The notes: generated by a model from the letters alone, not told the origin. A stretch of DNA of 64,000 bases from Nitrospira sp. (GCA_018242685.1 JAFEBM010000027.1:1-64000), one strand, 5' to 3'. Positions 1 to 64,000 are shown, numbered from the stretch's first letter. Numbers and translations are program-made.

Positions 1-413
<413 letters not shown>

Positions 414-549
414 TCCTTTGCTCCTGATAGACATGGTCTCACCACGATACAAAAAACGTATAGTGGAGTGCTAAGAGAAAAGTTCTGAATGCTGAGCATT
501 GAGCTCCGAACTCAGAACCGAGCACACAAGACTTTATTCAGTGTGACTG

Positions 550-669
550 TTCCCGGTGGCCATACCGGAGGGGCCCCACCCGTTCCCATACCGAACACGG
601 AAGTTAAGCCCTCCAAGGCCGATGCTACTGCTGCCGCGAGGCAGTGGGAAAGTAGGACGCTGCCGGGTT
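550..669 (+). rRNA. 5S ribosomal RNA
   Basis: About 120 nt, following 23S by roughly 135 nt as in a normal 16S-23S-5S operon. The ends pair (tcccggtggc at 551-560 with gctgccggg at 659-667), and the internal landmarks ccgaacacggaagttaag (592-609) and gtgggaaagtagg are those of bacterial 5S. The exact ends are uncertain by 1-3 nt. Confidence 0.95.
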
Positions 670-676
670 ACAAAAT

Positions 677-716
677 GAGCCCGATGATCGAAAGGTCATC
701 GGGCTCTTTCTTTTTT
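677..716 (+). terminator. rRNA operon intrinsic terminator
   Basis: A perfect 11-bp GC-rich stem (gagcccgatga at 677-687 pairing with tcatcgggctc at 696-706) with a short loop is followed at once by a T-rich run at 707-716. It lies immediately after the 5S gene, so it is the expected Rho-independent terminator of the rRNA operon. Confidence 0.93.
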
Positions 717-866
717 GCAACCCGTATCAGCGTCCATGAAGAAAGCCGATGGGTTTTATCCGGCGACGGTAATTGCGATAAGGTGATAAATAGTTGGTGG
801 TACGCACGAAGTGCGGTTTGGACCTCTGCCGGGTTACAACAAAAGAAAACGACGTGAGGTTTTGCG

Positions 867-1170
867 ATGCGGGCCTGTGATTCGCAAGGCAGCGTTGATG
901 AAGCGTCGATGATCTTTGGCGATCCGCTATGAGTGACGATTGATGATCCTCGACACTCAACCCGTGAGCTACGATGGGTCACGCTTGGCCATTCGGTCAG
1001 ACACAGGCTGCTGGCCGTCGTACATACGGACAGAGGCAGGCGCATTCGTATCATCAGCGCCCATGTAGCACGCGTTATGAAAGGGAGACCTATCAAGAAG
1101 GCGAAGCGTGAAAGGAAGCGCGACATGCTTTCAGAATATGATTTGTACAACTTAAGACTTCCTCTGACAG
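867..1170 (+). pseudogene. BrnT-like toxin remnant running into a BrnA-like start
   Basis: From 933 the frame reads VTIDDPRHSTRELRWVTLGH then RHRLLAVVHTDRG and RIRIISA, the core and C-terminal pattern of BrnT-type RNase toxins. Just upstream, in the same frame from an ATG at 867, DEASMIFGDPL matches the preceding part of the family, but a TGA at 930-932 separates the two, and the usual N-terminal KHGV segment is missing. After RIISA the frame continues into MLSEYDLYNL, resembling the first residues of BrnA antitoxins, without a separate stop. I read this as a decayed brnT-brnA pair. Recognition is from memory of the family; the broken state is seen directly. Confidence 0.6.
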
Positions 1171-1189
1171 ACCGCGAGTCTCCACCGGG

Positions 1190-1605
<416 letters not shown>

Positions 1606-1683
1606 CTATGATTTGCGGGCTGGAGGTGTGGCATGGAGCGGTTACCGTGACAGAAGTATACGAAGGAGTTCCGTGAACAAGCC

Positions 1684-1947
1684 GTGCGGCTCGTGCTCGA
1701 ACAGGAGTTGACGACTCCGGAGGCGGCGAGACGACTCGCCATATCAGACAAGACGCTCGCGAACTGGGTATTTCGGGCCCGGCACGGGCGACTCGCTGGG
1801 CTGGGCGAGACCCGACGACCGGTCACCGAGCTCGAAGCGGAAGTGTCGCGCCTGAAACGGGAACTGGCCGAGGCGCGGATGGAGCGCGACATCCTAAAAA
1901 AAGCCACCGCGTACTTTGCGAAGGCGCAGCTGCCCGGTACGCACTGA
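1684..1947 (+). CDS. IS3-family transposase OrfA, N-terminus interrupted
   Basis: Encodes the small DNA-binding subunit of the IS3 element: EAARRLAISDKTLANWVFRA is the helix-turn-helix, followed by a leucine-zipper-like stretch (residues about 45-75, ELEAEVSRLKRELAEARMER). The expected start is the ATG at 1633, reading MERLP, then a TGA at 1648-1650, then QKYTKEFREQAVRLVLEQ in the same frame. Related OrfA proteins have Arg at the stop position (CGA to TGA is one change). Translation could restart at the GTG at 1684, giving 87 residues and costing the first helix. The stop TGA overlaps the orfB ATG at 1947. Confidence 0.8.
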   Translation: MRLVLEQELTTPEAARRLAISDKTLANWVFRARHGRLAGLGETRRPVTELEAEVSRLKRELAEARMERDILKKATAYFAKAQLPGTH

Positions 1948-2807
1948 TGATGACGCTGCGCCCTCAATATCCGCTGGCCATCCTATGTCGAGTCCTGGAG
2001 GTGTCCCGAAGTGGGTACCATGCCTGGCGCACCCGCCGCCCCTCGCCGCGCACCCAGGAGAATGCGCGACTGGAAGTGGCCATCCAGGCCGCGCATGTGC
2101 GCACCCGCCAGACGTACGGACCGGAGCGCCTCCAGGCGGAATTGCGTGATGACGGGTTCCCCGCTGGGGTCGGGCGGATCAAGCGGCTGCGCAAGAAGCT
2201 GGGGCTTCGTTGTAAACAAGTCCGCCGGTTCACGACCACCACGGATTCGAAGCACTCGCTGCCGGTAGCGGAGAACATGTTGGACCAAACGTTTGTCGCC
2301 AGACGACCAAACGAAGCCTGGGTCACCGACATCACATACGTGCCAACCGCGGAAGGTTGGCTGTATCTCGCCGGCGTCAAGGATCTATACACCTGTGAGG
2401 TGGTCGGCCATGCGATGGACGCCCGGATGACGACGAACTTGGTGGGGTGGGCGCTCATGAAGGCCCTCGACACCAAGCGCCCAGCACCAGGGCTTATTCA
2501 TCACTCCGATTGCGGCTCCCAGTATTGCGCGCACGCCTACCAAGCCAAGTTGACGCAATTTGGGTTGCGCGCCTCGATGTCGCGCCGGGGAAACTGCTAT
2601 GACAACGCGCCGATGGAGAGTTTCTGGGGGACTCTGAAGAACGAGCTCGTACACCACCGGCGGTATGAAACACGGGAACAGGCCCGGCGGGAGATCACGG
2701 AGTACATTGAGATCTTCTACAACCGCCAGCGTCGGCATTCCCGGCTCGGGAATCGCTCACCCGCAGCGTTTGCCCAGGAGGGGGCCCGTCAACAGCCGGC
2801 GGCATGA
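1947..2807 (+). CDS. IS3-family transposase OrfB (integrase core)
   Basis: A 286-residue DDE recombinase. The N-terminal HTH_21-like region (about 1-100) is followed by an rve integrase core with the catalytic residues in order: Asp in WVTDITYV, Asp in HHSDCGSQY and Glu in APMESFWGTLK, then the C-terminal YNRQRRHSRLGNRSPAAF motif of the family. Its ATG overlaps the OrfA stop by one base, so translation is coupled or frameshift-fused, as in other IS3 members. It appears full length and potentially active, but transposition would depend on functional OrfA. Confidence 0.93.
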   Translation: MMTLRPQYPLAILCRVLEVSRSGYHAWRTRRPSPRTQENARLEVAIQAAHVRTRQTYGPERLQAELRDDGFPAGVGRIKRLRKKLGLRCKQVRRFTTTTDSKHSLPVAENMLDQTFVARRPNEAWVTDITYVPTAEGWLYLAGVKDLYTCEVVGHAMDARMTTNLVGWALMKALDTKRPAPGLIHHSDCGSQYCAHAYQAKLTQFGLRASMSRRGNCYDNAPMESFWGTLKNELVHHRRYETREQARREITEYIEIFYNRQRRHSRLGNRSPAAFAQEGARQQPAA

Positions 2808-2972
2808 GGCTGCAATTCATGGCGTCCACTATTGACGACCGAGGTCAATGCTGGCAAGGATGAAAGTATGGGCTCATTCCCCACGGCGTAATTATGGACC
2901 CAAGACACTGGCTGGATTGGGTAGTCAGTTCGCAATAAAACGATAATGGTCTTAAGACACGGTCCGCATGAC

Positions 2973-5864
2973 TCACGCGGCTGCCTGGGTGATGGATTGG
3001 TATCCCTGCCGGTAGGATTCAAGCACACGGACGAGTCGGGTGACTTCGAGTTCGAGTTGTGCATAGACGGGAGGGGCGTCGTGGAGCGCGTTGAGGCGGC
3101 CGACGGCTTCGAGACGACCGGCGGTGAGCGTCACCTCGGAGGCGCACAGATTTCCCGCTGTTCCTTTGAAAGTGTGTGCCATCCGCTCGACGGCGATCGA
3201 GTCGGCATCGGCCAGCGCCGTTCTGATGCCGGCGAGCATGGTGTGGTGCCGATCGAGAAACAGGCGGACGAGTTGAGCGAACAACTCACTGTCCCCGCCG
3301 ATGTTCTGGTACATTTTTGCAGGATCAAAAATTCCTCTGGTTGGGTCGGCCGTCGTGGGAATTGGGTGCTGTTTCCCCGGGACCACCACCTCGGGCGGCG
3401 CGGATACCCAATGTGCCAGGGCGCTCCGCAGTTCGTCTAGTTTAATCGGTTTGGCGAGATAATCGTCCATCCCGGCTGCCAAGCAGCGCTCGCGATCGCC
3501 CTGCATCGCATTGGCGGTGACTGCAATGATCGGTATGTGCGGAGTCGATTGTAGAGCCCTATCGGAGCGACTCGCGCTTCCATCAGGCGAGTCATGTGAT
3601 GACACCGATGTTTCACGTTCTCGAATGCACCGGGTTGTCTCAAATCCATCCATGACGGGCATCTGACAATCCATCAGGATGGCCGCATAATCGCCTTTGG
3701 TAAGCGCAGTCAGTGCCTCTTTGCCGTTTTCGACGACGTCCGGCTGGTAGCCCAGTTTTTCGACCATCCGCACGGCGAGCTTCTGGTTGACGATGTTGTC
3801 TTCCACGACCAAAATGCGCAGATGTTGCACATGCTCCGCGACCATATGTCTGGTGACGAGTTGAGGCACGACGGGGTATGTCTGGGCGTCCTTCGGCGCT
3901 TCGCCCTCCGGCAAGCCGAGCACGGTTCGCAGGCATTCGCGTAATTCGTCATGGCGGACGGGTTTTGGCAGGTAGCCCATCGCGCCGGCTTGACGGGCTT
4001 GCTCCGCATGGCCCCGTTGCAGCATTGAGGTCATCACAACGAGGCGGATTCCGGATCCCGCCGGGTGGTTTTGCAGCTCTCGTGCGAGCTGCAACCCATC
4101 CTTCCCCGGCATGATGACGTCCAGGATTGCGAGATCGTACGGCGTTCCCCGTCGCTTTGCCTCCGCGATGCGCTGTAAAGCCAATTCGGCATCCTCTGCA
4201 AGATCGTCAACCATTCCCCACCCCGATGTCAAATGGTGGAGGATCAAGCGATTCGATTCGTTATCATCGACGATCAAGACACGCTTTCCTGTGAGGTCTC
4301 CGGTCGGAAGAATCGCGCGGAGAGAATCCGCCTGTTTCTGGAAGCGCGCGGTACACCAGAAGGTGCTGCCCTGTCCCTCGGTGCTGCGCACTCCGATCCG
4401 TCCATCCATCAATTCCACGAGTTGCTTGGAAATTGACAGGCCAAGGCCGGTTCCGCCGTATTTTCTCGTCGTGGAACTGTCGGCCTGCACAAACGGACGG
4501 AACAGTTTGGCTAGGGTATTCGGATTGATTCCGATGCCGCTGTCCGTGACTTCGAAACGGATGACGGCGGTATCGGGCAGGTCTTCTTCGAGATAGGCCT
4601 GCAGGATCACCTCACCCTTGTCGGTAAACTTCACCGCATTGCCGACCAGATTGGTGAGGATCTGACGCAGGCGGCCTGGGTCGCCTTTGAGTCCCGTCGG
4701 AACCGACGCATGGACCAGTCCGGTCAGTTCCAGTCCTTTTGTCTCCGCTCGCTCGGCGAATTGTGTCAATACTTGCTCCACCGTGGTTCTGAGATTGAAG
4801 TCGAGGCATTCCAACTCCAGCTTGCCCGCCTCGATCTTGCTGCATTCGAGCACGTCGTTGATCAGTTGCAGCAACGCTTCGCCGCATTGTCGAATGGTCT
4901 CGGCGTAGGACTGTTGTTCAGACGTCAGAGAGGTTTCCATCAACAGGCTCGTCATCCCGATCACGCCGTTCATGGGGGTACGTAGTTCATGACTGACGGT
5001 CGCTAGAAACGCCGTCTTGACGCGTGCCGATTCCTTGGCTTCGTCCAGCGCCTGGTCCAGGCGACGGTTGCTCTCGCGAAGTTGGTCGGCCGATAGTTGG
5101 AGCGCCTGCTGTGTCTTGTGTACGCTCGTCATGTCGGTGGCATAGCCTCGCACGAGCCCATGAGCAGGAACCGGACAGAAGGTCCAAGAGAAACTGGCTT
5201 CCGGGAGCACGACGGCTTCATCATGAATCGCGCGACCAGTGGTGAGGCAGCGCTGCACAAGCTCAGGAAGCCGGCTTGGCGCAACGTTCGGAAACCCTTC
5301 GAGGCTGTATCCGAATCGAGTCAGCAGAGAGATCATCGCGGGATTGGCATACAGCAAACTCATCTGCCGGTCCAGTTCGATCATCGGCAAGGGACTTTCC
5401 TCCGCGATCGCGGCCAACCGATCGCGATCCTGCTCCAACTCCAGTTCATGGGACAACTCTCGAATACTGACAATCAGCACGGTCTTCCCATTGAACATAC
5501 CGGGCGCGCAAGTCCACTCCACTGGAGCGGGGCGGGTTGCTCTCCGCAAGAGAAGATGTTGTGTCACAGAAGTCGGACGGCGGCTTTTCAGCACTCCGGT
5601 CAGTTGCGCCGTCAGGGTGGTTGTGTCGGACTTGGTGAGTATCGACCACAGGGATGGAAAGGATCGAAGAGTGGAAGACGAAAACCGTGGTCCAAGCAAC
5701 CGATGGCCCTCACGGTTAACGGCCAATACGGTGAAATCACTGTCGAGGATGACGACGGCCAGCGGAATCCCTTCGAGAGGCTCGAGACCCGTGGAAGCCG
5801 TAAGACGCGAGGCTGCAAGTCGACGTCGGTTGCGTTTGCGTTTCCCTCCAGACAGTTTCATCAT
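2973..5864 (-). CDS. hybrid sensor histidine kinase (PAS-PAS-HisKA-HATPase-REC-REC-Hpt)
   Basis: A 963-residue BarA-like phosphorelay kinase without obvious membrane segments, so probably cytoplasmic. Two PAS-like regions (about 25-140 and 150-260) precede HisKA with phospho-acceptor His near 291 (SHELRTPMNGV), HATPase_c with N box NLVGNAVKFTD and G boxes DSGIGI and GGTGLGLSI, a receiver near 525-645 (VLIVDDNESNR), a second near 683-810 (ILVVEDNIVNQ) and a C-terminal Hpt with His near 895 (AHTFKGTAGN). Its start overlaps the stop of the HD-GYP gene by 4 bp, so the two are co-translated and probably share the promoter at 7190-7217. The partner regulator receiving phosphate from Hpt is not adjacent; the HD-GYP protein carries no receiver. 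Confidence 0.93.
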   Translation of the reverse strand: MMKLSGGKRKRNRRRLAASRLTASTGLEPLEGIPLAVVILDSDFTVLAVNREGHRLLGPRFSSSTLRSFPSLWSILTKSDTTTLTAQLTGVLKSRRPTSVTQHLLLRRATRPAPVEWTCAPGMFNGKTVLIVSIRELSHELELEQDRDRLAAIAEESPLPMIELDRQMSLLYANPAMISLLTRFGYSLEGFPNVAPSRLPELVQRCLTTGRAIHDEAVVLPEASFSWTFCPVPAHGLVRGYATDMTSVHKTQQALQLSADQLRESNRRLDQALDEAKESARVKTAFLATVSHELRTPMNGVIGMTSLLMETSLTSEQQSYAETIRQCGEALLQLINDVLECSKIEAGKLELECLDFNLRTTVEQVLTQFAERAETKGLELTGLVHASVPTGLKGDPGRLRQILTNLVGNAVKFTDKGEVILQAYLEEDLPDTAVIRFEVTDSGIGINPNTLAKLFRPFVQADSSTTRKYGGTGLGLSISKQLVELMDGRIGVRSTEGQGSTFWCTARFQKQADSLRAILPTGDLTGKRVLIVDDNESNRLILHHLTSGWGMVDDLAEDAELALQRIAEAKRRGTPYDLAILDVIMPGKDGLQLARELQNHPAGSGIRLVVMTSMLQRGHAEQARQAGAMGYLPKPVRHDELRECLRTVLGLPEGEAPKDAQTYPVVPQLVTRHMVAEHVQHLRILVVEDNIVNQKLAVRMVEKLGYQPDVVENGKEALTALTKGDYAAILMDCQMPVMDGFETTRCIRERETSVSSHDSPDGSASRSDRALQSTPHIPIIAVTANAMQGDRERCLAAGMDDYLAKPIKLDELRSALAHWVSAPPEVVVPGKQHPIPTTADPTRGIFDPAKMYQNIGGDSELFAQLVRLFLDRHHTMLAGIRTALADADSIAVERMAHTFKGTAGNLCASEVTLTAGRLEAVGRLNALHDAPPVYAQLELEVTRLVRVLESYRQGYQSITQAAA

Positions 5865-7120
5865 GCGGCCCGTGGGAAGGTTTGATCCAGATGTATGCCG
5901 ATGTTGACACGTTCTTGGGCCGGGTCTAGGACACGCAGTACGGTTCGGACTGTATGGTCGCGGGATGGTACAGCCAGGTCCACCTCGATGGGCGTGGCAT
6001 ATGAGCCTCCATGTGGGTCGGTCGTGATTTTGACCAGGGGTTTGAGTCGTTGTTGAGGGTTGACTCCGACGACGACCGCCTGTTCACCGGTATTGAGCTG
6101 GAGGAGACTCCCGACCGGATAGACGCCGATGCTCCGAATCATGAGCTCCACGAGAGATTTTGTGAACTGTCCTCGTTCAGCGGCCAAGAAGAGTTGCCGA
6201 ACGGCGTCATGAGGGATCATAGCCGGACGCGTTCCGCGCCGACTGACCATGCTGTCATACACATCGACGATGCCGACGATCTGGGCGAGACGTGAAATGT
6301 GATCGTTGCACAAACCGGCCGGAAACCCGCTTCCATCGACCCGCTCATGATGCTCCCTGACGATGCGTAGGACATCCTCGTGCATGCCGGGATGCTCGGA
6401 GAGGAGCGCGACGCCTAGCTTGCAATGCTGTTCGAGAAGGGTCTTATCTTGTCCGCTGCATTCTTCCCGCTTACGAACAAGGTTGCGCGGGAGGCGGACA
6501 TATCCAGCATCATGGAGCAATGCGCCCATGCCGACCTGTTCTTGCATCGATTGATCCAACCCGCTTTCAATGGCCACTATGAGTGACAAGATGCATGTAT
6601 CCAGAGCATGAGCTGTCAGGGAACGGTCAAACTGCGTAATTTTGTGAATGGCGACCTGCGTGACCATCGCGGCGCGATCGCTGAGAATTTGTTTCAACAC
6701 GTTCGACACGATGACTTTGGCCGCTTCAGAGGACGGAGGAATTCCCTGTTCCAGGTCGTCGAAGATTCGCTCAACCGCTTCTTGAGCCTGCGCATAGATC
6801 ATGGTGGCGGAATGATCGTCAGACTTCGCCGCAGACGCGTGTGGGGCCTTTTGCTCAGGAGGAGTGGGGACATCCGGGTTAGTCGCGTGTTGGTCCGCAA
6901 CGTGCTGAATATTCGTTGAGGGGGCTGGCGGGAGGTCGGACCCTTTGCTGGTATCGATGGTCACCATCTTGATCCCATGCTGCTTCATGAGTTGGATGGT
7001 TTCCAGGTCCTTGATCAGCCGTTTATGGGAGAGAAATGGGGTTCGATACCACGGGACATCCATCTCGATGATGAACATGCCGGGAGTGAGTTGTTCGATC
7101 GCGATACGCTTTGTCGTCAT
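5861..7120 (-). CDS. HD-GYP domain cyclic-di-GMP phosphodiesterase with DUF3391 N-terminus
   Basis: A 419-residue soluble protein. Residues 1-60 (IEQLTPGMFIIEMDVPW, then SHKRLI) form the DUF3391 domain often fused to HD-GYP. The catalytic HD pair is at about 200 (LLHDAGYVRLP) and the HD-GYP signature near 258 reads HHERVDGSGFP, with GFP in place of GYP. HD-GYP proteins hydrolyse c-di-GMP to pGpG or GMP; nothing seen here argues against activity. It leads an operon with the hybrid kinase downstream (4-bp overlap) and is divergent from the PilZ gene. A sigma-28-like promoter at 7190-7217 would place both in the flagellar regulon. Confidence 0.9.
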   Translation of the reverse strand: MTTKRIAIEQLTPGMFIIEMDVPWYRTPFLSHKRLIKDLETIQLMKQHGIKMVTIDTSKGSDLPPAPSTNIQHVADQHATNPDVPTPPEQKAPHASAAKSDDHSATMIYAQAQEAVERIFDDLEQGIPPSSEAAKVIVSNVLKQILSDRAAMVTQVAIHKITQFDRSLTAHALDTCILSLIVAIESGLDQSMQEQVGMGALLHDAGYVRLPRNLVRKREECSGQDKTLLEQHCKLGVALLSEHPGMHEDVLRIVREHHERVDGSGFPAGLCNDHISRLAQIVGIVDVYDSMVSRRGTRPAMIPHDAVRQLFLAAERGQFTKSLVELMIRSIGVYPVGSLLQLNTGEQAVVVGVNPQQRLKPLVKITTDPHGGSYATPIEVDLAVPSRDHTVRTVLRVLDPAQERVNIGIHLDQTFPRAA

Positions 7121-7189
7121 ACGTCGTTGGACTCCGGGTCAGAGAGGGGCTTCGATCGGACTTGCCGACAGAATAGAGAGCCACGGGTG

Positions 7190-7217
7190 TTATCGGAAAA
7201 GGAAGCGTTAAACTTGA
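7190..7217 (-). promoter_or_regulatory. putative sigma-28 promoter for the HD-GYP/kinase operon
   Basis: On the minus strand TCAAGTTT (7217-7210), a 12-nt spacer, then TCCGATAA (7197-7190). The enterobacterial FliA consensus is TAAAGTTT-N11-GCCGATAA. The predicted start near 7183 leaves a leader of about 60 nt before the ATG at 7120. The same -35 wording with a 12-nt spacer occurs before flagellin and the HTH gene. Confidence 0.6.
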
Positions 7218-7286
7218 TCATTATCGGTGAACAGGATGTGTTTGGGCCTGTTCTAAACTGATGCTCTCCACCGCGTCTGTTCACCT

Positions 7287-7313
7287 TAAGATCCTTCCGT
7301 GACATTCCGATAG
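7287..7313 (+). promoter_or_regulatory. putative sigma-28 promoter for the PilZ gene
   Basis: TAAGATCC (7287-7294), an 11-nt spacer, then TCCGATAG (7306-7313). The predicted transcription start near 7320 is 40 nt before the ATG at 7360. The -10 is nearly identical to those before the MCP gene and cheR. Confidence 0.55.
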
Positions 7314-7359
7314 AGTTCATCAGGGTCGGTTCATATCGGCTATATCTGGAGTGATGGGT

Positions 7360-8082
7360 ATGAACGAGATCGTCGTATCAGTTCCACCCGCGTCCTCATT
7401 CTTGTCGGTCGGACTTCCTCTGAAAATATCCCTTACGTTGGATCAGCAGAAGGTCATGTACGGGTCGACGCTTCTCGGCTGGAAGGATCATGCATGGCTT
7501 GTCTGCGAATGGCCGATTCAGCTCGGTCATGATCAGCTGATTGCGGGAGGTACTCCTTGCACTATCAGTTACTTTCACGACGGCAAGCTAGTCGGTTATC
7601 GGAGTGAAATACGCGATCTGATTACCTCGCCGGTGCCCCTGCTGTTCGCCGCCTTTCCAAAAGCGGTGGAAGAAATGCATCTGCGAAAACATCTCCGTGT
7701 ATCGACCAATGAGCCGATCTTGCTCATACGAGCAGAATCCGGAAACGCGTCCGATTCCGCATTGCCCACAAGCAACTATTTCGGCGGGTTACTGAAAGAT
7801 CTCAGCGAGGGAGGATGCAGTGTGGTGCTGGTGCGAAGACCATCCTGGCTGTGCCCGGGAGCGACGGTCCGGCTTGAATTTGAACTCCTTGGTCTCGGCC
7901 ATATTACGAACCTCACGGGTGTCGTGAAGAATGGCGACCAGCGGGACGGCGGTGAGATGATCGGCATCGAGTTTCGATTCAACGAACTCGAGTATATCGA
8001 GTATCGCGGGTGGGGCGGATCCGTCCGACAAGCCATCGAACAATGGACGACACAGAAATCAATCGCCCTGTTGCCGTTGTGA
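7360..8082 (+). CDS. PilZ domain protein, YcgR-like flagellar brake
   Basis: About 240 residues. The N-terminal half (about 10-95: LPLKISL, YGSTLLGW, PCTISYFHDGKLVGYRSEI) has the look of the beta-barrel YcgR_N/PilZN domain. The C-terminal half is PilZ, with the c-di-GMP-binding RxxxR as RKHLRV at about 109 and D-x-S-x-x-G as DLSEGGC. YcgR-type proteins bind c-di-GMP and slow the flagellar motor. The ATG at 7360 is chosen because GGAG at 7348-7351 lies 8 nt before it; GTG 7351 and ATG 7354 are in frame but badly spaced. It is divergent from an HD-GYP gene, so a c-di-GMP degrader and receptor share one intergenic region. Confidence 0.88.
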   Translation: MNEIVVSVPPASSFLSVGLPLKISLTLDQQKVMYGSTLLGWKDHAWLVCEWPIQLGHDQLIAGGTPCTISYFHDGKLVGYRSEIRDLITSPVPLLFAAFPKAVEEMHLRKHLRVSTNEPILLIRAESGNASDSALPTSNYFGGLLKDLSEGGCSVVLVRRPSWLCPGATVRLEFELLGLGHITNLTGVVKNGDQRDGGEMIGIEFRFNELEYIEYRGWGGSVRQAIEQWTTQKSIALLPL

Positions 8083-8269
8083 CAGCCTAAGACCTTTCTT
8101 CCCACACTGCTCGGCAAATACTTCCCCATCGCTCGTGCTCGAAATCGAAAAGCTGGACTCAACGCGCCATAACGCTGCAACGGCCGATGGCATATATTTT
8201 GAAGTGGCCGTGTGATGTGGGTGGTCCAAGCACGCACTCATCGTTGCGCTCCGCGAATTTTGGGGCCGA

Positions 8270-8410
8270 ATGGTTTCGATGTGTGAACAGGGATCACATC
8301 GTGATGCGTTGCAGTACTACGAACGCAATCGTGGCGATTTCATGCCGGATCCCGCGTTAGCGGAGTTCGACCGGCTGGTGGAAACGCTTCGTCAGAAGCC
8401 GGCGGCCTAG
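8270..8410 (+). CDS. small uncharacterised ORF (46 aa) in the gap before the glycosyltransferase island
   Basis: The gap 8083-8428 holds little else. This frame begins ATG GTT TCG ATG and ends RLVETLRQKPAA, with GGGG at 8262-8265 four bases ahead of the start; it stops 18 nt before the next gene. The middle (HRDALQYYERNRGDF, then DPALAEFDRL) loosely resembles the tail of BTAD/TPR-type helical repeats, so it could be a scrap of a larger gene or a real small protein. The open frame extends upstream to 8216 without another ATG. I do not recognise a family with any certainty. Confidence 0.3.
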   Translation: MVSMCEQGSHRDALQYYERNRGDFMPDPALAEFDRLVETLRQKPAA

Positions 8411-8428
8411 TCGCGGCGCGAGGTGTTC

Positions 8429-11400
8429 ATGGTGAAGCCCCAAATCCTTTTGGTGCAATTAGAATTCGGGACGTGGGACCGAGCAAGAGCCTGGTCCTAC
8501 CTGGGAAACTTCGCGGTTGAGGATGGCCTCCGTGCCAACGGGTGTGAATGCGTGACGATTCCGGCGCTCTGCGACATTCCAGACAGCTCGCCGTTGTCCT
8601 GGCTGCATCATGCGAAAGACCTACTGGCCGACCGACGCTTCGACCAAGTCTGGGTATGGTTGGTGCACAATCGTTATTCGGATGCGTTTCTTGGATGGCT
8701 TACCGAACTGGCGCCGGTGCGTGTCGGTCTCATCATGGAGTCGTTGCGGTATAGCGAAGAAGACTGTCGACGTTGGCCGCACTTGCGAGAACGGGCGGGA
8801 ATTGTCGAACGGCAGGTGAAGTATATGACGCATGTGCTGGCTGCGGACGAGCACGATGCTGAAATGCTCAACCAAGCCGGTTCGGTTCGGGCCGTATTTT
8901 GGCCATCAGCAGTACCGTCCCGTTTCATTTCCGCGACGATCGAGCGACCATCCCGCCGTGAATCGGCGTTTTACGGGGAACTATATGGGGAGCGAAAGGC
9001 GTGGTTGGGGATATCCGGTTTGAAGGACTTGTTGATCCATCCACCATCTGCAGAAGCCGCGACAGAATTGCCCCAGCTCTTCAATGCATTACATCAGCAG
9101 ATGTCGGAGCGGCTCCAGTCAGGGTGGCGGCCTAATCTGGCCGCTCTCACGGAGTATGTGAGTCTGTGGCGCCGGTTGCGCGAAGCCATTTTCGTCAATT
9201 GGCTGGCGAGCCTCAAGTCTTGGAGCGCGATCGTCAATCTTCCCAGTTTATTCCAATCCTATGCGGGACGTGTCGTGGAAGCCATGGCCGCAGGTCGTCC
9301 TGTCATTTCGTGGAAGATTCCTAATCGGCCTCGCACGCAGGAGCTATTTAAGGATGGACAAGAAATCCTCCTATATCCGAAGGATCATCCCGCAGCCTTG
9401 AAGGAACATGTGGAGCGGATAGCACGCGACTCTGACTACGCCAGGAACATCGCCACAGCTGCCCGCGCGGAACTGCTCCGATCGCATACGGCTGAGGCTC
9501 GTGCCAGACAGTGGTTGGACTGGATTGAGACCGGGCAGTCTCTCTTGGCTCGTCAGGCAACCAATGAGGCAGCTGTTCGGGATGTGCGTCCACCCCTGAC
9601 GCAATCCTATGCCGCCGCGCGACAAGTGCCGCCCGCTCAAGGGCCAATACCCTTCGAGCAGGTGAAGTGGAAGGGAGAGAGCGATCATGATCCGACGCCT
9701 ACAGTTGCGGATTATTCCGCGCAACGGCGGACTTTTTCGACACGATTAGAGCGAGTCGAGCTGGAATTCGTCGAAGGGACAACCGCGGGAAGCGGGCCGT
9801 CGACCAGCGATGTGGCAAGACAAGCTCACGGAGGTGCCATGACCTCGGACGCGTTTTATGTCAACTTGTTCGTCAATGCTCCTGCTTGGTCGGCACCGCA
9901 TCCGAACACCGATGAGGCTGCAAGGTGGAGCAAGATCGCGGCCTTTCTGGAATACATTCTTCGCAAAGTCCAACAGAAGGAGCCTGGCCGGCGATTGCGC
10001 ATCCTGGACGTCGGATGTGGGAGAGGCTGGTTGACGAATCTGGCGACCATGTATGGGACCTGCGAAGGGGTCGAGCCGGTCGTCGGTGTCGTCGAGTATG
10101 CGCGCAAGTTGTTTCCTCATCTTCGGTTTGAATCGGGGACGGCTGAAATTGTAGAAAATCGCGCCGATTTCGAACCCTATGATGTGATTTTGACATCGGA
10201 AGTCATCGAGCACGTGCCTCATGGCCGGAAAGAAAACTTCCTGGCGCAACTATTCAGACTGTTGAAGCCGGATGGGCATGTCGTGCTCACGACCCCGCGA
10301 GGTGAAATGTGGGAACAATGGAAGACCATCGCGCCGCCCAATCAACCGGTGGAAGACTGGGTGACCGAAGAGCAACTGCGGGCCTTGTTCACCTCGCAGG
10401 GCTTCGTCGAAATGGGACTGGACCGTATACACGTCGAAGTTCCGGGCTTGCGCTATGTGCCGGCACCCACGCCGGCCGATCTTCGCTCCATGAACCTGCT
10501 CCCCATCTATCAAGTATGGTGCTGTCGCAGACCCGTTGAACAACGTCCCATTCCATTTACGCGCACACCGAAAGTGTCCGTCATCGTCCCCACGTACAAT
10601 CGCCCTGATCGTCTCCGGGCGGCGCTCGCGAGCCTGGCCGCGCAGACGTATCAGGACTTCGAGGTCATCGTCGTCAACGATGCGGGTTGTGACGTGGAGT
10701 TCATCGTGGCTGCCTGTGCCGATCGGCACCGTATCACGACTATCACGCACGGTCGAAATTGTGGATTGGCTGCAACCCGCAACAGCGGACTCCGTGCGGC
10801 AAAAGGCATCTATATCGCCTATCTTGATGATGATGACCGGTATCTCCCGAATCATCTGGAAACGCTTGTCGGCTATTTGGATCGCCGTGAATACCGCGTC
10901 GCGTACACCGACGCCTGGCGAGTGCAGGAACGGCAGAGCGACAGCGGTTATGTCGAGACCGGGCGTGATGTGCCCTACTCCCATGACTTCAGACCGACTG
11001 ATCTGCTGGTGTCCAACTACTTTCCGGTTCTCTGCGCGATGCACGACAGGGCTTGTCTCGATGATGTGGGCCTATTCGACGAATCCCTCTTTGCCCATGA
11101 AGATTGGGATCTTTGGATCCGCATGGCGACTCGCTTCCCGTTCAAACATCTGCCGGTCAGGACGGCCGAATTCACCTGGCGAACCGACGGAAGTTCCATG
11201 ACCAGCGGGACGCGTGAGACCTATGGGCGTACGACGGAGATCATCTACCGGAAATACCGGCCCTATGCCGACCTCATCGGCGGTGTGCGCGACGCGCAGG
11301 ACAAACGTCTCACCGAGATGCGGGCAAGCGGAAGCGCCAAGCAGTATGTCTGTTCCATCGTCATGCCGGTTTGGAACCGAGTGGAGCTGACGAAGGATTG

Positions 11401-12685
11401 TCTGACGGCATTGGCGGGGTTGAAAGACCAGCCGGAGTACGAACTGATCATCGTGGATAATGGATCCACCGACGGCACGACGGATTTTCTTCGCCAACTG
11501 AGCGGTGATGTTCGGATCATCGTCAATGAGGAGAATCTCGGATTTGCCAAGGCTTGCAATCAGGGAGCCGCAGCCGCCCGAGGGAAATATCTCGTCTTCC
11601 TGAACAATGACACGATTCCCCAGCCAGGATGGCTGGCGGCGCTGGCGGCGGAAGTAGACGGTCACGCAGAAGTGGGCATTGTCGGCAGCAAGCTCTTGTA
11701 TCCTGATGGCACGGTTCAACATGCCGGCGTCGTTCGGGACTGTGCGCGCCGCTTGCCCTACCATATCTACAAGGGCTTTGCCGCCAGCCATCCGGCTGTG
11801 AACCAGCGCCGAGAGTTCCAAATCGTTACGGCCGCCTGTTTGTTGATCAGGCGGGCTTTGTTTGAGGAAGTAGGGGGATTCGACGAAGGGTACGTGAACG
11901 GATTTGAAGATGTGGATCTGTGTCTCAAAGTGAGGGAGCGCGGCTATGTCGTTGTGTATCAACCCCGAAGCGTCGTCGTTCATCTCGAAAGCCAAACCCC
12001 CGGAAGGAAGACCCACGACGATGTGAACGCGACTCGTTTCTTGGATCGGTGGAAGGCGCAATGGTGGGCGGCCGACGAAGACCGGCATTTCCATATGGAC
12101 GGTTTCAAATTGAAACGAGTATTTCGCAATGGCCGTGAAGGGGGTGACATCCTGATGTTCAGCGACATCAAGGATCACGCAGTCTGGGCTCACGTCGCCG
12201 CCGCTCAAGCCGCCGCCTTGAAGCAAGACTGGCAAGCGGTGAAGCATGAACTGAGTCTGGCTTCGGACTGGCCGAGCGACCCTGAGATCTTGGCTTGGGC
12301 GTCATCCATCTGCGAACATCTGCAGGAACCGAAACTGCAACAAACTTTCCTTTCCCGGTATCTTGCTCTGAAAGAAGCTCCGAAAGAACGATTGTCGCTC
12401 ATCCGATCCTTACTGGAGCAAAACGATTTGCAAGGTGCGGACCGCCATCTGCAATCGCTGCTCTCGTCTTCGCCGAATCATGCGGAGGGGCTCTTGCTTA
12501 ACGGCATCCTCTGCATGCAACGGGAACAATATGAGCAAGCCGAGCATGCTTTCGCTTCGGCGATGCGGGAAGGCGCAGATCGCAGGAAATGTCAGATGGG
12601 GATGGGGATGTCGTCAATGGGAAGGGCTTACACGCAAGGAGCCTGGGAGCGGTTTCTTGAGGTACTGGCCGAAAACCCCGGATGA
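8429..12685 (+). CDS. giant multidomain glycosyltransferase/methyltransferase (GT-MT-GT2-GT2-TPR), frameshifted near the 3' end
   Basis: About 1418 residues with at least four catalytic modules. Residues 1-375 look like a CgeB/GT-B protein ending in SYAGRVVEAMAAGRPVISW. A class I SAM methyltransferase is at about 480-690 (motif I ILDVGCGRGW near 527). The first GT-A/GT2 domain is at about 715-930 (VSVIVPTYNRPDRLR, DXD region YLDDDDRYL) and the second at about 975-1240 (SIVMPVWNRVELTK, FLNNDTIP). A TPR-like tail starts near 1250. ATG 8429 is chosen over GTG 8423 because cgagg at 8419-8423 is 5 nt upstream. The frame stops at 12685, but the next reading frame continues the TPR region to 12965, so a one-base insertion in CCCC at 12676-12679 is likely. 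First gene of the island feeding into flagellin; probable role flagellin or surface glycan assembly. Confidence 0.85.
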   Translation: MVKPQILLVQLEFGTWDRARAWSYLGNFAVEDGLRANGCECVTIPALCDIPDSSPLSWLHHAKDLLADRRFDQVWVWLVHNRYSDAFLGWLTELAPVRVGLIMESLRYSEEDCRRWPHLRERAGIVERQVKYMTHVLAADEHDAEMLNQAGSVRAVFWPSAVPSRFISATIERPSRRESAFYGELYGERKAWLGISGLKDLLIHPPSAEAATELPQLFNALHQQMSERLQSGWRPNLAALTEYVSLWRRLREAIFVNWLASLKSWSAIVNLPSLFQSYAGRVVEAMAAGRPVISWKIPNRPRTQELFKDGQEILLYPKDHPAALKEHVERIARDSDYARNIATAARAELLRSHTAEARARQWLDWIETGQSLLARQATNEAAVRDVRPPLTQSYAAARQVPPAQGPIPFEQVKWKGESDHDPTPTVADYSAQRRTFSTRLERVELEFVEGTTAGSGPSTSDVARQAHGGAMTSDAFYVNLFVNAPAWSAPHPNTDEAARWSKIAAFLEYILRKVQQKEPGRRLRILDVGCGRGWLTNLATMYGTCEGVEPVVGVVEYARKLFPHLRFESGTAEIVENRADFEPYDVILTSEVIEHVPHGRKENFLAQLFRLLKPDGHVVLTTPRGEMWEQWKTIAPPNQPVEDWVTEEQLRALFTSQGFVEMGLDRIHVEVPGLRYVPAPTPADLRSMNLLPIYQVWCCRRPVEQRPIPFTRTPKVSVIVPTYNRPDRLRAALASLAAQTYQDFEVIVVNDAGCDVEFIVAACADRHRITTITHGRNCGLAATRNSGLRAAKGIYIAYLDDDDRYLPNHLETLVGYLDRREYRVAYTDAWRVQERQSDSGYVETGRDVPYSHDFRPTDLLVSNYFPVLCAMHDRACLDDVGLFDESLFAHEDWDLWIRMATRFPFKHLPVRTAEFTWRTDGSSMTSGTRETYGRTTEIIYRKYRPYADLIGGVRDAQDKRLTEMRASGSAKQYVCSIVMPVWNRVELTKDCLTALAGLKDQPEYELIIVDNGSTDGTTDFLRQLSGDVRIIVNEENLGFAKACNQGAAAARGKYLVFLNNDTIPQPGWLAALAAEVDGHAEVGIVGSKLLYPDGTVQHAGVVRDCARRLPYHIYKGFAASHPAVNQRREFQIVTAACLLIRRALFEEVGGFDEGYVNGFEDVDLCLKVRERGYVVVYQPRSVVVHLESQTPGRKTHDDVNATRFLDRWKAQWWAADEDRHFHMDGFKLKRVFRNGREGGDILMFSDIKDHAVWAHVAAAQAAALKQDWQAVKHELSLASDWPSDPEILAWASSICEHLQEPKLQQTFLSRYLALKEAPKERLSLIRSLLEQNDLQGADRHLQSLLSSSPNHAEGLLLNGILCMQREQYEQAEHAFASAMREGADRRKCQMGMGMSSMGRAYTQGAWERFLEVLAENPG

Positions 12686-12965
12686 TGCCGAAGCGATCCA
12701 TTGGCTGCTCCGTGCCGGCACGGCGCAAAACCGCTGGAAAGAGTTGGGGGAGCAACTGAGCGCCTATGTCGTGAGAAATCCAGGTGATCTGGCAGTGCGT
12801 TTTGCGTTGGCTAGTGTCCTGCTACGTGCCCGGCAACTGGACGACGCTCAGCGGGAATACGGGCAACTGCGCATGCTTGCGCCGAATTATGACGGCCTTA
12901 TCGAACTCGGCCAGGCGTTGGCGAACAAAGAAGCGGTCCTAGCATACGAAGCATCAAATTCGTAG
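12681..12965 (+). pseudogene. frameshifted C-terminal TPR tail of the giant glycosyltransferase
   Basis: This frame reads DDAEAIHWLLRAGTAQNRWK, then QLSAYVVRNPGDLAVRFALA, then QREYGQLRMLAPNY, a continuation of the TPR-like repeats of the gene ending at 12685. There is no start codon with a ribosome site. Reading GAA AAC CCC GGA TGA stops; dropping one C gives GAA AAC CCG GAT GAT GCC and joins the frames smoothly. The intact protein would be about 1511 residues. Whether this is a sequencing or assembly slip, a real mutation or a slippage site cannot be told from one sequence. Confidence 0.8.
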
Positions 12966-12974
12966 CGTGCATCC

Positions 12975-14156
12975 ATGGCATCACTGATCGTGCAATTGGC
13001 GAGGCTTGGGGACCTGCTCCAGACACTTCCTGCCATCACTTCGTTGACGGCCCGATTTGCCGGCGAGCGATTTGACCTGCTCTGCGCCTCAACGTTGACC
13101 GACATCGTGTCGTTGTTCCCCGGAACGGCAAGAGCCGTTCCATGGGAGGCGGATCAGTGGCAACAGTGGGCGTTAGATTGGACCAATTCTCCCGATTCAA
13201 CGATCACGGCAGCGCAAGACCACATACATCAACTGGCCGCGCAGACCTACGATACCGTGTACAACCTCAATCAGCATCCCCGTGCCATTTTGGCGGCGCA
13301 TTTGCTCGGCAGGCGGGTTGTCGGACCAGGTTCCGACGGACCGTTATCCGAGAATCTTCCGCCTTGGGGTACTTATCTCAGGAAGGTCGCCAGAGACCGG
13401 AGTGCGAATCATGTCCACCTCGCCGATGCCTTCTGCGGTTTGTGTGGCGTCATGCCCCCTGGTAGAGTGCCTCGAATTACCCCTCCTGCTTCCGATCTTC
13501 CAGGAAGTCTAGAGAAAGTCGGCGATCCTCAGTATCACTGGGTGGCTGTAATCATAGGAGCCGGAGACCTTGCCCGCTGCCTGCCCACTGCGATTTGGGC
13601 ACGATGGATCACCGCGCTTCTGAATGCCCATAGTGCCATCCGTGTGGTTCTCATCGGAAGCAGTGGTGAGATCGGACGCGCCCGCGCCATTCAAGAGACC
13701 CTTTCGCCGTTATTGTGGGGGCGTGTTTGGGATGCGACGGGTCATACGAATCTGCTGCAACTGGCCCTGCTGCTCTCCCGCTGCCATTGGACGATCGGCA
13801 GCGATACAGGCTCTCTGCATCTTGCGGCCGCTGTCGGGTGCCGAACGCTCGGTCTATATTTCGCGCGTGCACGTGTTCATGAAACCGGTCCGTACGGAGA
13901 CCAACATTGGGTCTGGCAAGCGTCGACATTTGCTCCGGACACCTGGCCGATCGACGAAAGCATCGATTTCATCGTCGCCCGGACGAATGCCCCACAATCG
14001 ACGGAGTGTACCGGCTGGCAGTTATGGGAGGGGCATGTCGATGCGTGGGGCATGAGTTACTCGCGCCCTGGCCAATCGAATGTCTCTGTCGACGATCGAA
14101 TAGCCGTCTGGAAACGCTGCATGTCGACGGATGATCGGGAGAACGTCCTGCTATGA
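12975..14156 (+). CDS. glycosyltransferase family 9 (heptosyltransferase-like)
   Basis: A 393-residue GT-B fold protein. The start MASLIVQLARLGDLLQTLPA is the standard GT9 opening (RxGDLLxTLP), and the C-terminal half carries WTIGSDTGSLHLAAAVGC followed by LGLYFARARVHETGPYG, equivalent to the ADP-heptose-binding D(T/S)GxxHLA motif. In LPS synthesis such enzymes transfer heptose; within a flagellin-linked island the same fold is often used for protein-bound glycans. It starts 10 nt after the end of the frameshifted tail and overlaps the next gene by 4 bp, so it sits in one operon with its neighbours. Confidence 0.9.
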   Translation: MASLIVQLARLGDLLQTLPAITSLTARFAGERFDLLCASTLTDIVSLFPGTARAVPWEADQWQQWALDWTNSPDSTITAAQDHIHQLAAQTYDTVYNLNQHPRAILAAHLLGRRVVGPGSDGPLSENLPPWGTYLRKVARDRSANHVHLADAFCGLCGVMPPGRVPRITPPASDLPGSLEKVGDPQYHWVAVIIGAGDLARCLPTAIWARWITALLNAHSAIRVVLIGSSGEIGRARAIQETLSPLLWGRVWDATGHTNLLQLALLLSRCHWTIGSDTGSLHLAAAVGCRTLGLYFARARVHETGPYGDQHWVWQASTFAPDTWPIDESIDFIVARTNAPQSTECTGWQLWEGHVDAWGMSYSRPGQSNVSVDDRIAVWKRCMSTDDRENVLL

Positions 14157-15970
14157 GTACGTTTGAAGCGAATCTTCGTGAAATCGTCAAACAATCACCG
14201 GAACTCGCGGCGGCGCTGCGTGTTGCACAGGGTGGGCGACTCGAAATTCGACCGACGAAATCGGGACACCCCACAGGTTTCGCGCAGGGCCGCGCCATCC
14301 ACAGCACCTACGACCCAGTCAAAGAATCGACCTCTTGGGCAGCAGCTCAGACCGTGTCTTGCCGCGAGGGAGACGTCGTCCTCGTGTTCGGGATCGGTCT
14401 GCTCTATCACGTGGAGGCTCTCTGCAAAGTACTTCCTCCATCAATTCGTCTCGTGGTGGCTGTTCCCGACTTGGTCGAATTGCATGACGCCTGTGCCGTG
14501 AGGGCGTGGGGAGATTGGGCGAGGCGTGTGACCTGGGTGTGGGGAGTGCCTCATTCTATGGCCAAGCGTACGAGGGAGCTCGGATCCTCCGTGAGGCTTC
14601 TGACCTATGTGCCGGCTGCCAGATTACATTCCTATGCCTATGCCGCGATCGAGGAGAGTTTGCGACGGTCTATCGCCCATGCTGCTGGCGGTCAGCTTCG
14701 AATTGCCGTTGTGGGCCCGATTTATGGAGGCTCTCTTCCGGTCACCAGATCTGTTGTGACGGCTCTAGAATCACTCGGCCATCACGTCGATTGGATCGAC
14801 CATAGCGCGCATGCTACCAGTTACCAGGCACTGGTCCGTTTGAATGATGCCCATCACCGCCAGGTGATGCAAAACAAGTTCGCCGAATTTCTCAGCCAGT
14901 TGACTCTCGTGCAGATCGCGGAACGTCCGCCAGACCTGGTCCTGGCCATGGCCCAGGCGCCGATGACCCTACCGATTCTTGAACACGTTCGAAAGAAGCA
15001 TTTTCTGACTGCTATGTGGTTCGTCGAAAACTACCGCCACCTGACGTACTGGCAACAGATGGCGGCGGGATTTGACTTCTGGTTCGTGATTCAAAAAGGG
15101 GGATGCCTGGATGCGTTCCGTCATGCGGGGGCCAAGGAGATCCATTATCTCCCCGTGGCAGCGGACCCCGCGGCACACAAGACGGTGTCGCTTACTTCGG
15201 ATGAGATAGCGGAATTCGGAGCCGACGTGTCATTTGTCGGCGCAGGTTATGCAAATCGAAGGGAGATTCTTCCTCAGTTGATCACCCCCGAATGGCGATT
15301 AAAAGTGTGGGGAAACGAATGGGATGAGGCTACCGCTATCAAACCCGTCTTGCAACGAGGGGGGGCGCGGATAGACACCGAGGCCTGCATCAAAGTCTTC
15401 AACGCCACAACCGTCAACCTTAACTTGCACTCGCATACCGGCAAAGGACTCGATCCTGAAGCCGATTTCGTCAATCCTCGAACGTTCGAGTTGGCAGCGT
15501 GCGGAGCCTTTCAACTCGTCGATCACCGCTCGCTCCTCGGTGAACTGTTCACTCAAGATGAGATGACGACATTCCGAACGGTCGAGGAGCTGCCGCAGCG
15601 CATCCGCGCAGCGCTCAATGAAACGGACGCTCGAAGGGCGATGGCACGGGCAGCGTCCGATCGTGTGGTACGTGAACACACGTACCAACATAGAATGAAG
15701 GAACTTCTGACCCAGATCGGCATGGCTCAGCCCGACCGCGTCGGAACCATCCTAAAGGGGGAGCGTGAAGCGGCGCAGCTTAGCCGGCGATGCGTCGATT
15801 ATCCAGAACTCCTCCCAGTGCTCAAGAATTTTGCCGCCACTCAACGGGTGGAGCTCGAACAGGTGGCCGAGCGCATTCGGCAGTGTGGACCGATGGCGAC
15901 GTTGTCCCGAGAAGAATTGTTGGTTCTCATGCTGGACGAATATCGAGTGCAGACCCGAGATCTTATATGA
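14153..15970 (+). CDS. CgeB-like glycosyltransferase (GT-B, C-terminal Glyco_trans_1_2)
   Basis: 605 residues. An unassigned N-terminal region (1-180) is followed by a GT-B N-domain beginning LRIAVVGPIYGGSLPVTRSV and containing FLTAMWFVENYRHLTYWQQM. The C-domain has VSFVGAGYANRREILPQL and FNATTVNLNLHSHTG, then NPRTFELAACGAFQLVDHRS, the motif of CgeB-type spore-coat and flagellar glycosyltransferases. No donor sugar can be deduced. The ATG overlaps the stop of the preceding gene (ATGA) and its own TGA overlaps the next ATG, giving tight translational coupling. Confidence 0.85.
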   Translation: MSTFEANLREIVKQSPELAAALRVAQGGRLEIRPTKSGHPTGFAQGRAIHSTYDPVKESTSWAAAQTVSCREGDVVLVFGIGLLYHVEALCKVLPPSIRLVVAVPDLVELHDACAVRAWGDWARRVTWVWGVPHSMAKRTRELGSSVRLLTYVPAARLHSYAYAAIEESLRRSIAHAAGGQLRIAVVGPIYGGSLPVTRSVVTALESLGHHVDWIDHSAHATSYQALVRLNDAHHRQVMQNKFAEFLSQLTLVQIAERPPDLVLAMAQAPMTLPILEHVRKKHFLTAMWFVENYRHLTYWQQMAAGFDFWFVIQKGGCLDAFRHAGAKEIHYLPVAADPAAHKTVSLTSDEIAEFGADVSFVGAGYANRREILPQLITPEWRLKVWGNEWDEATAIKPVLQRGGARIDTEACIKVFNATTVNLNLHSHTGKGLDPEADFVNPRTFELAACGAFQLVDHRSLLGELFTQDEMTTFRTVEELPQRIRAALNETDARRAMARAASDRVVREHTYQHRMKELLTQIGMAQPDRVGTILKGEREAAQLSRRCVDYPELLPVLKNFAATQRVELEQVAERIRQCGPMATLSREELLVLMLDEYRVQTRDLI

Positions 15971-17652
15971 GCAAGCAGATACTCATCATTAACATAACAC
16001 GGATGGGCGACCTCGTGCAGATGAGCGGACTGCTCGCCAGATTGCAGACGGAATTCCCTGGTGCATCGGTCGATCTTGTCGTAGATACCAAGTTTGCTCC
16101 AGTCGTCTCGATGCTGGCTGGCCTTCGGCACATCGTCACGTATGATTTCCACGGTCTGATCGACGACACGCGGGCCATGGTCAAAGACCTCGTCGAGATA
16201 TACCGGACGATGGCGGATTGGATCAAGCCGCTACTGGAAGTCGGCTATGATCGCATTGTCAACCTGACGTTCGATAGGCGGAGCGCGCTCCTTGCCAGCT
16301 ATATCGGTGCACCTGATCTGCGCGGCGTCGTCTGTGCGCGGGACGGCACTCCGATCGTCAAGAACCAGTGGATGTCCTACTTTACCGATTGCCATGCTTA
16401 TCGGCGGTTCAACCGATTTAACCTGGTGGATATCTACGCTCTCGGCGGAAGCGGACCTGGGCCAGCGGATCTCTTGCGGCTTTCGGTTCCACGAGATGCC
16501 ATGGAATGGGCCGAATCGTTCCTGCACTCCAATCTTTCCGGGGTGTCGAACACGATTGCCGTACAAGTCGGCGCCAGCGACGTCATGAAGGCATGGCGTC
16601 CCGAATACTTCGGGAAGACCATGGCTTTGCTCAGTCGGGAGGCCGACATGGGCTTTCTTCTGATCGGTACGGCGGAAGAGGTCAGCGCCGTGGAACAGGC
16701 GCGAATCGCATATCGTGAGGCGGGCGGCAAGGCCGTCTGGTGTGACGCGGTCGGCCGCACTAATGTGGTGCAACTTACGGCTTTGTTAACCCACGCTCAG
16801 CTTCTCCTGACGAATGATACAGGGCCGATGCATCTCGCTGTCGGTGTCCGAACTCCTGTGGTTGATCTGTCTGTGGGGCACGTGAACTTTTGGGAGACCG
16901 GTCCATATGGCCCCGGGCATTGGGTGATCCAGCCGGAACTGCTCTGTGCTCCGTGTGGATTCGACCGAGTCTGTATGCACCATGCCTGTAAGGATCAAGT
17001 GGTCTGCGAGGATGTCGCTGCCGTGTGTCGGCATGTGATACGAACAGGGCCGTTACCGGCCCGTGTGCGCGGTATCAGAATTTATGAATCCGGGATCGAT
17101 GCGGATGGGTTAGGCACATTCACGATCAGATCGGGAGCCACCGATTCTCAGACCGAATGGTACGCCCGTTTTTGGAGGCGTTTTTGGTATGAGTCGTTTA
17201 CGGGCCGGTCTTCGGCGGTCGAGTGGCCAGCAGGGGATCCTCCGGATCGCGAGGATATCAGGCTGATGCTTCAGGCGTTCAGGCCAGCATTGGCCAAACT
17301 CGTGTCTTGGTCTGAACAGCTCGATCGTCTCTGCCAGCGGCAACCGCTGCCAGTGACAGAAGTAAAAGCTGTCCAAGCAGTATTACTGAAAGAGCAGCAA
17401 GAGCTTGTGGTGTCGGCGATGATGAGCTCGCCCTTAATTCCCGTTACAGTCGCATTTCTGCGGGAGATTCATAATAACGATGCTCAAGATCTCACGCAAA
17501 TGTCGGCGCGCCAACTGCGCGCGCATCATGTGTGGCAAAAGCGGGTAGCAGATGTCGAGCAATGCATTGACATGCGTCCGCGTATGCCGGCTTCCACTCA
17601 ACTGATCACGCCGGTCGGACATGTGGCGGGTGCCAATCACCTTCGCGGTTGA
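15967..17652 (+). CDS. glycosyltransferase family 9 with C-terminal helical extension
   Basis: 561 residues from the ATG at 15967, which overlaps the previous stop as ATGA; a longer frame from 15790 is rejected because it would run deep into the upstream gene. MSKQILIINITRMGDLVQMS is the GT9 start; TNDTGPMHLAVGVRTPVVDL near residue 285 is the donor-site motif; a Cys-rich patch (CAPCGFDRVCMHHACKDQVV) follows, as in several GT9 proteins. Residues about 390-560 form an extra helical region with no family I recognise. Last glycosyltransferase before flagellin. Confidence 0.88.
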   Translation: MSKQILIINITRMGDLVQMSGLLARLQTEFPGASVDLVVDTKFAPVVSMLAGLRHIVTYDFHGLIDDTRAMVKDLVEIYRTMADWIKPLLEVGYDRIVNLTFDRRSALLASYIGAPDLRGVVCARDGTPIVKNQWMSYFTDCHAYRRFNRFNLVDIYALGGSGPGPADLLRLSVPRDAMEWAESFLHSNLSGVSNTIAVQVGASDVMKAWRPEYFGKTMALLSREADMGFLLIGTAEEVSAVEQARIAYREAGGKAVWCDAVGRTNVVQLTALLTHAQLLLTNDTGPMHLAVGVRTPVVDLSVGHVNFWETGPYGPGHWVIQPELLCAPCGFDRVCMHHACKDQVVCEDVAAVCRHVIRTGPLPARVRGIRIYESGIDADGLGTFTIRSGATDSQTEWYARFWRRFWYESFTGRSSAVEWPAGDPPDREDIRLMLQAFRPALAKLVSWSEQLDRLCQRQPLPVTEVKAVQAVLLKEQQELVVSAMMSSPLIPVTVAFLREIHNNDAQDLTQMSARQLRAHHVWQKRVADVEQCIDMRPRMPASTQLITPVGHVAGANHLRG

Positions 17653-17681
17653 GGAGGACACAATTTGAAGAAGGAGAAGCC

Positions 17682-18242
17682 ATGAAGATTTCACTGGATG
17701 ACGAGCAATGGACGGTTCGGGACGATATTCCCCTTATCGAGGCATTGGCTCAACTGAGCGAAAAAGCCCGCGGCAAGGGACGAATCGTCACCTCATTAAG
17801 GATTGGAGGCCGTCTCTGCACGGATCGTGATTTGGTCTCTGAATTTCTGGCATGCTCCGGGGAGGAGACTGGTCCAGTTGAAGCGAGTTCGACTTCGGCA
17901 GCCGACATTCTCCTCAAGGCGCAAGACACCATCGGGCAGTTTGGCAAGTTGCTCAATCATGAGGGAGAAACGATGGTTCCTCTTATGCGGAGCGGTACGA
18001 TCAGATTGTCCTCGCTGGATTGCTGGTTAGGGAAGCTGGCTGAGTACATTGAAATCGTCGAGCGTTCGATCGAGATGCGGATTCCCGGAATACCCCACGA
18101 TTCACTCGTGCCATGGACTGAGCAATTTATCGAAGCCCGAGGCATTCCCGACATCGTTCGCATGGCGGATTTGCTCGAATATGAGCTGTTGCCGAGGATC
18201 AGGCAATGGGGAGTAAGTCAGCAATCTATCGGTGTTCATTGA
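17682..18242 (+). CDS. hypothetical protein preceding flagellin
   Basis: 186 residues, start fixed by AAGGAG at 17671-17676 five bases before the ATG; the open frame back to 17649 lacks such a site. The N-terminal segment (MKISLDDEQWTVRDDIPLIE, then GRIVTSLRIGGRLCTDRDL) is mixed alpha/beta; the rest is predicted helical (AADILLKAQDTIGQFGKLLN, WLGKLAEYIEIVERSIEMRI). No signal peptide or membrane segment. I do not recognise the family. Position between the sugar-transfer genes and flagellin suggests a role in flagellin handling, for example an export or glycosylation accessory, but that is inference only. Confidence 0.8.
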   Translation: MKISLDDEQWTVRDDIPLIEALAQLSEKARGKGRIVTSLRIGGRLCTDRDLVSEFLACSGEETGPVEASSTSAADILLKAQDTIGQFGKLLNHEGETMVPLMRSGTIRLSSLDCWLGKLAEYIEIVERSIEMRIPGIPHDSLVPWTEQFIEARGIPDIVRMADLLEYELLPRIRQWGVSQQSIGVH

Positions 18243-18278
18243 ACATTGTTGTAGCGGGAAAAACTCTGCCAGTGGCTC

Positions 18279-18306
18279 TCAAGTCAAGGCCTCCCTTGAC
18301 CGATAA
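18279..18306 (+). promoter_or_regulatory. putative sigma-28 promoter for flagellin
   Basis: TCAAGTCA (18279-18286), a 12-nt spacer, then ACCGATAA (18299-18306), one mismatch from the FliA -10 consensus. The predicted start near 18313 leaves a leader of about 125 nt before the flagellin ATG. Flagellin is the classic late flagellar gene, which makes this the anchor for the other sites of the same type in the window. Confidence 0.7.
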
Positions 18307-18437
18307 GGCAATCAGAAGATTTGGTCAGCGTGGCCGGGAATGCGGCTGAAAGGCGCTGATTCAGTCTCGAACATTCCTCGGCATGGATGCGCGAGGAGCT
18401 TTAACGGCAAGGTGTCTTTTCCGAGGAGGATTGGTCC

Positions 18438-19265
18438 ATGGCAATTATCGTAAACAACAACGCAGCGTCGCTTGCGGCACAACTCAATTTGTCGAGAAAC
18501 ACGGATTCGCTCACGCGTTCCGTCGAACATTTATCGTCCGGCCTCCGCATTACCAGGGCTGCCGACGATGCCGCCGGATTGGGGATCTCGTCAAAGTTGA
18601 ATGCGCAGATCGTCAGCATCAACCAGGCGACGAGAAACGCGAACGACGGCATCAGCTTGACGCAGATCGCCGACGGTGTGGCCGGGACAATCAATAATCT
18701 GTTGACCCGCATGCGCGAACTGGCTTCCCAGTCGGCCAGCGGCGTCTTGGGCAACACAGAGCGGTCTTTCGTCGATCAGGAGTTCACAGCCCTGCGCTCG
18801 GAAATCGACCGTATCTCGAGCGTCACTCAATTCAACGGGCAGGCCTTGTTGAGCGGTTCGTCTCTGACATTCAGCGTTCAAATCGGGTATCAGAGCAGCA
18901 GCAACGATACGTTGTCGCTGTCGTTGGCGTCGCTAACGACCAGCTCTCTGGGCATCTCCAGCGTAAATGTGTCCACTTCGGCCAATGCGCAAAGCGCATT
19001 GGGCAATCTTGACAGTGCCATCAGCGCAGTTGCCTCAGCACGCGCCACCTACGGAGCCACTCAGAACCGGTTTAACGCGACGATTGACAGCTTGCAGGTG
19101 ACGAGCCAGAATTTCACCGCAGCCGTCTCTCGTATTCAGGACGCGGATATCGCATATGAGACGTCGCAGTTCACCAAGAATCAGGTGCTCGTACAGTCTG
19201 GTATCGCGGTATTGGCCCAAGCCAACGCGCTGCCGCAGCAAGCGCTCGCGCTGTTGCGAGGCTAA
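18438..19265 (+). CDS. fliC: flagellin
   Basis: The filament subunit, 275 residues, short for the family. The N-terminal D0/D1 helices are typical (NNNAASLAAQLNLSRNTDSL, LSSGLRITRAADDAAGLGIS, TQIADGVAGTINNLLTRMRE), as is the C-terminal coil (AVSRIQDADIAYETSQFTKN, ending LPQQALALLRG). The centre is tiny and Ser/Thr-rich (about 150-190: SSSNDTLSLSLASLTTSSLG), offering plausible O-glycosylation sites beside a glycosyltransferase island. A strong ribosome site GAGGA precedes the ATG. Exported by the flagellar type III system, with FliS from the gene at 21155 as likely chaperone. Confidence 0.97.
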   Translation: MAIIVNNNAASLAAQLNLSRNTDSLTRSVEHLSSGLRITRAADDAAGLGISSKLNAQIVSINQATRNANDGISLTQIADGVAGTINNLLTRMRELASQSASGVLGNTERSFVDQEFTALRSEIDRISSVTQFNGQALLSGSSLTFSVQIGYQSSSNDTLSLSLASLTTSSLGISSVNVSTSANAQSALGNLDSAISAVASARATYGATQNRFNATIDSLQVTSQNFTAAVSRIQDADIAYETSQFTKNQVLVQSGIAVLAQANALPQQALALLRG

Positions 19266-19282
19266 AACTGACTCTCTTCACC

Positions 19283-19310
19283 CGCCCTCTCCCGATTCGG
19301 GGGAGGGGCG
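19283..19310 (+). terminator. hairpin after flagellin (possible attenuator or mRNA-stabilising stem)
   Basis: A GC-rich imperfect stem, cgccctctccc (19283-19293) pairing with gggggaggggcg (19299-19310), 18 nt after the flagellin stop. No T-run follows, so it is more likely a processing or partial-termination stem that leaves flagellin mRNA more abundant than flaG-fliD-fliS than a full terminator. Confidence 0.45.
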
Positions 19311-19343
19311 CGGAGAAGAAGTTCCTTTTGAAGGGGTTCAGCC

Positions 19344-19703
19344 ATGGTCCAGGATGTCACACAAAAGCCGGACCTTTCCTATCCAGTTGAACGCCCGGTT
19401 CAACAACCTCATCGTGCGGCTGTTGGACTTCCTCGTCCACCGGTATCGACACAAGGCAACGCACAGTCGACGCCGGCAAGCCATGATGAAGTCGTTCATG
19501 CGCTTCAGCACATTTCGAAGGAGCTGCACCAGGCCGGAGATCAATTGCAAATATCCGTCGATTCCGATCTCGATCGCGTGATCGTGAAGATCGTGGACAG
19601 TCGATCGGGGCAAGTGATTCGACAGATTCCAGCAGAGGAACTCATCAACTTGGCCAAGCAGCTCAAGAACCTCAACGGGTTGCTCGTAGAAAAACATGCA
19701 TAA
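19344..19703 (+). CDS. flaG: flagellar protein FlaG
   Basis: 119 residues; the first 60 are Pro/Gln-rich and disordered, the last 60 carry the FlaG domain (LQISVDSDLDRVIVKIVDSR, then QVIRQIPAEELINLAKQLKN). FlaG is a small cytoplasmic protein usually encoded between flagellin and FliD, where it affects filament length. Here it sits in exactly that place, 10 nt before fliD. Ribosome site gaagggg lies upstream of the ATG. Confidence 0.92.
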   Translation: MVQDVTQKPDLSYPVERPVQQPHRAAVGLPRPPVSTQGNAQSTPASHDEVVHALQHISKELHQAGDQLQISVDSDLDRVIVKIVDSRSGQVIRQIPAEELINLAKQLKNLNGLLVEKHA

Positions 19704-19712
19704 GGAGCAAGC

Positions 19713-21155
19713 GTGACGACGCCAGCGGTCAGTTTTGGGGGGCTCGGCAACGGATTCGATTACTCACAAGTCGTCAATGCGTTGGTCCAGGCGGCGTCGG
19801 GCCCGCTCAACCGGTATACGCAAACGCAAAATACCCTTTCGGCGAAGTCGGCGGACTACACCACTCTATCGACGAAATTACAGTCTCTTCAGAGCGCAAC
19901 GAGCGCCTTAAATGTGATCAATTATAATCAACCTTCCGCCTCGGTCACCGATTCCACAATCTTGACGGCGACGGCGTCATCGACCGCCACCACCGGCACA
20001 TACAGCATTCAAGTGAGTCAATTGGCACAAGCCCACCAGATTACGAACAAAGCGGCAACAGCCGCGACCAGTACGACCGCCTCTATCATTAGCGGCCCAT
20101 CGGCAACCTTCTCGTTCCACATCGGCTCAGGTTCCGTTCAAACGGTTACGTTGAATGCCGGTGCAAACATCCAGGATCTGGCCAACGGCATCAATGATCT
20201 AGGAGCTGGGGTGAGCGCATCGATCCTCAATACTGGCACGGATGCTTCTCCTTCCTATCGGCTCATTTTGACGGCCAACAGCACCGGATCCGGCAGTGCC
20301 ATCACCATCACGGCGGATGGAACGTCTCTGGATTTTCTAAACTCCGGCGGGACTGGCGGCATCGATACGCTTCAAGCGGCGCTGGACGCGCAAATCAAAG
20401 TGGGTGATCCCAATCTGAATCCGGTGACAATCATCCGTAGCGCCAACGTCATTTCGGATGCGATTCCCGGCGTGACGCTGAACCTCACCAAGACGACCGG
20501 CACCGGATCCGTCAACGTCAGCGTCACGCCGGATACCAGCGCCGTCAAAACGAATATCAAAGCTCTTGTGACGGCCTATAACGATGTCGTGAATTTCATT
20601 GCCAGCAAGAGCACGTACGATTCCAAAACAAATACGGGTGGAACGTTCTTCGCGGAAGGAACGTCCAATACTGTGCTCAGCAAGTTACGATTTTCCCTCA
20701 GCAGCACGGTGTCGGGCGCCACGACCTATACCAACGTAGGCCAGATCGGTTTTCAAACTAATAAAGACGGAACCATTACCATCGATGATGCGGCGCTGAG
20801 CTCAGCGTTAAACTCCAACTACGGCGCAGTGAAAGCGCTTGTGGGTGGACAGATCGGGAATCCGGGTATTGCAACGCAGTTGAGCAACGCCATAGACGAT
20901 CTCAACGACGTGGCCGGTGGGGCTCTCACGCTCAAGCAAACCTCGTTGACGGACAAGATCAACAGTCTGACAGACCAAATCGCAACTCAACAGGCGTATA
21001 TCGCCCAGTATCAGCAGCGGCTTCAGTTGCAATTCGCTCAACTGGATAGCCTGCTTACCGGCATACAGGGTCAGATGGGCTTCTTGACGGCCAATTCCAA
21101 CGCTCAGAGCGGCGCAACGCTGCAATCGAGCCAATCCACCACAAGGACTGCATAA
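19713..21155 (+). CDS. fliD: flagellar hook-associated protein 2 (filament cap)
   Basis: 480 residues beginning at GTG 19713 with AAGGAG just upstream. FliD_N is near 8-110 (GGLGNGFDYSQVVNALVQAA) and FliD_C near 215-460, ending in a coiled coil rich in Gln (TDQIATQQAYIAQYQQRLQL, then FAQLDSLLTGIQGQMGFLTA). The protein caps the growing filament and helps fold flagellin subunits after export. The middle is strongly Ser/Thr-rich and could also be glycosylated. The stop TAA overlaps the fliS ATG by one base. Confidence 0.96.
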   Translation: MTTPAVSFGGLGNGFDYSQVVNALVQAASGPLNRYTQTQNTLSAKSADYTTLSTKLQSLQSATSALNVINYNQPSASVTDSTILTATASSTATTGTYSIQVSQLAQAHQITNKAATAATSTTASIISGPSATFSFHIGSGSVQTVTLNAGANIQDLANGINDLGAGVSASILNTGTDASPSYRLILTANSTGSGSAITITADGTSLDFLNSGGTGGIDTLQAALDAQIKVGDPNLNPVTIIRSANVISDAIPGVTLNLTKTTGTGSVNVSVTPDTSAVKTNIKALVTAYNDVVNFIASKSTYDSKTNTGGTFFAEGTSNTVLSKLRFSLSSTVSGATTYTNVGQIGFQTNKDGTITIDDAALSSALNSNYGAVKALVGGQIGNPGIATQLSNAIDDLNDVAGGALTLKQTSLTDKINSLTDQIATQQAYIAQYQQRLQLQFAQLDSLLTGIQGQMGFLTANSNAQSGATLQSSQSTTRTA

Positions 21156-21544
21156 TGTTGACGCTTAGCCAGGGGGCGCATCAATACCGTCAAACTCAAG
21201 TCTTGACGACGTCAGGAGTCCAATTGATCGTGCTGCTGTATGATTCTGCCATCCAATCACTGGAACTCGCCCGCGAAGGCATGAGTCAGAACAATTATCA
21301 GGATAAAGCGCGCTTTCTTGGACGGGCAGTCGCCATCGTAACCGAGTTGTCAAACGTCCTCGACTTTGAAAGAGGCGGCGACATCGCTAAATCTCTTTTT
21401 CGTCTCTACGACTATATGTTGGCGGAGATCCTTCAAGCCAACCTTCGCAATAATCCTCATCACCTGACCGGACCGTTGCGATGCCTGAACACGCTTCGTG
21501 AAGCCTGGCGGGAGGTCGCCGCTCGCCAGATGACCGGGAGTTGA
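21155..21544 (+). CDS. fliS: flagellin export chaperone FliS
   Basis: 129 residues, all helical. It contains the FliS signatures QVLTTSGVQLIVLLYDSAIQ, KARFLGRAVAIVTELSNVLD and IAKSLFRLYDYMLAEILQAN. FliS binds the C-terminal D0 helix of flagellin in the cytoplasm to prevent premature polymerisation. Start ATG overlaps the last base of the fliD stop, so translation is coupled. Confidence 0.95.
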   Translation: MLTLSQGAHQYRQTQVLTTSGVQLIVLLYDSAIQSLELAREGMSQNNYQDKARFLGRAVAIVTELSNVLDFERGGDIAKSLFRLYDYMLAEILQANLRNNPHHLTGPLRCLNTLREAWREVAARQMTGS

Positions 21545-21545
21545 G

Positions 21546-21887
21546 ATGATGACCGTCCGGCCAACCGATCAAGGAGCGACCATTGCCGCAGAACTCTTTC
21601 GGCTCACTCTTGCGGCAAAAGAAGCGGCTGACCAGGGTCGATGGGACCTTGTCGAAGCCTGTTATGCTCAGCGAGGCGAACAGCTTGAATGGGCCGTGTT
21701 ATCCACGTCGGAACACAGCCGCCTCGTGAGACTGGATGGGGAGATTGTGCAACGGATCAGGCTCGCTCAATCGGCGTTGAGTTCCACGATTCAAGAAACG
21801 GCTAGGACCTTTAGACGTCTTGAAGGGTTACGTCAGGGAATTGGCGCACTGTCCTTGGATTCAGGGACGATCTTCTTGAAAGCGTGA
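21546..21887 (+). CDS. FliT-like flagellar protein
   Basis: 113 residues, all-helical with no signal peptide. The pattern (LFRLTLAAKEAADQGRWDLV, AQRGEQLEW, later RLVRLDGEIVQRIRLAQSAL) and position directly after fliS fit a FliT-type chaperone for FliD, although sequence conservation in that family is weak and my assignment relies largely on context. The start ATGATG lies one base after the fliS stop; either Met could be used. It closes the fliC-flaG-fliD-fliS run. Confidence 0.7.
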   Translation: MMTVRPTDQGATIAAELFRLTLAAKEAADQGRWDLVEACYAQRGEQLEWAVLSTSEHSRLVRLDGEIVQRIRLAQSALSSTIQETARTFRRLEGLRQGIGALSLDSGTIFLKA

Positions 21888-22094
21888 TCTATGAAGAGTC
21901 TTCATGTTGATCGATATCAGTCAGTTTCACAACCTTGTGCGAACCTACCAGCGTGGTTGCAATGCCACGACGACATGGAATGAAATACCGAGAAGGTAAG
22001 CTCTCAATCGACCGCAGACCATGTTTCATTGTCGGCTGAAGCGTGTCACCATTTTTAACCGGTTTCATCTCGAGACAAGAAGGTCCGACGGCGC

Positions 22095-23165
22095 GTGATT
22101 ACACAATGCAACTGCAATTTGTCAGGACTTCATCAATTGACACAGTCCATAGCGAGTTTCACCGAAACCGACGCCGTCGTCAAAGAGCTCTTGTCCAGAT
22201 TACCTCAACTGATTGCTGTAGATGTGGTTGGATTCGCCAGGACTAATCCCGAGCAGGGATGGACTTGGTCGTGCGATCACGATCTGAAACGGGAAGAATC
22301 GGTTCGAACGCAACTGCTGGCCACACTGGGACATAGGCCGCAACGTATGGCGTCGTCTCGCACCGTGCTGCGGCTCGTTCGCTCGGTGCATGAAATCCCC
22401 GATCGTGTATCACCTCAGATGCCGAGCAGTTCGAAACATGGGTCCGTCAGCACACATAAAGTTCCACTCGCAATCGGACCGTATGGGACCGGCATTTTAT
22501 ATCTCGAACGAGACGCCGAGCATCCCTTTACGGAACAGGAAGAACAGCTCCTCGCCATCGTCGGGGCATTACTTGCCTTAATTTTGCGCGATGCCGATTC
22601 GTACCAGCATCTGCAAGACGTGGCTTTACGAGACTCATTGGCGGGCGTCCTCAACCGCCGTGGACTCAGCACGCCGCTTGCCCGAGAATTAAAAGCTGGA
22701 TTGCGGTATGGCGTACCAGCTTGCCTGATACTCCTAGATTTGGACTTTTTTCAGACTGTAAACGATCGTCTCGGTCATACGGCAGGGGATCATGTGCTCA
22801 GAGCGGCAGCTGATCTGATACGGGCGACGGTGCGCGAAATCGATATCGTCGGTCGATACAGAGGCAATACCTTCGCAGTTGTGTTGCCTCATACGGATCG
22901 GCAGCAGGCTCGTGCCCTTGCGGAGCGGTTGCGAGATCGCATTGAACAACATCCCTTTGTGATCGAGGCCGGGCAGGTCCGTACCACGGCAAGCATCGGC
23001 TTAGCAGCGGTGCCGGATGCCGCCGTGGCTTCAATTGCGGAATGGATGATGATCGGCGAGGCCGTCCTGAATGATGCGAAGGCGCAAGGACGGAACCGCG
23101 TGGTCCTTCATGCCCCGAAACCGCCGGCAGTGGCGTGTGCTGTGGCCTTGAGTTGTGCCGCATAA
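22095..23165 (+). CDS. GAF-like/GGDEF-fold protein with degenerate active site
   Basis: 356 residues. A GAF-like sensor half (about 15-165, ending FTEQEEQLLAIVGALLALIL) precedes a diguanylate-cyclase fold (about 175-345: DSLAGVLNRRGLSTPL, ILLDLDFFQTVNDRLGHTAG). The catalytic loop at about 252-256 reads RGNTF instead of GGDEF, so both glycines/acids needed for catalysis are altered and cyclase activity is unlikely. The inhibitory-site RxxD just before it is kept (REIDIVGRY), so it may bind c-di-GMP without making it. GTG 22095 is a weak start; no good ribosome site is visible. The preceding 207 nt hold nothing recognisable. Confidence 0.85.
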   Translation: MITQCNCNLSGLHQLTQSIASFTETDAVVKELLSRLPQLIAVDVVGFARTNPEQGWTWSCDHDLKREESVRTQLLATLGHRPQRMASSRTVLRLVRSVHEIPDRVSPQMPSSSKHGSVSTHKVPLAIGPYGTGILYLERDAEHPFTEQEEQLLAIVGALLALILRDADSYQHLQDVALRDSLAGVLNRRGLSTPLARELKAGLRYGVPACLILLDLDFFQTVNDRLGHTAGDHVLRAAADLIRATVREIDIVGRYRGNTFAVVLPHTDRQQARALAERLRDRIEQHPFVIEAGQVRTTASIGLAAVPDAAVASIAEWMMIGEAVLNDAKAQGRNRVVLHAPKPPAVACAVALSCAA

Positions 23166-23184
23166 CATCGAAAGTAGCCTGACC

Positions 23185-23790
23185 ATGGCGTCTTCAGTCA
23201 CGACACCTTCAGTACCATCCAAGAATTCCGCTGACGAACGGCGAGAATGGATCAGAATCGACGATCGAGTGTTGATGGAGTATCGTTTGCTGACCGACAC
23301 AGGAATCGTCGATCCTGTCGAGGCGGCCCGCACCACTCCGGAGATGATTTCCGCAGCAGTCACCAAGCCGACAGCGGATCTGCTGGCGCGCACAGGAGAG
23401 TCGTTGATCGCCTCACCGGTGCTTCCATGGATCATGAAAGTCGACTATTTGCTTGAAGTCATCCTCAATTCTTTGGCGATGTGCCAACCATCGAGTGTCA
23501 CCATGGCACGACCGACGGATGTCAATCTGAGCGGGGGAGGAGTAGGGTTCGTCTCTCCCCGTGAATTCACCGCCGGCGATCAGCTCGCGATTAAGTTGAT
23601 TCTTCCACCGTTTATTCTTATCCAGGCCATGGCGAAAGTGATTCGTTCTATCCCTCAGGCAGATGGACAGGGATTTGCGATCGCCACCGAATTTGTCGAC
23701 CTCAAGGCCGACGATCTGGAGCACCTGATCCGTCACATTCTTCATACACAAGCCGAACGATTGAGAGCCCGCCGGACTTCCGCTCCGTAG
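23185..23790 (+). CDS. PilZ domain protein
   Basis: About 201 residues. DERREWIRIDDRVLMEYRL carries the PilZ RxxxR-type arginines, and DVNLSGGGVGF the (D/N)xSxxG loop, so c-di-GMP binding is probable; QLAIKLILPPF and the following strands complete the barrel. A helical insert between the two motifs (about 35-95) is longer than usual, as in PilZ proteins of four-helix-insert type. The ATG at 23185 is preferred; an in-frame GTG at 23155 would overlap the upstream gene by 11 bp. Convergent with the ATPase gene at 23817. Confidence 0.85.
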   Translation: MASSVTTPSVPSKNSADERREWIRIDDRVLMEYRLLTDTGIVDPVEAARTTPEMISAAVTKPTADLLARTGESLIASPVLPWIMKVDYLLEVILNSLAMCQPSSVTMARPTDVNLSGGGVGFVSPREFTAGDQLAIKLILPPFILIQAMAKVIRSIPQADGQGFAIATEFVDLKADDLEHLIRHILHTQAERLRARRTSAP

Positions 23791-23816
23791 AAATCAGTCG
23801 TTGCTGAAGATGGCAG

Positions 23817-24716
23817 TTATGCCGCTTGAGCAGGAAGGGCCGTGAGGAGCTGTAGCAGCGTCTCTCCCGTCTTCACCAGCGCGACTGCAGCAGGAGACGA
23901 TGGAGTGTGCTGAACCACTGGGATGTACGCGCGTACCGCCTGTTCCATCGCAGGGTCTTCGGGAATTTCACCCAATAAGGTTAGGTCACCTCCGACATAC
24001 TCCTTGAGTAGCTTCTTGAGCTGCGGCACATTGACGCGAGCCCGCCCTGAAATGCGATTGAGGATGAGAGCCGGTTGAAAAGCTTTGAGGGTAGACTCGG
24101 CAATCGAGCGACCGGATTCGTCGGTCTTGCCTGCCACATCCAACACTTCTTCCACACTGCTGTAGTCACGGTTTGCAAGCCTTTCCGCCATGACGTCCCG
24201 CATGACGAACATCGACAACACACGACGAATCGCCGCCAGCTTGATGAATCGGTAGAGATCCAGGACAGAGGTCGGGTCAGGGGTGGCGACGGCGAGGTGA
24301 TGGTCGGCCATCAGAAAAAAATCGAGCGCATGATAGCCTGTGCCTGCTCCGATATCGATGATGATCACGTCTGCACGGATATCCCGAAAATTCCGGATCA
24401 AGCGCTTCTTCTGTGAATAGGCCATGTTGGCCGTCGCCAATGTGTCGCCGGTGCCTGGAATAATCCGCAAGTTCGGGTGAATGGGGAGACCTTGAGCCAA
24501 ATCATCCAGGCGCTCGATCCGATGGTTGAGGAAGTCTGTCAGGGTAAGGGGTGGATTGAGGAGTCCGACCAGCACATGTGCGTCGGCGCCGCCGACATCC
24601 AGGTCTGCGAGCACCACCTGCTTCTCCTTCCGTGCCATGACGAGAGCCAGGTTGACTGAAATCACACTTTTTCCGACCCCACCTTTCCCTGACGCGACTG
24701 ATATCACACATGCCAT
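23817..24716 (-). CDS. MinD/ParA-family ATPase, FlhG (FleN)-like
   Basis: 299 residues. The deviant Walker A is VASGKGGVGKSVISVNLAL (residues 7-25), Walker A' LADLDVGGADAH, and Walker B IIIDIGAGTGYHALDFFLMA. FlhG-type ATPases sit at the membrane and set flagellum number and place, working with FlhF; FlhF is not in this window. Compared with FlhG it is similar in length and lacks an N-terminal Gln-rich activation helix. A sigma-28-like site at 24758-24784 lies 40 nt upstream, divergent from the HTH gene. Other MinD-like functions, such as placing a chemoreceptor cluster, cannot be excluded. Confidence 0.82.
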   Translation of the reverse strand: MACVISVASGKGGVGKSVISVNLALVMARKEKQVVLADLDVGGADAHVLVGLLNPPLTLTDFLNHRIERLDDLAQGLPIHPNLRIIPGTGDTLATANMAYSQKKRLIRNFRDIRADVIIIDIGAGTGYHALDFFLMADHHLAVATPDPTSVLDLYRFIKLAAIRRVLSMFVMRDVMAERLANRDYSSVEEVLDVAGKTDESGRSIAESTLKAFQPALILNRISGRARVNVPQLKKLLKEYVGGDLTLLGEIPEDPAMEQAVRAYIPVVQHTPSSPAAVALVKTGETLLQLLTALPAQAA

Positions 24717-24757
24717 TGAGTGCGGTTCCTAGTGATTTGGGCCCATTGGCACATCCT

Positions 24758-24784
24758 TTGTCGGTCAGTCACGGAGAAACATGA
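24758..24784 (-). promoter_or_regulatory. putative sigma-28 promoter for the FlhG-like gene
   Basis: Minus strand TCATGTTT (24784-24777), an 11-nt spacer, then ACCGACAA (24765-24758). Predicted start near 24751, about 35 nt before the ATG at 24716. Confidence 0.45.
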
Positions 24785-24850
24785 ATGGGTAGTATTCCGA
24801 GTGGACTGGAAGGAATAGGGTCACCGTCTCAATTCGTTCCGAATGGACGC

Positions 24851-24878
24851 TCAAGTTTTTGAACCACCACGCCGATAC
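24851..24878 (+). promoter_or_regulatory. putative sigma-28 promoter for the HTH gene
   Basis: TCAAGTTT (24851-24858), a 12-nt spacer, then GCCGATAC (24871-24878). The predicted start is near 24885, so the TTG at 24859 cannot be the start and the ATG at 24889 would be almost leaderless; the ATG at 24928 becomes a serious alternative. Confidence 0.5.
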
Positions 24879-24888
24879 CTCAGTCGTC

Positions 24889-25161
24889 ATGAATGATGAA
24901 GTATCTACAGCAACAGCGATCCAGGCCATGGAGGCCACCGCACGGGAAGGGGAAATTCTAACCGTGATGGATGTGGCTCGGTTTCTCCGGGTACCGAAGT
25001 CCACGGTCTATAAACTTGCCCGAGGTGGTGAACTGCCGGCGTCAAAGATTGGGAAACACTGGCGTTTTCTTCGCCGTGATATCCATGAATGGATGCATGG
25101 TCGATCTCGGCAAGGCGAACGATCCGAGAGCCGGTCACTGTTCGGCTCATCGGCAGAATGA
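24889..25161 (+). CDS. excisionase-family helix-turn-helix DNA-binding protein
   Basis: About 90 residues with a MerR/excisionase-like winged helix: ILTVMDVARFLRVPKSTVYK, then ARGGELPASKIGKHWRFLRR, then DIHEWM. These small proteins bind DNA through the first helix pair. The C-terminal tail (SRQGERSESRSLFGSSAE) is polar and disordered. Divergent from the FlhG-like ATPase with a shared promoter region, it may act as a local transcription factor for flagellar genes or as partner of the ATPase. Start uncertain: ATG 24889 or ATG 24928. Confidence 0.8.
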   Translation: MNDEVSTATAIQAMEATAREGEILTVMDVARFLRVPKSTVYKLARGGELPASKIGKHWRFLRRDIHEWMHGRSRQGERSESRSLFGSSAE

Positions 25162-25311
25162 CTCGACCGTCCCGGTCTCAGCCGGGAAGTCGCGCGGGTC
25201 TTGACTGGCAGAGTCCTGCAGACGATGGCACCCCGGGGCAAGTTTTTTTCACGCACGTCGATCATTTCCCACCCATGCGGCGAAGTCGACAACGCATCGA
25301 ACCATTGCGGC

Positions 25312-25339
25312 TCAGGTCGTTCGGCGAATGTGCCGATAT
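25312..25339 (+). promoter_or_regulatory. possible sigma-28 promoter for cheY-cheZ-motA-motB
   Basis: TCAGGTCG (25312-25319), a 12-nt spacer, GCCGATAT (25332-25339). The -35 is weaker than in the sister sites. Predicted start near 25346, about 95 nt before cheY. The rest of the gap 25162-25441 shows no gene. Confidence 0.4.
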
Positions 25340-25441
25340 CCGACGAAGCGCCGAGAGACCGTAGAAGAGTCAGACGTCCCATCAAGGATAAGACCGTCAG
25401 CCATCGTCGCTGTGACAGTAGGGTAAGAAAAAGGAGGCGTT

Positions 25442-25822
25442 ATGCCGGCCGATCCAAACATGAAAATCCTTGTGGTCGATGACATGGTGACGATGAGAAG
25501 AATCGTCAAGAATATCCTGAAGCAATTGGGATTCGCGAATGTTGAGGAAGCTGAAAACGGACAGGAGGCGTTACAGAAGCTGCGGGCTGATACTTATGGT
25601 TTCATCGTGTCCGATTGGAACATGCCGGTCATGACGGGCATCGACATGCTCCGTGCGATCCGAGCGGACGAGAAGCTCAAAACAACACCCGTCCTGATGG
25701 TGACGGCCGAGGCGCAACAAAGCAACTTGGTCGAGGCGGTCAAAGCAGGCGTCAGCAACTACATCGTCAAGCCGTTTACCGCAGAGACGTTGCAAGAAAA
25801 GATCGCGAAGATTTTCAAATAA
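25442..25822 (+). CDS. cheY: chemotaxis response regulator CheY
   Basis: 126 residues, a stand-alone receiver. [18 protein letters not shown] supplies the acidic pair, the phospho-acceptor Asp is in [15 protein letters not shown], Thr in VLMVTAEAQ and Lys in [12 protein letters not shown]. The length, WNMPxMTG motif and KPFTAETL ending match motor-binding CheY. It has a strong ribosome site (AAGGAGG at about 25430) and is followed directly by cheZ, motA and motB, so this copy most likely acts on the flagellar switch. Confidence 0.95.
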
Positions 25823-25868
25823 CCCGTGCTCAAACAGATCCGTACTTATATCGGAATAGAGAGGGGAT

Positions 25869-26456
25869 GTGCAGAACCAAGCGCATAAATTATACGGTGA
25901 ACTCGGCGCGTTGGCCCGTTTTGTCGACCAGGCGATGAAAGCCATCTCGGCGGCCTGCCCTCAGATCATGTCCAGCAGCGCTCAGCTTCCTGCCGCTGCC
26001 TCCCATTTGAGCGACCTGAGTAAGATGACGGAGGAGGGCACACTTGAAGTCATGCGTTTGACGGAGATGATTCAGGATAACCACGGGAGCATCGCCAAGG
26101 AGCTCTCGGGGATCGTGGAGGTTCTGCGGGCGATGGATTGCGCGACCCTAGCGGGGCGTCTCGGGAACGTGACCTCCGTTCTCGCGCAGGACGGCAAATG
26201 TCTGACGGAGATCATGACGGCCCTATCCTTTCAAGATCTGGTGGCTCAACGTGTAAAAAAACTCGTTGCGATTCTCGACGAAGTGCAAGCGAAGCTGATG
26301 GAGCTCATTGTCGTATTCGGGCTCCAGGAGAGTTGCGAAGCGACACGTGACGCAGGCACAGCAGGGTATCTACTGAAACAACTCGAGGAATCGAAAACGA
26401 CGGCCATGAAGCAGAAGGTCGCCGACGACATCCTGGCCCAATTCGGGTTCAAATGA
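25869..26456 (+). CDS. cheZ: CheY-P phosphatase CheZ
   Basis: 195 residues, all helical. The catalytic helix reads IMTALSFQDLVAQRVKKLVA, with the Asp and Gln of FQDxxxQ that in CheZ attack phospho-CheY. The extreme C-terminus VADDILAQFGFK matches the CheY-tethering helix (DDLLxxLGF). GTG at 25869 is the only reasonable start. It lies 46 nt after cheY and 12 nt before motA. Confidence 0.9.
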   Translation: MQNQAHKLYGELGALARFVDQAMKAISAACPQIMSSSAQLPAAASHLSDLSKMTEEGTLEVMRLTEMIQDNHGSIAKELSGIVEVLRAMDCATLAGRLGNVTSVLAQDGKCLTEIMTALSFQDLVAQRVKKLVAILDEVQAKLMELIVVFGLQESCEATRDAGTAGYLLKQLEESKTTAMKQKVADDILAQFGFK

Positions 26457-26468
26457 GGTGTCCGCACA

Positions 26469-27239
26469 ATGGATATTGCAACGATACTCGGGATGGTGAT
26501 CGCATTGGGCTCCATCCTCGGGGGGCAAGTGCTCGAAGGCGGCCACCTGAGCTCGATCTTGCAGCTGACCGCCTTTATCATCGTGATGGGCGGGACGATC
26601 GGAGCGATCTGCATCCAGAATCCGTTGCCGGTCGTCATCAAGGCGGTCGGCGCCCTATCGCTGGCGCTTTCCGGCCCACGCATCGACAATAAGGGAACGA
26701 TCAAGTTGATCTTGGATCTCGCCAATCTCTCGCGAAAGCAAGGGTTGTTGGCGCTCGAGGGGAAACTGAAAGACATCAACGATCCCTTCATGAAGAAAGG
26801 GATTCAGCTGATCGTCGACGGCACCGAACCGAAAGTCGTGCACGAGATTCTTGAGATTGAAGTGGAGCACCATGAGGAGCAAGGTGTGATAGCAGCCAAG
26901 GTCTGGGAAGCGGCCGGGGGGTACGCACCGACCGTCGGCATCCTCGGCGCGGTGCTGGGGTTGATTCACGTAATGGAAAATCTCGCCGATCCCTCAAAGT
27001 TGGGCAGCGGGATCGCGGTGGCGTTCGTCGCTACGATCTACGGCGTGGGAGCGGCGAATCTTTTCTTTCTCCCCCTTGCCAACAAGATCAAGCTGAAGCT
27101 GAAAGAGGAAGCGGGAGGCCGCAATCTGATCATCATGGGTCTAGTCGGACTTGCTCATGGTGAAAATCCTCGGTTGCTGCAAGAAAAATTGGAGAGTGTT
27201 CTTCCGCACAACGAACGGATTAAAGAAGCGAAGAAGTAA
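26469..27239 (+). CDS. motA: flagellar motor stator protein MotA
   Basis: 256 residues, four membrane segments (about 3-22, 33-52, 147-167, 180-200). Motifs include the conserved proline-bearing helices (GGYAPTVGILGAVLGLIHVM, SGIAVAFVATIYGVGAANLF) and a cytoplasmic loop with charged residues that meets FliG. With MotB it forms the ion-conducting stator in the inner membrane. Length and absence of a long C-terminal extension resemble PomA/MotA of either ion type, so the coupling ion cannot be assigned with certainty. Confidence 0.94.
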   Translation: MDIATILGMVIALGSILGGQVLEGGHLSSILQLTAFIIVMGGTIGAICIQNPLPVVIKAVGALSLALSGPRIDNKGTIKLILDLANLSRKQGLLALEGKLKDINDPFMKKGIQLIVDGTEPKVVHEILEIEVEHHEEQGVIAAKVWEAAGGYAPTVGILGAVLGLIHVMENLADPSKLGSGIAVAFVATIYGVGAANLFFLPLANKIKLKLKEEAGGRNLIIMGLVGLAHGENPRLLQEKLESVLPHNERIKEAKK

Positions 27240-27320
27240 AGCGATCATCAGTCACTGATGATTGAAAAACAACGGCGAAAGATGAATGACCAGTAACGAG
27301 TGACCATTGACCCTGCTGCC

Positions 27321-28169
27321 ATGGCTAAACATAAACACGAAGAGCATGAAAATCACGAACGATGGCTGGTCTCGTATGCCGATTTCATTACCTTGCTGTT
27401 TGCGTTCTTCGTCGTCATGTACTCGATCTCGTCGGTCAACATCGGAAAGTATCGAACCGTCAGCGAATCGATTAAGGCGGCGCTGAATCCACTCGCCAAC
27501 CAGTCGGGTGCGAACCAGATAATCAGCGTCGGCGAAGCAAAACTGGCGCTGCAGGGGAGGAATCCGACCGACGCCAAGGAAGTCACAATTCGCCGTATCC
27601 GCCAATTAGCCCAAGTCATTAAAGATAAGCAACTGAAAGACATGGTGGCGTTCGTCACCATCGTGCAGACGATCAATGGAGATATCGTCATTACGATCCC
27701 CGATCGACTGCTGTTTAACAGTGGAGAAGCGACCGTCAGAACGGAATCTCTTCCCTTTCTCGAAGGATTAGGGGGAGTTATCCTGGAAATGAACCGGCAT
27801 GCCCGCGTCGAAGGGCATACGGATGACGTTCCCATCCGGACGGCACAATTTCCGTCCAATTGGGAATTATCGGCGGCACGGGCGGTGATGGTAGTGCGGG
27901 TACTGTCTGAACTCTACGGAGTACCGGCAGATCACCTGGCGGCCGTGGGGCATGCTGATACCAGGCCCGTGACGGCCAATTCTGATGCTGAACAGAGGGC
28001 CAAGAATCGTCGAGTCGAAGTCGTCATTCTGGAACAGGCTCCCGCCGCTCCGATTTTCCAGTCCGGCGATGAATCAGAGCCATCCAAGCAATCGGCGGAA
28101 GATATGCCGCAAGTTCCATTGCCGATGGGTCCGGAGTTGTCGGGTGAAGGGCGAGTCAAAATGCCGTAG
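27321..28169 (+). CDS. motB: flagellar motor stator protein MotB (OmpA-like domain)
   Basis: About 282 residues. The N-terminal HERWLVSYADFITLLFAFFV holds the single membrane helix with the ion-binding Asp (YADF), followed by a plug region and a periplasmic OmpA-like peptidoglycan-binding domain (GHTDDVPIRTAQFPSNWELS, later NRRVEVVIL). The ATG at 27321 fits the family start MAKHKHEEHENHE; the in-frame GTG at 27300 adds seven residues. A short inverted repeat atcatcag/ctgatgat (27244-27261) lies between motA and motB. Tail Pro/Glu-rich. Confidence 0.94.
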   Translation: MAKHKHEEHENHERWLVSYADFITLLFAFFVVMYSISSVNIGKYRTVSESIKAALNPLANQSGANQIISVGEAKLALQGRNPTDAKEVTIRRIRQLAQVIKDKQLKDMVAFVTIVQTINGDIVITIPDRLLFNSGEATVRTESLPFLEGLGGVILEMNRHARVEGHTDDVPIRTAQFPSNWELSAARAVMVVRVLSELYGVPADHLAAVGHADTRPVTANSDAEQRAKNRRVEVVILEQAPAAPIFQSGDESEPSKQSAEDMPQVPLPMGPELSGEGRVKMP

Positions 28170-28279
28170 GTTGAGGATGTTACAAAAGCTCTCCAGCGTC
28201 GTTCTCGGGGGGACACTGCCGCCCACCATCTCGCGGGCGTTCACAAACGTGGCGCTCTTTCTTCATCGCGCCGTGCGCC

Positions 28280-28307
28280 TCAAGTCTCGATCAAAACCAG
28301 CCGACAA
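28280..28307 (+). promoter_or_regulatory. putative sigma-28 promoter for the STAS-cheY-cheA operon
   Basis: TCAAGTCT (28280-28287), a 12-nt spacer, GCCGACAA (28300-28307): the same -35 wording and spacing as flagellin. Predicted start near 28314, about 30 nt before the ATG at 28346. Confidence 0.5.
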
Positions 28308-28345
28308 TATGATCCAGTGATTTCAACGAATAGAGATTACGACCG

Positions 28346-28648
28346 ATGACAGACGAACGATCGTCATCCCAGGCAAACCAGGTTGAAGGCCAGGATACCA
28401 GACATCTGGCGCCGACGGGCGATCTCACCATTTTTGAAGCGGCGGAATTTAAGGAATCTTTAGTGAAATTGTTTGCCAACGATGGATTGGTCTCGCTGGA
28501 TCTCAGCGCGGTTGCCCGAGTGGACACGGCAGCGATTCAGCTGCTGCTGGCCGCTCGCAAGCAAGGGCGAATGTTTGTAACGGGTATTTCCGACGATCTT
28601 TTGGCGAAATTGAATCAGCTGGGATTTACCGACTCGCTGAGCGAGTGA
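28346..28648 (+). CDS. STAS domain protein (anti-sigma-factor antagonist type)
   Basis: 100 residues. APTGDLTIFEAAEFKESLVK and VSLDLSAVARVDTAAIQLLL form the STAS fold. The usual phospho-Ser site (VDSxG) reads VDTAA, so a Thr occupies that position. STAS proteins bind a cognate RsbW-like kinase or act as scaffold subunits. First gene of a set followed by a CheZ-like protein, cheY and cheA; such STAS proteins also occur beside MotB in other chemotaxis clusters. Possible partner of the HATPase protein at 44324. Confidence 0.88.
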   Translation: MTDERSSSQANQVEGQDTRHLAPTGDLTIFEAAEFKESLVKLFANDGLVSLDLSAVARVDTAAIQLLLAARKQGRMFVTGISDDLLAKLNQLGFTDSLSE

Positions 28649-28735
28649 TGCGCATACCGAGGAGGCCGAGACGGTGCCGGACGGCAAGTGCGACGGGCTG
28701 CTGAAAGGTGCGAGGGGAGCCGCATCAGCAGGGCT

Positions 28736-29278
28736 ATGAACTCTTCTGGAAACCACAATAGAAGGCTCGAGCGTCCTCTTGTCGGCGATGAAACGACACT
28801 CAGAGCGCTTCTCGAACATCAACGGGCATGGGAGACCTTTGCGACTGAATCCATACATATGATTCCGGTGTTGAAGGCTCAGATGACCGCCGTGACACAG
28901 GAGACGGAGAGAGCGGCCATGGAATTATTGCTGCATCTCCGAATGCTGACGTCCTCCGAAGGAGAGGCGCCGTCAAAAGACGATTCGGTCAATCTGTCAA
29001 AAGTCGTGATGGCCATGCAGTTCCAAGACATCACGCGCCAAAAATTGGAGCATGTCGGTCAGGCGTTGGATCGGTTAAAGGCGCACCTGCAGGCTCTATT
29101 GAAAGGGCCGGGAGATGAAGAGGCCAGGAAAGAGATTGCCGCGCTGGAACTGGTTGAGCAGCACTACACCATGGAGGAGGAGCGTCGCCTGCATGCGGCG
29201 GCGTTAGGGCCGGATTACGGAGAGCCGGTGCCCATGGACATAGCGAGCAAAGAGCCCGATTCCGTCACGCTCTTTTAG
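28736..29278 (+). CDS. CheZ-like helical protein with FQDxxRQ motif
   Basis: About 180 residues, strongly helical and charged. VVMAMQFQDITRQKLEHVGQ carries the FQDxxxQ signature of the CheZ phosphatase active site, but the protein lacks the CheY-docking C-terminus (it ends EPDSVTLF). The first 25 residues are basic and disordered. ATG 28736 is preferred; an in-frame GTG at 28688 would add 16 residues. Lying between a STAS gene and a second cheY, it may be a dedicated phosphatase for that CheY. The family assignment rests on this motif and context. Confidence 0.7.
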   Translation: MNSSGNHNRRLERPLVGDETTLRALLEHQRAWETFATESIHMIPVLKAQMTAVTQETERAAMELLLHLRMLTSSEGEAPSKDDSVNLSKVVMAMQFQDITRQKLEHVGQALDRLKAHLQALLKGPGDEEARKEIAALELVEQHYTMEEERRLHAAALGPDYGEPVPMDIASKEPDSVTLF

Positions 29279-29334
29279 CGGGAACGTCCGCTGCTGTTTC
29301 AATACGATTCTGTCACCGATGCCGGAGGGTCGCC

Positions 29335-29706
29335 ATGGGCAAGATTGCACTGATCGTCGATGATTCACCCACCATGCGGCAGATGGTGGCCTTTACGCTG
29401 ACAAATGCCGGTTTTACCGTGGTTGAGGCGCAAGACGGAAAGGATGCGGTCAACAAAGTCGCAGGTGGCGGAAAGATGGATATCGTCGTGACCGATCTGA
29501 ATATGCCGGAAATGGACGGCATCGCGCTCATCAAAGAATTGCGGAAATTGAGCGCGTTCAGATTCACTCCGATTCTCATGCTCACGACCGAGTCGGCGGC
29601 TGAAAAGAAACAGGCAGGAAAAGAAGCCGGCGCAACGGGCTGGATCGTCAAACCGTTCAACCCGGACGTTCTGTTAAAAACGATCGCGAAGGTGCTTCCG
29701 GCATGA
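29335..29706 (+). CDS. CheY-like response regulator upstream of cheA
   Basis: 123 residues, a single receiver domain: IALIVDDSPTMRQMVAFTLT (acidic pair), DIVVTDLNMPEMDGIALIKE (phospho-acceptor Asp), ILMLTTESA (Thr) and GATGWIVKPFNPDVLLKTIA (Lys). The DDSPTMRQMV and ATGWIVKPF wording is typical of CheY proteins placed next to cheA in non-enteric che clusters, which may act as phosphate sinks rather than motor ligands. Ribosome site ggagg (29322-29326) precedes the ATG. It is distinct from the cheY at 25442. Confidence 0.92.
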   Translation: MGKIALIVDDSPTMRQMVAFTLTNAGFTVVEAQDGKDAVNKVAGGGKMDIVVTDLNMPEMDGIALIKELRKLSAFRFTPILMLTTESAAEKKQAGKEAGATGWIVKPFNPDVLLKTIAKVLPA

Positions 29707-29799
29707 CGAAGAGCATATGGTATATCGCATCTCGCGTATGATCGAAGTCTCTTCATTTCCGCCATCAGCTGCCCGCCAGTTGCGCTTGGAGCTAAGACA

Positions 29800-31965
29800 A
29801 TGAACAACGATTTCGCGCAATTTCAGGAGGCTTTCTTTGAGGAGGCCGCTGAACATCTGGCGGTGGTGGAGGAAGGCTTGTTGGAGCTGGAGCAACACCC
29901 GGGAGACGTGGACCTTCTCAATAAGATTTTTCGCTCGGCCCATTCGATCAAAGGCACAGCCGGCATGTTCGGCTTCAATGCGGTTGCGCAATTTACCCAC
30001 AAGATGGAGACGTTACTCGATTTACTGCGGAATGGGCAGAAGGCGGTTTCACCATCGATCGCGGATCTCCTCCTAAAAGCAACCGATTGTTTGAAGACGT
30101 TGATCCAATCAACGAAGTCAGGCGCGGCGGTCGACGACGAAACAGTCCAGCGACTCGCCGGAGAGTTGGCCTCGGTGAGCACATCAGACTCGCAGATGTC
30201 GGCAGCGAATGTGCATAGAAAAGTTGCGCAACCTGTTTCAGCCGAGAACGGTAATGGAGATCAGACTTATGTGATCAGGTGGACCCCGCCGGAATGGCTG
30301 TTTCGACGAGGGCTCGACCCGCTTCAAACGTTCAAGGAATTGAAAAGCATCGGTGTCCTGACTGGAATCACGCTCGATATGTCTCGACTCCCTGGTCTTG
30401 AGTGCATCGATCCGGAGACATGTTATCTGTCATGGACCATGCGACTGACAACGGGCAAGGATTTGAAGGTGATCGAGTCCACCTTCGAATTTGTCCGCGA
30501 AGACAGCATACTGTCGATTGAGCCGGTGAAGACTGCGAGTAAGGAAGAATACGCGCAACGTAATGCGGAGGCCTCAAGCGAAAAGGAGACTCCCAAACAG
30601 CTCGGGCAAATTCTCGTCGAAGGCGGCCTAGTCTCTCCCGGCGAGCTTGACCGCGCTTTGGGGCAACAAAAGCGGGTAGGCGAAATTCTCATCGAGCAAA
30701 AGGTGGTCACCCAGCAGCAGGTAGAGCAGGCGCTGCAGAAACAGCGCCAGCAGGAATCCGGCGCGCAGACCAAGAAAGCCGATGCCACCTCCATCCGCGT
30801 TGATACAGCCAAGATCGACAAGCTGATTAACTTGGTGGGCGAACTGGTGATCACCCAGTCGATGTTGAGCGATTTAGGGTCTCGATTCGAAATGAGGCAG
30901 TTGCCGGTATTATTGGAGCGCATGGTAGAACTGGAACGAAACACGCGAGAAATTCAAGAACGCGTCATGAGCATTCGCATGTTGCCCATCGGCACCGCAT
31001 TTTCCAGGTTTCCTCGGCTCGTGCGCGACCTTTCCGCCAAAACAGGCAAAAAAATCCAACTCATCCTGTCCGGAGAAGAGACGGAATTGGACAAGACAGT
31101 CATTGAGTCCATCGGCGATCCACTCACACACTTGGTACGGAACTCAGCCGATCATGGATTGGAGCCTCCAGAAGAGCGATTGGACAATAATAAGCAAGAG
31201 GTCGGGACGATACGGCTCAATGCGTTCCACGAGGGCGGAAACATCTGCATCACCGTAGAAGACGATGGGCGCGGGCTGGACCGCGATAAGATTTTGGCGA
31301 AGGCGCATAAACAGGGCTTGATCGGGGAGAACGATAAACCGACCGACGATCAAATTTGGCCGTTGATCTTCAAGCCGGGGTTTTCCACCGCGGAGAAAAT
31401 AACGGACGTCTCGGGTCGTGGTGTGGGTATGGATGTGGTGAAGCGGAACATCGAAAGCCTGGGGGGGACGGTCAGTATCAAAACCACCAAGGGTAAGGGC
31501 ACCACGTTCATCCTCAAGCTGCCGCTCACATTGGCGATCATCGACGGCATGACGGTGCGAGTCGGCAAGGAAACCTACATCGTGCCGCTGCTGTCCATAC
31601 TCGAGTCGATCCAACCCAAAGCTGAATCGATCAAAACCGTGGTGGGCAAGGGCGAACTCATTAATGTTCGAAACACGTACATCCCGATCGTGCGTTTGTA
31701 TGAAGTCTTTGCGAGCGAGCCTCAATATACAGATCCCAAGGAGGCCATTCTGCTCATCCTGGAGACGGAAGGGGAACGAGTAGCGGTGATGGTGGACGAA
31801 ATTCTTGGACAACAGCAGGTCGTCATCAAGAGCATGGAGCAGAATTTTCACAAGGTCGAAGGCATCGCCGGCGCCACGATCCTTGGAGACGGCAGGGTCG
31901 GGTTCATTGTCGATGTACGCGGCGTGCTCGAAATCGCTCGCCACAGCAGTCTGGTTGCGACGTAA
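29800..31965 (+). CDS. cheA: chemotaxis histidine kinase CheA with a GspE-N-like insert
   Basis: 721 residues. P1 Hpt domain with phospho-His at about 48 (SAHSIKGTAGMFGFNAV), a second alpha/beta region at about 150-250 (YVIRWTPPEWLFRRGLDPLQ), then an unusual stretch at about 265-320 (LGQILVEGGLVSPGELDRAL, VGEILIEQKVVTQQQVEQAL) that resembles the N-terminal MshEN/T2SSE_N repeat of secretion ATPases. P3 dimerisation (about 330-400), P4 ATPase (LTHLVRNSADHGLEPPEER, DDGRGLD, GRGVGMDVVK) and P5 CheW-like domain (about 585-715) complete it. CheA phosphorylates CheY and CheB under receptor control. Confidence 0.95.
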   Translation: MNNDFAQFQEAFFEEAAEHLAVVEEGLLELEQHPGDVDLLNKIFRSAHSIKGTAGMFGFNAVAQFTHKMETLLDLLRNGQKAVSPSIADLLLKATDCLKTLIQSTKSGAAVDDETVQRLAGELASVSTSDSQMSAANVHRKVAQPVSAENGNGDQTYVIRWTPPEWLFRRGLDPLQTFKELKSIGVLTGITLDMSRLPGLECIDPETCYLSWTMRLTTGKDLKVIESTFEFVREDSILSIEPVKTASKEEYAQRNAEASSEKETPKQLGQILVEGGLVSPGELDRALGQQKRVGEILIEQKVVTQQQVEQALQKQRQQESGAQTKKADATSIRVDTAKIDKLINLVGELVITQSMLSDLGSRFEMRQLPVLLERMVELERNTREIQERVMSIRMLPIGTAFSRFPRLVRDLSAKTGKKIQLILSGEETELDKTVIESIGDPLTHLVRNSADHGLEPPEERLDNNKQEVGTIRLNAFHEGGNICITVEDDGRGLDRDKILAKAHKQGLIGENDKPTDDQIWPLIFKPGFSTAEKITDVSGRGVGMDVVKRNIESLGGTVSIKTTKGKGTTFILKLPLTLAIIDGMTVRVGKETYIVPLLSILESIQPKAESIKTVVGKGELINVRNTYIPIVRLYEVFASEPQYTDPKEAILLILETEGERVAVMVDEILGQQQVVIKSMEQNFHKVEGIAGATILGDGRVGFIVDVRGVLEIARHSSLVAT

Positions 31966-32055
31966 TCTTTCTGATACCGTCAGGACATTGAGTCGAACTC
32001 AGTATGCGATTTCAAGCGGCGGCACCTCAATGAGCCGGTCATTCCCTGGAGGAGG

Positions 32056-32082
32056 TAAAGCCTTTTACAGGACGACCGATAT
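32056..32082 (+). promoter_or_regulatory. putative sigma-28 promoter for cheW
   Basis: TAAAGCCT (32056-32063), an 11-nt spacer, ACCGATAT (32075-32082). Predicted start near 32089 leaves a leader of about 100 nt before the cheW ATG. The remaining gap 31966-32187 shows no gene. Confidence 0.55.
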
Positions 32083-32187
32083 ATCCTTGACCGTCAGTCG
32101 GTTGCAGAAAACTGGACAGGGCATCGACTTGCCGGATCAAGCAGCGATGCCGGCGAGACTGAGAGACGATCGGGAAAGGAGTTTTCC

Positions 32188-32718
32188 ATGTCAGGAGTGC
32201 CTACAGAAAAGGAATTCAAAGATCTTCGGCGGCATGTGGCGTCGCACATGGACGGCGGTCAATTTTTGACATTCAGTCTTGGAGAAGAGCTGTATGGTGT
32301 CGATATTCTTCGTGTGCAGGAGATCAAGGGGTATACCGCTGTGACCAAGATCCCCAATACACCGCCTTACATCAAGGGAGTGTTGAATCTGCGCGGAACC
32401 ATCGTGCCGATCGTCGAGCTACGGACCAAGTTCGGTATGCCGACAATCGACTACACGGCGTTTACCGTCATCATTGTGGTAGTGGTGCAGGACAAAGTGA
32501 TGGGGTTGGTGGTTGATGCAGTATCGGACGTGCTTGATATCGAAAAAAAGGATATTCAGTCGGCGCCGGATTTTGGGAATAAGGTCGACGTGGCGTTCTT
32601 AAACGGGATTGGAAAGTCCGGCGATAAGCTGGTATCGCTGTTGGACATCGACCGGTTGTTACTTGATTCAGCTGCGAAAGATTCCTCAAAGGATTTACCG
32701 GTGGCGGCTGCAGCGTAA
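32188..32718 (+). CDS. cheW: chemotaxis coupling protein CheW
   Basis: 176 residues. The CheW fold spans about 22-165: FLTFSLGEELYGVDILRVQE, TKIPNTPPYIKGVLNLRGTI and PIVELRTKFGM are signature stretches. It bridges chemoreceptors and the P5 domain of CheA. AAAGGAG stands before the ATG. Followed, after a 134-nt gap, by a PAS kinase. Confidence 0.95.
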   Translation: MSGVPTEKEFKDLRRHVASHMDGGQFLTFSLGEELYGVDILRVQEIKGYTAVTKIPNTPPYIKGVLNLRGTIVPIVELRTKFGMPTIDYTAFTVIIVVVVQDKVMGLVVDAVSDVLDIEKKDIQSAPDFGNKVDVAFLNGIGKSGDKLVSLLDIDRLLLDSAAKDSSKDLPVAAAA

Positions 32719-32838
32719 GGAGTCGGACTGAGCGCCATGTCCAGTCACAAAGCCGACGACCATGCCATCTCCCTCTCTTCTTTTCGTCTATACCGTACTT
32801 TCAATTAGTTGATTCGAACAGGGGCTTACATAGGGCCA

Positions 32839-32913
32839 TATGGATTTGACGGATGATGTATGGCGCGTTATCCTGCCGCCCGGTGAGCAATCACGGTTGT
32901 CAGACGACCACTG
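32839..32913 (+). other. possible IS5-type transposase N-terminal scrap
   Basis: The frame from ATG 32839 reads MDLTDDVWRVILPPGEQSR and stops at 32913. MDLTDxxWxxxxPxxP is the characteristic opening of IS5-group (DUF4096) transposases. Only about 14 residues fit, so it could be chance; it overlaps the proposed start of the PAS kinase in another frame. Confidence 0.25.
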
Positions 32914-35183
32914 AAGCCAACGTCAGTCCCCATCTAGGCTATCGCTTCCCATCTCCAAGCATTCTTGGTCCTTCGATCATAAGCCTTGTCGCATTTCTTG
33001 GCTTCAACGGCTTCTATCTTGCGGTCTCAGGGCCCGCTTCCATGACGATTCTCCACGTATCGGCCCTTGCAGCCTTTTGTCTCATGTTGGTGGGATTGTG
33101 CCGATGGATCTGCGGATTTACTGAACACAAGCAGGCAGAACAGATCTTGCGGCAAAGTGAAGCGCGATTGATCGAAGCGATTCCTCAGCAGGTTTGGACC
33201 GCCCGTCCGGACGGCACATTAGATTACGTGAACCGGCGGGTACTGGAGTATTTCGATGCTCCTGCAGAGCGACTGCTCGATTGGGGATGGCAGTCTGTGC
33301 TCCATCCCGACGACCTGCCTGCCTGTATGACGGCATGGACCGCTTCTTTGCAAACCGGGAAACCCTATGAGATTGAGTTTCGTCTCAGGCAGGCGGGCAT
33401 CGGCGCCTATCGCTGGCATCTGACCCGCGCCCTGCCGATGAGAGACGAAACAGGTCGGATCGTCAAGTGGATCGGGACGAACACCGACATCACCGGGCGC
33501 CGGCAGGTGGAAGAGGCGCTGCGGGAAAGCGAGGAACGGTTTCGGGTCCTTGCCGACACGGCGCCGGTTCTGATTTGGATGTCAGGCCTCGACAAACACG
33601 TCAGCTATTTCAATACCCGCTGGCTGGACTACACCGGCCGAACTATGGAAAAAGAGCTGGGAGGGGGGTGGGTCGAGGGAGTGCATCCTGATGACGTTGA
33701 TCGTTGCTGGAACATCTATTCGGAAGCGTTCGATCGCTGTGAGCCCTTTGAGCTGGAATATCGCTTACGAAAGGCCGATGGGCAATACGGCTGGTTGCAT
33801 GAGAGCGGTGCGCCTCGTTTCCTTCCTGGCGGAGCGTTTGCCGGCTACCATGGCGCCTGCATCGACATCACGGCGCGAAAGCTGGCGGAGGCGGAGTTGC
33901 GACGAGTGCATGATGAATTAGAGCTGCGGGTCAGTGAACGGACCGTGCAGCTGGCGTTGGCCAATCGATCTCTTCAGGACGAGATTGCCGAACGGAAACA
34001 CGTGGAGGAGGCGGTACGCGACAGCGAATTGCGGTACAAGCTGCTGACGGAGGCGACGTTCGACGGCATCGCCATTCACGATCAGGGGATCCTGGTCGAG
34101 GTGAATACCGGTTTGGAGCGGATATTCGGATACGGACCGGACGAGCTTATCGGCCGATCCCTCTGGGATCTCGTCGCCGACGAATCCCACGATTTGGTCC
34201 TGGCTAATATGAAGAACGGCGTGAACGGGCCCTACGAAGCGATGGGGCGTCGCAAAGACGGCACCACTTTCCCTGGTGAGGTCGTGGTCAGGCCCTGTCG
34301 TTATCGTGGAAAGGAAGTTCGACTGGTGGCGGGCCGTGACATTACCGAACGCAAGCACTTGGAGGCGGAGCGGTCCCGCCATACGGAAGAGCTGGAGCGT
34401 CAGATTGCCGAGCGGACTGCCGAGATCGCCAAGCTGGAATCGCAGCGGGCGCAGACGGAAAAACTGGCGGCGATGGGTCGCTTAGCCGCCGGCGTGGCGC
34501 ATGAAATCAATAACCCGATCGCCGGGATCAAGAACGCCTTTACGCTTGTGAAACAGGCGGTAGACCCCATCCACCCTCACGCCGAATTCGTCGGCATGAT
34601 CGATCGCGAGATTGCTCGCGTCGCATCCATCATCCAGAATATGTATCAACTCTATCGACCGGAGTCCGGCAAGGGGGAGACGGTGGAACTCCGGACGATG
34701 ATCAATGACATTCAGGCGTTGTTCGCCAAACGGCTGCAACAGAGTCAGCTTGTGTTGACGATTGATGTGGATCCGGGTCTCGACCGGTTCGGTGTGCCTC
34801 GAGGGGATTTACTGCAAGTCCTTCTGAATCTGGTGAATAACGCCATCGACTGTTCCAGCGAAGGAGGTACGGTCACACTGGCTATCCGCGCGGAGCCGGA
34901 TGCGATACGGATCGCCGTGTCCGATCAAGGGCCGGGCATTCTCCCAGAGCACTTCCCGCACATCTTCGACCCCTTCTTTACGACAAAGACGGGAGGAGAC
35001 CAAAAAGGCATGGGGCTGGGGCTTTCCGTCTCACAGAGCCTAGTGATGGCAATGGGCGGCAAGATCGAAGTTCAGACTCAGCCGAATGACGGATCGACGT
35101 TTTCGGTCATCTTACCGCAACACGTGGTTGTTGCTTGTGCGCAAAAGCAATCGGATATCATAAAGGAGGTCGTAACCCTATGA
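32853..35183 (+). CDS. PAS-rich sensor histidine kinase
   Basis: 776 residues as drawn. Two predicted membrane helices near 40-60 and 68-88 (IISLVAFLGFNGFYLAVSG; ILHVSALAAFCLMLVGLC) leave the rest in the cytoplasm: PAS domains at about 100-215, 228-345 and 398-505, a coiled-coil linker, HisKA with His near 549 (GRLAAGVAHEINNPIAGIKN) and HATPase_c (NLVNNAIDCSSEGG, DQGPGILPEHFPHIFDPFF, GMGLGLSVSQ). The HEINNP type often pairs with NtrC-like or orphan receivers; its stop overlaps the start of the response regulator at 35180. The start is uncertain: the first 30 residues look atypical and no ribosome site is obvious. Confidence 0.9.
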   Translation: MMYGALSCRPVSNHGCQTTTEANVSPHLGYRFPSPSILGPSIISLVAFLGFNGFYLAVSGPASMTILHVSALAAFCLMLVGLCRWICGFTEHKQAEQILRQSEARLIEAIPQQVWTARPDGTLDYVNRRVLEYFDAPAERLLDWGWQSVLHPDDLPACMTAWTASLQTGKPYEIEFRLRQAGIGAYRWHLTRALPMRDETGRIVKWIGTNTDITGRRQVEEALRESEERFRVLADTAPVLIWMSGLDKHVSYFNTRWLDYTGRTMEKELGGGWVEGVHPDDVDRCWNIYSEAFDRCEPFELEYRLRKADGQYGWLHESGAPRFLPGGAFAGYHGACIDITARKLAEAELRRVHDELELRVSERTVQLALANRSLQDEIAERKHVEEAVRDSELRYKLLTEATFDGIAIHDQGILVEVNTGLERIFGYGPDELIGRSLWDLVADESHDLVLANMKNGVNGPYEAMGRRKDGTTFPGEVVVRPCRYRGKEVRLVAGRDITERKHLEAERSRHTEELERQIAERTAEIAKLESQRAQTEKLAAMGRLAAGVAHEINNPIAGIKNAFTLVKQAVDPIHPHAEFVGMIDREIARVASIIQNMYQLYRPESGKGETVELRTMINDIQALFAKRLQQSQLVLTIDVDPGLDRFGVPRGDLLQVLLNLVNNAIDCSSEGGTVTLAIRAEPDAIRIAVSDQGPGILPEHFPHIFDPFFTTKTGGDQKGMGLGLSVSQSLVMAMGGKIEVQTQPNDGSTFSVILPQHVVVACAQKQSDIIKEVVTL

Positions 35184-35938
35184 TCACTGAGGCACCACGG
35201 GTATTGCTCGCCGACGATGAAGAAACCTTTCGTCGCTCGACGGCGAAGCTTTTGGAGCAAGAAGGGTATCGTTGCGATTGCGCACAGGACTCTCAAGAAG
35301 CCGGTACGCTCTTGACGAGTCAGCATGACGCTCTCATTACCGATATTCGCATGCCGGGCAATATGCAATTCGAATTTCTCCGGGATGTCCGCACCCGGTT
35401 CCCTTCGCTTCCGATCGTGCTCGTGACCGGTTATCCCTCGGTTCAAACCGCCGTGGAAGCACTCCGCCTGTCGTTCACGGACTATCTACTGAAGCCGGTC
35501 GACTGGCCGGATTTGCTTCGCGCGGTGGGCGAAGCGGTGAAGAAGACCAGTCTTTTGCGCATGACCACAGCGATTCGAGAAGAAGCGAGTCAACTGGTTG
35601 CTTCCTTGGAGCATGTGCAGGAGAACCTGCCTCGACTGGGAAGCGGGGTCAACGAACGGGAACTGGCCTGGTCGCTCGACGCATTTCTTTCCCAGAGTTT
35701 TGCGCAGATGGCCGTCTTCTCTTCCAGGATTCGATTGGTTCTGACGAGCCAATTGCAAGGCGGCGCCGAGGCGCCTACGGATGTGTGCCGCACGATACAA
35801 TGTCCGAGACTCAATGCCTATCGGGAAGCGCTTGAAAGTACGGTTGAGGTATTGATGCGCACCAAGCACACATCTCGATCCCAGGACCTGGGACTGTTAC
35901 GGAATAAAATCGAACAGTTGCTCCGCGAGGATGCATGA
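35180..35938 (+). CDS. response regulator with unknown helical output domain
   Basis: 252 residues from ATG 35180, fixed by AAAGGAGGT ending 9 nt upstream and by the 4-bp overlap with the kinase. The receiver (about 6-120) has VLLADDEETFRRSTAKLL, Asp in DALITDIRMPGNMQFEFL, Thr in IVLVTGYPS and Lys in DYLLKPVDWPDLL. Residues about 125-250 are helical (TAIREEASQLVASLEHVQEN, ELAWSLDAFLSQSF) with no helix-turn-helix, GGDEF or HD motif that I can see, so the output may be protein binding. Cognate partner of the PAS kinase. Confidence 0.88.
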   Translation: MITEAPRVLLADDEETFRRSTAKLLEQEGYRCDCAQDSQEAGTLLTSQHDALITDIRMPGNMQFEFLRDVRTRFPSLPIVLVTGYPSVQTAVEALRLSFTDYLLKPVDWPDLLRAVGEAVKKTSLLRMTTAIREEASQLVASLEHVQENLPRLGSGVNERELAWSLDAFLSQSFAQMAVFSSRIRLVLTSQLQGGAEAPTDVCRTIQCPRLNAYREALESTVEVLMRTKHTSRSQDLGLLRNKIEQLLREDA

Positions 35939-36107
35939 ATTCATAATCGGTCCCCATCCCACCGGTCGCTGGATTGACATCGTTGCCGGTTCGGCCTCGC
36001 TTGCGGAGGCTGTCCATTCTCATAATATGGAAATCGCGGCGGCGGTGTTTTTTGAAGAACCGATGGATCTCCAACGCAATCCTTCCCATGGCTCTTCGTT
36101 TTTCTGA
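35931..36107 (+). CDS. small uncharacterised ORF (58 aa)
   Basis: ATG 35931 overlaps the last 8 nt of the response regulator and the frame stays open to TGA 36107, reading MHEFIIGPHPTGRWIDIVAG, then EAVHSHNMEIAAAVFFEEPM. GAGG lies immediately ahead but with almost no spacing. No family is recognised. It is either a small protein translated by coupling or a chance frame. Apart from a sigma-28-like site, the rest of the gap to 36331 holds nothing I recognise. Confidence 0.3.
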   Translation: MHEFIIGPHPTGRWIDIVAGSASLAEAVHSHNMEIAAAVFFEEPMDLQRNPSHGSSFF

Positions 36108-36133
36108 TAGCGAGTGTACCTTCTATTGCCGCT

Positions 36134-36159
36134 TAAGGTTTCCCACCTTGAACCGATAG
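36134..36159 (+). promoter_or_regulatory. putative sigma-28 promoter for the MCP gene
   Basis: TAAGGTTT (36134-36141), a 10-nt spacer (11 if TTAAGGTT is taken as the -35), then ACCGATAG (36152-36159). Predicted start near 36166, about 165 nt before the MCP ATG. Confidence 0.5.
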
Positions 36160-36331
36160 AGCATCAGTCAAGGCATAGGATGTCGGTCGAACGGATGGCT
36201 CAAACCGTTTGAATGGGCAGGGGAGAGACCTGCCATGTTCGGTATGGCTCTGTTGAACGAACGTATTGAAAGAGACATAGCAGGCGAGGAAAGCCACGAA
36301 GACCTAGCTGACGGCGCTTGAGGGAGGTCCT

Positions 36332-39106
36332 ATGATCGAGAAGTTCAGTAATTTCAAGATCAGAGTGAAACTGCTGTGCGGGTTCGGGGTCATCGGACTA
36401 CTGCTCGTCCTCATCGGCGGCTTGTCCATCGTGGGCATGAATCGGCTGAACGGGAACGCGGAGTTTATCTATAAGACGAACTTGCTTGGGGTCACGGTCC
36501 TGAGTGATTTGCGCGCGCAGATGTTGCGCAGGAGCACCTTCGTCGTCTGGCACATTTTGGCGAATGATGCGGCCACGATGGCGGCGCGGGAAAAGAGCAT
36601 CATGGAGCTTGATAAAGAAATCGAGAATCTTTTGGCGAAGTATGTCCCGCTCATCGTCGCGGAGGAGGAAAAAAAGGTTTTTGAAAAATTAAAAGCCGGG
36701 ATACCCGGATATACGGAAGTCCGCAAGAAAGTGTTGCAACTCAGTAAGAATTTCAGCAAGGACGCTGCGGCAGAGGTTCAGAAGACCGAGCTGGCCGAGA
36801 AAATCGGCGTGCTCTATGACGCGGTCGACTGGTTGGTCAAAGAAAACAATAGACAGGCGGAGGAAAGCTATCGCTCCGGCCACGATCTCAGCGCGAGCCT
36901 GAATTGGGGCATGGGGATACTGAACATCAGCGCGATCCTCATCGGCGTATTCACCGTATGGTTCGTCTCCAAGTTGATCAGTAAGAACTTGCTGAACGTG
37001 CTTGATGCGGCGCATAAACTCCAAGGCGGCCAATTGACACACCGCTCGACGGTCACGACACAGGACGAAATCGGAGAGTTGGCGCAGGCGTTCAATCAAA
37101 TGGCCGAGGCGTTGGCTCAGGCGGCGGGCAAACAACAGGAGATGATGGAGGAGATGCAGGCGCGCATCGACATCATGAACACCACGAGCATCGTCTCGGA
37201 AGCCGACCTCAAGGGCGATATCCTCACCGCCAACGAGAAATATCGTGAAATCTCCAAGTACTCGGAGAAAGAATTGATCGGTAGTCCGCACAGCATCACG
37301 CGCCATCCGGACATGCCGAAGGAGACCTTCAAGACCATGTGGAAAACGATCGGCCGAGGAGAGATCTTTCGGGGCGTCATCAAGAACTGCGCGAAAGACG
37401 GCACACCCTATTATGTCGATGCGGTGATCAAGCCGATCATGAGTTCGAACGGCAAACCCCGGAAGTATTTGGGGGTGCGCTACGACATCACGCAGTACGA
37501 GCTCGCGCGTCAGAATATGAAGGGCATCGTCGATGCGATCGATGCGTCCTACGCGACCATCGAGTTCGATCTCAAAGGCAACGTCCTCACGGCCAACAAT
37601 GTGTTCTTGCAGACGATGGGCTACAGCTTGGACGAAATCAAGGGCAAGCACCACGGTCAGTTCGTCGAATCGTCGTATAGCGGATCGTCCGAGTATCGAG
37701 CCTTCTGGGAGAAGCTCGGGCGCGGCGAGCGGGAGGCCGGCCAGTACAGATGCATCACGAAGAGCGGTAAGGAGGTCTGGATTCAGACCAGTTACAACCC
37801 GGTCATGGACGAGATGGGGCGGCCGTTCAAAGTGCTGCAATTGGCCGATGACATCACCGGACAGAAGCAGGCGCAGGTCGAAGTGGAAAAGTTAATTGTC
37901 GCTGCGGCAGCAGGCCAGCTGTCGGAGCGCATCAAGACCGATCGGTTCGAGGGGACGGCCAAGGCGCTTACTCAGAGTTTCAACCAGCTCCTTAATGCCG
38001 TCGCCACACCCTTGAGCGAAGCCCAAGCCGTGCTCGCCGCGCTGGCGGGCAACGATCTCACCAAGACGCTGACGGGGGTGTATCAGGGAGAATTCGAGCA
38101 GATGAAGACCAGCTTGAACGGCGCGCTGACGAACCTCGCCACGACGATCGCCGCCGTGCGCGAGTCGGTGGAGGCCGTGGCGACCGGGGCCGAGGAGATC
38201 ACGAAGGGCAACGAAGACCTGTCGCAACGGACCAGCGAACAGGCCTCAGCGCTGGAAGAGACCAGTGCTTCGATGGAGGAGATGACGAGCACGGTCAAAC
38301 AGAACGCGGACAATGCCAAGCAGGCCAATCAACTGGCGGTGGCCGCGCGGGACACGGCGGACAAGGGCGGGGCGGTCACGAAACGGGCTGTGGACGCGAT
38401 GGGGGAGATCAACAAAAGCAGCAAGAAGATCGCCGACATCATCACGGTGATCGACGAGATTGCGTTCCAGACAAACCTTTTGGCCTTGAACGCGGCGGTG
38501 GAAGCGGCGCGGGCAGGAGAACATGGGCGCGGGTTTGCCGTGGTGGCGGCGGAGGTACGGAACCTGGCACAGCGCTCGGCGACGGCGGCCAAGGAAATCA
38601 AGGGCCTGATCAACGAGTCGATTCAACGGGTGAACGACGGCAGCGAGCTGGTCAATCAGTCGGGGAAGACGCTGGAAGAAATTGTGAGTGCGGTGAAGCG
38701 GGTGGGTGACATTATTGCGGAGATCACGGCGGCGTCGCAGGAGCAGGCGAGCGGGATCGATCAGGTGAACAAGGCAATCATGGCGATGGATGAAACGACG
38801 CAGCAGAATGCGGCCTTGGTGGAGGAAACCACGAGCGCCAGTCAGTCGATGAGGAGTCAAGCGGCGGAACTCCTGCGCCGAATGGCGTTGTTCAAGATCC
38901 AGAGGATGTCTGAGGCAGAGAAAGCGGAGAACGTGGCGATCGCCAGTGTGAGGGAAAATACTGCGCGTTCAATCGACCGCGCGTATAACACTCGGGAACG
39001 GAAACCCGAAAATTCGCGATCGGCTCAAGCGAATGCGCCGAAGAACGCCATGGTCGTTACCGCAGGAAATGTGTCCCAGGCGTCGGAAGAGTTCGAAGAG
39101 TTTTAA
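36332..39106 (+). CDS. methyl-accepting chemotaxis protein with two PAS domains
   Basis: 924 residues. Membrane helices near 12-34 and 190-212 bracket a four-helix-bundle periplasmic domain (about 40-185), followed by HAMP (about 213-265), two Aer-type PAS domains (about 285-395: [20 protein letters not shown]; about 405-515), a second HAMP-like segment (about 515-600) and the receptor signalling domain with the hairpin tip [20 protein letters not shown]. No CheR-docking pentapeptide is present at the C-terminus (ends ASEEFEEF). PAS domains with redox cofactors often mediate energy taxis; the ligand here is unknown. A 7-bp hairpin with CGAA loop (39116-39133) follows the stop, without a T-run. 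Confidence 0.94.
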
Positions 39107-39270
39107 CGGCGGATCGCTCAGTCGAAACTGAGCTCCATAGGAGGTTCTCGTGCATGATGTCACGTAGTTCTGTCTGTGCCTCAACCTAACTATCCGAAGG
39201 TATGCGCAAAGCAGATTGCCGCATAGCACTCTCCGGCATGCTCCGTCAGTCCGTTTCCGCCCTCTTTGTT

Positions 39271-39297
39271 TAAGATTTGCTCTCGATAGACCGATAG
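39271..39297 (+). promoter_or_regulatory. putative sigma-28 promoter for cheR-cheD-cheB
   Basis: TAAGATTT (39271-39278), an 11-nt spacer, ACCGATAG (39290-39297). This is the cleanest N11-type site in the window. The predicted transcription start falls at about 39304, which rules against ATG 39304 as the cheR start and favours ATG 39364. Confidence 0.62.
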
Positions 39298-39363
39298 AGC
39301 TCTATGCATGGGTGCGTCGCGTCAGCCGACGGGGCGCCTGATTCGTCGCAGATTTTGACCGCC

Positions 39364-40182
39364 ATGGAATACGCCATTTCGACAGAGGAGTATCAACGGT
39401 TTCGCCGGCTCATCTACGACAAGAGCGGGATTTCACTTGGAGACCGAAAACAATCGTTGGTGAAGTCTCGCCTGTCCAAACGCCTGCGCGACCTCCAGTT
39501 GTCGTCGTTTTCAGAGTACTACGATTTTATCCTGGGCGATCTGAAGGGGGAAGAATTTACTCGTCTGCTGGATCTGATCTCGACCAATAAGACCGATTTC
39601 TTTCGCGAGCCGAAACATTTCAATTTCCTCCGTGACAGGATTCTTCCCGAATTGGCGGAAGACAAACGTATCCGCATCTGGTCCTCCGCCTGCTCAACCG
39701 GTGAAGAGCCCTATACGATCGCCATGACGCTCTTCGAACATGCGCAGAATCCTGACCAGTGGGATTTCAAAATACTCGCTTCGGATCTTTCAACCCGAGT
39801 ATTGGCCAAAGCAGCAGCCGGTATCTACGACGAAGATCGCTTCCGTGATGTGCCGCCGGAGGTGCTGAGGCGACATTTCTTACGTGGGCGGGGGGGCAGC
39901 GCGGGCCTCTTCAAGGTGAAACCGCACCTTGCTGCAGTGATTCAGTTTCGTCGGCTCAACTTGATGGACGGTCAGTTCCCCATCAAGAATCCTCTGGACC
40001 TGATTTTCTGCCGGAATGTCATGATCTACTTCGACCGGCCGACTCAGGAAACATTGGTCAAGAAGTTCCACCGCTATCTGAGGCCGGGCGGGTATCTCTT
40101 CATCGGGCATTCCGAGAGTCTCCAGTGGGTGAATCATGCGTTCAAATCGTTGGCCCCGACGATCTATCAGAGGGAACACTGA
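39364..40182 (+). CDS. cheR: chemotaxis receptor methyltransferase CheR
   Basis: 272 residues from ATG 39364 (292 from 39304, which coincides with the predicted transcription start). The N-terminal helical domain (EEYQRFRRLIYDKSGISLGD) is followed by the SAM-binding domain with IRIWSSACSTGEEPYTIAMT as motif I and NPLDLIFCRNVMIYFDRPTQ plus PGGYLFIGHSESL near the end. It methylates glutamates of chemoreceptors using SAM, opposing CheB. The stop is 5 nt before the cheD start. Confidence 0.94.
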   Translation: MEYAISTEEYQRFRRLIYDKSGISLGDRKQSLVKSRLSKRLRDLQLSSFSEYYDFILGDLKGEEFTRLLDLISTNKTDFFREPKHFNFLRDRILPELAEDKRIRIWSSACSTGEEPYTIAMTLFEHAQNPDQWDFKILASDLSTRVLAKAAAGIYDEDRFRDVPPEVLRRHFLRGRGGSAGLFKVKPHLAAVIQFRRLNLMDGQFPIKNPLDLIFCRNVMIYFDRPTQETLVKKFHRYLRPGGYLFIGHSESLQWVNHAFKSLAPTIYQREH

Positions 40183-40187
40183 CATTG

Positions 40188-40799
40188 ATGGCGCCGACTC
40201 AGGCCGATCCCTTCGCTCATATTCGGCGGATGCGTGACAGTCGCTTCCCGCACGACATTGCCGCGATCTTGCCGGGAGAATTCTTTGTCAGTCAGGATCC
40301 CATGATTGTGTATACCGTGCTGGGGTCCTGCGTGTCGGCTTGCATTCGTGATCCGGTCGCCGGTGTCGGCGGGATGAACCATTTTATGTTGCCGCAGCCG
40401 AAAGATGTGGCGAATGACTCATGGGGCGAGTCCACCAGATACGGCTCATACGCGATGGAGTCGCTGATCAATGACATCATCAAACGGGGAGGGAACAAAC
40501 GACGCCTGGAGATCAAGCTGTTCGGAGCAGGACGAATTTACGACGGCAGCATCGACGTGGGTTCCAGGAATGCAGAGTGGGTCTTGGACTATCTCCAAAC
40601 GGAAGGACTGACTGCTTGTAAGACGGACCTCGGGGATATCTTCCCGCGGAAAATTTACTACTTTACCGAGTCGGGACGAGTGCTGATGAAGAAGATTGAG
40701 CGTGTGAAGAATCACACGATTGCTAAACGCGAGCACGAATATGCGGCAAAGATTCAGTCGAAGGAACAAGCGCCGGTAGAAGACGTGACGTTGTTCTGA
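40188..40799 (+). CDS. cheD: chemoreceptor glutamine deamidase CheD
   Basis: 203 residues from ATG 40188. The CheD catalytic residues are visible: Cys48 in TVLGSCVSACIRDP, His65 in GGMNHFMLPQ, plus Thr43. EIKLFGAGRIYDGS and NAEWVLDYLQTEGL belong to the rest of the fold. It deamidates receptor glutamines and can regulate CheC or receptor activity. The longer frame from GTG 40125 would overlap cheR by about 60 nt and lacks family support. Confidence 0.93.
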   Translation: MAPTQADPFAHIRRMRDSRFPHDIAAILPGEFFVSQDPMIVYTVLGSCVSACIRDPVAGVGGMNHFMLPQPKDVANDSWGESTRYGSYAMESLINDIIKRGGNKRRLEIKLFGAGRIYDGSIDVGSRNAEWVLDYLQTEGLTACKTDLGDIFPRKIYYFTESGRVLMKKIERVKNHTIAKREHEYAAKIQSKEQAPVEDVTLF

Positions 40800-40871
40800 T
40801 GGAACAAGGGACCAGCGGCTTGTACACGTGATCCATGTGGATGGACTACCGGAGCCGATAACGAGGAATCG

Positions 40872-41936
40872 ATGAAGCGGATACGCGTCTTGACGGTCGA
40901 CGATTCGGCGCTTATGCGGCAAGTGCTCGCTATGTTGCTCGCGAAAGATCCGGAGATCGAAGTGGTCGGATCAGCGCCGGATCCCTATATTGCGCGCGAG
41001 AAAATTAAGGCGTTGAACCCCGACGTGCTGACACTCGACGTGGAAATGCCCAAGATGGACGGACTCACATTTTTGGAGAAGCTGATGCGCGGGCATCCGA
41101 TGCCGGTCGTGATGGTGAGTTCACTGACGGAGATCGGCTGCCAGACGACATTGCGCGCGCTGGAGCTCGGAGCGGTAGATTTTATTACCAAGCCGAAGAT
41201 CGATCTTCGGGAAGGGATGGAGGAGATCGCCCAGGATCTCATCGCCAAAGTGAAAGCGGCGGCAGTCGCGAAGGTGAAGCGTGAGGCGTTAGGCGTGAGG
41301 CGTGAGACGAACCCCCTTACCCCTTACCCCTTACCTCTTACGTCCGGGAGTGCCATGATCAAAACCACCGATACGATCATCGCCATTGGTTCTTCGACCG
41401 GTGGAACGGAGGCTGTGAAGGAGATATTGGAAAGGCTTCCGCCGCATACCCCACCCATTCTGATTACGCAGCATATGCCGGAACGATTCACGAAAACATG
41501 GGCCGACCGGCTGAACCGTCTCTGTCGGATTGCCGTCAAGGAAGCGCAAGACGGAGACAGTGTCTTGCCGGGACATGCCTTGGTCGCCCCAGGCAGCTTT
41601 CATATGAGGCTGGTCAGGAGCGGTGCGCGATACACGGTGCAGATCAACCAGGACCCACCGGTCAACCGCCACCGGCCGTCCGTGGATGTGATGTTTTCGT
41701 CCGTGGCCCGTTACGCCGGCTCCAACGCCGTCGGCGTGATTCTTACGGGGATGGGAAACGACGGCGCCAAAGAAATGTTGACGATGAAACAGGCCGGCGC
41801 CTTCACGATCGCTCAGGATGAGGCGAGTTGTGTCGTGTTCGGCATGCCGAAGGAAGCGATCAAGGCGGGAGCGGTGGATAAAGTGTTGCCGTTGAACGAT
41901 ATCGCCGGCGCCATACTGACCCACGTGAGCCGCTGA
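40872..41936 (+). CDS. cheB: chemotaxis methylesterase CheB
   Basis: 354 residues. The receiver (about 1-125) has [18 protein letters not shown] and [20 protein letters not shown]; the methylesterase domain (about 165-350) has Ser in [13 protein letters not shown], His in [13 protein letters not shown] and Asp in [13 protein letters not shown]. CheA-phosphorylated CheB removes receptor methyl groups. The linker (about 136-158) is encoded by a palindromic repeat, 41274-41342, giving an odd stretch [20 protein letters not shown]. Overlap-free start with ribosome site cgagga. Last of the cheR-cheD-cheB run. Confidence 0.95.
41274..41342 (+). repeat. palindromic low-complexity repeat inside the CheB linker
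   Basis: Left arm made of reiterated gtgaggcg/ttaggcgtgaggcgtgag units (41274-41306), right arm of reiterated ccccttac units ending cctcttacg (41311-41342). Read in reverse complement the right arm (cgtaagaggtaaggggtaag) mimics the left arm, so the whole can fold as a long imperfect hairpin. It resembles intergenic mobile palindromes but here stays in frame between two protein domains. Confidence 0.7.
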
Positions 41937-41952
41937 TGAATCCGGAGGAGCT

Positions 41953-42291
41953 ATGCCCATGACCAGACGGGTTTGGCGCGACGCGACCGTGATACACATC
42001 GATGATGTTTTCACGCACCGCAACCGCAAGGATTTTTCTGCCGCGGTGTCGGCGTTTAGAGAGGCGGGAGGGAAGCATCTTATCGTCAATCTGCGCGAGG
42101 TGACCTTTGTAGACAGTGCCGCCTTGGGCCTCCTGGCATTGGCCTCTCAACAGCTTACGGCTGATCAAGGCAAGCTCAGCCTCGTGGATCCCCAGGGAAC
42201 CGTGAAGCAGATTTTGGAGATGGCGAATATCGATAAGATGATCGCCGTGTTTCCGACGGAGGAAGCGGCGGCTGATGCTTGGGTTGTGTGA
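41953..42291 (+). CDS. STAS domain protein (anti-sigma-factor antagonist type)
   Basis: 112 residues. HLIVNLREVTFVDSAALGLL carries the conserved DSxxLG loop with the phosphorylatable Ser; LSLVDPQGTVKQILEMANID matches the C-terminal half. In RsbV/SpoIIAA-like switches the unphosphorylated form binds an RsbW-like kinase and frees its partner. AGGAGGAG-like ribosome site (ggaggag, 41944-41950) precedes the ATG. Immediately followed by a second STAS gene and a REC-SpoIIE phosphatase. Confidence 0.9.
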   Translation: MPMTRRVWRDATVIHIDDVFTHRNRKDFSAAVSAFREAGGKHLIVNLREVTFVDSAALGLLALASQQLTADQGKLSLVDPQGTVKQILEMANIDKMIAVFPTEEAAADAWVV

Positions 42292-42339
42292 ACGGTAGAG
42301 ACGAGCCGATCTCGATTGGTCTGAACGAAGGAGGTACTC

Positions 42340-42690
42340 ATGGCGATGCACACGAAAGAACGTCCCGTCCCGAACGGTGTGGTGCTTGAGATGACGGGAG
42401 ATCTCACATACGCGAATCGCGAGCAATTCAAAACGGCCGTGGAGACGATACGACAGAAGGGCTGTCGGCATCTGATCTTGAATATGGCCGAAGTCCGATT
42501 TGTGGACAGTTCCGGGCTCGGCTTGCTGGCGCTCGTTTCCCAGAACTTCAAATTGAGTCAAGGGAAAGTGAGCATGTTGAAGCCGCAAAGTTACGTGCGG
42601 GAAATCATGAGCCTGGCCAATATTCAGAAATTGATCCCGGTCTACGACAACGAACAAGACGCGTTGGCGGGACAACAACGAGCCGCGTAG
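42340..42690 (+). CDS. STAS domain protein, second copy
   Basis: 116 residues. VVLEMTGDLTYANREQFKTA starts the fold and HLILNMAEVRFVDSSGLGLL carries the classic VDSSGLG phospho-Ser loop, closer to RsbV/SpoIIAA than its neighbour. VSMLKPQSYVREIMSLANIQ completes it. A strong ribosome site aaggagg (42329-42335) lies upstream. Likely target of the phosphatase at 42748 and the kinase-type ATPase at 44324. Confidence 0.9.
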   Translation: MAMHTKERPVPNGVVLEMTGDLTYANREQFKTAVETIRQKGCRHLILNMAEVRFVDSSGLGLLALVSQNFKLSQGKVSMLKPQSYVREIMSLANIQKLIPVYDNEQDALAGQQRAA

Positions 42691-42747
42691 GCTCCTGAGA
42701 GTGATGCGTTATTTGTGAAATCTCACAGTCGCAATTCAGGATGCTCA

Positions 42748-43944
42748 ATGCCATCACTGTCAGTTAAACACACGGCTCACGCAGCGCCGCGCACCGTGTT
42801 AGTCGTGGACGATGAGCCCACCGCACGGATGGCCTTGGCGGCTCGACTCAAACGACTCGGCTATCGAGTGATCGAAGCCGGAGATGGAAAGGCCGGGTTG
42901 GAAGCACTCCGACGTGAGCGACCCGATCTGACCATCTTGGATTGGATGATGCCGGAAATGGACGGCCCGTCTTTCTGCGAGCAGGTTCGTCAAGATCCTG
43001 AGCTGCTGTCGAGTCAAATTCTCATGATGACGAGTCAGGACCAGCCTGAACAGATCGCCGAAGGCCTGGCCCGGGGAGCAGACGACTTTCTCAGCAAAGC
43101 CGCCAGCAAGTATGAAATCACGGCCCGCGTCCAGGCCGGGATGCGCACGGCGACCTTGATCCGAAGGCTCGAGGATGTGACGGATCAAATCCGAAGAAAG
43201 CAGGAAGTCCTCGAACAGGAGCTCCAGTCCGCCGCGCGCTATGTCGAATCGTTAATCCCAGCTTCGGGGATAGTCGTGCCCGGTGTGCAGATGGTCCAGG
43301 CCTATCGGCCGTCGCTCGCCTTGGGCGGCGATCTCTTCAACATCGTTCGGTGGAGTGACGACTTTTTAGGGTTGTACCTGTTGGATGCGTCAGGCCATGG
43401 TGTCTCGCCGGCGTTACGATCAGCCTCGTTCGCAACCTTTCTGCGCAGAGACAGTTTACTGCACCATGTCGGCTCGAATGACCCGGGCGCCATCCTGACG
43501 GAAGCGAATAAGCAATTCCCTCTCACAGACAACGGGCATTACTTCACGATCGTATTCGCGAGCCTGGACCTCCGGCGCCATACCTTGTCTTACGCGACAG
43601 CCGGGCACAACGGGGCGCTGCTTCACCGTCGATCCGGTGAGACCTGTTGGATGGCCAAACCGAATTTGCCGCTTGGTTTCGATAACTCGACGACCTATGT
43701 CGCGGAGGAGCTTCCTGTCGCCCTGGATGACCGTCTATACCTGCTCAGCGACGGCCTCTACGAAGTACCGGATCCGACAGGCGAGCTATGGGGGCAAGTG
43801 CGCTTGGACGAGACGATTCGTCGGTTCGGTGATCGACCTCTAGCGGAGGTGGTGTCGGGGACCATTGCAGAGGCCATTCGATGGCAGGGGCATGAACAAT
43901 TTCCTGATGATGTGGCATTGATGGGGCTGGAAATAGCCGTGTGA
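42748..43944 (+). CDS. response regulator with SpoIIE/RsbU-type PP2C phosphatase output
   Basis: 398 residues from ATG 42748 (cagga 42737-42741 as ribosome site; GTG 42715 is an alternative). Receiver at about 15-135: VLVVDDEPTARMALAARL, DLTILDWMMPEMDGPSF, ILMMTSQDQ; the Lys position reads DDFLSKAAS. A coiled linker precedes a PP2C/SpoIIE domain (about 185-395) with metal-site Asp in LALGGDLFNIVRW, YLLDASGHGVSPAL and DRLYLLSDGLYEV, and FPDDVALMGLEI at the end. It should dephosphorylate a STAS protein under control of receiver phosphorylation, as HsbR or RsbU-type proteins do. Confidence 0.92.
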   Translation: MPSLSVKHTAHAAPRTVLVVDDEPTARMALAARLKRLGYRVIEAGDGKAGLEALRRERPDLTILDWMMPEMDGPSFCEQVRQDPELLSSQILMMTSQDQPEQIAEGLARGADDFLSKAASKYEITARVQAGMRTATLIRRLEDVTDQIRRKQEVLEQELQSAARYVESLIPASGIVVPGVQMVQAYRPSLALGGDLFNIVRWSDDFLGLYLLDASGHGVSPALRSASFATFLRRDSLLHHVGSNDPGAILTEANKQFPLTDNGHYFTIVFASLDLRRHTLSYATAGHNGALLHRRSGETCWMAKPNLPLGFDNSTTYVAEELPVALDDRLYLLSDGLYEVPDPTGELWGQVRLDETIRRFGDRPLAEVVSGTIAEAIRWQGHEQFPDDVALMGLEIAV

Positions 43945-43967
43945 TCGTTTCAAGAGGAGTGGAACCC

Positions 43968-44327
43968 ATGAACCATGGCCCGGTCTTCAGTCTCGATGAG
44001 GCTCTCGCCCGTGTCGATGATGACCGAGAGACGTTCCAGATGATGATCGAATTGCTTATGGAGCATGGTCCAAAGGACTTGGCGGATGCTCGGGCGGCAT
44101 TGGATGCCGGGAATGCGGCAGGTGTGGCACGAGCGAGCCACCGGTTGAAGGGCGCGATATTACAGTTCTGCGCCCCGGCCGCTCTTCAAGCCTGCAAAGA
44201 ATTGGAGGAGGCGGCGAAATCAGGGAACTTGGCGTATGGCGGGCAGCTCTATGCCCTGCTGGAGCAGGAATTCCAACGTCTGCTAGCCGCACTCCGTCCG
44301 ATGCGCGACAAAGGAATGGCCGCATGA
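43968..44327 (+). CDS. stand-alone Hpt (histidine phosphotransfer) protein
   Basis: 119 residues, start fixed by aagaggag at 43952-43959, nine nt before ATG 43968. An all-helical Hpt with phospho-acceptor His in VARASHRLKGAILQFCAPAA; DRETFQMMIELLMEHGPKDL is the preceding helix. It could pass phosphate between a hybrid kinase (for example the one at 2973, or others) and the receivers on either side. Its stop overlaps the next start by 4 bp. Confidence 0.9.
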   Translation: MNHGPVFSLDEALARVDDDRETFQMMIELLMEHGPKDLADARAALDAGNAAGVARASHRLKGAILQFCAPAALQACKELEEAAKSGNLAYGGQLYALLEQEFQRLLAALRPMRDKGMAA

Positions 44328-45223
44328 GTACGCTCACGACTTCTGATCATCTTTTGGTGATCGACCCCTGTCCGGACACCCAGTCGCGCATTGCCGAACA
44401 GTTGCAGGGCAGAGGGTTTTCGGTCGTTGCGGCGTCCGACCCGACCACCGCACTCACGACGATCGATATGGCCGCGCCGGACATCGTGATCACCGATCTG
44501 TTTCTTCCCGAGGCGGCGGGCTTGACGCTGCTAAAAGAATTGAAGGCCAGGCATGAACGCTGTTCGGTGATCGTCATGGCGAAGGATGCGCCGGAACTGA
44601 TGATCGTCCAAGCGCTTCGAATCGGAGCCGCCGATTATCTGCACAAGCCCGTGACCGAAGAAGAGCTGGCGCATGCGTTGCAACGCGCTCGACATCTCCT
44701 GCCGGGAGACCTCTCGGATATTCCCGGACTTTGTCGATCTGAGTATCGACTGACCGCCGATTCCAACCCGACCCATATTCCGGGGGTGATCTCTTGGCTC
44801 ATCAAAACGACGGCTTCAACCCTCCCTCCGATCCGACGGTTGCACCTTCGCGGAGCGTTACAAGAACTGCTCTTTAACGCCGTTGAACATGGGAATCTCG
44901 AGATCCAGTACCAGGAGAAACAGAAGGCTTTGATGGAAGGCCGCTATGAACAGCTGTTGGCTCACCGACTCACTCAAGTTCGGCTGAGAGATCGTCGGGT
45001 GACCATGCACGTGCTTTACGACAAGGATGCAAATAGTCTGGTGTACCGGATCACCGATGAGGGCAAGGGCTTCAAGTGGCAAAGCTTACTCGCGCGATCC
45101 CAAGAGGCCTGCAAGTCGGAAGACACGAACGGGCGAGGACTGTTTTTGGCTCGATCGTTCTTTCCCTGCTTAACGTACAATGAGCGGGGCAATGAGGTGA
45201 CGATTACGATATCGCTTGATTAG
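44324..45223 (+). CDS. REC domain fused to RsbW-like serine kinase/anti-sigma ATPase domain
   Basis: 299 residues. A receiver (about 8-125: DHLLVIDPCPDTQSRIAEQL, DIVITDLFLPEAAGLTLLKE, LHKPVTEEEL) with Pro-Cys in place of the second acidic residue precedes an HATPase_c_2 domain (about 140-298): LQELLFNAVEHGNLEIQY is the N box, YRITDEGKGFKW the G1 box, GRGLFLARSFF the G2 box. Such domains bind STAS proteins and phosphorylate their Ser. Together with the STAS pair and the SpoIIE phosphatase this completes a partner-switching circuit. No sigma factor or FlgM lies adjacent. Confidence 0.9.
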   Translation: MSTLTTSDHLLVIDPCPDTQSRIAEQLQGRGFSVVAASDPTTALTTIDMAAPDIVITDLFLPEAAGLTLLKELKARHERCSVIVMAKDAPELMIVQALRIGAADYLHKPVTEEELAHALQRARHLLPGDLSDIPGLCRSEYRLTADSNPTHIPGVISWLIKTTASTLPPIRRLHLRGALQELLFNAVEHGNLEIQYQEKQKALMEGRYEQLLAHRLTQVRLRDRRVTMHVLYDKDANSLVYRITDEGKGFKWQSLLARSQEACKSEDTNGRGLFLARSFFPCLTYNERGNEVTITISLD

Positions 45224-45279
45224 ATTTCAGGTTTTCGGGTTCATGTTGAAAGAACAGAACTCGAAACTCATCTTGTGCA

Positions 45280-46224
45280 TCAGAGCAGGCGAAGGTACTC
45301 GACAGTGCTCTCGCCCTTGCTGGCATCTCGTTTCAAAATGGCCCATGCGGTCTTGGTCGTTTCATTCACGGTGACGGCGAGGCGCGCGGAGAAATAATCC
45401 GATTTGATATCGTAGTCGCTTCTCAGTGTCTTGCCGATCTCTTGAAAGCTCCCGACTCGATCGAGCTCCACTTTCGTCTTATAGGGGCGTCCTTGGACGA
45501 TCTCCAGCGCGACGGATTGGGTGACGCTCGGATCCAGGGTCTGAAGGACGATGGGATCGGCTGTGTTGACATTCATCAGCGCCCCTCCTTCCTGCGGGAA
45601 GACCGTCACGTAGGGAGTGATCCGTTCGATGATCTCCGGCGTGAATCCTTTGATGAGCCGGAGATCTCCCAACCCCGGTAACGGACTATTCGCGGACCGA
45701 TAGGGCGGCCTCAACGATTGGTAGTAGAGGCTCTCGGCGCCGACCGGCTGAGGCGCCTCGTCCTGGTCCATCCAATCAATGAGGGCATCGACCAGGTTGG
45801 GATTGACTCTGAGCAGTTCGAACAGTCGCTTGGCTCGGAGGATCTTCTTTTTCTGTGCAACGTCGCCTCCCGAAGTCGACGCGAGGTCATTCAAGTTGAA
45901 TTTTCCCGTCTCATCCTGGATCTGCGCGGTCAGAAACCCGTCTCCGATCGCATAATTCTTGATCGGCATGGCCCAGATATCGGTCGGCCCATCGTACTTC
46001 TGCCCCGTCATCTTTTCACGCAAGAGATCCTGCAGCAAGACGGCTCGCGCGGCCTGCACGGCGGCGCGGGTCAACATGCCTGCCTTATAATCGTCCCGAA
46101 AAGCGGCGGCGGCTTGATATTCCCGGCGCGCTTCTGCGTCAAACTCAAGGATAAGGGCGGTGAGGATCGTTAGGACCAACAGCGCCATGAGCAGCGCGAT
46201 GCCTCGTTCGTCAGCTCTTGGCAT
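45280..46224 (-). CDS. gspK: type II secretion system minor pseudopilin GspK
   Basis: 314 residues. A short leader and hydrophobic helix (ERGIALLMALLVLTILTALI) of prepilin type with Glu replaced in the +5 area, followed by the helical T2SSK domain (QIQDETGKFNLNDLAS, LVDALIDWMDQDEAPQPVGA, PYRSANSPLPGLGDLRLIKG, ERITPYVTVFP). GspK caps the pseudopilus tip with GspI and GspJ. It is the last gene of the minus-strand gsp set; the ATG overlaps gspM by 14 bp. Confidence 0.92.
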   Translation of the reverse strand: MPRADERGIALLMALLVLTILTALILEFDAEARREYQAAAAFRDDYKAGMLTRAAVQAARAVLLQDLLREKMTGQKYDGPTDIWAMPIKNYAIGDGFLTAQIQDETGKFNLNDLASTSGGDVAQKKKILRAKRLFELLRVNPNLVDALIDWMDQDEAPQPVGAESLYYQSLRPPYRSANSPLPGLGDLRLIKGFTPEIIERITPYVTVFPQEGGALMNVNTADPIVLQTLDPSVTQSVALEIVQGRPYKTKVELDRVGSFQEIGKTLRSDYDIKSDYFSARLAVTVNETTKTAWAILKRDASKGESTVEYLRLL

Positions 46225-46759
46225 AGCTCAAGACCCGAACGGTGGCGTCGATATTGACCGGATTATCGAATTTCGGGCGGATTTGCAGATGGCGGACGTG
46301 AAGATCATAAGGGGCTTGATCGATGGCGACGAGTAATGCCAACAAGTCCGGTAATTGAATGCCCTCTAATCGGAGATCGACGGCTGTTTCCTCGTAGCCT
46401 TGCGCCAGCGTTTGCACTTGCGGTTGCATGCCGGTGATGCGTTCGCGCACATGGGCGTTGGTGGCCGCTTCCTCCATGAACGTCAGCAGGGAGAAATGAC
46501 TGTCGGCTCCCGGCATCCGGCTTTCGGTCAAGGCCAAGCGGTCCCGTTTGGCGAGATAGGCTTGGCTGAGCACCGCCAGTTCGGCCAGGTCTTTTTGCTT
46601 CCGTACTTCCTGGCGATCCAGACGATCCAGTGTGTCCAGCAAGGGGTCGACGACCAGGACGAAGAGGAGGCTGAGTCCAAGGACAATCCCGCATGCCGAT
46701 ACGAGGGTGCGTTCACGCTGCGACATCTGACGCCAGCGTTCTCGGAAACTCTGCGTCAT
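46211..46759 (-). CDS. gspM: type II secretion system protein GspM
   Basis: 182 residues. One N-terminal membrane helix (LVSACGIVLGLSLLFVLVVD) after a basic cytoplasmic start, then a coiled coil (RLDRQEVRKQKDLAELAVLS) and a ferredoxin-like periplasmic domain. This is the GspM layout; sequence similarity alone would be weak, but the position between gspL and gspK, with a 4-bp overlap upstream, settles it. GspM pairs with GspL at the inner membrane platform. Confidence 0.85.
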   Translation of the reverse strand: MTQSFRERWRQMSQRERTLVSACGIVLGLSLLFVLVVDPLLDTLDRLDRQEVRKQKDLAELAVLSQAYLAKRDRLALTESRMPGADSHFSLLTFMEEAATNAHVRERITGMQPQVQTLAQGYEETAVDLRLEGIQLPDLLALLVAIDQAPYDLHVRHLQIRPKFDNPVNIDATVRVLSYAKS

Positions 46760-48339
46760 GGTTTCTCCACCGTGACGGTGATTCGAAATACGACTTGATT
46801 GGGGCCTGCGCCCACCCTGGTTTCCGTCACCGCGACATCCCTTAATTGAGGGCTCAATGCGAAGGTTTGCTTAAGTCGTTCCACAGCATCGAAGGAGGTG
46901 GTCTCACCCTCCATGAGGATGGCCGTGCCATCAACGGTCAGTTCGCGCACCTTGATCATCGTCCCGGGAGGGAGTTGCTTCACGAACGTCGAGAGTGTGC
47001 GCAATACGTTGCCGCCCGCGGTGTCGGTGACCGCGAGCGCCTTGTCCAGGACTCCGATGCGGTACTGGGCCTGATCGAGCTCTTCGCCGGGAGCGGCGCC
47101 CGGTCCAAACAATTGCTCATACTGGCTATGCAGTGCGGTTTTGAGCCGAACGACCCGCTGGTCGTGCAACAGGAAGTGAATCGAGAAATCCACGATCGCC
47201 AGGACGGCAATGACCAGTCCGGCGGCAATCGCCAGGCGGCGATCCTGTTTGGTCGTGGCGGTATCCGGCGAGGCGGCCTCGGCAACGTCTTTGAGATCGA
47301 GCGCGAGCTCCATGGGAGTCGACTTGAATCGCCATCGTGGCCGGATAATCTTCGGATGGATCGCCAAGCCGAAGGCGATGGAAAATGCCCGCGGGGCTTC
47401 AGCTCCGAACCCCTGGCGCGGTCCGACCGGGTAGAGCCCCAATTGTCGGGCCATATAGCCGCCGATTTCTTGTAGCTTGGCTCCTCCTCCGCATACCCAA
47501 CAATGCGTCAAACGGCTGCGTTCGTTTCCCTGATGGGCCTGCAAGGTGATGCGAAGCTCTTTCAGGATCGGCTCCAACAGACTGTCCACTTGATCCACGG
47601 CCATTGTCCGTTTCCGCCGTTCTGCCTCGGCGAAACTACAGACATGCCGGACGGCCAAAGCATGCGTCAGATGGTTGCCGCCCCACAGAATCGTCCGGAG
47701 GACCATGGGGCGCCCTCCCTGTATGAGGCAAAGCGTCGTCTTCGATGCCCCGACGTCGATGATGGCCAGGTCTTGCGGGACAGTCGCCCCTTCTTCTTGA
47801 AGATATTGGGTCACGGAGAAAAGGGCCATTGCGTCGACATTGATCGCCGAGGGCTCCACATCGGCTTGGGCCAGGAACCGGAGATGCTCCGCGACCTTGT
47901 CTCTCGGCGCGGCCGTGACTAGGACTTCCGAACCCTTACTCTCTCGGGTCGTGCCTTCAGACGTCTGTCCAGGCGGCAACACCAGACTTCCGATTGCAAG
48001 GTCTTCGAGCGGCATGGGAACGAGATTCTCGACCTCAAAGGGGACGACTTGGGCGAGCTTGGTCGAATCCTTGAAGGGAAAGGACAGGGTTCTGACGAAA
48101 AGGTCCTGGCAAGGAATCGCGGTCACCAACCGGTCTGTGCCATAAAGTCCGTTCTGCCAGAGGAATCCACGCAGCGACTTCACACGTCGAGCCGGCTCGA
48201 GATCCTCGGGGCGGGAAAACGGCATGGGATGTTGGAAGTAATCGATCGTTTCTCGCCCGCTCAGGCGGCGACGGAAACGCACGGCCTTCAACCCCGTTTG
48301 TCCGATGTCCAGCCCGACACATTCGTTTACAATGGCCAT
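46756..48339 (-). CDS. gspL: type II secretion system protein GspL (PilM-like actin fold plus periplasmic domain)
   Basis: 527 residues. The cytoplasmic half (1-345) is an actin-like PilM/GspL fold: ECVGLDIGQTGLKAVRFRRR, later LAIIDVGASKTTLCLIQGGR, and WVCGGGAKLQEIGGYMARQL. One membrane helix near 370-390 (IAAGLVIAVLAIVDFSIHFL), then a PilN/GspL-like periplasmic domain. The N-terminal part is close to PilM of type IV pili, so the protein looks like PilM and PilN in one chain. It links the ATPase GspE to the membrane platform. Confidence 0.88.
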   Translation of the reverse strand: MAIVNECVGLDIGQTGLKAVRFRRRLSGRETIDYFQHPMPFSRPEDLEPARRVKSLRGFLWQNGLYGTDRLVTAIPCQDLFVRTLSFPFKDSTKLAQVVPFEVENLVPMPLEDLAIGSLVLPPGQTSEGTTRESKGSEVLVTAAPRDKVAEHLRFLAQADVEPSAINVDAMALFSVTQYLQEEGATVPQDLAIIDVGASKTTLCLIQGGRPMVLRTILWGGNHLTHALAVRHVCSFAEAERRKRTMAVDQVDSLLEPILKELRITLQAHQGNERSRLTHCWVCGGGAKLQEIGGYMARQLGLYPVGPRQGFGAEAPRAFSIAFGLAIHPKIIRPRWRFKSTPMELALDLKDVAEAASPDTATTKQDRRLAIAAGLVIAVLAIVDFSIHFLLHDQRVVRLKTALHSQYEQLFGPGAAPGEELDQAQYRIGVLDKALAVTDTAGGNVLRTLSTFVKQLPPGTMIKVRELTVDGTAILMEGETTSFDAVERLKQTFALSPQLRDVAVTETRVGAGPNQVVFRITVTVEKP

Positions 48340-48458
48340 GAATCCGGCTTCCGTCGTTGTTTCGTGCTTTTGGTTTTGGGTTTCACGTGCGAGTGAATAG
48401 CATCAGATGAACTGAGACTGCAATGGACAACCCGCAATCTGAAATCTCAGCCCGTACT

Positions 48459-49343
48459 CTACAATGCAATCCTCGCCTGTGCCAAGGTTCCGACGATCTT
48501 GACGGTCATGGCTGTTCCTGGAGGCGGCGAGGGGAGGCCCAGTGTGCCGGCTTTCGAAGCAAATCCAGGGCCGGGGATGACCGTCACCGTGAGATTCAAT
48601 TGGCTCTGTTGCAGCGGTTGCTGAATGGTGATGTATCCTTCGCCGGTAAAGGAGCCGTCGATGCCGTCGCCCTTCAGTTGCGTCACGTCGCAGCGGAGAT
48701 CGCGGCATGCGAGTCCTGCCGCAACCTTGCTGAATGTGAGTGACAGGATTCGTCCGTTTCCAAGGGGAATCTGATCGACCGCCAGATCCGTCGCCTCGGC
48801 CGTCCACATGCCTTCCCCCTTCATCGTGGCGGCGGTCGTCCGGTCCGAGTCGATCCGATGGGAAAAATCTCCGCTGAGAGTGCCGTGCGTGACGTAGCGG
48901 CGGAGGATTTTGGAAAGGTCCACCTGTTGAATCTGCCCCTTGATCGTGACGGGGCTTGCCAAGGAAAGAGATGAGGCGGTGACGGTGCCTTTGGCGAGAC
49001 CCGTCGGGGAAGCGGTTTCGCTCAGCTTTGCGACGACGTCGAGTCCAAGCGTGCCGCCCAACGCGTTCATGACTCCGAGCTTGGCCTGCAACAGAGCCAA
49101 TTGAAGCGGGGTCCAGTTCGGTTGCGACAAGGTGACGTTCCGCCATTCAAGGCCCAATGGAAGTCCCACGGTCCAATCGACAACTCGGATCTCCATGCCG
49201 GTGGCTCGTGAGAGTTCCGCGACCACGCGCGCCTGCAACATGCCGTACGGAAAGGTCGCCATCAGGCAGAACACCAAGATGGTGATTCCTGCGACCGTCC
49301 AAGCTAAGATCTCTCGCCATGCCTCAGGCCATTTGATGGTCAT
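48459..49343 (-). CDS. gspN: type II secretion system protein GspN
   Basis: 294 residues from ATG 49343. N-terminal membrane anchor (ILAWTVAGITILVFCLMATF) and a long beta-rich periplasmic part (GLPLGLEWRNVTLSQPNWTP, GTLSGDFSHRID, GYITIQQPLQQSQLNLTVTV) of the GspN/AsmA-like type. GspN is accessory and absent in many systems. The longer frame from 49364 starts inside duplicated DNA; ATG 49343 (MTIKWPEAW) is repeated in the upstream copy at 49459, showing that this start context was duplicated with the gspJ tail. Confidence 0.85.
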   Translation of the reverse strand: MTIKWPEAWREILAWTVAGITILVFCLMATFPYGMLQARVVAELSRATGMEIRVVDWTVGLPLGLEWRNVTLSQPNWTPLQLALLQAKLGVMNALGGTLGLDVVAKLSETASPTGLAKGTVTASSLSLASPVTIKGQIQQVDLSKILRRYVTHGTLSGDFSHRIDSDRTTAATMKGEGMWTAEATDLAVDQIPLGNGRILSLTFSKVAAGLACRDLRCDVTQLKGDGIDGSFTGEGYITIQQPLQQSQLNLTVTVIPGPGFASKAGTLGLPSPPPGTAMTVKIVGTLAQARIAL

Positions 49344-49532
49344 GATGCGCCGATCGCCACCCATTCCCGCAGCTTCCTTGGACCGGCATCGGGAGAGTGA
49401 AACGTCGCTTCAATCCAAGCTAAGATCTCTCGCCATGCCTCAGGCCGTTTGATGGTCATGATGCGCCGATCGCCACCCATTCCCGCACCGTCCAGGGGGC
49501 GGCATCGGGATATTGAAACGTCACTTCGATCA
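49301..49532 (-). repeat. 116-bp direct tandem duplication across the gspJ end and gspN start
   Basis: Unit 1 (49301-49416) and unit 2 (49417-49532) both contain aagctaagatctctcgccat, then gatggtcatgatgcgccgat and gccacccattcccgca, and end with gaaacgtcgcttcaatcc or gaaacgtcacttcgatcaa. They differ at several positions, so the event is not recent. Each unit holds the last codons of gspJ and the first of gspN. Confidence 0.9.
49340..49459 (-). other. chimeric mini-ORF created by the duplication (gspN start fused to gspJ end)
   Basis: Reads MTIKRPEAWREILAW from the gspN start, then IEATFHSPDAGPRKLREWVA to the stop, a copy of the gspJ C-terminus, 39 residues. It overlaps the gspJ stop and the gspN start by 4 nt each, so ribosomes may pass through it. 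A function is unlikely; it is a duplication scar, possibly keeping translational coupling. Confidence 0.7.
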
Positions 49533-50079
49533 ACAAGGCCTTGGGGAGTTTTTGGGCCGTCGGCCATTCGTCGATCCAGATCCGGTTCTGGTCGTCGTAA
49601 TATCGGATATTGAAGGCCTGGACACGATCGGCCAATTCCATTTGATCCAATGTCTCATTGGTATCGGTCAGCGTATAGAGGTTTCTGCGGACAAACCGAA
49701 TCAGTCGGTCACGTTCACGTGTGTAGACTACGCGAACGGTCTCGCCTTCCTTGGCGGTCGATGTGCTCAATCCCTGACTCATCGCGAGGAAAGCCAGGAT
49801 GTCGGCCGGTTGCCCGTCTTGTGTCGCGTTCGTTCCCACCCAGGGATACATGGTAGTGCGTTTGCTGAGAGAGATTTCTTCGGCCATGAGACGCAAAATT
49901 CTTCTGATCGCTTGTTCCTTCGCGACATGCTCTCGCCCGGCATCCACGGCGTTCATCGTCATGATGAGCGAACCAAAGACCATGGCGCCGATCACGCCCA
50001 CCAAGGCCACGGCGACCAAGATCTCAACAAGCGTAAAACCAGCTTGGGATTTAGAACGTGGCACGCCCGGCGAAGACAT
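49456..50079 (-). CDS. gspJ: type II secretion system minor pseudopilin GspJ
   Basis: 207 residues. Prepilin motif KSQAGFTLVEILVAVALVGV with cleavage after Gly and Glu at +5, then the GspJ minor pseudopilin fold (REHVAKEQAIRRILRLMAEE, FNIRYYDDQNRIWIDEWP). The C-terminus REWVAIGAS is duplicated downstream. Start overlaps gspI by 29 bp. GspJ joins GspI and GspK at the pseudopilus tip. Confidence 0.92.
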   Translation of the reverse strand: MSSPGVPRSKSQAGFTLVEILVAVALVGVIGAMVFGSLIMTMNAVDAGREHVAKEQAIRRILRLMAEEISLSKRTTMYPWVGTNATQDGQPADILAFLAMSQGLSTSTAKEGETVRVVYTRERDRLIRFVRRNLYTLTDTNETLDQMELADRVQAFNIRYYDDQNRIWIDEWPTAQKLPKALLIEVTFQYPDAAPWTVREWVAIGAS

Positions 50080-50488
50080 ACGTGCTCACCTCCACCGCTT
50101 CTTCCAGTCCGCCCCGCAACCACGAGACCTTGACCCGAATCTCCCGAATCAGCTCCAGCGGAGTGGGCGCGATCGTCCGCTTCCATTTATACCCGACCGC
50201 TCTCGGGACCGCCTCCATGGTCAGTTGTGTTCCAAGCGGGATGTTCGGGAAATCTCCGGTGTTTTCCCCGATGGCATATTGTCCTACAAGTTCCGTTTCC
50301 AGGAGTTTCTCTTGAGCCAACAGTGTAGCGGCCGTCAGTTCGGACGCTCGCTCCTGGAGCTCCAGATCGAAATTTCTGAGTCCAAGGAGAATCGGGAGCG
50401 CGATGGCCAGCAAGGCGATGGCCAGCAGTACTTCAAGCAGCGTGAATCCGCCTTCGTCGAGTTTGATTCGATTTCTCTCTCGGGTCAT
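50051..50488 (-). CDS. gspI: type II secretion system minor pseudopilin GspI
   Basis: 145 residues. Prepilin motif DEGGFTLLEVLLAIALLAIA, Glu at +5, followed by the short GspI domain (LLAQEKLLETELVGQ, REIRVKVSWLRGG). The order G-H-I-J in transcription is the standard pseudopilin order. Six bases separate it from gspH. Confidence 0.92.
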   Translation of the reverse strand: MTRERNRIKLDEGGFTLLEVLLAIALLAIALPILLGLRNFDLELQERASELTAATLLAQEKLLETELVGQYAIGENTGDFPNIPLGTQLTMEAVPRAVGYKWKRTIAPTPLELIREIRVKVSWLRGGLEEAVEVSTYVFAGRATF

Positions 50489-50494
50489 CGCGAC

Positions 50495-51103
50495 CTACTG
50501 TTGAGTCGGAAACAATCCTCTGGGCAGCCCTCCTGCTCCTGCTTGTTGGTTCGGCTTCAAGAGGAGTCGGACTCGGTCGGGGATGATCCGGTTCGGAGGA
50601 GGATCGAGCCGTTCGTCGCTGACCCGAATCCCTCCCGTCAGTGAATCGACCGCCAGTCCCAAGAGATTATTCTTCGTATCCGTCAGATACATCGTGACCG
50701 GCTCAATCCGCCCGTTGGCGAAGAAAGAGATGTCGACACGCCCGGAAAAATGTTTGTCTTGTCCGACGGAAACTTCCGTCAATCGGATCGATTCAGGCAG
50801 CGAACGAGGCAGCTTCCAGGCAGGATCGAGCGGAAGCCGTTCTTCTTTGTCCTCCACCACCATCATCCAGTAGGTTCCCTGATCCAAATCGAGGTAGAGC
50901 TTCAGAATCTGTTGTCTTGTGGTCGCCAGTCCTTGAAAGGTTCGAAGGACACCGATGAGTTTCCGTCCGGTGGAGCTCAGGTTCTCGTCAAGGCTGAATC
51001 GAGGGAACACGACCACCACGACCAAGGTCATGAGGAACAGCACAATCAGCATTTCCAGAATGGTGAAGCCCGCTCTCCCCAATGACCTATGACCGGTAAC
51101 CAT
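50495..51103 (-). CDS. gspH: type II secretion system minor pseudopilin GspH
   Basis: 202 residues. Prepilin motif GRAGFTILEMLIVLFLMTLV, Glu at +5, then the GspH beta domain (SSTGRKLIGVLRTFQGLATT, GQDKHFSGRVDISFFANGRI). The tail is Gln/Gly/Pro rich and longer than usual. It sits 7 nt downstream of gspG. Confidence 0.88.
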   Translation of the reverse strand: MVTGHRSLGRAGFTILEMLIVLFLMTLVVVVVFPRFSLDENLSSTGRKLIGVLRTFQGLATTRQQILKLYLDLDQGTYWMMVVEDKEERLPLDPAWKLPRSLPESIRLTEVSVGQDKHFSGRVDISFFANGRIEPVTMYLTDTKNNLLGLAVDSLTGGIRVSDERLDPPPNRIIPDRVRLLLKPNQQAGAGGLPRGLFPTQQ

Positions 51104-51110
51104 TGATTTG

Positions 51111-51647
51111 CTATTCCTTGTCGAGGTTCCAATTCGTGATATCGGCGTTCACGCCCTCACCACCGACCTCGCCGTCCGTCCCGAGAGAGGTGACCTCATA
51201 CTCCACTTTGTACTCTCCCTTTTGGACCGGGCTGAGATATTTATATGGATTGCCCCAAGGATCTTCCGGAAGCTTCGGGAGATACCCTCCGATTTTCCAC
51301 TTTTGGGGGACCACACCGACGGAGGGCTTTTCAATGAGCGCCTTGAGGCCCTGTTCCGTGGTGGGATAGACCCCGTTATCCAATTTATAGAGCTGCAGCG
51401 CTCCCTCGATATTTCTGATCTGGACTTTGGCCGCCGTGCGCTTGGCGTCATCCGTCCTACCCATGATGCGCGGAACGACCAGGGCCGCGAGAATGGCCAA
51501 GATGGCCACGACGACCATGATTTCAATGAACGTAAAGCCGGCGGAGTGTGCCGATGTCCGTCGGTTTAGGCAGGCGACGAAGCGAAGCAGTCGATTGCTT
51601 TCACCGATGTGTGTGGTAGGCTGGCATTGCTTTTCCGGATCAGTCAT
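51111..51647 (-). CDS. gspG: type II secretion system major pseudopilin GspG
   Basis: 178 residues from ATG 51647, chosen because AAAGGGGGA lies 8 nt upstream; the longer frame from 51674 lacks that. The leader before the prepilin motif (SAGFTFIEIMVVVAILAILA) is about 40 residues, unusually long. YKLDNGVYPTTEQGLKALIE, LPEDPWGNPYKYLSP and SLGTDGEVGGEG with the calcium-binding loop complete the major pseudopilin. It builds the pseudopilus piston. Confidence 0.95.
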   Translation of the reverse strand: MTDPEKQCQPTTHIGESNRLLRFVACLNRRTSAHSAGFTFIEIMVVVAILAILAALVVPRIMGRTDDAKRTAAKVQIRNIEGALQLYKLDNGVYPTTEQGLKALIEKPSVGVVPQKWKIGGYLPKLPEDPWGNPYKYLSPVQKGEYKVEYEVTSLGTDGEVGGEGVNADITNWNLDKE

Positions 51648-51706
51648 CGTGGGTCCCCCTTTATCTCGTTTCACGCTCTTCTTCTACCGTGTTTCGGATT
51701 ATCTCC

Positions 51707-52945
51707 TTAGTGGACCATCTCCCCCATTTCGAAGATGGGTAACAGGATCGCGACGACGATGAAGAGGACGACGGCGCCCATCGCGAGGATCATGATCGGC
51801 TCCATGAGCGAGGTCAAGCGGGCGATGACCCGCTCCACTTCACCGTCGTATATTTGACTCACCCGGCGCAACATCTCCTCCATTTCACCGCTTTTTTCAC
51901 CGACGGCGATCATATGGGTGACGAGGGCTGGAAATTCGCCGCTCCGTTTTAATGGATCGGCGATCGTCTCCCCCTCGCGGATGTTCTGCCGGGCCGTTTC
52001 GACCGTTTCTTCAAGAACCCTATTGTTCATAACGCGCTTCGAGACATCCATCGCATCGAGCAATTGCACTCCGCTGGCCAACATCGTGGACAGGGTGCTG
52101 GTGAGCCTGGAAATCGACACCATCCGCGCGACGTCTCCGATCAATGGAGACTTGAGTATGAACCGGTCCGCCATCATGCGACCGGCTCCGGTCCGGATGA
52201 AGCGCCGCGTCAGATAGAGGCCTCCGAGCACGAACCCGACCAACACCATCCAATAGTCGGCAAAGAACTGGCTGACCGACATCAACGCCACCGTTGGCCA
52301 TGGCAACGCTTGTTTCTGTTGAGCGAACACGAGCGTAATCTTGGGAACGACAAAGGTGATGAGGAAAAAGAGGATGACCGATCCGATCACGAGCATGATG
52401 ATGGGGTAGAGCATCGCATTGATGACCTTGTTCTTCAGGGCGAGTTGTTTTTCCAAGAACTCTGCAAGACGGAACAAGATCTGATCCAACGCTCCACTGG
52501 CCTCGCCGGCTCGGACCATGTGCACATAGATGGGAGAAAAGTCCTTTTCGTACGTCCCCAAGACGGCACTCAACGCTTTCCCCCCGCGGATTTGTTCCCG
52601 GACATCGGCGAGGAGGGCCTTGATGGGTTTTTTCTCGGCTTGTTCCACCAAGACGCCGAGGGCTTCGACCAACGGGAGCCCGGCCACGAGCAAGGTCGCA
52701 AACTGTCTGGTCATCAGGGCCAGGTCGGTTGAGCTAAGGGTGGCCGATCGGCCGATGGATCGCTCTGTGCGGCCGGTGGTTTTTTCTCGCGATCGACTCG
52801 GCGCTTGGCCCTGTTCGACGACATCGGTCGGATAGACGCCTTCCTTTCTCAGTTTGAGGCGAGCGACTTTGACGTTCTCCGCGTCGATGATCCCGGTCGC
52901 GGCTCCGCCGTCGTTCCGGTAGCCCTGGTATTGATAGACCGGCAT
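51707..52945 (-). CDS. gspF: type II secretion system inner-membrane platform protein GspF
   Basis: 412 residues from ATG 52945 (MPVYQYQGYRNDGGAATGII), the standard GspF start; the frame to 52999 adds 18 non-conserved residues. Two T2SSF domains (about 70-190 and 275-395: RQFATLLVAGLPLVEALGVL; TSTLSTMLASGVQLLDAMDV) and three membrane helices (about 170-190, 220-240, 375-400). GspF anchors the assembly ATPase. Confidence 0.95.
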   Translation of the reverse strand: MPVYQYQGYRNDGGAATGIIDAENVKVARLKLRKEGVYPTDVVEQGQAPSRSREKTTGRTERSIGRSATLSSTDLALMTRQFATLLVAGLPLVEALGVLVEQAEKKPIKALLADVREQIRGGKALSAVLGTYEKDFSPIYVHMVRAGEASGALDQILFRLAEFLEKQLALKNKVINAMLYPIIMLVIGSVILFFLITFVVPKITLVFAQQKQALPWPTVALMSVSQFFADYWMVLVGFVLGGLYLTRRFIRTGAGRMMADRFILKSPLIGDVARMVSISRLTSTLSTMLASGVQLLDAMDVSKRVMNNRVLEETVETARQNIREGETIADPLKRSGEFPALVTHMIAVGEKSGEMEEMLRRVSQIYDGEVERVIARLTSLMEPIMILAMGAVVLFIVVAILLPIFEMGEMVH

Positions 52946-53042
52946 GATCAGCAGACTCCGGACGTATCGGGTTTGGCCGACCGGCGCCGGACAGCCCAAG
53001 ATCGAACCGACGGAGAGGGGAGGACAGCGCGTCGGTGCCGCA

Positions 53043-54812
53043 TTATTCGACTTCGATTTCCTGTTGAGTGATCCGCATGACTTCTTCCAGCGTGGTATGG
53101 CCTTGAATGACTCGCGCAGCCCCTTCCTGCTTCAACGTCACCATACCCTTGGCGATGGCTGCCTGTCTGATAGCGGTGGAGTCGGCTTTGCTTCCGATGA
53201 GCCGTCGGATCTCGTCGTCCAGCACCATGAGCTCAAAAATACCGGTACGGCCTCGATAGCCGGTTTGGGAACAGGCCGCACAGCCGGCTCCTCGATAGAG
53301 GGTGGCGTCGGAACCAGGCGGGATGTCCAAGCGGCTGAGTTCTTCTTCGCTCGGACGATAGGGACGCTTGCAGTCCGGACAGATCCGTCTCAGCAGTCGC
53401 TGGGCGAGAACGGCGACGACCGAAGAGGCCACCAGAAAAGGCTCGATGCCCATATCGATCAGGCGGGTGGGGGCGCTGGCGGCATCGTTGGTATGCAGCG
53501 TGGAGAACACCAGATGCCCGGTGAGCGAGGCGTGAATGGCGATCTCCGCCGTTTCCCGGTCGCGAATCTCGCCGATCATGATGACGTCGGGGTCTTGCCG
53601 GAGAATCGAGCGCAGCCCGGCGGCGAACGACAAATTGATCTTCGGGTTCACTTGCATTTGCCCGATGCCGAGCAGTTGGTATTCCACCGGATCTTCGACC
53701 GTGATGATGTTCTTGTCGGGCGCATTGATATGGCTCAAGGCGGCATAGAGGGTCGTGGTCTTGCCGCTTCCCGTCGGTCCGGTGACGAGAATAATCCCGT
53801 GCGCGAGTTGGATCAGTTGATGGATCACGGCGAGCCGTTCTTTCGGAAAACCCATTTCCGAAAGATTCAGGAGGCGATTTTCTTTCTCCAACAACCGCAA
53901 CACGACTCGTTCGCCATGGGAGGTGGGCAAGACCGAGACACGAAGGTCGACGTCTTTCCCGGAGGTCCTGATGCCGAACCGGCCGTCTTGCGGCAATCGC
54001 TTCTCGGCAATATTGAGACCGGACATGATCTTCAAGCGCGCGATAATGCTGGCTTGCAGGTGCTTGGGCGGCGTGAGGACCGGGTAGAGCACGCCGTCGA
54101 TGCGATATCTCACCACCAATCCTCGCTCGAACGATTCGAAATGGATGTCGCTCGCCCGTTGCCGAACCGCCTGAAACAGCACCGAGTTGACCAATCGAAT
54201 GATCGGAGCCTCGTCGGTGGCATCCAGCAAGTCTTGCGGCTCATCGAGTTCATGCGCGAGCTGGTCGAGACTCTGGTTGGCCGCGATGTCTTCCATCACC
54301 TGTTCCGCGCCGGCCGGGTTGGCGATTTCGTCGTAGGCCCGGTTTAAACAGGCCAGCAGCACGACACTGGTGGTCAAGACCGGTTTGATCGGTTTGCCTA
54401 AGAGTAGTCGAAGGTCGTCAAGCGCGACGGTCTCCAGAGGGTCGGTCGATGCGGTAAGAATGGCCCCTTCCTCATATCGAAGCGGCAACACACGGTATCG
54501 TCGGCAAAATGCGATGGGTACCTTTTTGATCAGCTCGTGGTCTACATGGGTGGTATCGAGATGGGGCATCCACGACATCTCAAACTGTTGGGCGAGAGCC
54601 TCCAGTAATTGCTCTTCCCGCAGTAAACGTAAATGCAGCAGGATCTCTCCCAGAAGGCCGCCTTTCTCCTGCTGGTAGGCCAAGGCCTCTTCCAGTTTTG
54701 CATCCAAGAGGTTGAACTTGTCCCCGAGAATGCGTCCCAATAGAGGGCGACGAACAGTAGGACCGGACTGATCATTGTCGAGTTGTTCGGACAATTGGCC
54801 CTGACCCCTCAT
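53043..54812 (-). CDS. gspE: type II secretion system ATPase GspE
   Basis: 589 residues. An MshEN/T2SSE_N domain at about 20-160 (LGEILLHLRLLREEQLLEAL), then the AAA+ core with Walker A GPTGSGKTTTLYAAL near 345, Asp box VEDPVEYQLLGIGQMQVN, Walker B DVIMIGEIRDRETAEIA and His box STLHTNDAASAPTRLIDMG, plus a zinc-binding loop (ICPDCKRPY, GCAACSQTGYRGR). It powers pseudopilus growth from the cytoplasm. Its N-domain is the family to which the CheA insert at about 30595-30760 looks similar. Confidence 0.96.
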   Translation of the reverse strand: MRGQGQLSEQLDNDQSGPTVRRPLLGRILGDKFNLLDAKLEEALAYQQEKGGLLGEILLHLRLLREEQLLEALAQQFEMSWMPHLDTTHVDHELIKKVPIAFCRRYRVLPLRYEEGAILTASTDPLETVALDDLRLLLGKPIKPVLTTSVVLLACLNRAYDEIANPAGAEQVMEDIAANQSLDQLAHELDEPQDLLDATDEAPIIRLVNSVLFQAVRQRASDIHFESFERGLVVRYRIDGVLYPVLTPPKHLQASIIARLKIMSGLNIAEKRLPQDGRFGIRTSGKDVDLRVSVLPTSHGERVVLRLLEKENRLLNLSEMGFPKERLAVIHQLIQLAHGIILVTGPTGSGKTTTLYAALSHINAPDKNIITVEDPVEYQLLGIGQMQVNPKINLSFAAGLRSILRQDPDVIMIGEIRDRETAEIAIHASLTGHLVFSTLHTNDAASAPTRLIDMGIEPFLVASSVVAVLAQRLLRRICPDCKRPYRPSEEELSRLDIPPGSDATLYRGAGCAACSQTGYRGRTGIFELMVLDDEIRRLIGSKADSTAIRQAAIAKGMVTLKQEGAARVIQGHTTLEEVMRITQQEIEVE

Positions 54813-55052
54813 GCATAGAGACGAGCGCTATCATAGTCGCTTCCCTCATGCGCTTCCATCTCGGTCGTAAAGATACTCTCCCTCCCGACGGCCTGGCAAG
54901 GACGCCTCGAATTCTGAACGCAAGGGCGAACCCTTGTGAGACCTAGACCATGAGTATTCCTCGCCATCAACCCGCTATTGCAAGAATCGATTCACCGGTC
55001 ATCGAGGGGGAGCGGCTCAAGCGATCATGAAAATTGTGGAGGGAGAGTATTT
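54813..55052 (-). other. gspC-gspE intergenic gap with no gspD
   Basis: 240 nt where gspD, the outer-membrane secretin gene, would normally be. No frame over about 30 codons on the minus strand shows secretin motifs. A ribosome-like gggag exists near 55040 on the plus strand only. The gap may contain the gspE promoter. Confidence 0.5.
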
Positions 55053-55970
55053 TCAGCGAAGCTCGTACGTGATCGTAGATCGCTGATTGTTGCGGAGCAC
55101 GTCGAGCTTGACGGTCTGTTCATTCTTCAGTTGTTGCAGTAAATTCAACATGGTACTGGGATCGCGAATGTCGACGCCGTTGACGCGCTGCAACACATCT
55201 CCTGTCTGGACCCCGATTTTTTCATAGAAGCTGGTCGGGGCGATGTAGTCCAGGCGAAACCCGTTGATGGCTCCGTTCACCATATGAGGCGCGGCCCTGG
55301 CCTGCGATAAGAGTTTCGGCAGATCGCTCATGGCCTGCTCCACCTCACGGCGGTCGATGACTTTTCGTAGAGGAACGCCGGTTGTCTGTGTCTGGGCAGC
55401 AGTAGCCGCAGTACTGGCGGAACCGCCTGGAACCGCTTGGCTTTCCGACTGCGCCAGCTCCAATAATTCCTCCAGGTTGCCCTGGCGAACCAGGATGCCG
55501 TTCCGCCTGATCTCACTCACTTCCCCCAGATCGAGAACTTGGTCATGGACGCGATACAACGTCTGTTGTTTAGATGCCAGCTCCTCGGCGATCGCAAACA
55601 TGCCGCGCTGATCGCCGAGCACGACACCGATCAAGCGAATCCTGGCCGCCAAGCCGAGCGAAGCTCGAACCGGGGCGCCGGAGGGTCCTCCTCCTCGCCT
55701 ATCAGCGTTCGCGAGTCCGCTCTGAGGCGCCACAGGAAGGAGAAAGAGACCGCTGGAACGTACATCCTCCGCTGCTTGGGTCGGTGAATAGGAGGCGAGC
55801 AACGAGGAGCCCGTCGATCGATCACCGCCGGAACTCACCGGATGTGTAGGGATCACATACAAGGCCTCGGCGACAAAGGCATTGATGGAGTGGGCGATCA
55901 GAAGCGCGCACACGACCAGACAGAGGAATAGGCCGATGCGGCGCACTCGTTGTGGAGGAATTGCTGCCAC
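55053..55970 (-). CDS. gspC: type II secretion system protein GspC (PDZ type)
   Basis: 305 residues. One membrane helix near 11-32 (IGLFLCLVVCALLIAHSINA), an HR domain (about 100-165: RIRLIGVVLGDQRGMFAIAE, RVHDQVLDLGEVSEIRRNGI) that contacts the secretin, and a C-terminal PDZ domain (about 225-305: FRLDYIAPTSFYEKIGVQTG, DVLQRVNGVDIRDPSTMLNL). It couples the inner-membrane platform to GspD. First gene of the minus-strand gsp set, divergent from gmd. Confidence 0.92.
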   Translation of the reverse strand: MAAIPPQRVRRIGLFLCLVVCALLIAHSINAFVAEALYVIPTHPVSSGGDRSTGSSLLASYSPTQAAEDVRSSGLFLLPVAPQSGLANADRRGGGPSGAPVRASLGLAARIRLIGVVLGDQRGMFAIAEELASKQQTLYRVHDQVLDLGEVSEIRRNGILVRQGNLEELLELAQSESQAVPGGSASTAATAAQTQTTGVPLRKVIDRREVEQAMSDLPKLLSQARAAPHMVNGAINGFRLDYIAPTSFYEKIGVQTGDVLQRVNGVDIRDPSTMLNLLQQLKNEQTVKLDVLRNNQRSTITYELR

Positions 55971-56116
55971 GATAGTGCCTCTAGTTCTATCGGCCCCATC
56001 CTACATGGCTGATCTCGTTGGTCGCAAGAATCTTTCATCAACGGTTTTTTGCATAGAGGAGTAGACAAACGGACTGGAGCACGCAATAATCCGTTCCTTT
56101 CCAAGGAGGTTTCCGA

Positions 56117-57124
56117 GTGAAGAAAGCACTGATTACAGGGATTACGGGCCAAGACGGGTCGTACTTGTCGGAGCTTCTCATCGGGAAGGGATACGAAGTC
56201 TACGGCATCATCCGCCGTTCCAGCTCCTTCAATACCGGTCGCATCGATCCGATCTATGAAGATCCGCATGTGCCCCATCGGCGTCTCCACCTGGTCTACG
56301 GCGATCTGAATGACGCCAGTTCTCTGAATCGGATTTTGCGCACCGTTCAGCCGGATGAAATCTATAATCTAGGCGCACAGAGTCATGTCCGGGTCAGTTT
56401 CGATATTCCTGAATACACCGGTGAGATCACCGGATTAGGCGCCATTCGGCTGCTTGAGGCCATACGGGAATCGGGGCTCAAACCCAAGTTTTATCAGGCG
56501 TCGTCCAGCGAAATGTTCGGCAAGGTGTTGGAGGTGCCGCAGAAGGAAACGACCCCTTTCTATCCGAGGAGCCCGTACGGAGCGGCAAAGGTCTATGCCT
56601 ACTGGATCACGGTGAACTATCGCGAGGCCTATGGCCTGTATGCCTGCAACGGCATCCTGTTCAACCATGAATCGCCGCGTCGGGGCGAAACCTTCGTGAC
56701 GCGGAAAATCACCAAGGCCGCCGCCCGGATCAAGCTGGGCGTCCAGCAAGATTTGTTTCTGGGGAATTTGGAGGCCAAGCGCGACTGGGGGTATGCCGGC
56801 GACTATGTCGAAGCCATGTGGATGATGTTGCAAGCTCCGACGCCTGACGATTATGTCATCGCGACCGGCGAAACGCACACAGTAAAGGAAATGCTGGAGT
56901 TGACGTTCGACCGGCTGCAATTGGACTGGAAGAAACACGTGAAGATCGACGCCAAGTACTACCGTCCGACAGAGGTCGATCTGCTCATCGGAGATGCCGC
57001 CAAGGCCAAGAAGCAACTCGGCTGGCAACCAAAAGTAAGGTTCGAGGAGCTGATCGCCATGATGGTGGATGCGGATCTCGCGGCGGAAAAAGAACGGTTG
57101 GAAGGGGTAGGGAAGAAAGGTTGA
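56117..57124 (+). CDS. gmd: GDP-mannose 4,6-dehydratase
   Basis: 335 residues, a short-chain (extended SDR) enzyme converting GDP-D-mannose to GDP-4-keto-6-deoxymannose. NADP site [20 protein letters not shown] (G-x-x-G-x-x-G), [12 protein letters not shown], catalytic region [12 protein letters not shown] with [14 protein letters not shown] (YxxxK), and [19 protein letters not shown] typical of Gmd. GTG start with AAGGAGG 7 nt upstream. Followed after 10 nt by GDP-fucose synthase, so the pair makes GDP-L-fucose or a related sugar for surface glycans or flagellin. Confidence 0.95.
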
Positions 57125-57133
57125 GGCATTCTT

Positions 57134-58093
57134 ATGTCTTTCTGGCAGGACAAACGCGTCGTCGTCACCGGTGGTGCTGGCTTTCTCGGTTCGTTCGTCG
57201 TCGACCGGTTGCGAGCGAAAGGATGCCGGCAGATCGTGGCGCCGCGAAGCCAAGACTATGATCTGGTGCAGATGGACGCGGTGAAGCAATTGTATAGCGA
57301 CGCGACGCCGGACCTGGTGATTCACCTCGCGGCGCGTGTCGGAGGCATCGGGGCCAACCAGGCTAACCCCGGTCGGTTTTTCTATGACAATCTAATGATG
57401 GGCGCGCAGCTCATCGAGGTCGGCCGCCAGCGGGGTCTGAAGAAGTTCGTCGCGACCGGAACCATTTGCGCCTATCCCAAATTCGCGCCCATTCCATTCA
57501 AAGAAGACGACATCTGGAACGGCTACCCTGAAGAAACCAATGCGCCCTATGGTCTGGCGAAAAAAATGATGTTGGCGCAGTCGCAGGCCTACCGGCAGCA
57601 ATATGGCTTCAATTCAATTGTCTTGTTTCCCGTCAACCTCTATGGGCCGCGCGACAACTTCGATTTGGAAACGTCGCACGTCATTCCAGCGCTCATCAGG
57701 AAATGCGCGGCGGCGAAGGAAACCGGACAAGCGGCGATTATTCTTTGGGGAGATGGATCGCCGACGCGAGAATTCTTGTACGTCGAGGATGCCGCCGAAG
57801 GCATTCTGCTGGCGGCTGAACAGTATGATGGGGACCTACCCGTCAATCTGGGAACAGGTGAAGAGGTCGCGATTCGTGACCTTGCCGGATTGATCGCGAC
57901 TGAGGTTGGATTTACCGGGACGATTCAGTGGGATAGCACCAAGCCGAACGGCCAGCCGCGCCGATGCCTCGATGTCAGCCGAGCGAAGCAGCTCTTCGGC
58001 TTTCAAGCTCGACATCGCTTGCGCGACGGGCTAACGAAAACCGTCCAGTGGTTTCAGGCCAACCGGCAGGCGATACGGGAAGTACATTTTTAA
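57134..58093 (+). CDS. fcl: GDP-L-fucose synthase (epimerase/reductase)
   Basis: 319 residues, extended [23 protein letters not shown] is the nucleotide-binding loop, [20 protein letters not shown] is the Fcl signature, [19 protein letters not shown] and PYGLAKKMM (YxxxK) hold the active site. It converts GDP-4-keto-6-deoxymannose to GDP-L-fucose by 3,5-epimerisation and reduction. Directly after gmd, clearly one operon. Confidence 0.94.
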
Positions 58094-58223
58094 GTGGTTC
58101 TGGACATCCCACCCCTTCCAATTGGAACATAGTTAATAGATTTGCCTCCGCTCGCACTAGACAGCCCATTGCTATTGAAAAATGGTATTCAGTTGCCACG
58201 TATACTTCGAGTCAATACCATCA

Positions 58224-58250
58224 TAGAATCCTTACAAGGTAGACCGATAG
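58224..58250 (+). promoter_or_regulatory. weak sigma-28-like site before the epimerase
   Basis: TAGAATCC (58224-58231), 11-nt spacer, ACCGATAG (58243-58250). The -10 equals that of cheR; the -35 is poor. Predicted start near 58257, 20 nt before GTG 58277. Confidence 0.3.
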
Positions 58251-58276
58251 GAATCAGGTCTGAGTTGAGGTGAAAG

Positions 58277-59377
58277 GTGAAGCGTATCGATATCATCGCC
58301 GGAGCACGGCCAAATTTCATGAAAATCGCGCCGATCATTGAAGCGTTAAAAGCAGCTGAGCGCCGTGGTGGACAGTTACGGTACCGATTGATTCATACCG
58401 GCCAGCATTATGATCGTGCCATGTCCGGCAGTTTCTTCGAGGAACTCGGGATCCCCGATCCGGACATCAATCTTGAGGTGGGGTCCGGCTCTCAAGCCGA
58501 ACAAACCGCCGGTATTATGGTCGGGTATGAAAAAGTCTTGCTGAAGGATAAGACCGACCTGTGCTTGGTCGTCGGTGACGTCACGTCTACGATGGCCTGT
58601 TCCATTGCGGCGCGAAAACTGGGCGTGCGGGTGGCTCATGTCGAGGGCGGAATTCGATCCGGCGATTGGACCATGCCGGAGGAAATCAACCGGGTAGTGA
58701 CCGACTCCATCACCAACTGGTTTTTCACGACGAGTGAAACGGCCAACGACAATTTGCGCCGCGCCGGTATGACCGACGACCGGATCTTTTTTGTCGGCAA
58801 CACCATGATCGACACGTTGCTCAAGAACCTGCCGCGTTTGCGACCTCCGGCTTGTTGGCGCTCTCTCAGTCTCGAACCCGGACGATTTTTTGTCGTGACG
58901 CTCCATCGGCCGGCAAACGTCGATGGAGAGCAACAGCTCCTATCTTTGCTCCGCGCTATCGCCGAAGGCACCAAGGGATTGCCGGTGGTCTTTCCTGTGC
59001 ATCCACGGACCGCGAAAAATCTCAGAGAACTCGACAGCGCGACGCCGCAGCTTCACTATATCGATCCGCTCGGCTACCTGGAATTCAACTACCTCGTTAA
59101 ACATGCCAAAGGAGTGATTACTGATTCAGGCGGGATCACGGAGGAGACGACCGTTCTCGGAGTGCCCTGCCTGACTCTTCGTAATAACACCGAGCGACCG
59201 GAGACCATCACGATCGGGACCAACGAACTGATCGGGACTGATCCCAGCAAGCTCCCTCCCGCACTCGCGCGATTGATGGAAGGACAGTGGAAAAAAGGCG
59301 CGATTCCACCGCTCTGGGACGGGAAAGCGGGGGAGCGGATTGTGAAACATCTGGAAAGACTCCTGCTCGCATCATGA
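58277..59377 (+). CDS. wecB: UDP-N-acetylglucosamine 2-epimerase (non-hydrolysing)
   Basis: 366 residues, GT-B-like fold. IIAGARPNFMKIAPIIEALK is the N-terminal signature; HTGQHYDRAMSGSFFEELGI, VAHVEGGIRSGDWTMPEEIN, VFPVHPRTAKNLREL and GVITDSGGITEETTVLGVPC follow in order. It makes UDP-ManNAc, a precursor for surface polysaccharides and, in other pathways, legionaminic-type sugars. GTG 58277 has a ggtgaaag site upstream. Lies 184 nt after fcl; the C-terminus is complete. Which glycan uses it cannot be told here. Confidence 0.94.
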   Translation: MKRIDIIAGARPNFMKIAPIIEALKAAERRGGQLRYRLIHTGQHYDRAMSGSFFEELGIPDPDINLEVGSGSQAEQTAGIMVGYEKVLLKDKTDLCLVVGDVTSTMACSIAARKLGVRVAHVEGGIRSGDWTMPEEINRVVTDSITNWFFTTSETANDNLRRAGMTDDRIFFVGNTMIDTLLKNLPRLRPPACWRSLSLEPGRFFVVTLHRPANVDGEQQLLSLLRAIAEGTKGLPVVFPVHPRTAKNLRELDSATPQLHYIDPLGYLEFNYLVKHAKGVITDSGGITEETTVLGVPCLTLRNNTERPETITIGTNELIGTDPSKLPPALARLMEGQWKKGAIPPLWDGKAGERIVKHLERLLLAS

Positions 59378-59486
59378 GTTCATCTGAGATTCCCTGATAG
59401 ACAAAGACCTTGCGACACCTATCCCGTTGCGTGGGATTCGATGGAAGGGAGTTGCATGATTTGCATGTTCAGTGCATATTATCCGC

Positions 59487-60656
59487 ATGTGGATTGCACG
59501 AGAGGTCCAGCCGCTCATCCGGCGCATGGCGAGGCAGTTTCCAGCCCTGCTTATCACCGGTGCAAGACAGACCGGTAAGACCTCGCTGCTGCGACATCTT
59601 TATCCTGGTGCATCCTACCTGACTCTTGACCTCCCGGCGAACGCGGAGGCCGCGCGCACCGCGCCTGACGAGTTGCTCCATGCCTATCCCTCACCGGTGA
59701 TCATCGACGAAATTCAGTACGCACCATCGCTCCTGCGGCATCTCAAGGTTCGGATCGACCAAGATCGCTCGCCGGGGCGATTTTTGTTGACCGGTTCGCA
59801 GGTGTTTCCGCTGATGCAAGGCGTCTCAGAGAGTTTGGCGGGGCGCTGTGCTGTCCTGAACCTGCACACGCTCGCCAGAGCTGAGTTGGTCGCTGCCGGG
59901 ATTGCGATTGAGGAGCCACAGTACATGTTTCTCGGGGGATATCCTGAACTGCACCTTGGGATCGACCACGATCTGTGGTTTCCCGCGTATGTGGCCACCT
60001 ATTTGGAACGAGACGTGCGCAATGTGCTGCGTGTCGCCGATCTTCCGGAGGTCAATCGCTTTCTGCGCGCGTGCGCGCTGCGGACGTCCCAAATGGTGAA
60101 TTACTCGGATCTTGCACGAGATACAGGCATCGCCCCGAATACTGCGCGCAAATGGATAGGGTTGCTCCAAACCTCGGGCGTGCTGGCCATGATTGAACCG
60201 TATTTTGGTAATCGGACCAAGCGGCTGATTAAGGCGCCGAAGCTTGCCTTCCTTGACACGGGCCTTGCGGCGTTTCTCGCCGGATACCGTTCCGCGCGCG
60301 AGCTGACGGAGTCCACGCTCGTCGGGGCATTCTGGGAATCACATGTCTTCGGTCAGATCCTTCGTCAAGCCGCGAATCGTGTCGAGACCGCACCTATCGG
60401 CTACTGGCGCACAGCCGGGGGACCGGAGGTGGACATGGTGATTGAGCGCGCCGGCGCGCTCACCGCCATCGAATGTAAATGGGCGGAGCATCCGAAGCCT
60501 GCGGATGCGGATGGATTGAAGGCCCTGGAGGCTGCCGAACCAGGACGAGTGAAGCAGAAAATGATCGTGTGCCGCACGAAAGCCCCATTCCGGCTGCCGG
60601 ATGGAACGTGGGTGGTGAATACGTCCGATGCGCTGAAACGGTTGGTTTCGGCATGA
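59487..60656 (+). CDS. AAA_14/DUF4143 ATPase
   Basis: About 389 residues. Walker A ALLITGARQTGKTSLLRHLY near 22-40, Walker B PSPVIIDEIQYAPSLL, sensor LLTGSQVFPLMQGVSESLAG, then DUF4143 with a helix-turn-helix-like region (NYSDLARDTGIAPNTARKWI) and a PD-(D/E)xK-like nuclease fold (GPEVDMVIE, ALTAIECKWAEHPKP). Widespread in accessory regions; the physiological role is unsettled. ATG 59487 or GTG 59472 may start it. Two extra copies of its 3' end occur downstream (62671 and 63644). Confidence 0.88.
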   Translation: MWIAREVQPLIRRMARQFPALLITGARQTGKTSLLRHLYPGASYLTLDLPANAEAARTAPDELLHAYPSPVIIDEIQYAPSLLRHLKVRIDQDRSPGRFLLTGSQVFPLMQGVSESLAGRCAVLNLHTLARAELVAAGIAIEEPQYMFLGGYPELHLGIDHDLWFPAYVATYLERDVRNVLRVADLPEVNRFLRACALRTSQMVNYSDLARDTGIAPNTARKWIGLLQTSGVLAMIEPYFGNRTKRLIKAPKLAFLDTGLAAFLAGYRSARELTESTLVGAFWESHVFGQILRQAANRVETAPIGYWRTAGGPEVDMVIERAGALTAIECKWAEHPKPADADGLKALEAAEPGRVKQKMIVCRTKAPFRLPDGTWVVNTSDALKRLVSA

Positions 60657-60724
60657 CGCCGACCTCTATGTGAGTCTTGGTCGACCTAAGAAACAGACCA
60701 ACCCAACGAACCAGCCAGATCAGG
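60525..60724 (+). repeat. dispersed repeat, copy A (3' end of the DUF4143 gene plus about 70 bp)
   Basis: The 3' end of the gene together with the following gacctctatgtgagtcttgg and gaaccagccagatcagg is repeated at 62671-62829 (copy B). The coding part alone is repeated again at 63644-63780 (copy C). Copies A and B are both in plus orientation and their matching starts lie 2100 nt apart. Confidence 0.85.
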
Positions 60725-61030
60725 CCGGGCAGATCAATCAGCCGGCTGGTCTAATGAAAAAAACCACTATGTGATGGCCGGGTCCCTGTCCGGTGGGTTT
60801 CTGAGCCATCCACAGATTTCTTGACCAGTCTGAAAGGCCGATCACATGGCGAAGACAAAAGCCCAAGAAACATGGACTGCTGTTTCCAACCGGACTGCAG
60901 TAGATAAGGAGTCATGAGACCCGCTCCAAGCGTCGACCTGGTTCAGGCCTCCGTGTTTACGAATGTGTCGGCGCCTATCCCGGGAGAAATGCAGAGGGAT
61001 GACGTAGAGCGGCGCGCCGAGTGAAATTGT
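60657..61030. other. non-coding stretch after the DUF4143 gene
   Basis: Holds the rest of repeat copy A, a Gln/Pro-codon-like low-complexity patch (aaccagccagatcagg), and a 36-codon frame 60914-61024 (MRPAPSVDLVQASVF, ends VERRAE) with aaggag two bases before its ATG. The latter sits where an antitoxin would be for the MazF-like gene but resembles none I know. Confidence 0.4.
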
Positions 61031-61031
61031 C

Positions 61032-61346
61032 TTGCTGCCGTTTCCTTTCAGTGATCTGATCTCGACGAAACGTCGTCCGGCGCTGATCCTGCGAAGCCTG
61101 GCGACATATGGCGATATCGTCGCACTGGCAATCACGTCCCGCTCAGGTCACCCGGCGGGCATGGCGCTCGAATCGGGCGATTTCGAGCTCGGCTCGCTTC
61201 CCAAGTTGAGCTGGGTGCGATGCGATCAGTTGCATACGTTTGATCAATCTTTGATTCTCGGACGCATTGGCAAGCTGACTCCCGAGGCGTATCAACGCGT
61301 GCTGAAAGCTGTGTGTTCGGGGCTTGGCTGCGTCAGAGGCTCTTAA
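61032..61346 (+). CDS. MazF/PemK-like toxin with unclear start
   Basis: 104 residues from TTG. EIVLLPFPFSDL then STKRRPALILRS, SWVRCDQLHTFDQSLILGRI is the MazF/PemK endoribonuclease fold. The conserved N-terminal GxIV residues lie upstream in frame (SEIVLL) but an in-frame TAG at 61005-61007 blocks the ATG at 60999. Only a TTG within the first strand remains, so the gene may be inactive. No convincing antitoxin is adjacent. Confidence 0.65.
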   Translation: MLPFPFSDLISTKRRPALILRSLATYGDIVALAITSRSGHPAGMALESGDFELGSLPKLSWVRCDQLHTFDQSLILGRIGKLTPEAYQRVLKAVCSGLGCVRGS

Positions 61347-61679
61347 TGCGCGCACTGAATCTCTTCGTAAGGTGCGTAGCAATGCGATGGAAGCAGTTCC
61401 ATCGCCAGCTTGAAGAAAGTGCTCTCACATCAATCGATCTTCAGCGCGCCAAGGCGCGCAAGGTACCGCTCGATTAACGAGAGACCCTCAAATGAATGGG
61501 TGACGGGAAAGAAGCGTGATCTGTTAGCCATGGGATGGCGCAGCGACCAAGCGTCATGTCAAGCGTCTCAAGGGAGGAGCGACCATGACTGAGCAGGGCT
61601 GGTCTGCGGGAGAGGCATGGAGAATGATTCCGCATCTTTTTTCCTGGACCCTGTTTCTTTTTTCTTTTGTTGACCCGGA
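61347..61679. other. non-coding stretch
   Basis: No recognisable gene on either strand. Short frames exist but lack ribosome sites and family resemblance. A T-rich run near 61637-61670 might serve transcription end of the flanking genes. Confidence 0.4.
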
Positions 61680-62165
61680 CTACTCCCCGGCACAGGCCAA
61701 GATGCTGCGTTGCACAACTTTGCTGAGGTGAAATCCCAACCGTGTTAATTCGTCGAGAAGCGGTTTCACCGCAGGAACATACCCCTCATGCTTAGCCCTG
61801 AGGAGGACACCTGCCGTTCCCGTCAAGCGGATATTCCGCTGTCTCGCGATCTCCCGTGCATAGCGATCATCCATGATCACCAAACTGCCGGATGTTTGAA
61901 GGGCCAGGGCCAAGACATGTGCTTCACCGGCGCCCAGATCGGTCGTCAACGGGAGTGCATCCTCGGTGCGAACGCGGTGGATCTCGATCCAATTGTATTG
62001 CGCAAGGTCAGGAACGTCTTCCCCTTGGTCATGTCCAGCGCGCAACTCGGTGACCACGGCTTCCGGCACGAGGATGTGCCGATACAGATTCTGGAGCAGG
62101 GAGAGATGTTGGAGTCGATGGAGATAAAAGAGCGGGGAGGTATCGCAGACGACTCGCTCAGGCAT
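61680..62165 (-). CDS. PIN-like toxin of the DUF3368 family
   Basis: 161 residues. The acidic active-site residues of the PIN fold are visible: Asp in RVVCDTSPLFYLHRLQHL, Glu in EAVVTELRAG, the GAGEAHVLALA helix and VIMDDRYAREIARQ. DUF3368 proteins pair with UPF0175 antitoxins, as here: the antitoxin gene overlaps by 8 bp upstream. Presumed RNase toxin. Confidence 0.88.
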   Translation of the reverse strand: MPERVVCDTSPLFYLHRLQHLSLLQNLYRHILVPEAVVTELRAGHDQGEDVPDLAQYNWIEIHRVRTEDALPLTTDLGAGEAHVLALALQTSGSLVIMDDRYAREIARQRNIRLTGTAGVLLRAKHEGYVPAVKPLLDELTRLGFHLSKVVQRSILACAGE

Positions 62166-62409
62166 GACGGAGGTCCTGCCTCAGTTCCTCCTCTGTTTCA
62201 TCGAAAAGAGACACGCCATAACGGGCCAGCGCCTGAAGGAAACTGACGCGAGGCACGCCCGCGAGTTCCGCGGCTCGCCCCGAAGACAGCTTGCCCAGTT
62301 CAAACAGCTTCGCCGCCGCCGCCATCCGGATTTCCCGGGAACATTCCTCCGGCGTTTCCTTCAACGCCGACAGCACGGCATCGGGCATCTCAATGGAAAT
62401 CGTCTTCAT
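62158..62409 (-). CDS. UPF0175 family antitoxin
   Basis: 83 residues. CSREIRMAAAAKLFELGKLS and SSGRAAELAGVPRVSFLQAL, with the C-terminal YGVSLFDETEEELRQDL, are the UPF0175 signature (helix-turn-helix followed by a toxin-neutralising tail). First gene of the pair on the minus strand; co-translated with the DUF3368 toxin. Confidence 0.9.
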   Translation of the reverse strand: MKTISIEMPDAVLSALKETPEECSREIRMAAAAKLFELGKLSSGRAAELAGVPRVSFLQALARYGVSLFDETEEELRQDLRHA

Positions 62410-62670
62410 CGACCACCTCCCGTCCCTGGCTCACATATGGACCGCGCACAGTGTCACAGTAGCAAGCCGGAACCGGTCGGTCAAGTTGCTTGCAAGCTCG
62501 CACACCTGACCAGCTGGTTCTCACGTGATGATGGCAGGCCACTGGACGAAGGATGATCCCCTATGAGCCGGCAAGTTAGCGGCGCGGATTGTGGAGTGTT
62601 GGATCGGCTGTTGATCTGGAACTCCACGGCTTCGTCCATCATCCGTAAGCAAACTGCTGCGGAGAGACAG

Positions 62671-62829
62671 GCCGCACGAAGGTACCTTTCCGGCTGCCCG
62701 ATGGAACGTGGGGCGTGAATACCTCCGATGCGCGGAAACGGTGGGCTTCGGCATGATGTCGACCTCTATGTGAGTCTTGGCCGACCTGAGAAACCAGACC
62801 AACCAACCAAACGAACCAGCCAGATCAGG
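62671..62829 (+). pseudogene. DUF4143 gene 3' scrap, copy B
   Basis: Reads RTKVPFRLPDGTWGVNTSDA then RKRWASA and stop at 62754-62756, the last 27 codons of the ATPase at 59487, followed by the same downstream 70 bp (gacctctatgtgagtcttgg). The preceding 200 nt do not match the gene. Nothing else was recognised in 62410-62961. Confidence 0.85.
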
Positions 62830-62961
62830 CAAAGGAGAACAACTAACCAGCGCTCGCGCGATGCGATGGATGACAGGCTGTTGGACGAAGGAAACGACGT
62901 CCCCGCTGTGGGACGGTAACGCAATGTCCCCGCGACCTCACAGGCTTCTCACCGCTTTCGG

Positions 62962-63213
62962 CTATGCGCAGGCTTTCTTACTCGGTTCATGTCGAAGACC
63001 CAGCAATCCGTCGATCGATAGATCTTCGTCGAGGAGCGGCCAATGAATGCCATATCCCGATGGGCTCACCTCAAATACTTGTTGTTCCCGTGTCGATGCG
63101 GCGAGCCGATCAGACAATTCCGCGAGTGGAAAGGAAAGCTTTCTCCCGTCCACCTCAAGCCGCAACCACCCCTCTTCGACGACAACCTCTTTCACATTGT
63201 GATAGTTACCCAT
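62962..63213 (-). CDS. DUF2442 family protein
   Basis: About 83 residues from ATG 63213: MGNYHNVKEVVVEEGWLRLE, then FPLAELSDRLAASTREQQVF, then GYGIHWPLLDEDLSIDGLLG, which is the DUF2442 pattern (W-x-x-L-D-E-D-L-S). Such proteins accompany DUF4160 in presumed toxin-antitoxin pairs; the DUF4160 gene lies just upstream with an 8-bp overlap. In-frame ATG 63237 is an alternative start. Confidence 0.85.
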   Translation of the reverse strand: MGNYHNVKEVVVEEGWLRLEVDGRKLSFPLAELSDRLAASTREQQVFEVSPSGYGIHWPLLDEDLSIDGLLGLRHEPSKKACA

Positions 63214-63473
63214 GCTTCTTCCTCCGTTCAAACTCATCCCACTGTCGGAGAATGTAGTCGAAATGTTCAAACACAATCTTTCTCACCTCTCGAGTATCTC
63301 GCGCATTCATCTGATAAACAAATACCTCTTCGAGATCGTAGCCCTCTCGATCCAGCCAATACTTGCCACTCCTTCTCGGCTTTGCGCGCATGCACATGCG
63401 GAGGCTCATTTGCTTCGTTCGCGTAGAAAAAGAATCGCCAACCGAGAATCTGGAGAATTGTCGGCATACCCAT
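63206..63473 (-). pseudogene. DUF4160 family gene with a frameshift
   Basis: From ATG 63467 or 63473 one frame reads MPTILQILGWRFFFYANEAN then EPPHVHARKAEKE; the continuation GKYWLDREGYDLEEVFVYQM and EVRKIVFEHFDYILRQWDEF is in the next frame. Removing one base at about 63368 joins them exactly. The intact product would be about 87 residues. Partner of DUF2442; the pair is probably inactive if the frameshift is real. Confidence 0.8.
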
Positions 63474-63643
63474 TCCGCGATCATCCAAAACAAGGTGCCG
63501 CCTCTGGTCTTTGCGTAATGCCGTCACGCAACATTCCCATACTCCGTGAGATGCGTCAAGCCAGGCGCTTCCGATTTCTGCGTAGGAGCTCCGCCTCCTC
63601 CAAGAGAGTGGCGAACATTATCGAGCAGGATCAGACTGAGGTT

Positions 63644-63780
63644 CTGGAGGCCGCCGAACTGGGACGAGTGAAGCGAAAAATGATCGTGTGCCGCACGAGG
63701 GTGCCCTTCCGGCTGCCGGATGGAACGTGGGTCGTGAATACGTCCGATGCGCGGAAACGGGTGACTTCGGCATGATGCCG
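63644..63780 (+). pseudogene. DUF4143 gene 3' scrap, copy C
   Basis: Reads LEAAELGRVKRKMIVCRTRV, then PFRLPDGTWVVNTSDARKR, then VTSA and stop at 63773-63775, matching the last 45 codons of the ATPase at 59487. The upstream joint near 63640 has no match. The remaining sequence to 64000 shows nothing I recognise. Confidence 0.85.
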
Positions 63781-64000
63781 GTGGGCAGCCTTATTTCTGC
63801 TCGTGCTTGTTAGGGCCTCGCTCAGGTCGCATTTTGTTTGATTCGCTATACCATCAGCACCTTCTCTCTACACCGAGTCTTGCCGTCAAAAAAACGTTTG
63901 AATTTGTCACGCGCGGTGCGGTAAGTATAATCTAAAGCCTTCCTAACTAATAAAAAGTGGCGCGAGTATCACAGGCCGCGAGTTGGTGAAAGGGAAGGCG

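Follow-up and report, generated by a model that had tools for sequence, protein, structure and literature searches.

In Pseudomonas aeruginosa, phosphorylated HptB turns on the HsbR phosphatase, and the state of HsbA sets FlgM binding (PMC5085249, PMC6482189). The Bacillus cereus RsbK-RsbY-RsbV-RsbW and Rhodobacter RbaY-RbaV-RbaW systems combine a separate phosphatase under sensor-kinase control (RbaY being a Rec-PP2C protein) with a separate HATPase kinase and a STAS antagonist (PMC3999984, PMC12848376), the Shewanella che1 CrsR-CrsA pair is a partner switch inside a chemosensory cluster (PMC9855816, PMC6482189), and Leptospira LvrC (PDB 9QIH; PMC13269768) joins a receiver to an RsbW-type (Bergerat) domain. 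Split phosphatase/kinase systems, Rec-Bergerat proteins and a partner switch in a che locus are already known; what is new in the Nitrospira locus described here is the combination of these features and its genus-wide fixation. Nitrospira are major nitrite oxidisers, and to our knowledge little has been described of their choice between swimming and attached growth, for which the module offers a candidate circuit that is found across the genus and whose parts can be tested. Literature searches on Nitrospira partner switching found no paper on this module.

We analysed a window of 64,000 nucleotides lying on contig C19 of a 4.2 Mb Nitrospira genome, in which the initial annotation had placed a five-gene partner-switching run straight after cheR-cheD-cheB. 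ORF and Pfam evidence located all five genes where it had put them, on the + strand and with the identities it had given them, as listed here together with the neighbouring features:

28346..28648, + strand: STAS0, a STAS match upstream of cheA, with VDTAAIQ
29800..31965, + strand: cheA, a possible alternative phosphodonor
39304..41936, + strand: cheR-cheD-cheB, assigned from similarity and gene order
41953..42291, + strand: STAS1, STAS Pfam match, acceptor serine in VDSAALG
42340..42690, + strand: STAS2, STAS Pfam match, with VDSSGLG
42715..43944, + strand: receiver-SpoIIE (PP2C-type) phosphatase (Rec-SpoIIE), SpoIIE and Response_reg Pfam matches, metal motifs present
43941..44327, + strand: lone Hpt phosphotransfer protein, Hpt Pfam match
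44324..45223, + strand: receiver-HATPase_c_2 (RsbW/SpoIIAB-like) kinase (Rec-HATPase), Response_reg and HATPase_c_2 Pfam matches

The module lies directly downstream of cheR (39304-40182), cheD (40125-40799) and cheB (40872-41936), with gaps of 17 bp from cheB to STAS1, 49 bp from STAS1 to STAS2 and 25 bp from STAS2 to Rec-SpoIIE, while the Hpt ORF overlaps both the Rec-SpoIIE ORF before it and the Rec-HATPase ORF after it. This spacing is operon-like, and cheRDB apparently belong to the same transcription unit; a promoter and terminator scan gave no signal above chance, and a convergent gspK, part of a type II secretion gene cluster, follows Rec-HATPase. The start codon of the phosphatase is uncertain, its receiver beginning at about residue 28, and the Hpt protein more likely starts at ATG 43968, since this gives 119 aa, a length common in relatives.

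Both STAS proteins score well over the Pfam cut-off (E-values of 1.3e-16 and 3.4e-19), and the Hpt ORF matches Pfam Hpt at 2.3e-11. The phosphatase (Response_reg, 6.6e-27) carries the SpoIIE domain (1.8e-33; PF07228, 116.5 bits) and the metal-binding aspartates of the RsbU/RsbY/SpoIIE PP2C group, and the kinase (Response_reg, 1.5e-21) combines a HATPase_c_2 match (1.2e-12; PF13581, 48.4 bits against a cut-off of 27.4) with the boxes and catalytic Glu of the RsbW/SpoIIAB family. Residues were counted over about 100 unique orthologues per component. The kinase positions E181, N185, D245 and G270, covering the N, G1 and G2 boxes and the catalytic Glu, are kept in 102/102 sequences, the five motif positions examined in the phosphatase, four being Asp, are conserved in 99-100 orthologues, and Hpt His67 is kept in 101/101, the protein itself being present in 116/120 loci searched. 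The full VDSSGLG loop had been attributed to one STAS protein, which is correct for STAS2, where Ser57 is kept in 91/91 orthologues; STAS1, with DSAALG, likewise retains the acceptor serine, DS being kept in all 18 aligned sequences.

The earlier choice of HptB-HsbR-HsbA as the closest analogue, with the HsbR functions split here, proved to be a good functional match (PMC5085249, PMC6482189). Both systems have a lone Hpt, a receiver-controlled SpoIIE/PP2C phosphatase, a HATPase kinase, a STAS protein with an acceptor serine and a flagellar or chemotaxis neighbourhood. However, HsbR is one chain, Rec-PP2C-HATPase, whereas in the window, as in the relatives examined, phosphatase and kinase each have an ORF of their own, and therefore the Nitrospira module is not a member of that system by architecture; it differs further in having a degenerate receiver on the kinase and two acceptor-serine STAS proteins. 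CrsR likewise unites an anti-sigma/kinase domain and a phosphatase domain in a single chain, with RpoS as target, and the available portions of its description do not describe a lone Hpt. In the excerpts covering the Rsb and Rba systems, neither a lone Hpt nor a che locus is described, and RbaW is presented as a HATPase protein without mention of a receiver. The LvrC receiver is canonical and is phosphorylated by LvrB (PMC13269768), and the accessible part of that report mentions no STAS partner or phosphatase.

The gene run is widely conserved. A search for the same order in relatives, suggested with the initial annotation, found it across Nitrospira and sister genera. In 36 loci, the genes either run cheR-cheD-cheB-(STAS1)-STAS2-RecSpoIIE-Hpt-RecHATPase or, where the species has another type of chemotaxis cluster, the module comes after motA-motB, as in N. 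moscoviensis (L071), L080, L084 and L088. Among 80 named loci from Nitrospira and sister genera, the phosphatase and STAS genes lie upstream of the kinase in 62/63, and cheB or motB in 57/58, of those with enough upstream DNA, and since this order is kept over dozens of species, the run is not a product of chance. A strong kinase orthologue is present in most of 79 same-genus genomes and also elsewhere in the family, identity dropping to 32% in one genome from a sister family of the same order. Conservation is highest in STAS2, with a mean identity of 87% to the window protein within the genus (65% each for kinase and Hpt), as expected for a protein with several partners; STAS1 is less conserved, and in about half the relatives it was not found. 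One genome (G210) has STAS, phosphatase and Hpt genes with no neighbouring kinase gene.

The two receivers differ sharply in their active sites, a canonical receiver being defined here as one in which two acidic residues, the Asp, the Ser/Thr and the Lys are all present. The phosphatase receiver is canonical in the window (D32, D33, D76, T106, K128) and in 97/98 orthologues, whereas all five residues occur in only 1/102 kinase orthologues, that of L089 in a sister family. The window kinase has D14, P15, D58, A86 and K108: the DPCP motif had been read as the loss of one acidic residue, and Pro15 indeed occupies DD2, but Ala86 at the Ser/Thr position brings the loss to two of the five active-site residues. 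This pattern, with DD1, Asp and Lys kept and DD2 and Ser/Thr lost, is the commonest among the orthologues (64/102, window included). Judged by residues under published review criteria (PMC12632262), the kinase receiver is a pseudo-receiver, consistent with the earlier suggestion that the kinase may be constitutive.

The initial annotation had also proposed that both arms of the switch are set by phosphorelay, and such a scheme, in which Hpt phosphorylates the receivers of phosphatase and kinase and sets the two arms reciprocally, would account for a receiver-like domain on both proteins. It would also fit the retention of Asp58 in 98/102 and of Lys in 78/102 kinase receivers, the canonical-looking receivers of the distant relative L089 and of a second-type kinase in L122, and the phosphorylation of LvrC on its receiver (PMC13269768). 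However, the loss of the metal-binding DD2 and of Ser/Thr in the window, the near absence of a complete active site among the orthologues and a receiver-less kinase in one relative (G249) make it highly unlikely, and we rejected it as the main explanation on the receiver residues; residual or non-canonical control of the kinase is possible, because Asp58 and Lys are mostly kept.

In G249, a receiver-less HATPase gene lies between motB and the STAS genes, showing at the level of gene content that a module of this kind can do with no receiver on its kinase. Its product falls in a second kinase subfamily with 100/100 support and is thus a replacement; this tree position weakens the case as proof of receiver loss from the same protein. 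The module set offers a natural comparison for an RsbW-type kinase with a canonical receiver, a pseudo-receiver or none. A further reading, and an unlikely one, is that the degenerate receiver is a working part that pairs with the phosphatase receiver or Hpt, in which case phosphorylating the phosphatase receiver would at the same time release or inhibit the kinase; if true, this would amount to a two-protein HsbR with the pseudo-receiver replacing the covalent linkage.

The predicted kinase structure contains both domains (mean pLDDT 86.6, pTM 0.59). LvrC (PDB 9QIH), which also matches the kinase by profile (E 2.3e-34), is the only solved chain among the matches listed that covers both domains (281 residues, Z 20.3, rmsd 9.3), and an rmsd of 9.3 over 281 residues suggests that the two domains are probably arranged differently, or that the model is unsure of their arrangement.

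From the components, their order and conservation, and the integrity or loss of key residues, we infer the phosphotransfers, the switch direction and the target of a partner switch that is probably, though by no means certainly, regulated only at the phosphatase, by a relay from a hybrid kinase through Hpt to the phosphatase receiver that is opposed by a constitutive kinase. A hybrid histidine kinase encoded elsewhere would pass phosphate via its own receiver to the lone Hpt, which would in turn phosphorylate the canonical receiver of Rec-SpoIIE and switch the phosphatase on. Rec-SpoIIE would then dephosphorylate STAS2 at Ser57 and STAS1 at the corresponding serine, and Rec-HATPase, as a constitutive kinase whose pseudo-receiver probably serves dimerisation or docking, would re-phosphorylate the STAS proteins. 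Their phosphorylation state would set the partner, either the kinase itself acting as an anti-sigma factor or an external one such as FlgM, with the likely outcome that sensory input is coupled to flagellar or lifestyle gene expression.

Two relatives point to the source of phosphate: L088 has a PAS-HisKA-HATPase-Rec-Rec hybrid kinase between phosphatase and Hpt, and L089 has a fusion of the Hpt domain with such a kinase, so that a hybrid kinase is the probable donor, as it is for HptB (PMC5085249). The locus itself has no constant sensor kinase, the histidine kinase-response regulator pair at 32853-35938 being variable among relatives. This pair, which consists of a PAS-containing histidine kinase and a protein with a receiver, lies between cheW and an MCP gene, and some close relatives have it while others do not.

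These hybrid-kinase arrangements also bear on whether CheA of the same locus could feed the Rec-SpoIIE receiver directly, as has been suggested for Che1 and RpoS in Shewanella, leaving Hpt in another or a reverse-flow role. The module sits right behind cheRDB, the Shewanella che1 locus contains crsR-crsA, proposed to act on RpoS (PMC9855816), and in two sister-family genomes (L121 and L122) STAS0-cheY-cheA is preceded by a Rec-SpoIIE/Rec-HATPase pair, from which it is separated in L122 by a histidine kinase gene. Yet the lone Hpt is kept almost everywhere and is linked or fused to hybrid kinases in L088 and L089, which argues for a separate relay, and we consider CheA an unlikely donor.

The third STAS gene noted earlier upstream of cheA is indeed there, as STAS0, with two genes between; its acceptor serine, however, is replaced (VDTAAIQ), and the residue after Asp is Thr or Ala in 11 aligned STAS0 sequences. 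We therefore rejected STAS0 as a third substrate in the window, where, from its motif, it is probably no longer a target of the kinase. Since STAS0 has DSS in L121 and L122 and the serine is lost in Nitrospira, it is plausibly a former partner-switch protein that has been kept near CheA to serve a different role. Between STAS0 and cheY, at 28688-29278, lies a gene for a 196-aa protein with the motif MQFQDITRQ and no Pfam match; several relatives have at this position a protein of about 370 aa that matches both the 196-aa protein and an MCP, and the 196-aa protein may be CheZ-like or one piece of a split chemoreceptor.

In the sampled family, 36/38 module-bearing genomes are flagellate against 3/9 module-less ones (Fisher p ~2e-4, uncorrected for phylogeny). 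Two genomes (G019 and G149) have the module while flagellin, FlgM and FlhA were not detected in them; in both, the contig stops at or close to the module and the main cheA is likewise absent, so that sequence is likely missing, and we dropped both as evidence against an FlgM target because the absence may stem from assembly. As annotated, no FlgM or sigma factor gene is adjacent to the module; in this genome FlgM is encoded on contig C75 and FliA on contig C11, about 2.4 kb past flhA, and in several relatives flgM and the module share a contig, some 45-60 kb apart. An RpoS-like sigma factor is also encoded, scoring 324.6 bits and so below the RpoS cut-off of 378.7. FlgM/FliA, the RpoS-like sigma factor or another protein are thus the candidate targets.

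Such conventional targets (FliA, FlgM and the RpoS-like sigma factor, all present in the genome) argue against a non-transcriptional output, in which a STAS protein, phosphorylated or not, would directly affect a diguanylate cyclase, the motor or a chemosensory protein, in the manner of SiaC-SiaD, SypA and HsbA-HsbD. That output would agree with the absence of sigma and anti-sigma genes from adjacent positions, with the placement of the module nearly always beside motB or cheB, with a GGDEF protein (22095-23165) encoded 20 kb upstream in the flagellin cluster, and with the binding of HsbD by phosphorylated HsbA in Pseudomonas (PMC5085249). However, the GGDEF gene is not adjacent, and a fliT-PilZ-flhG stretch in G178 lacks GGDEF, and we regard this output as possible but doubtful.

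Related genes occur elsewhere. G019, in which flagellin and FlhA were not detected, has a second, partly degraded STAS2-RecSpoIIE-RecHATPase copy by PAS kinase genes (L124:9272-11824). G133, a flagellate genome without the module, has a partial receiver-Hpt at a contig start followed by a receiver-GGDEF gene, a few kb from flgM (L128:2-1662). Contig C20 of G000 (L127:10224-13580) encodes a 926-aa MHYT-PAS-SpoIIE-HATPase_c_2-STAS protein beside another STAS gene, which would give the same genome a second partner switch, with all its parts in one chain. At 1947-2807, close to the window's left edge, lies an ORF that resembles an IS3-type transposase.
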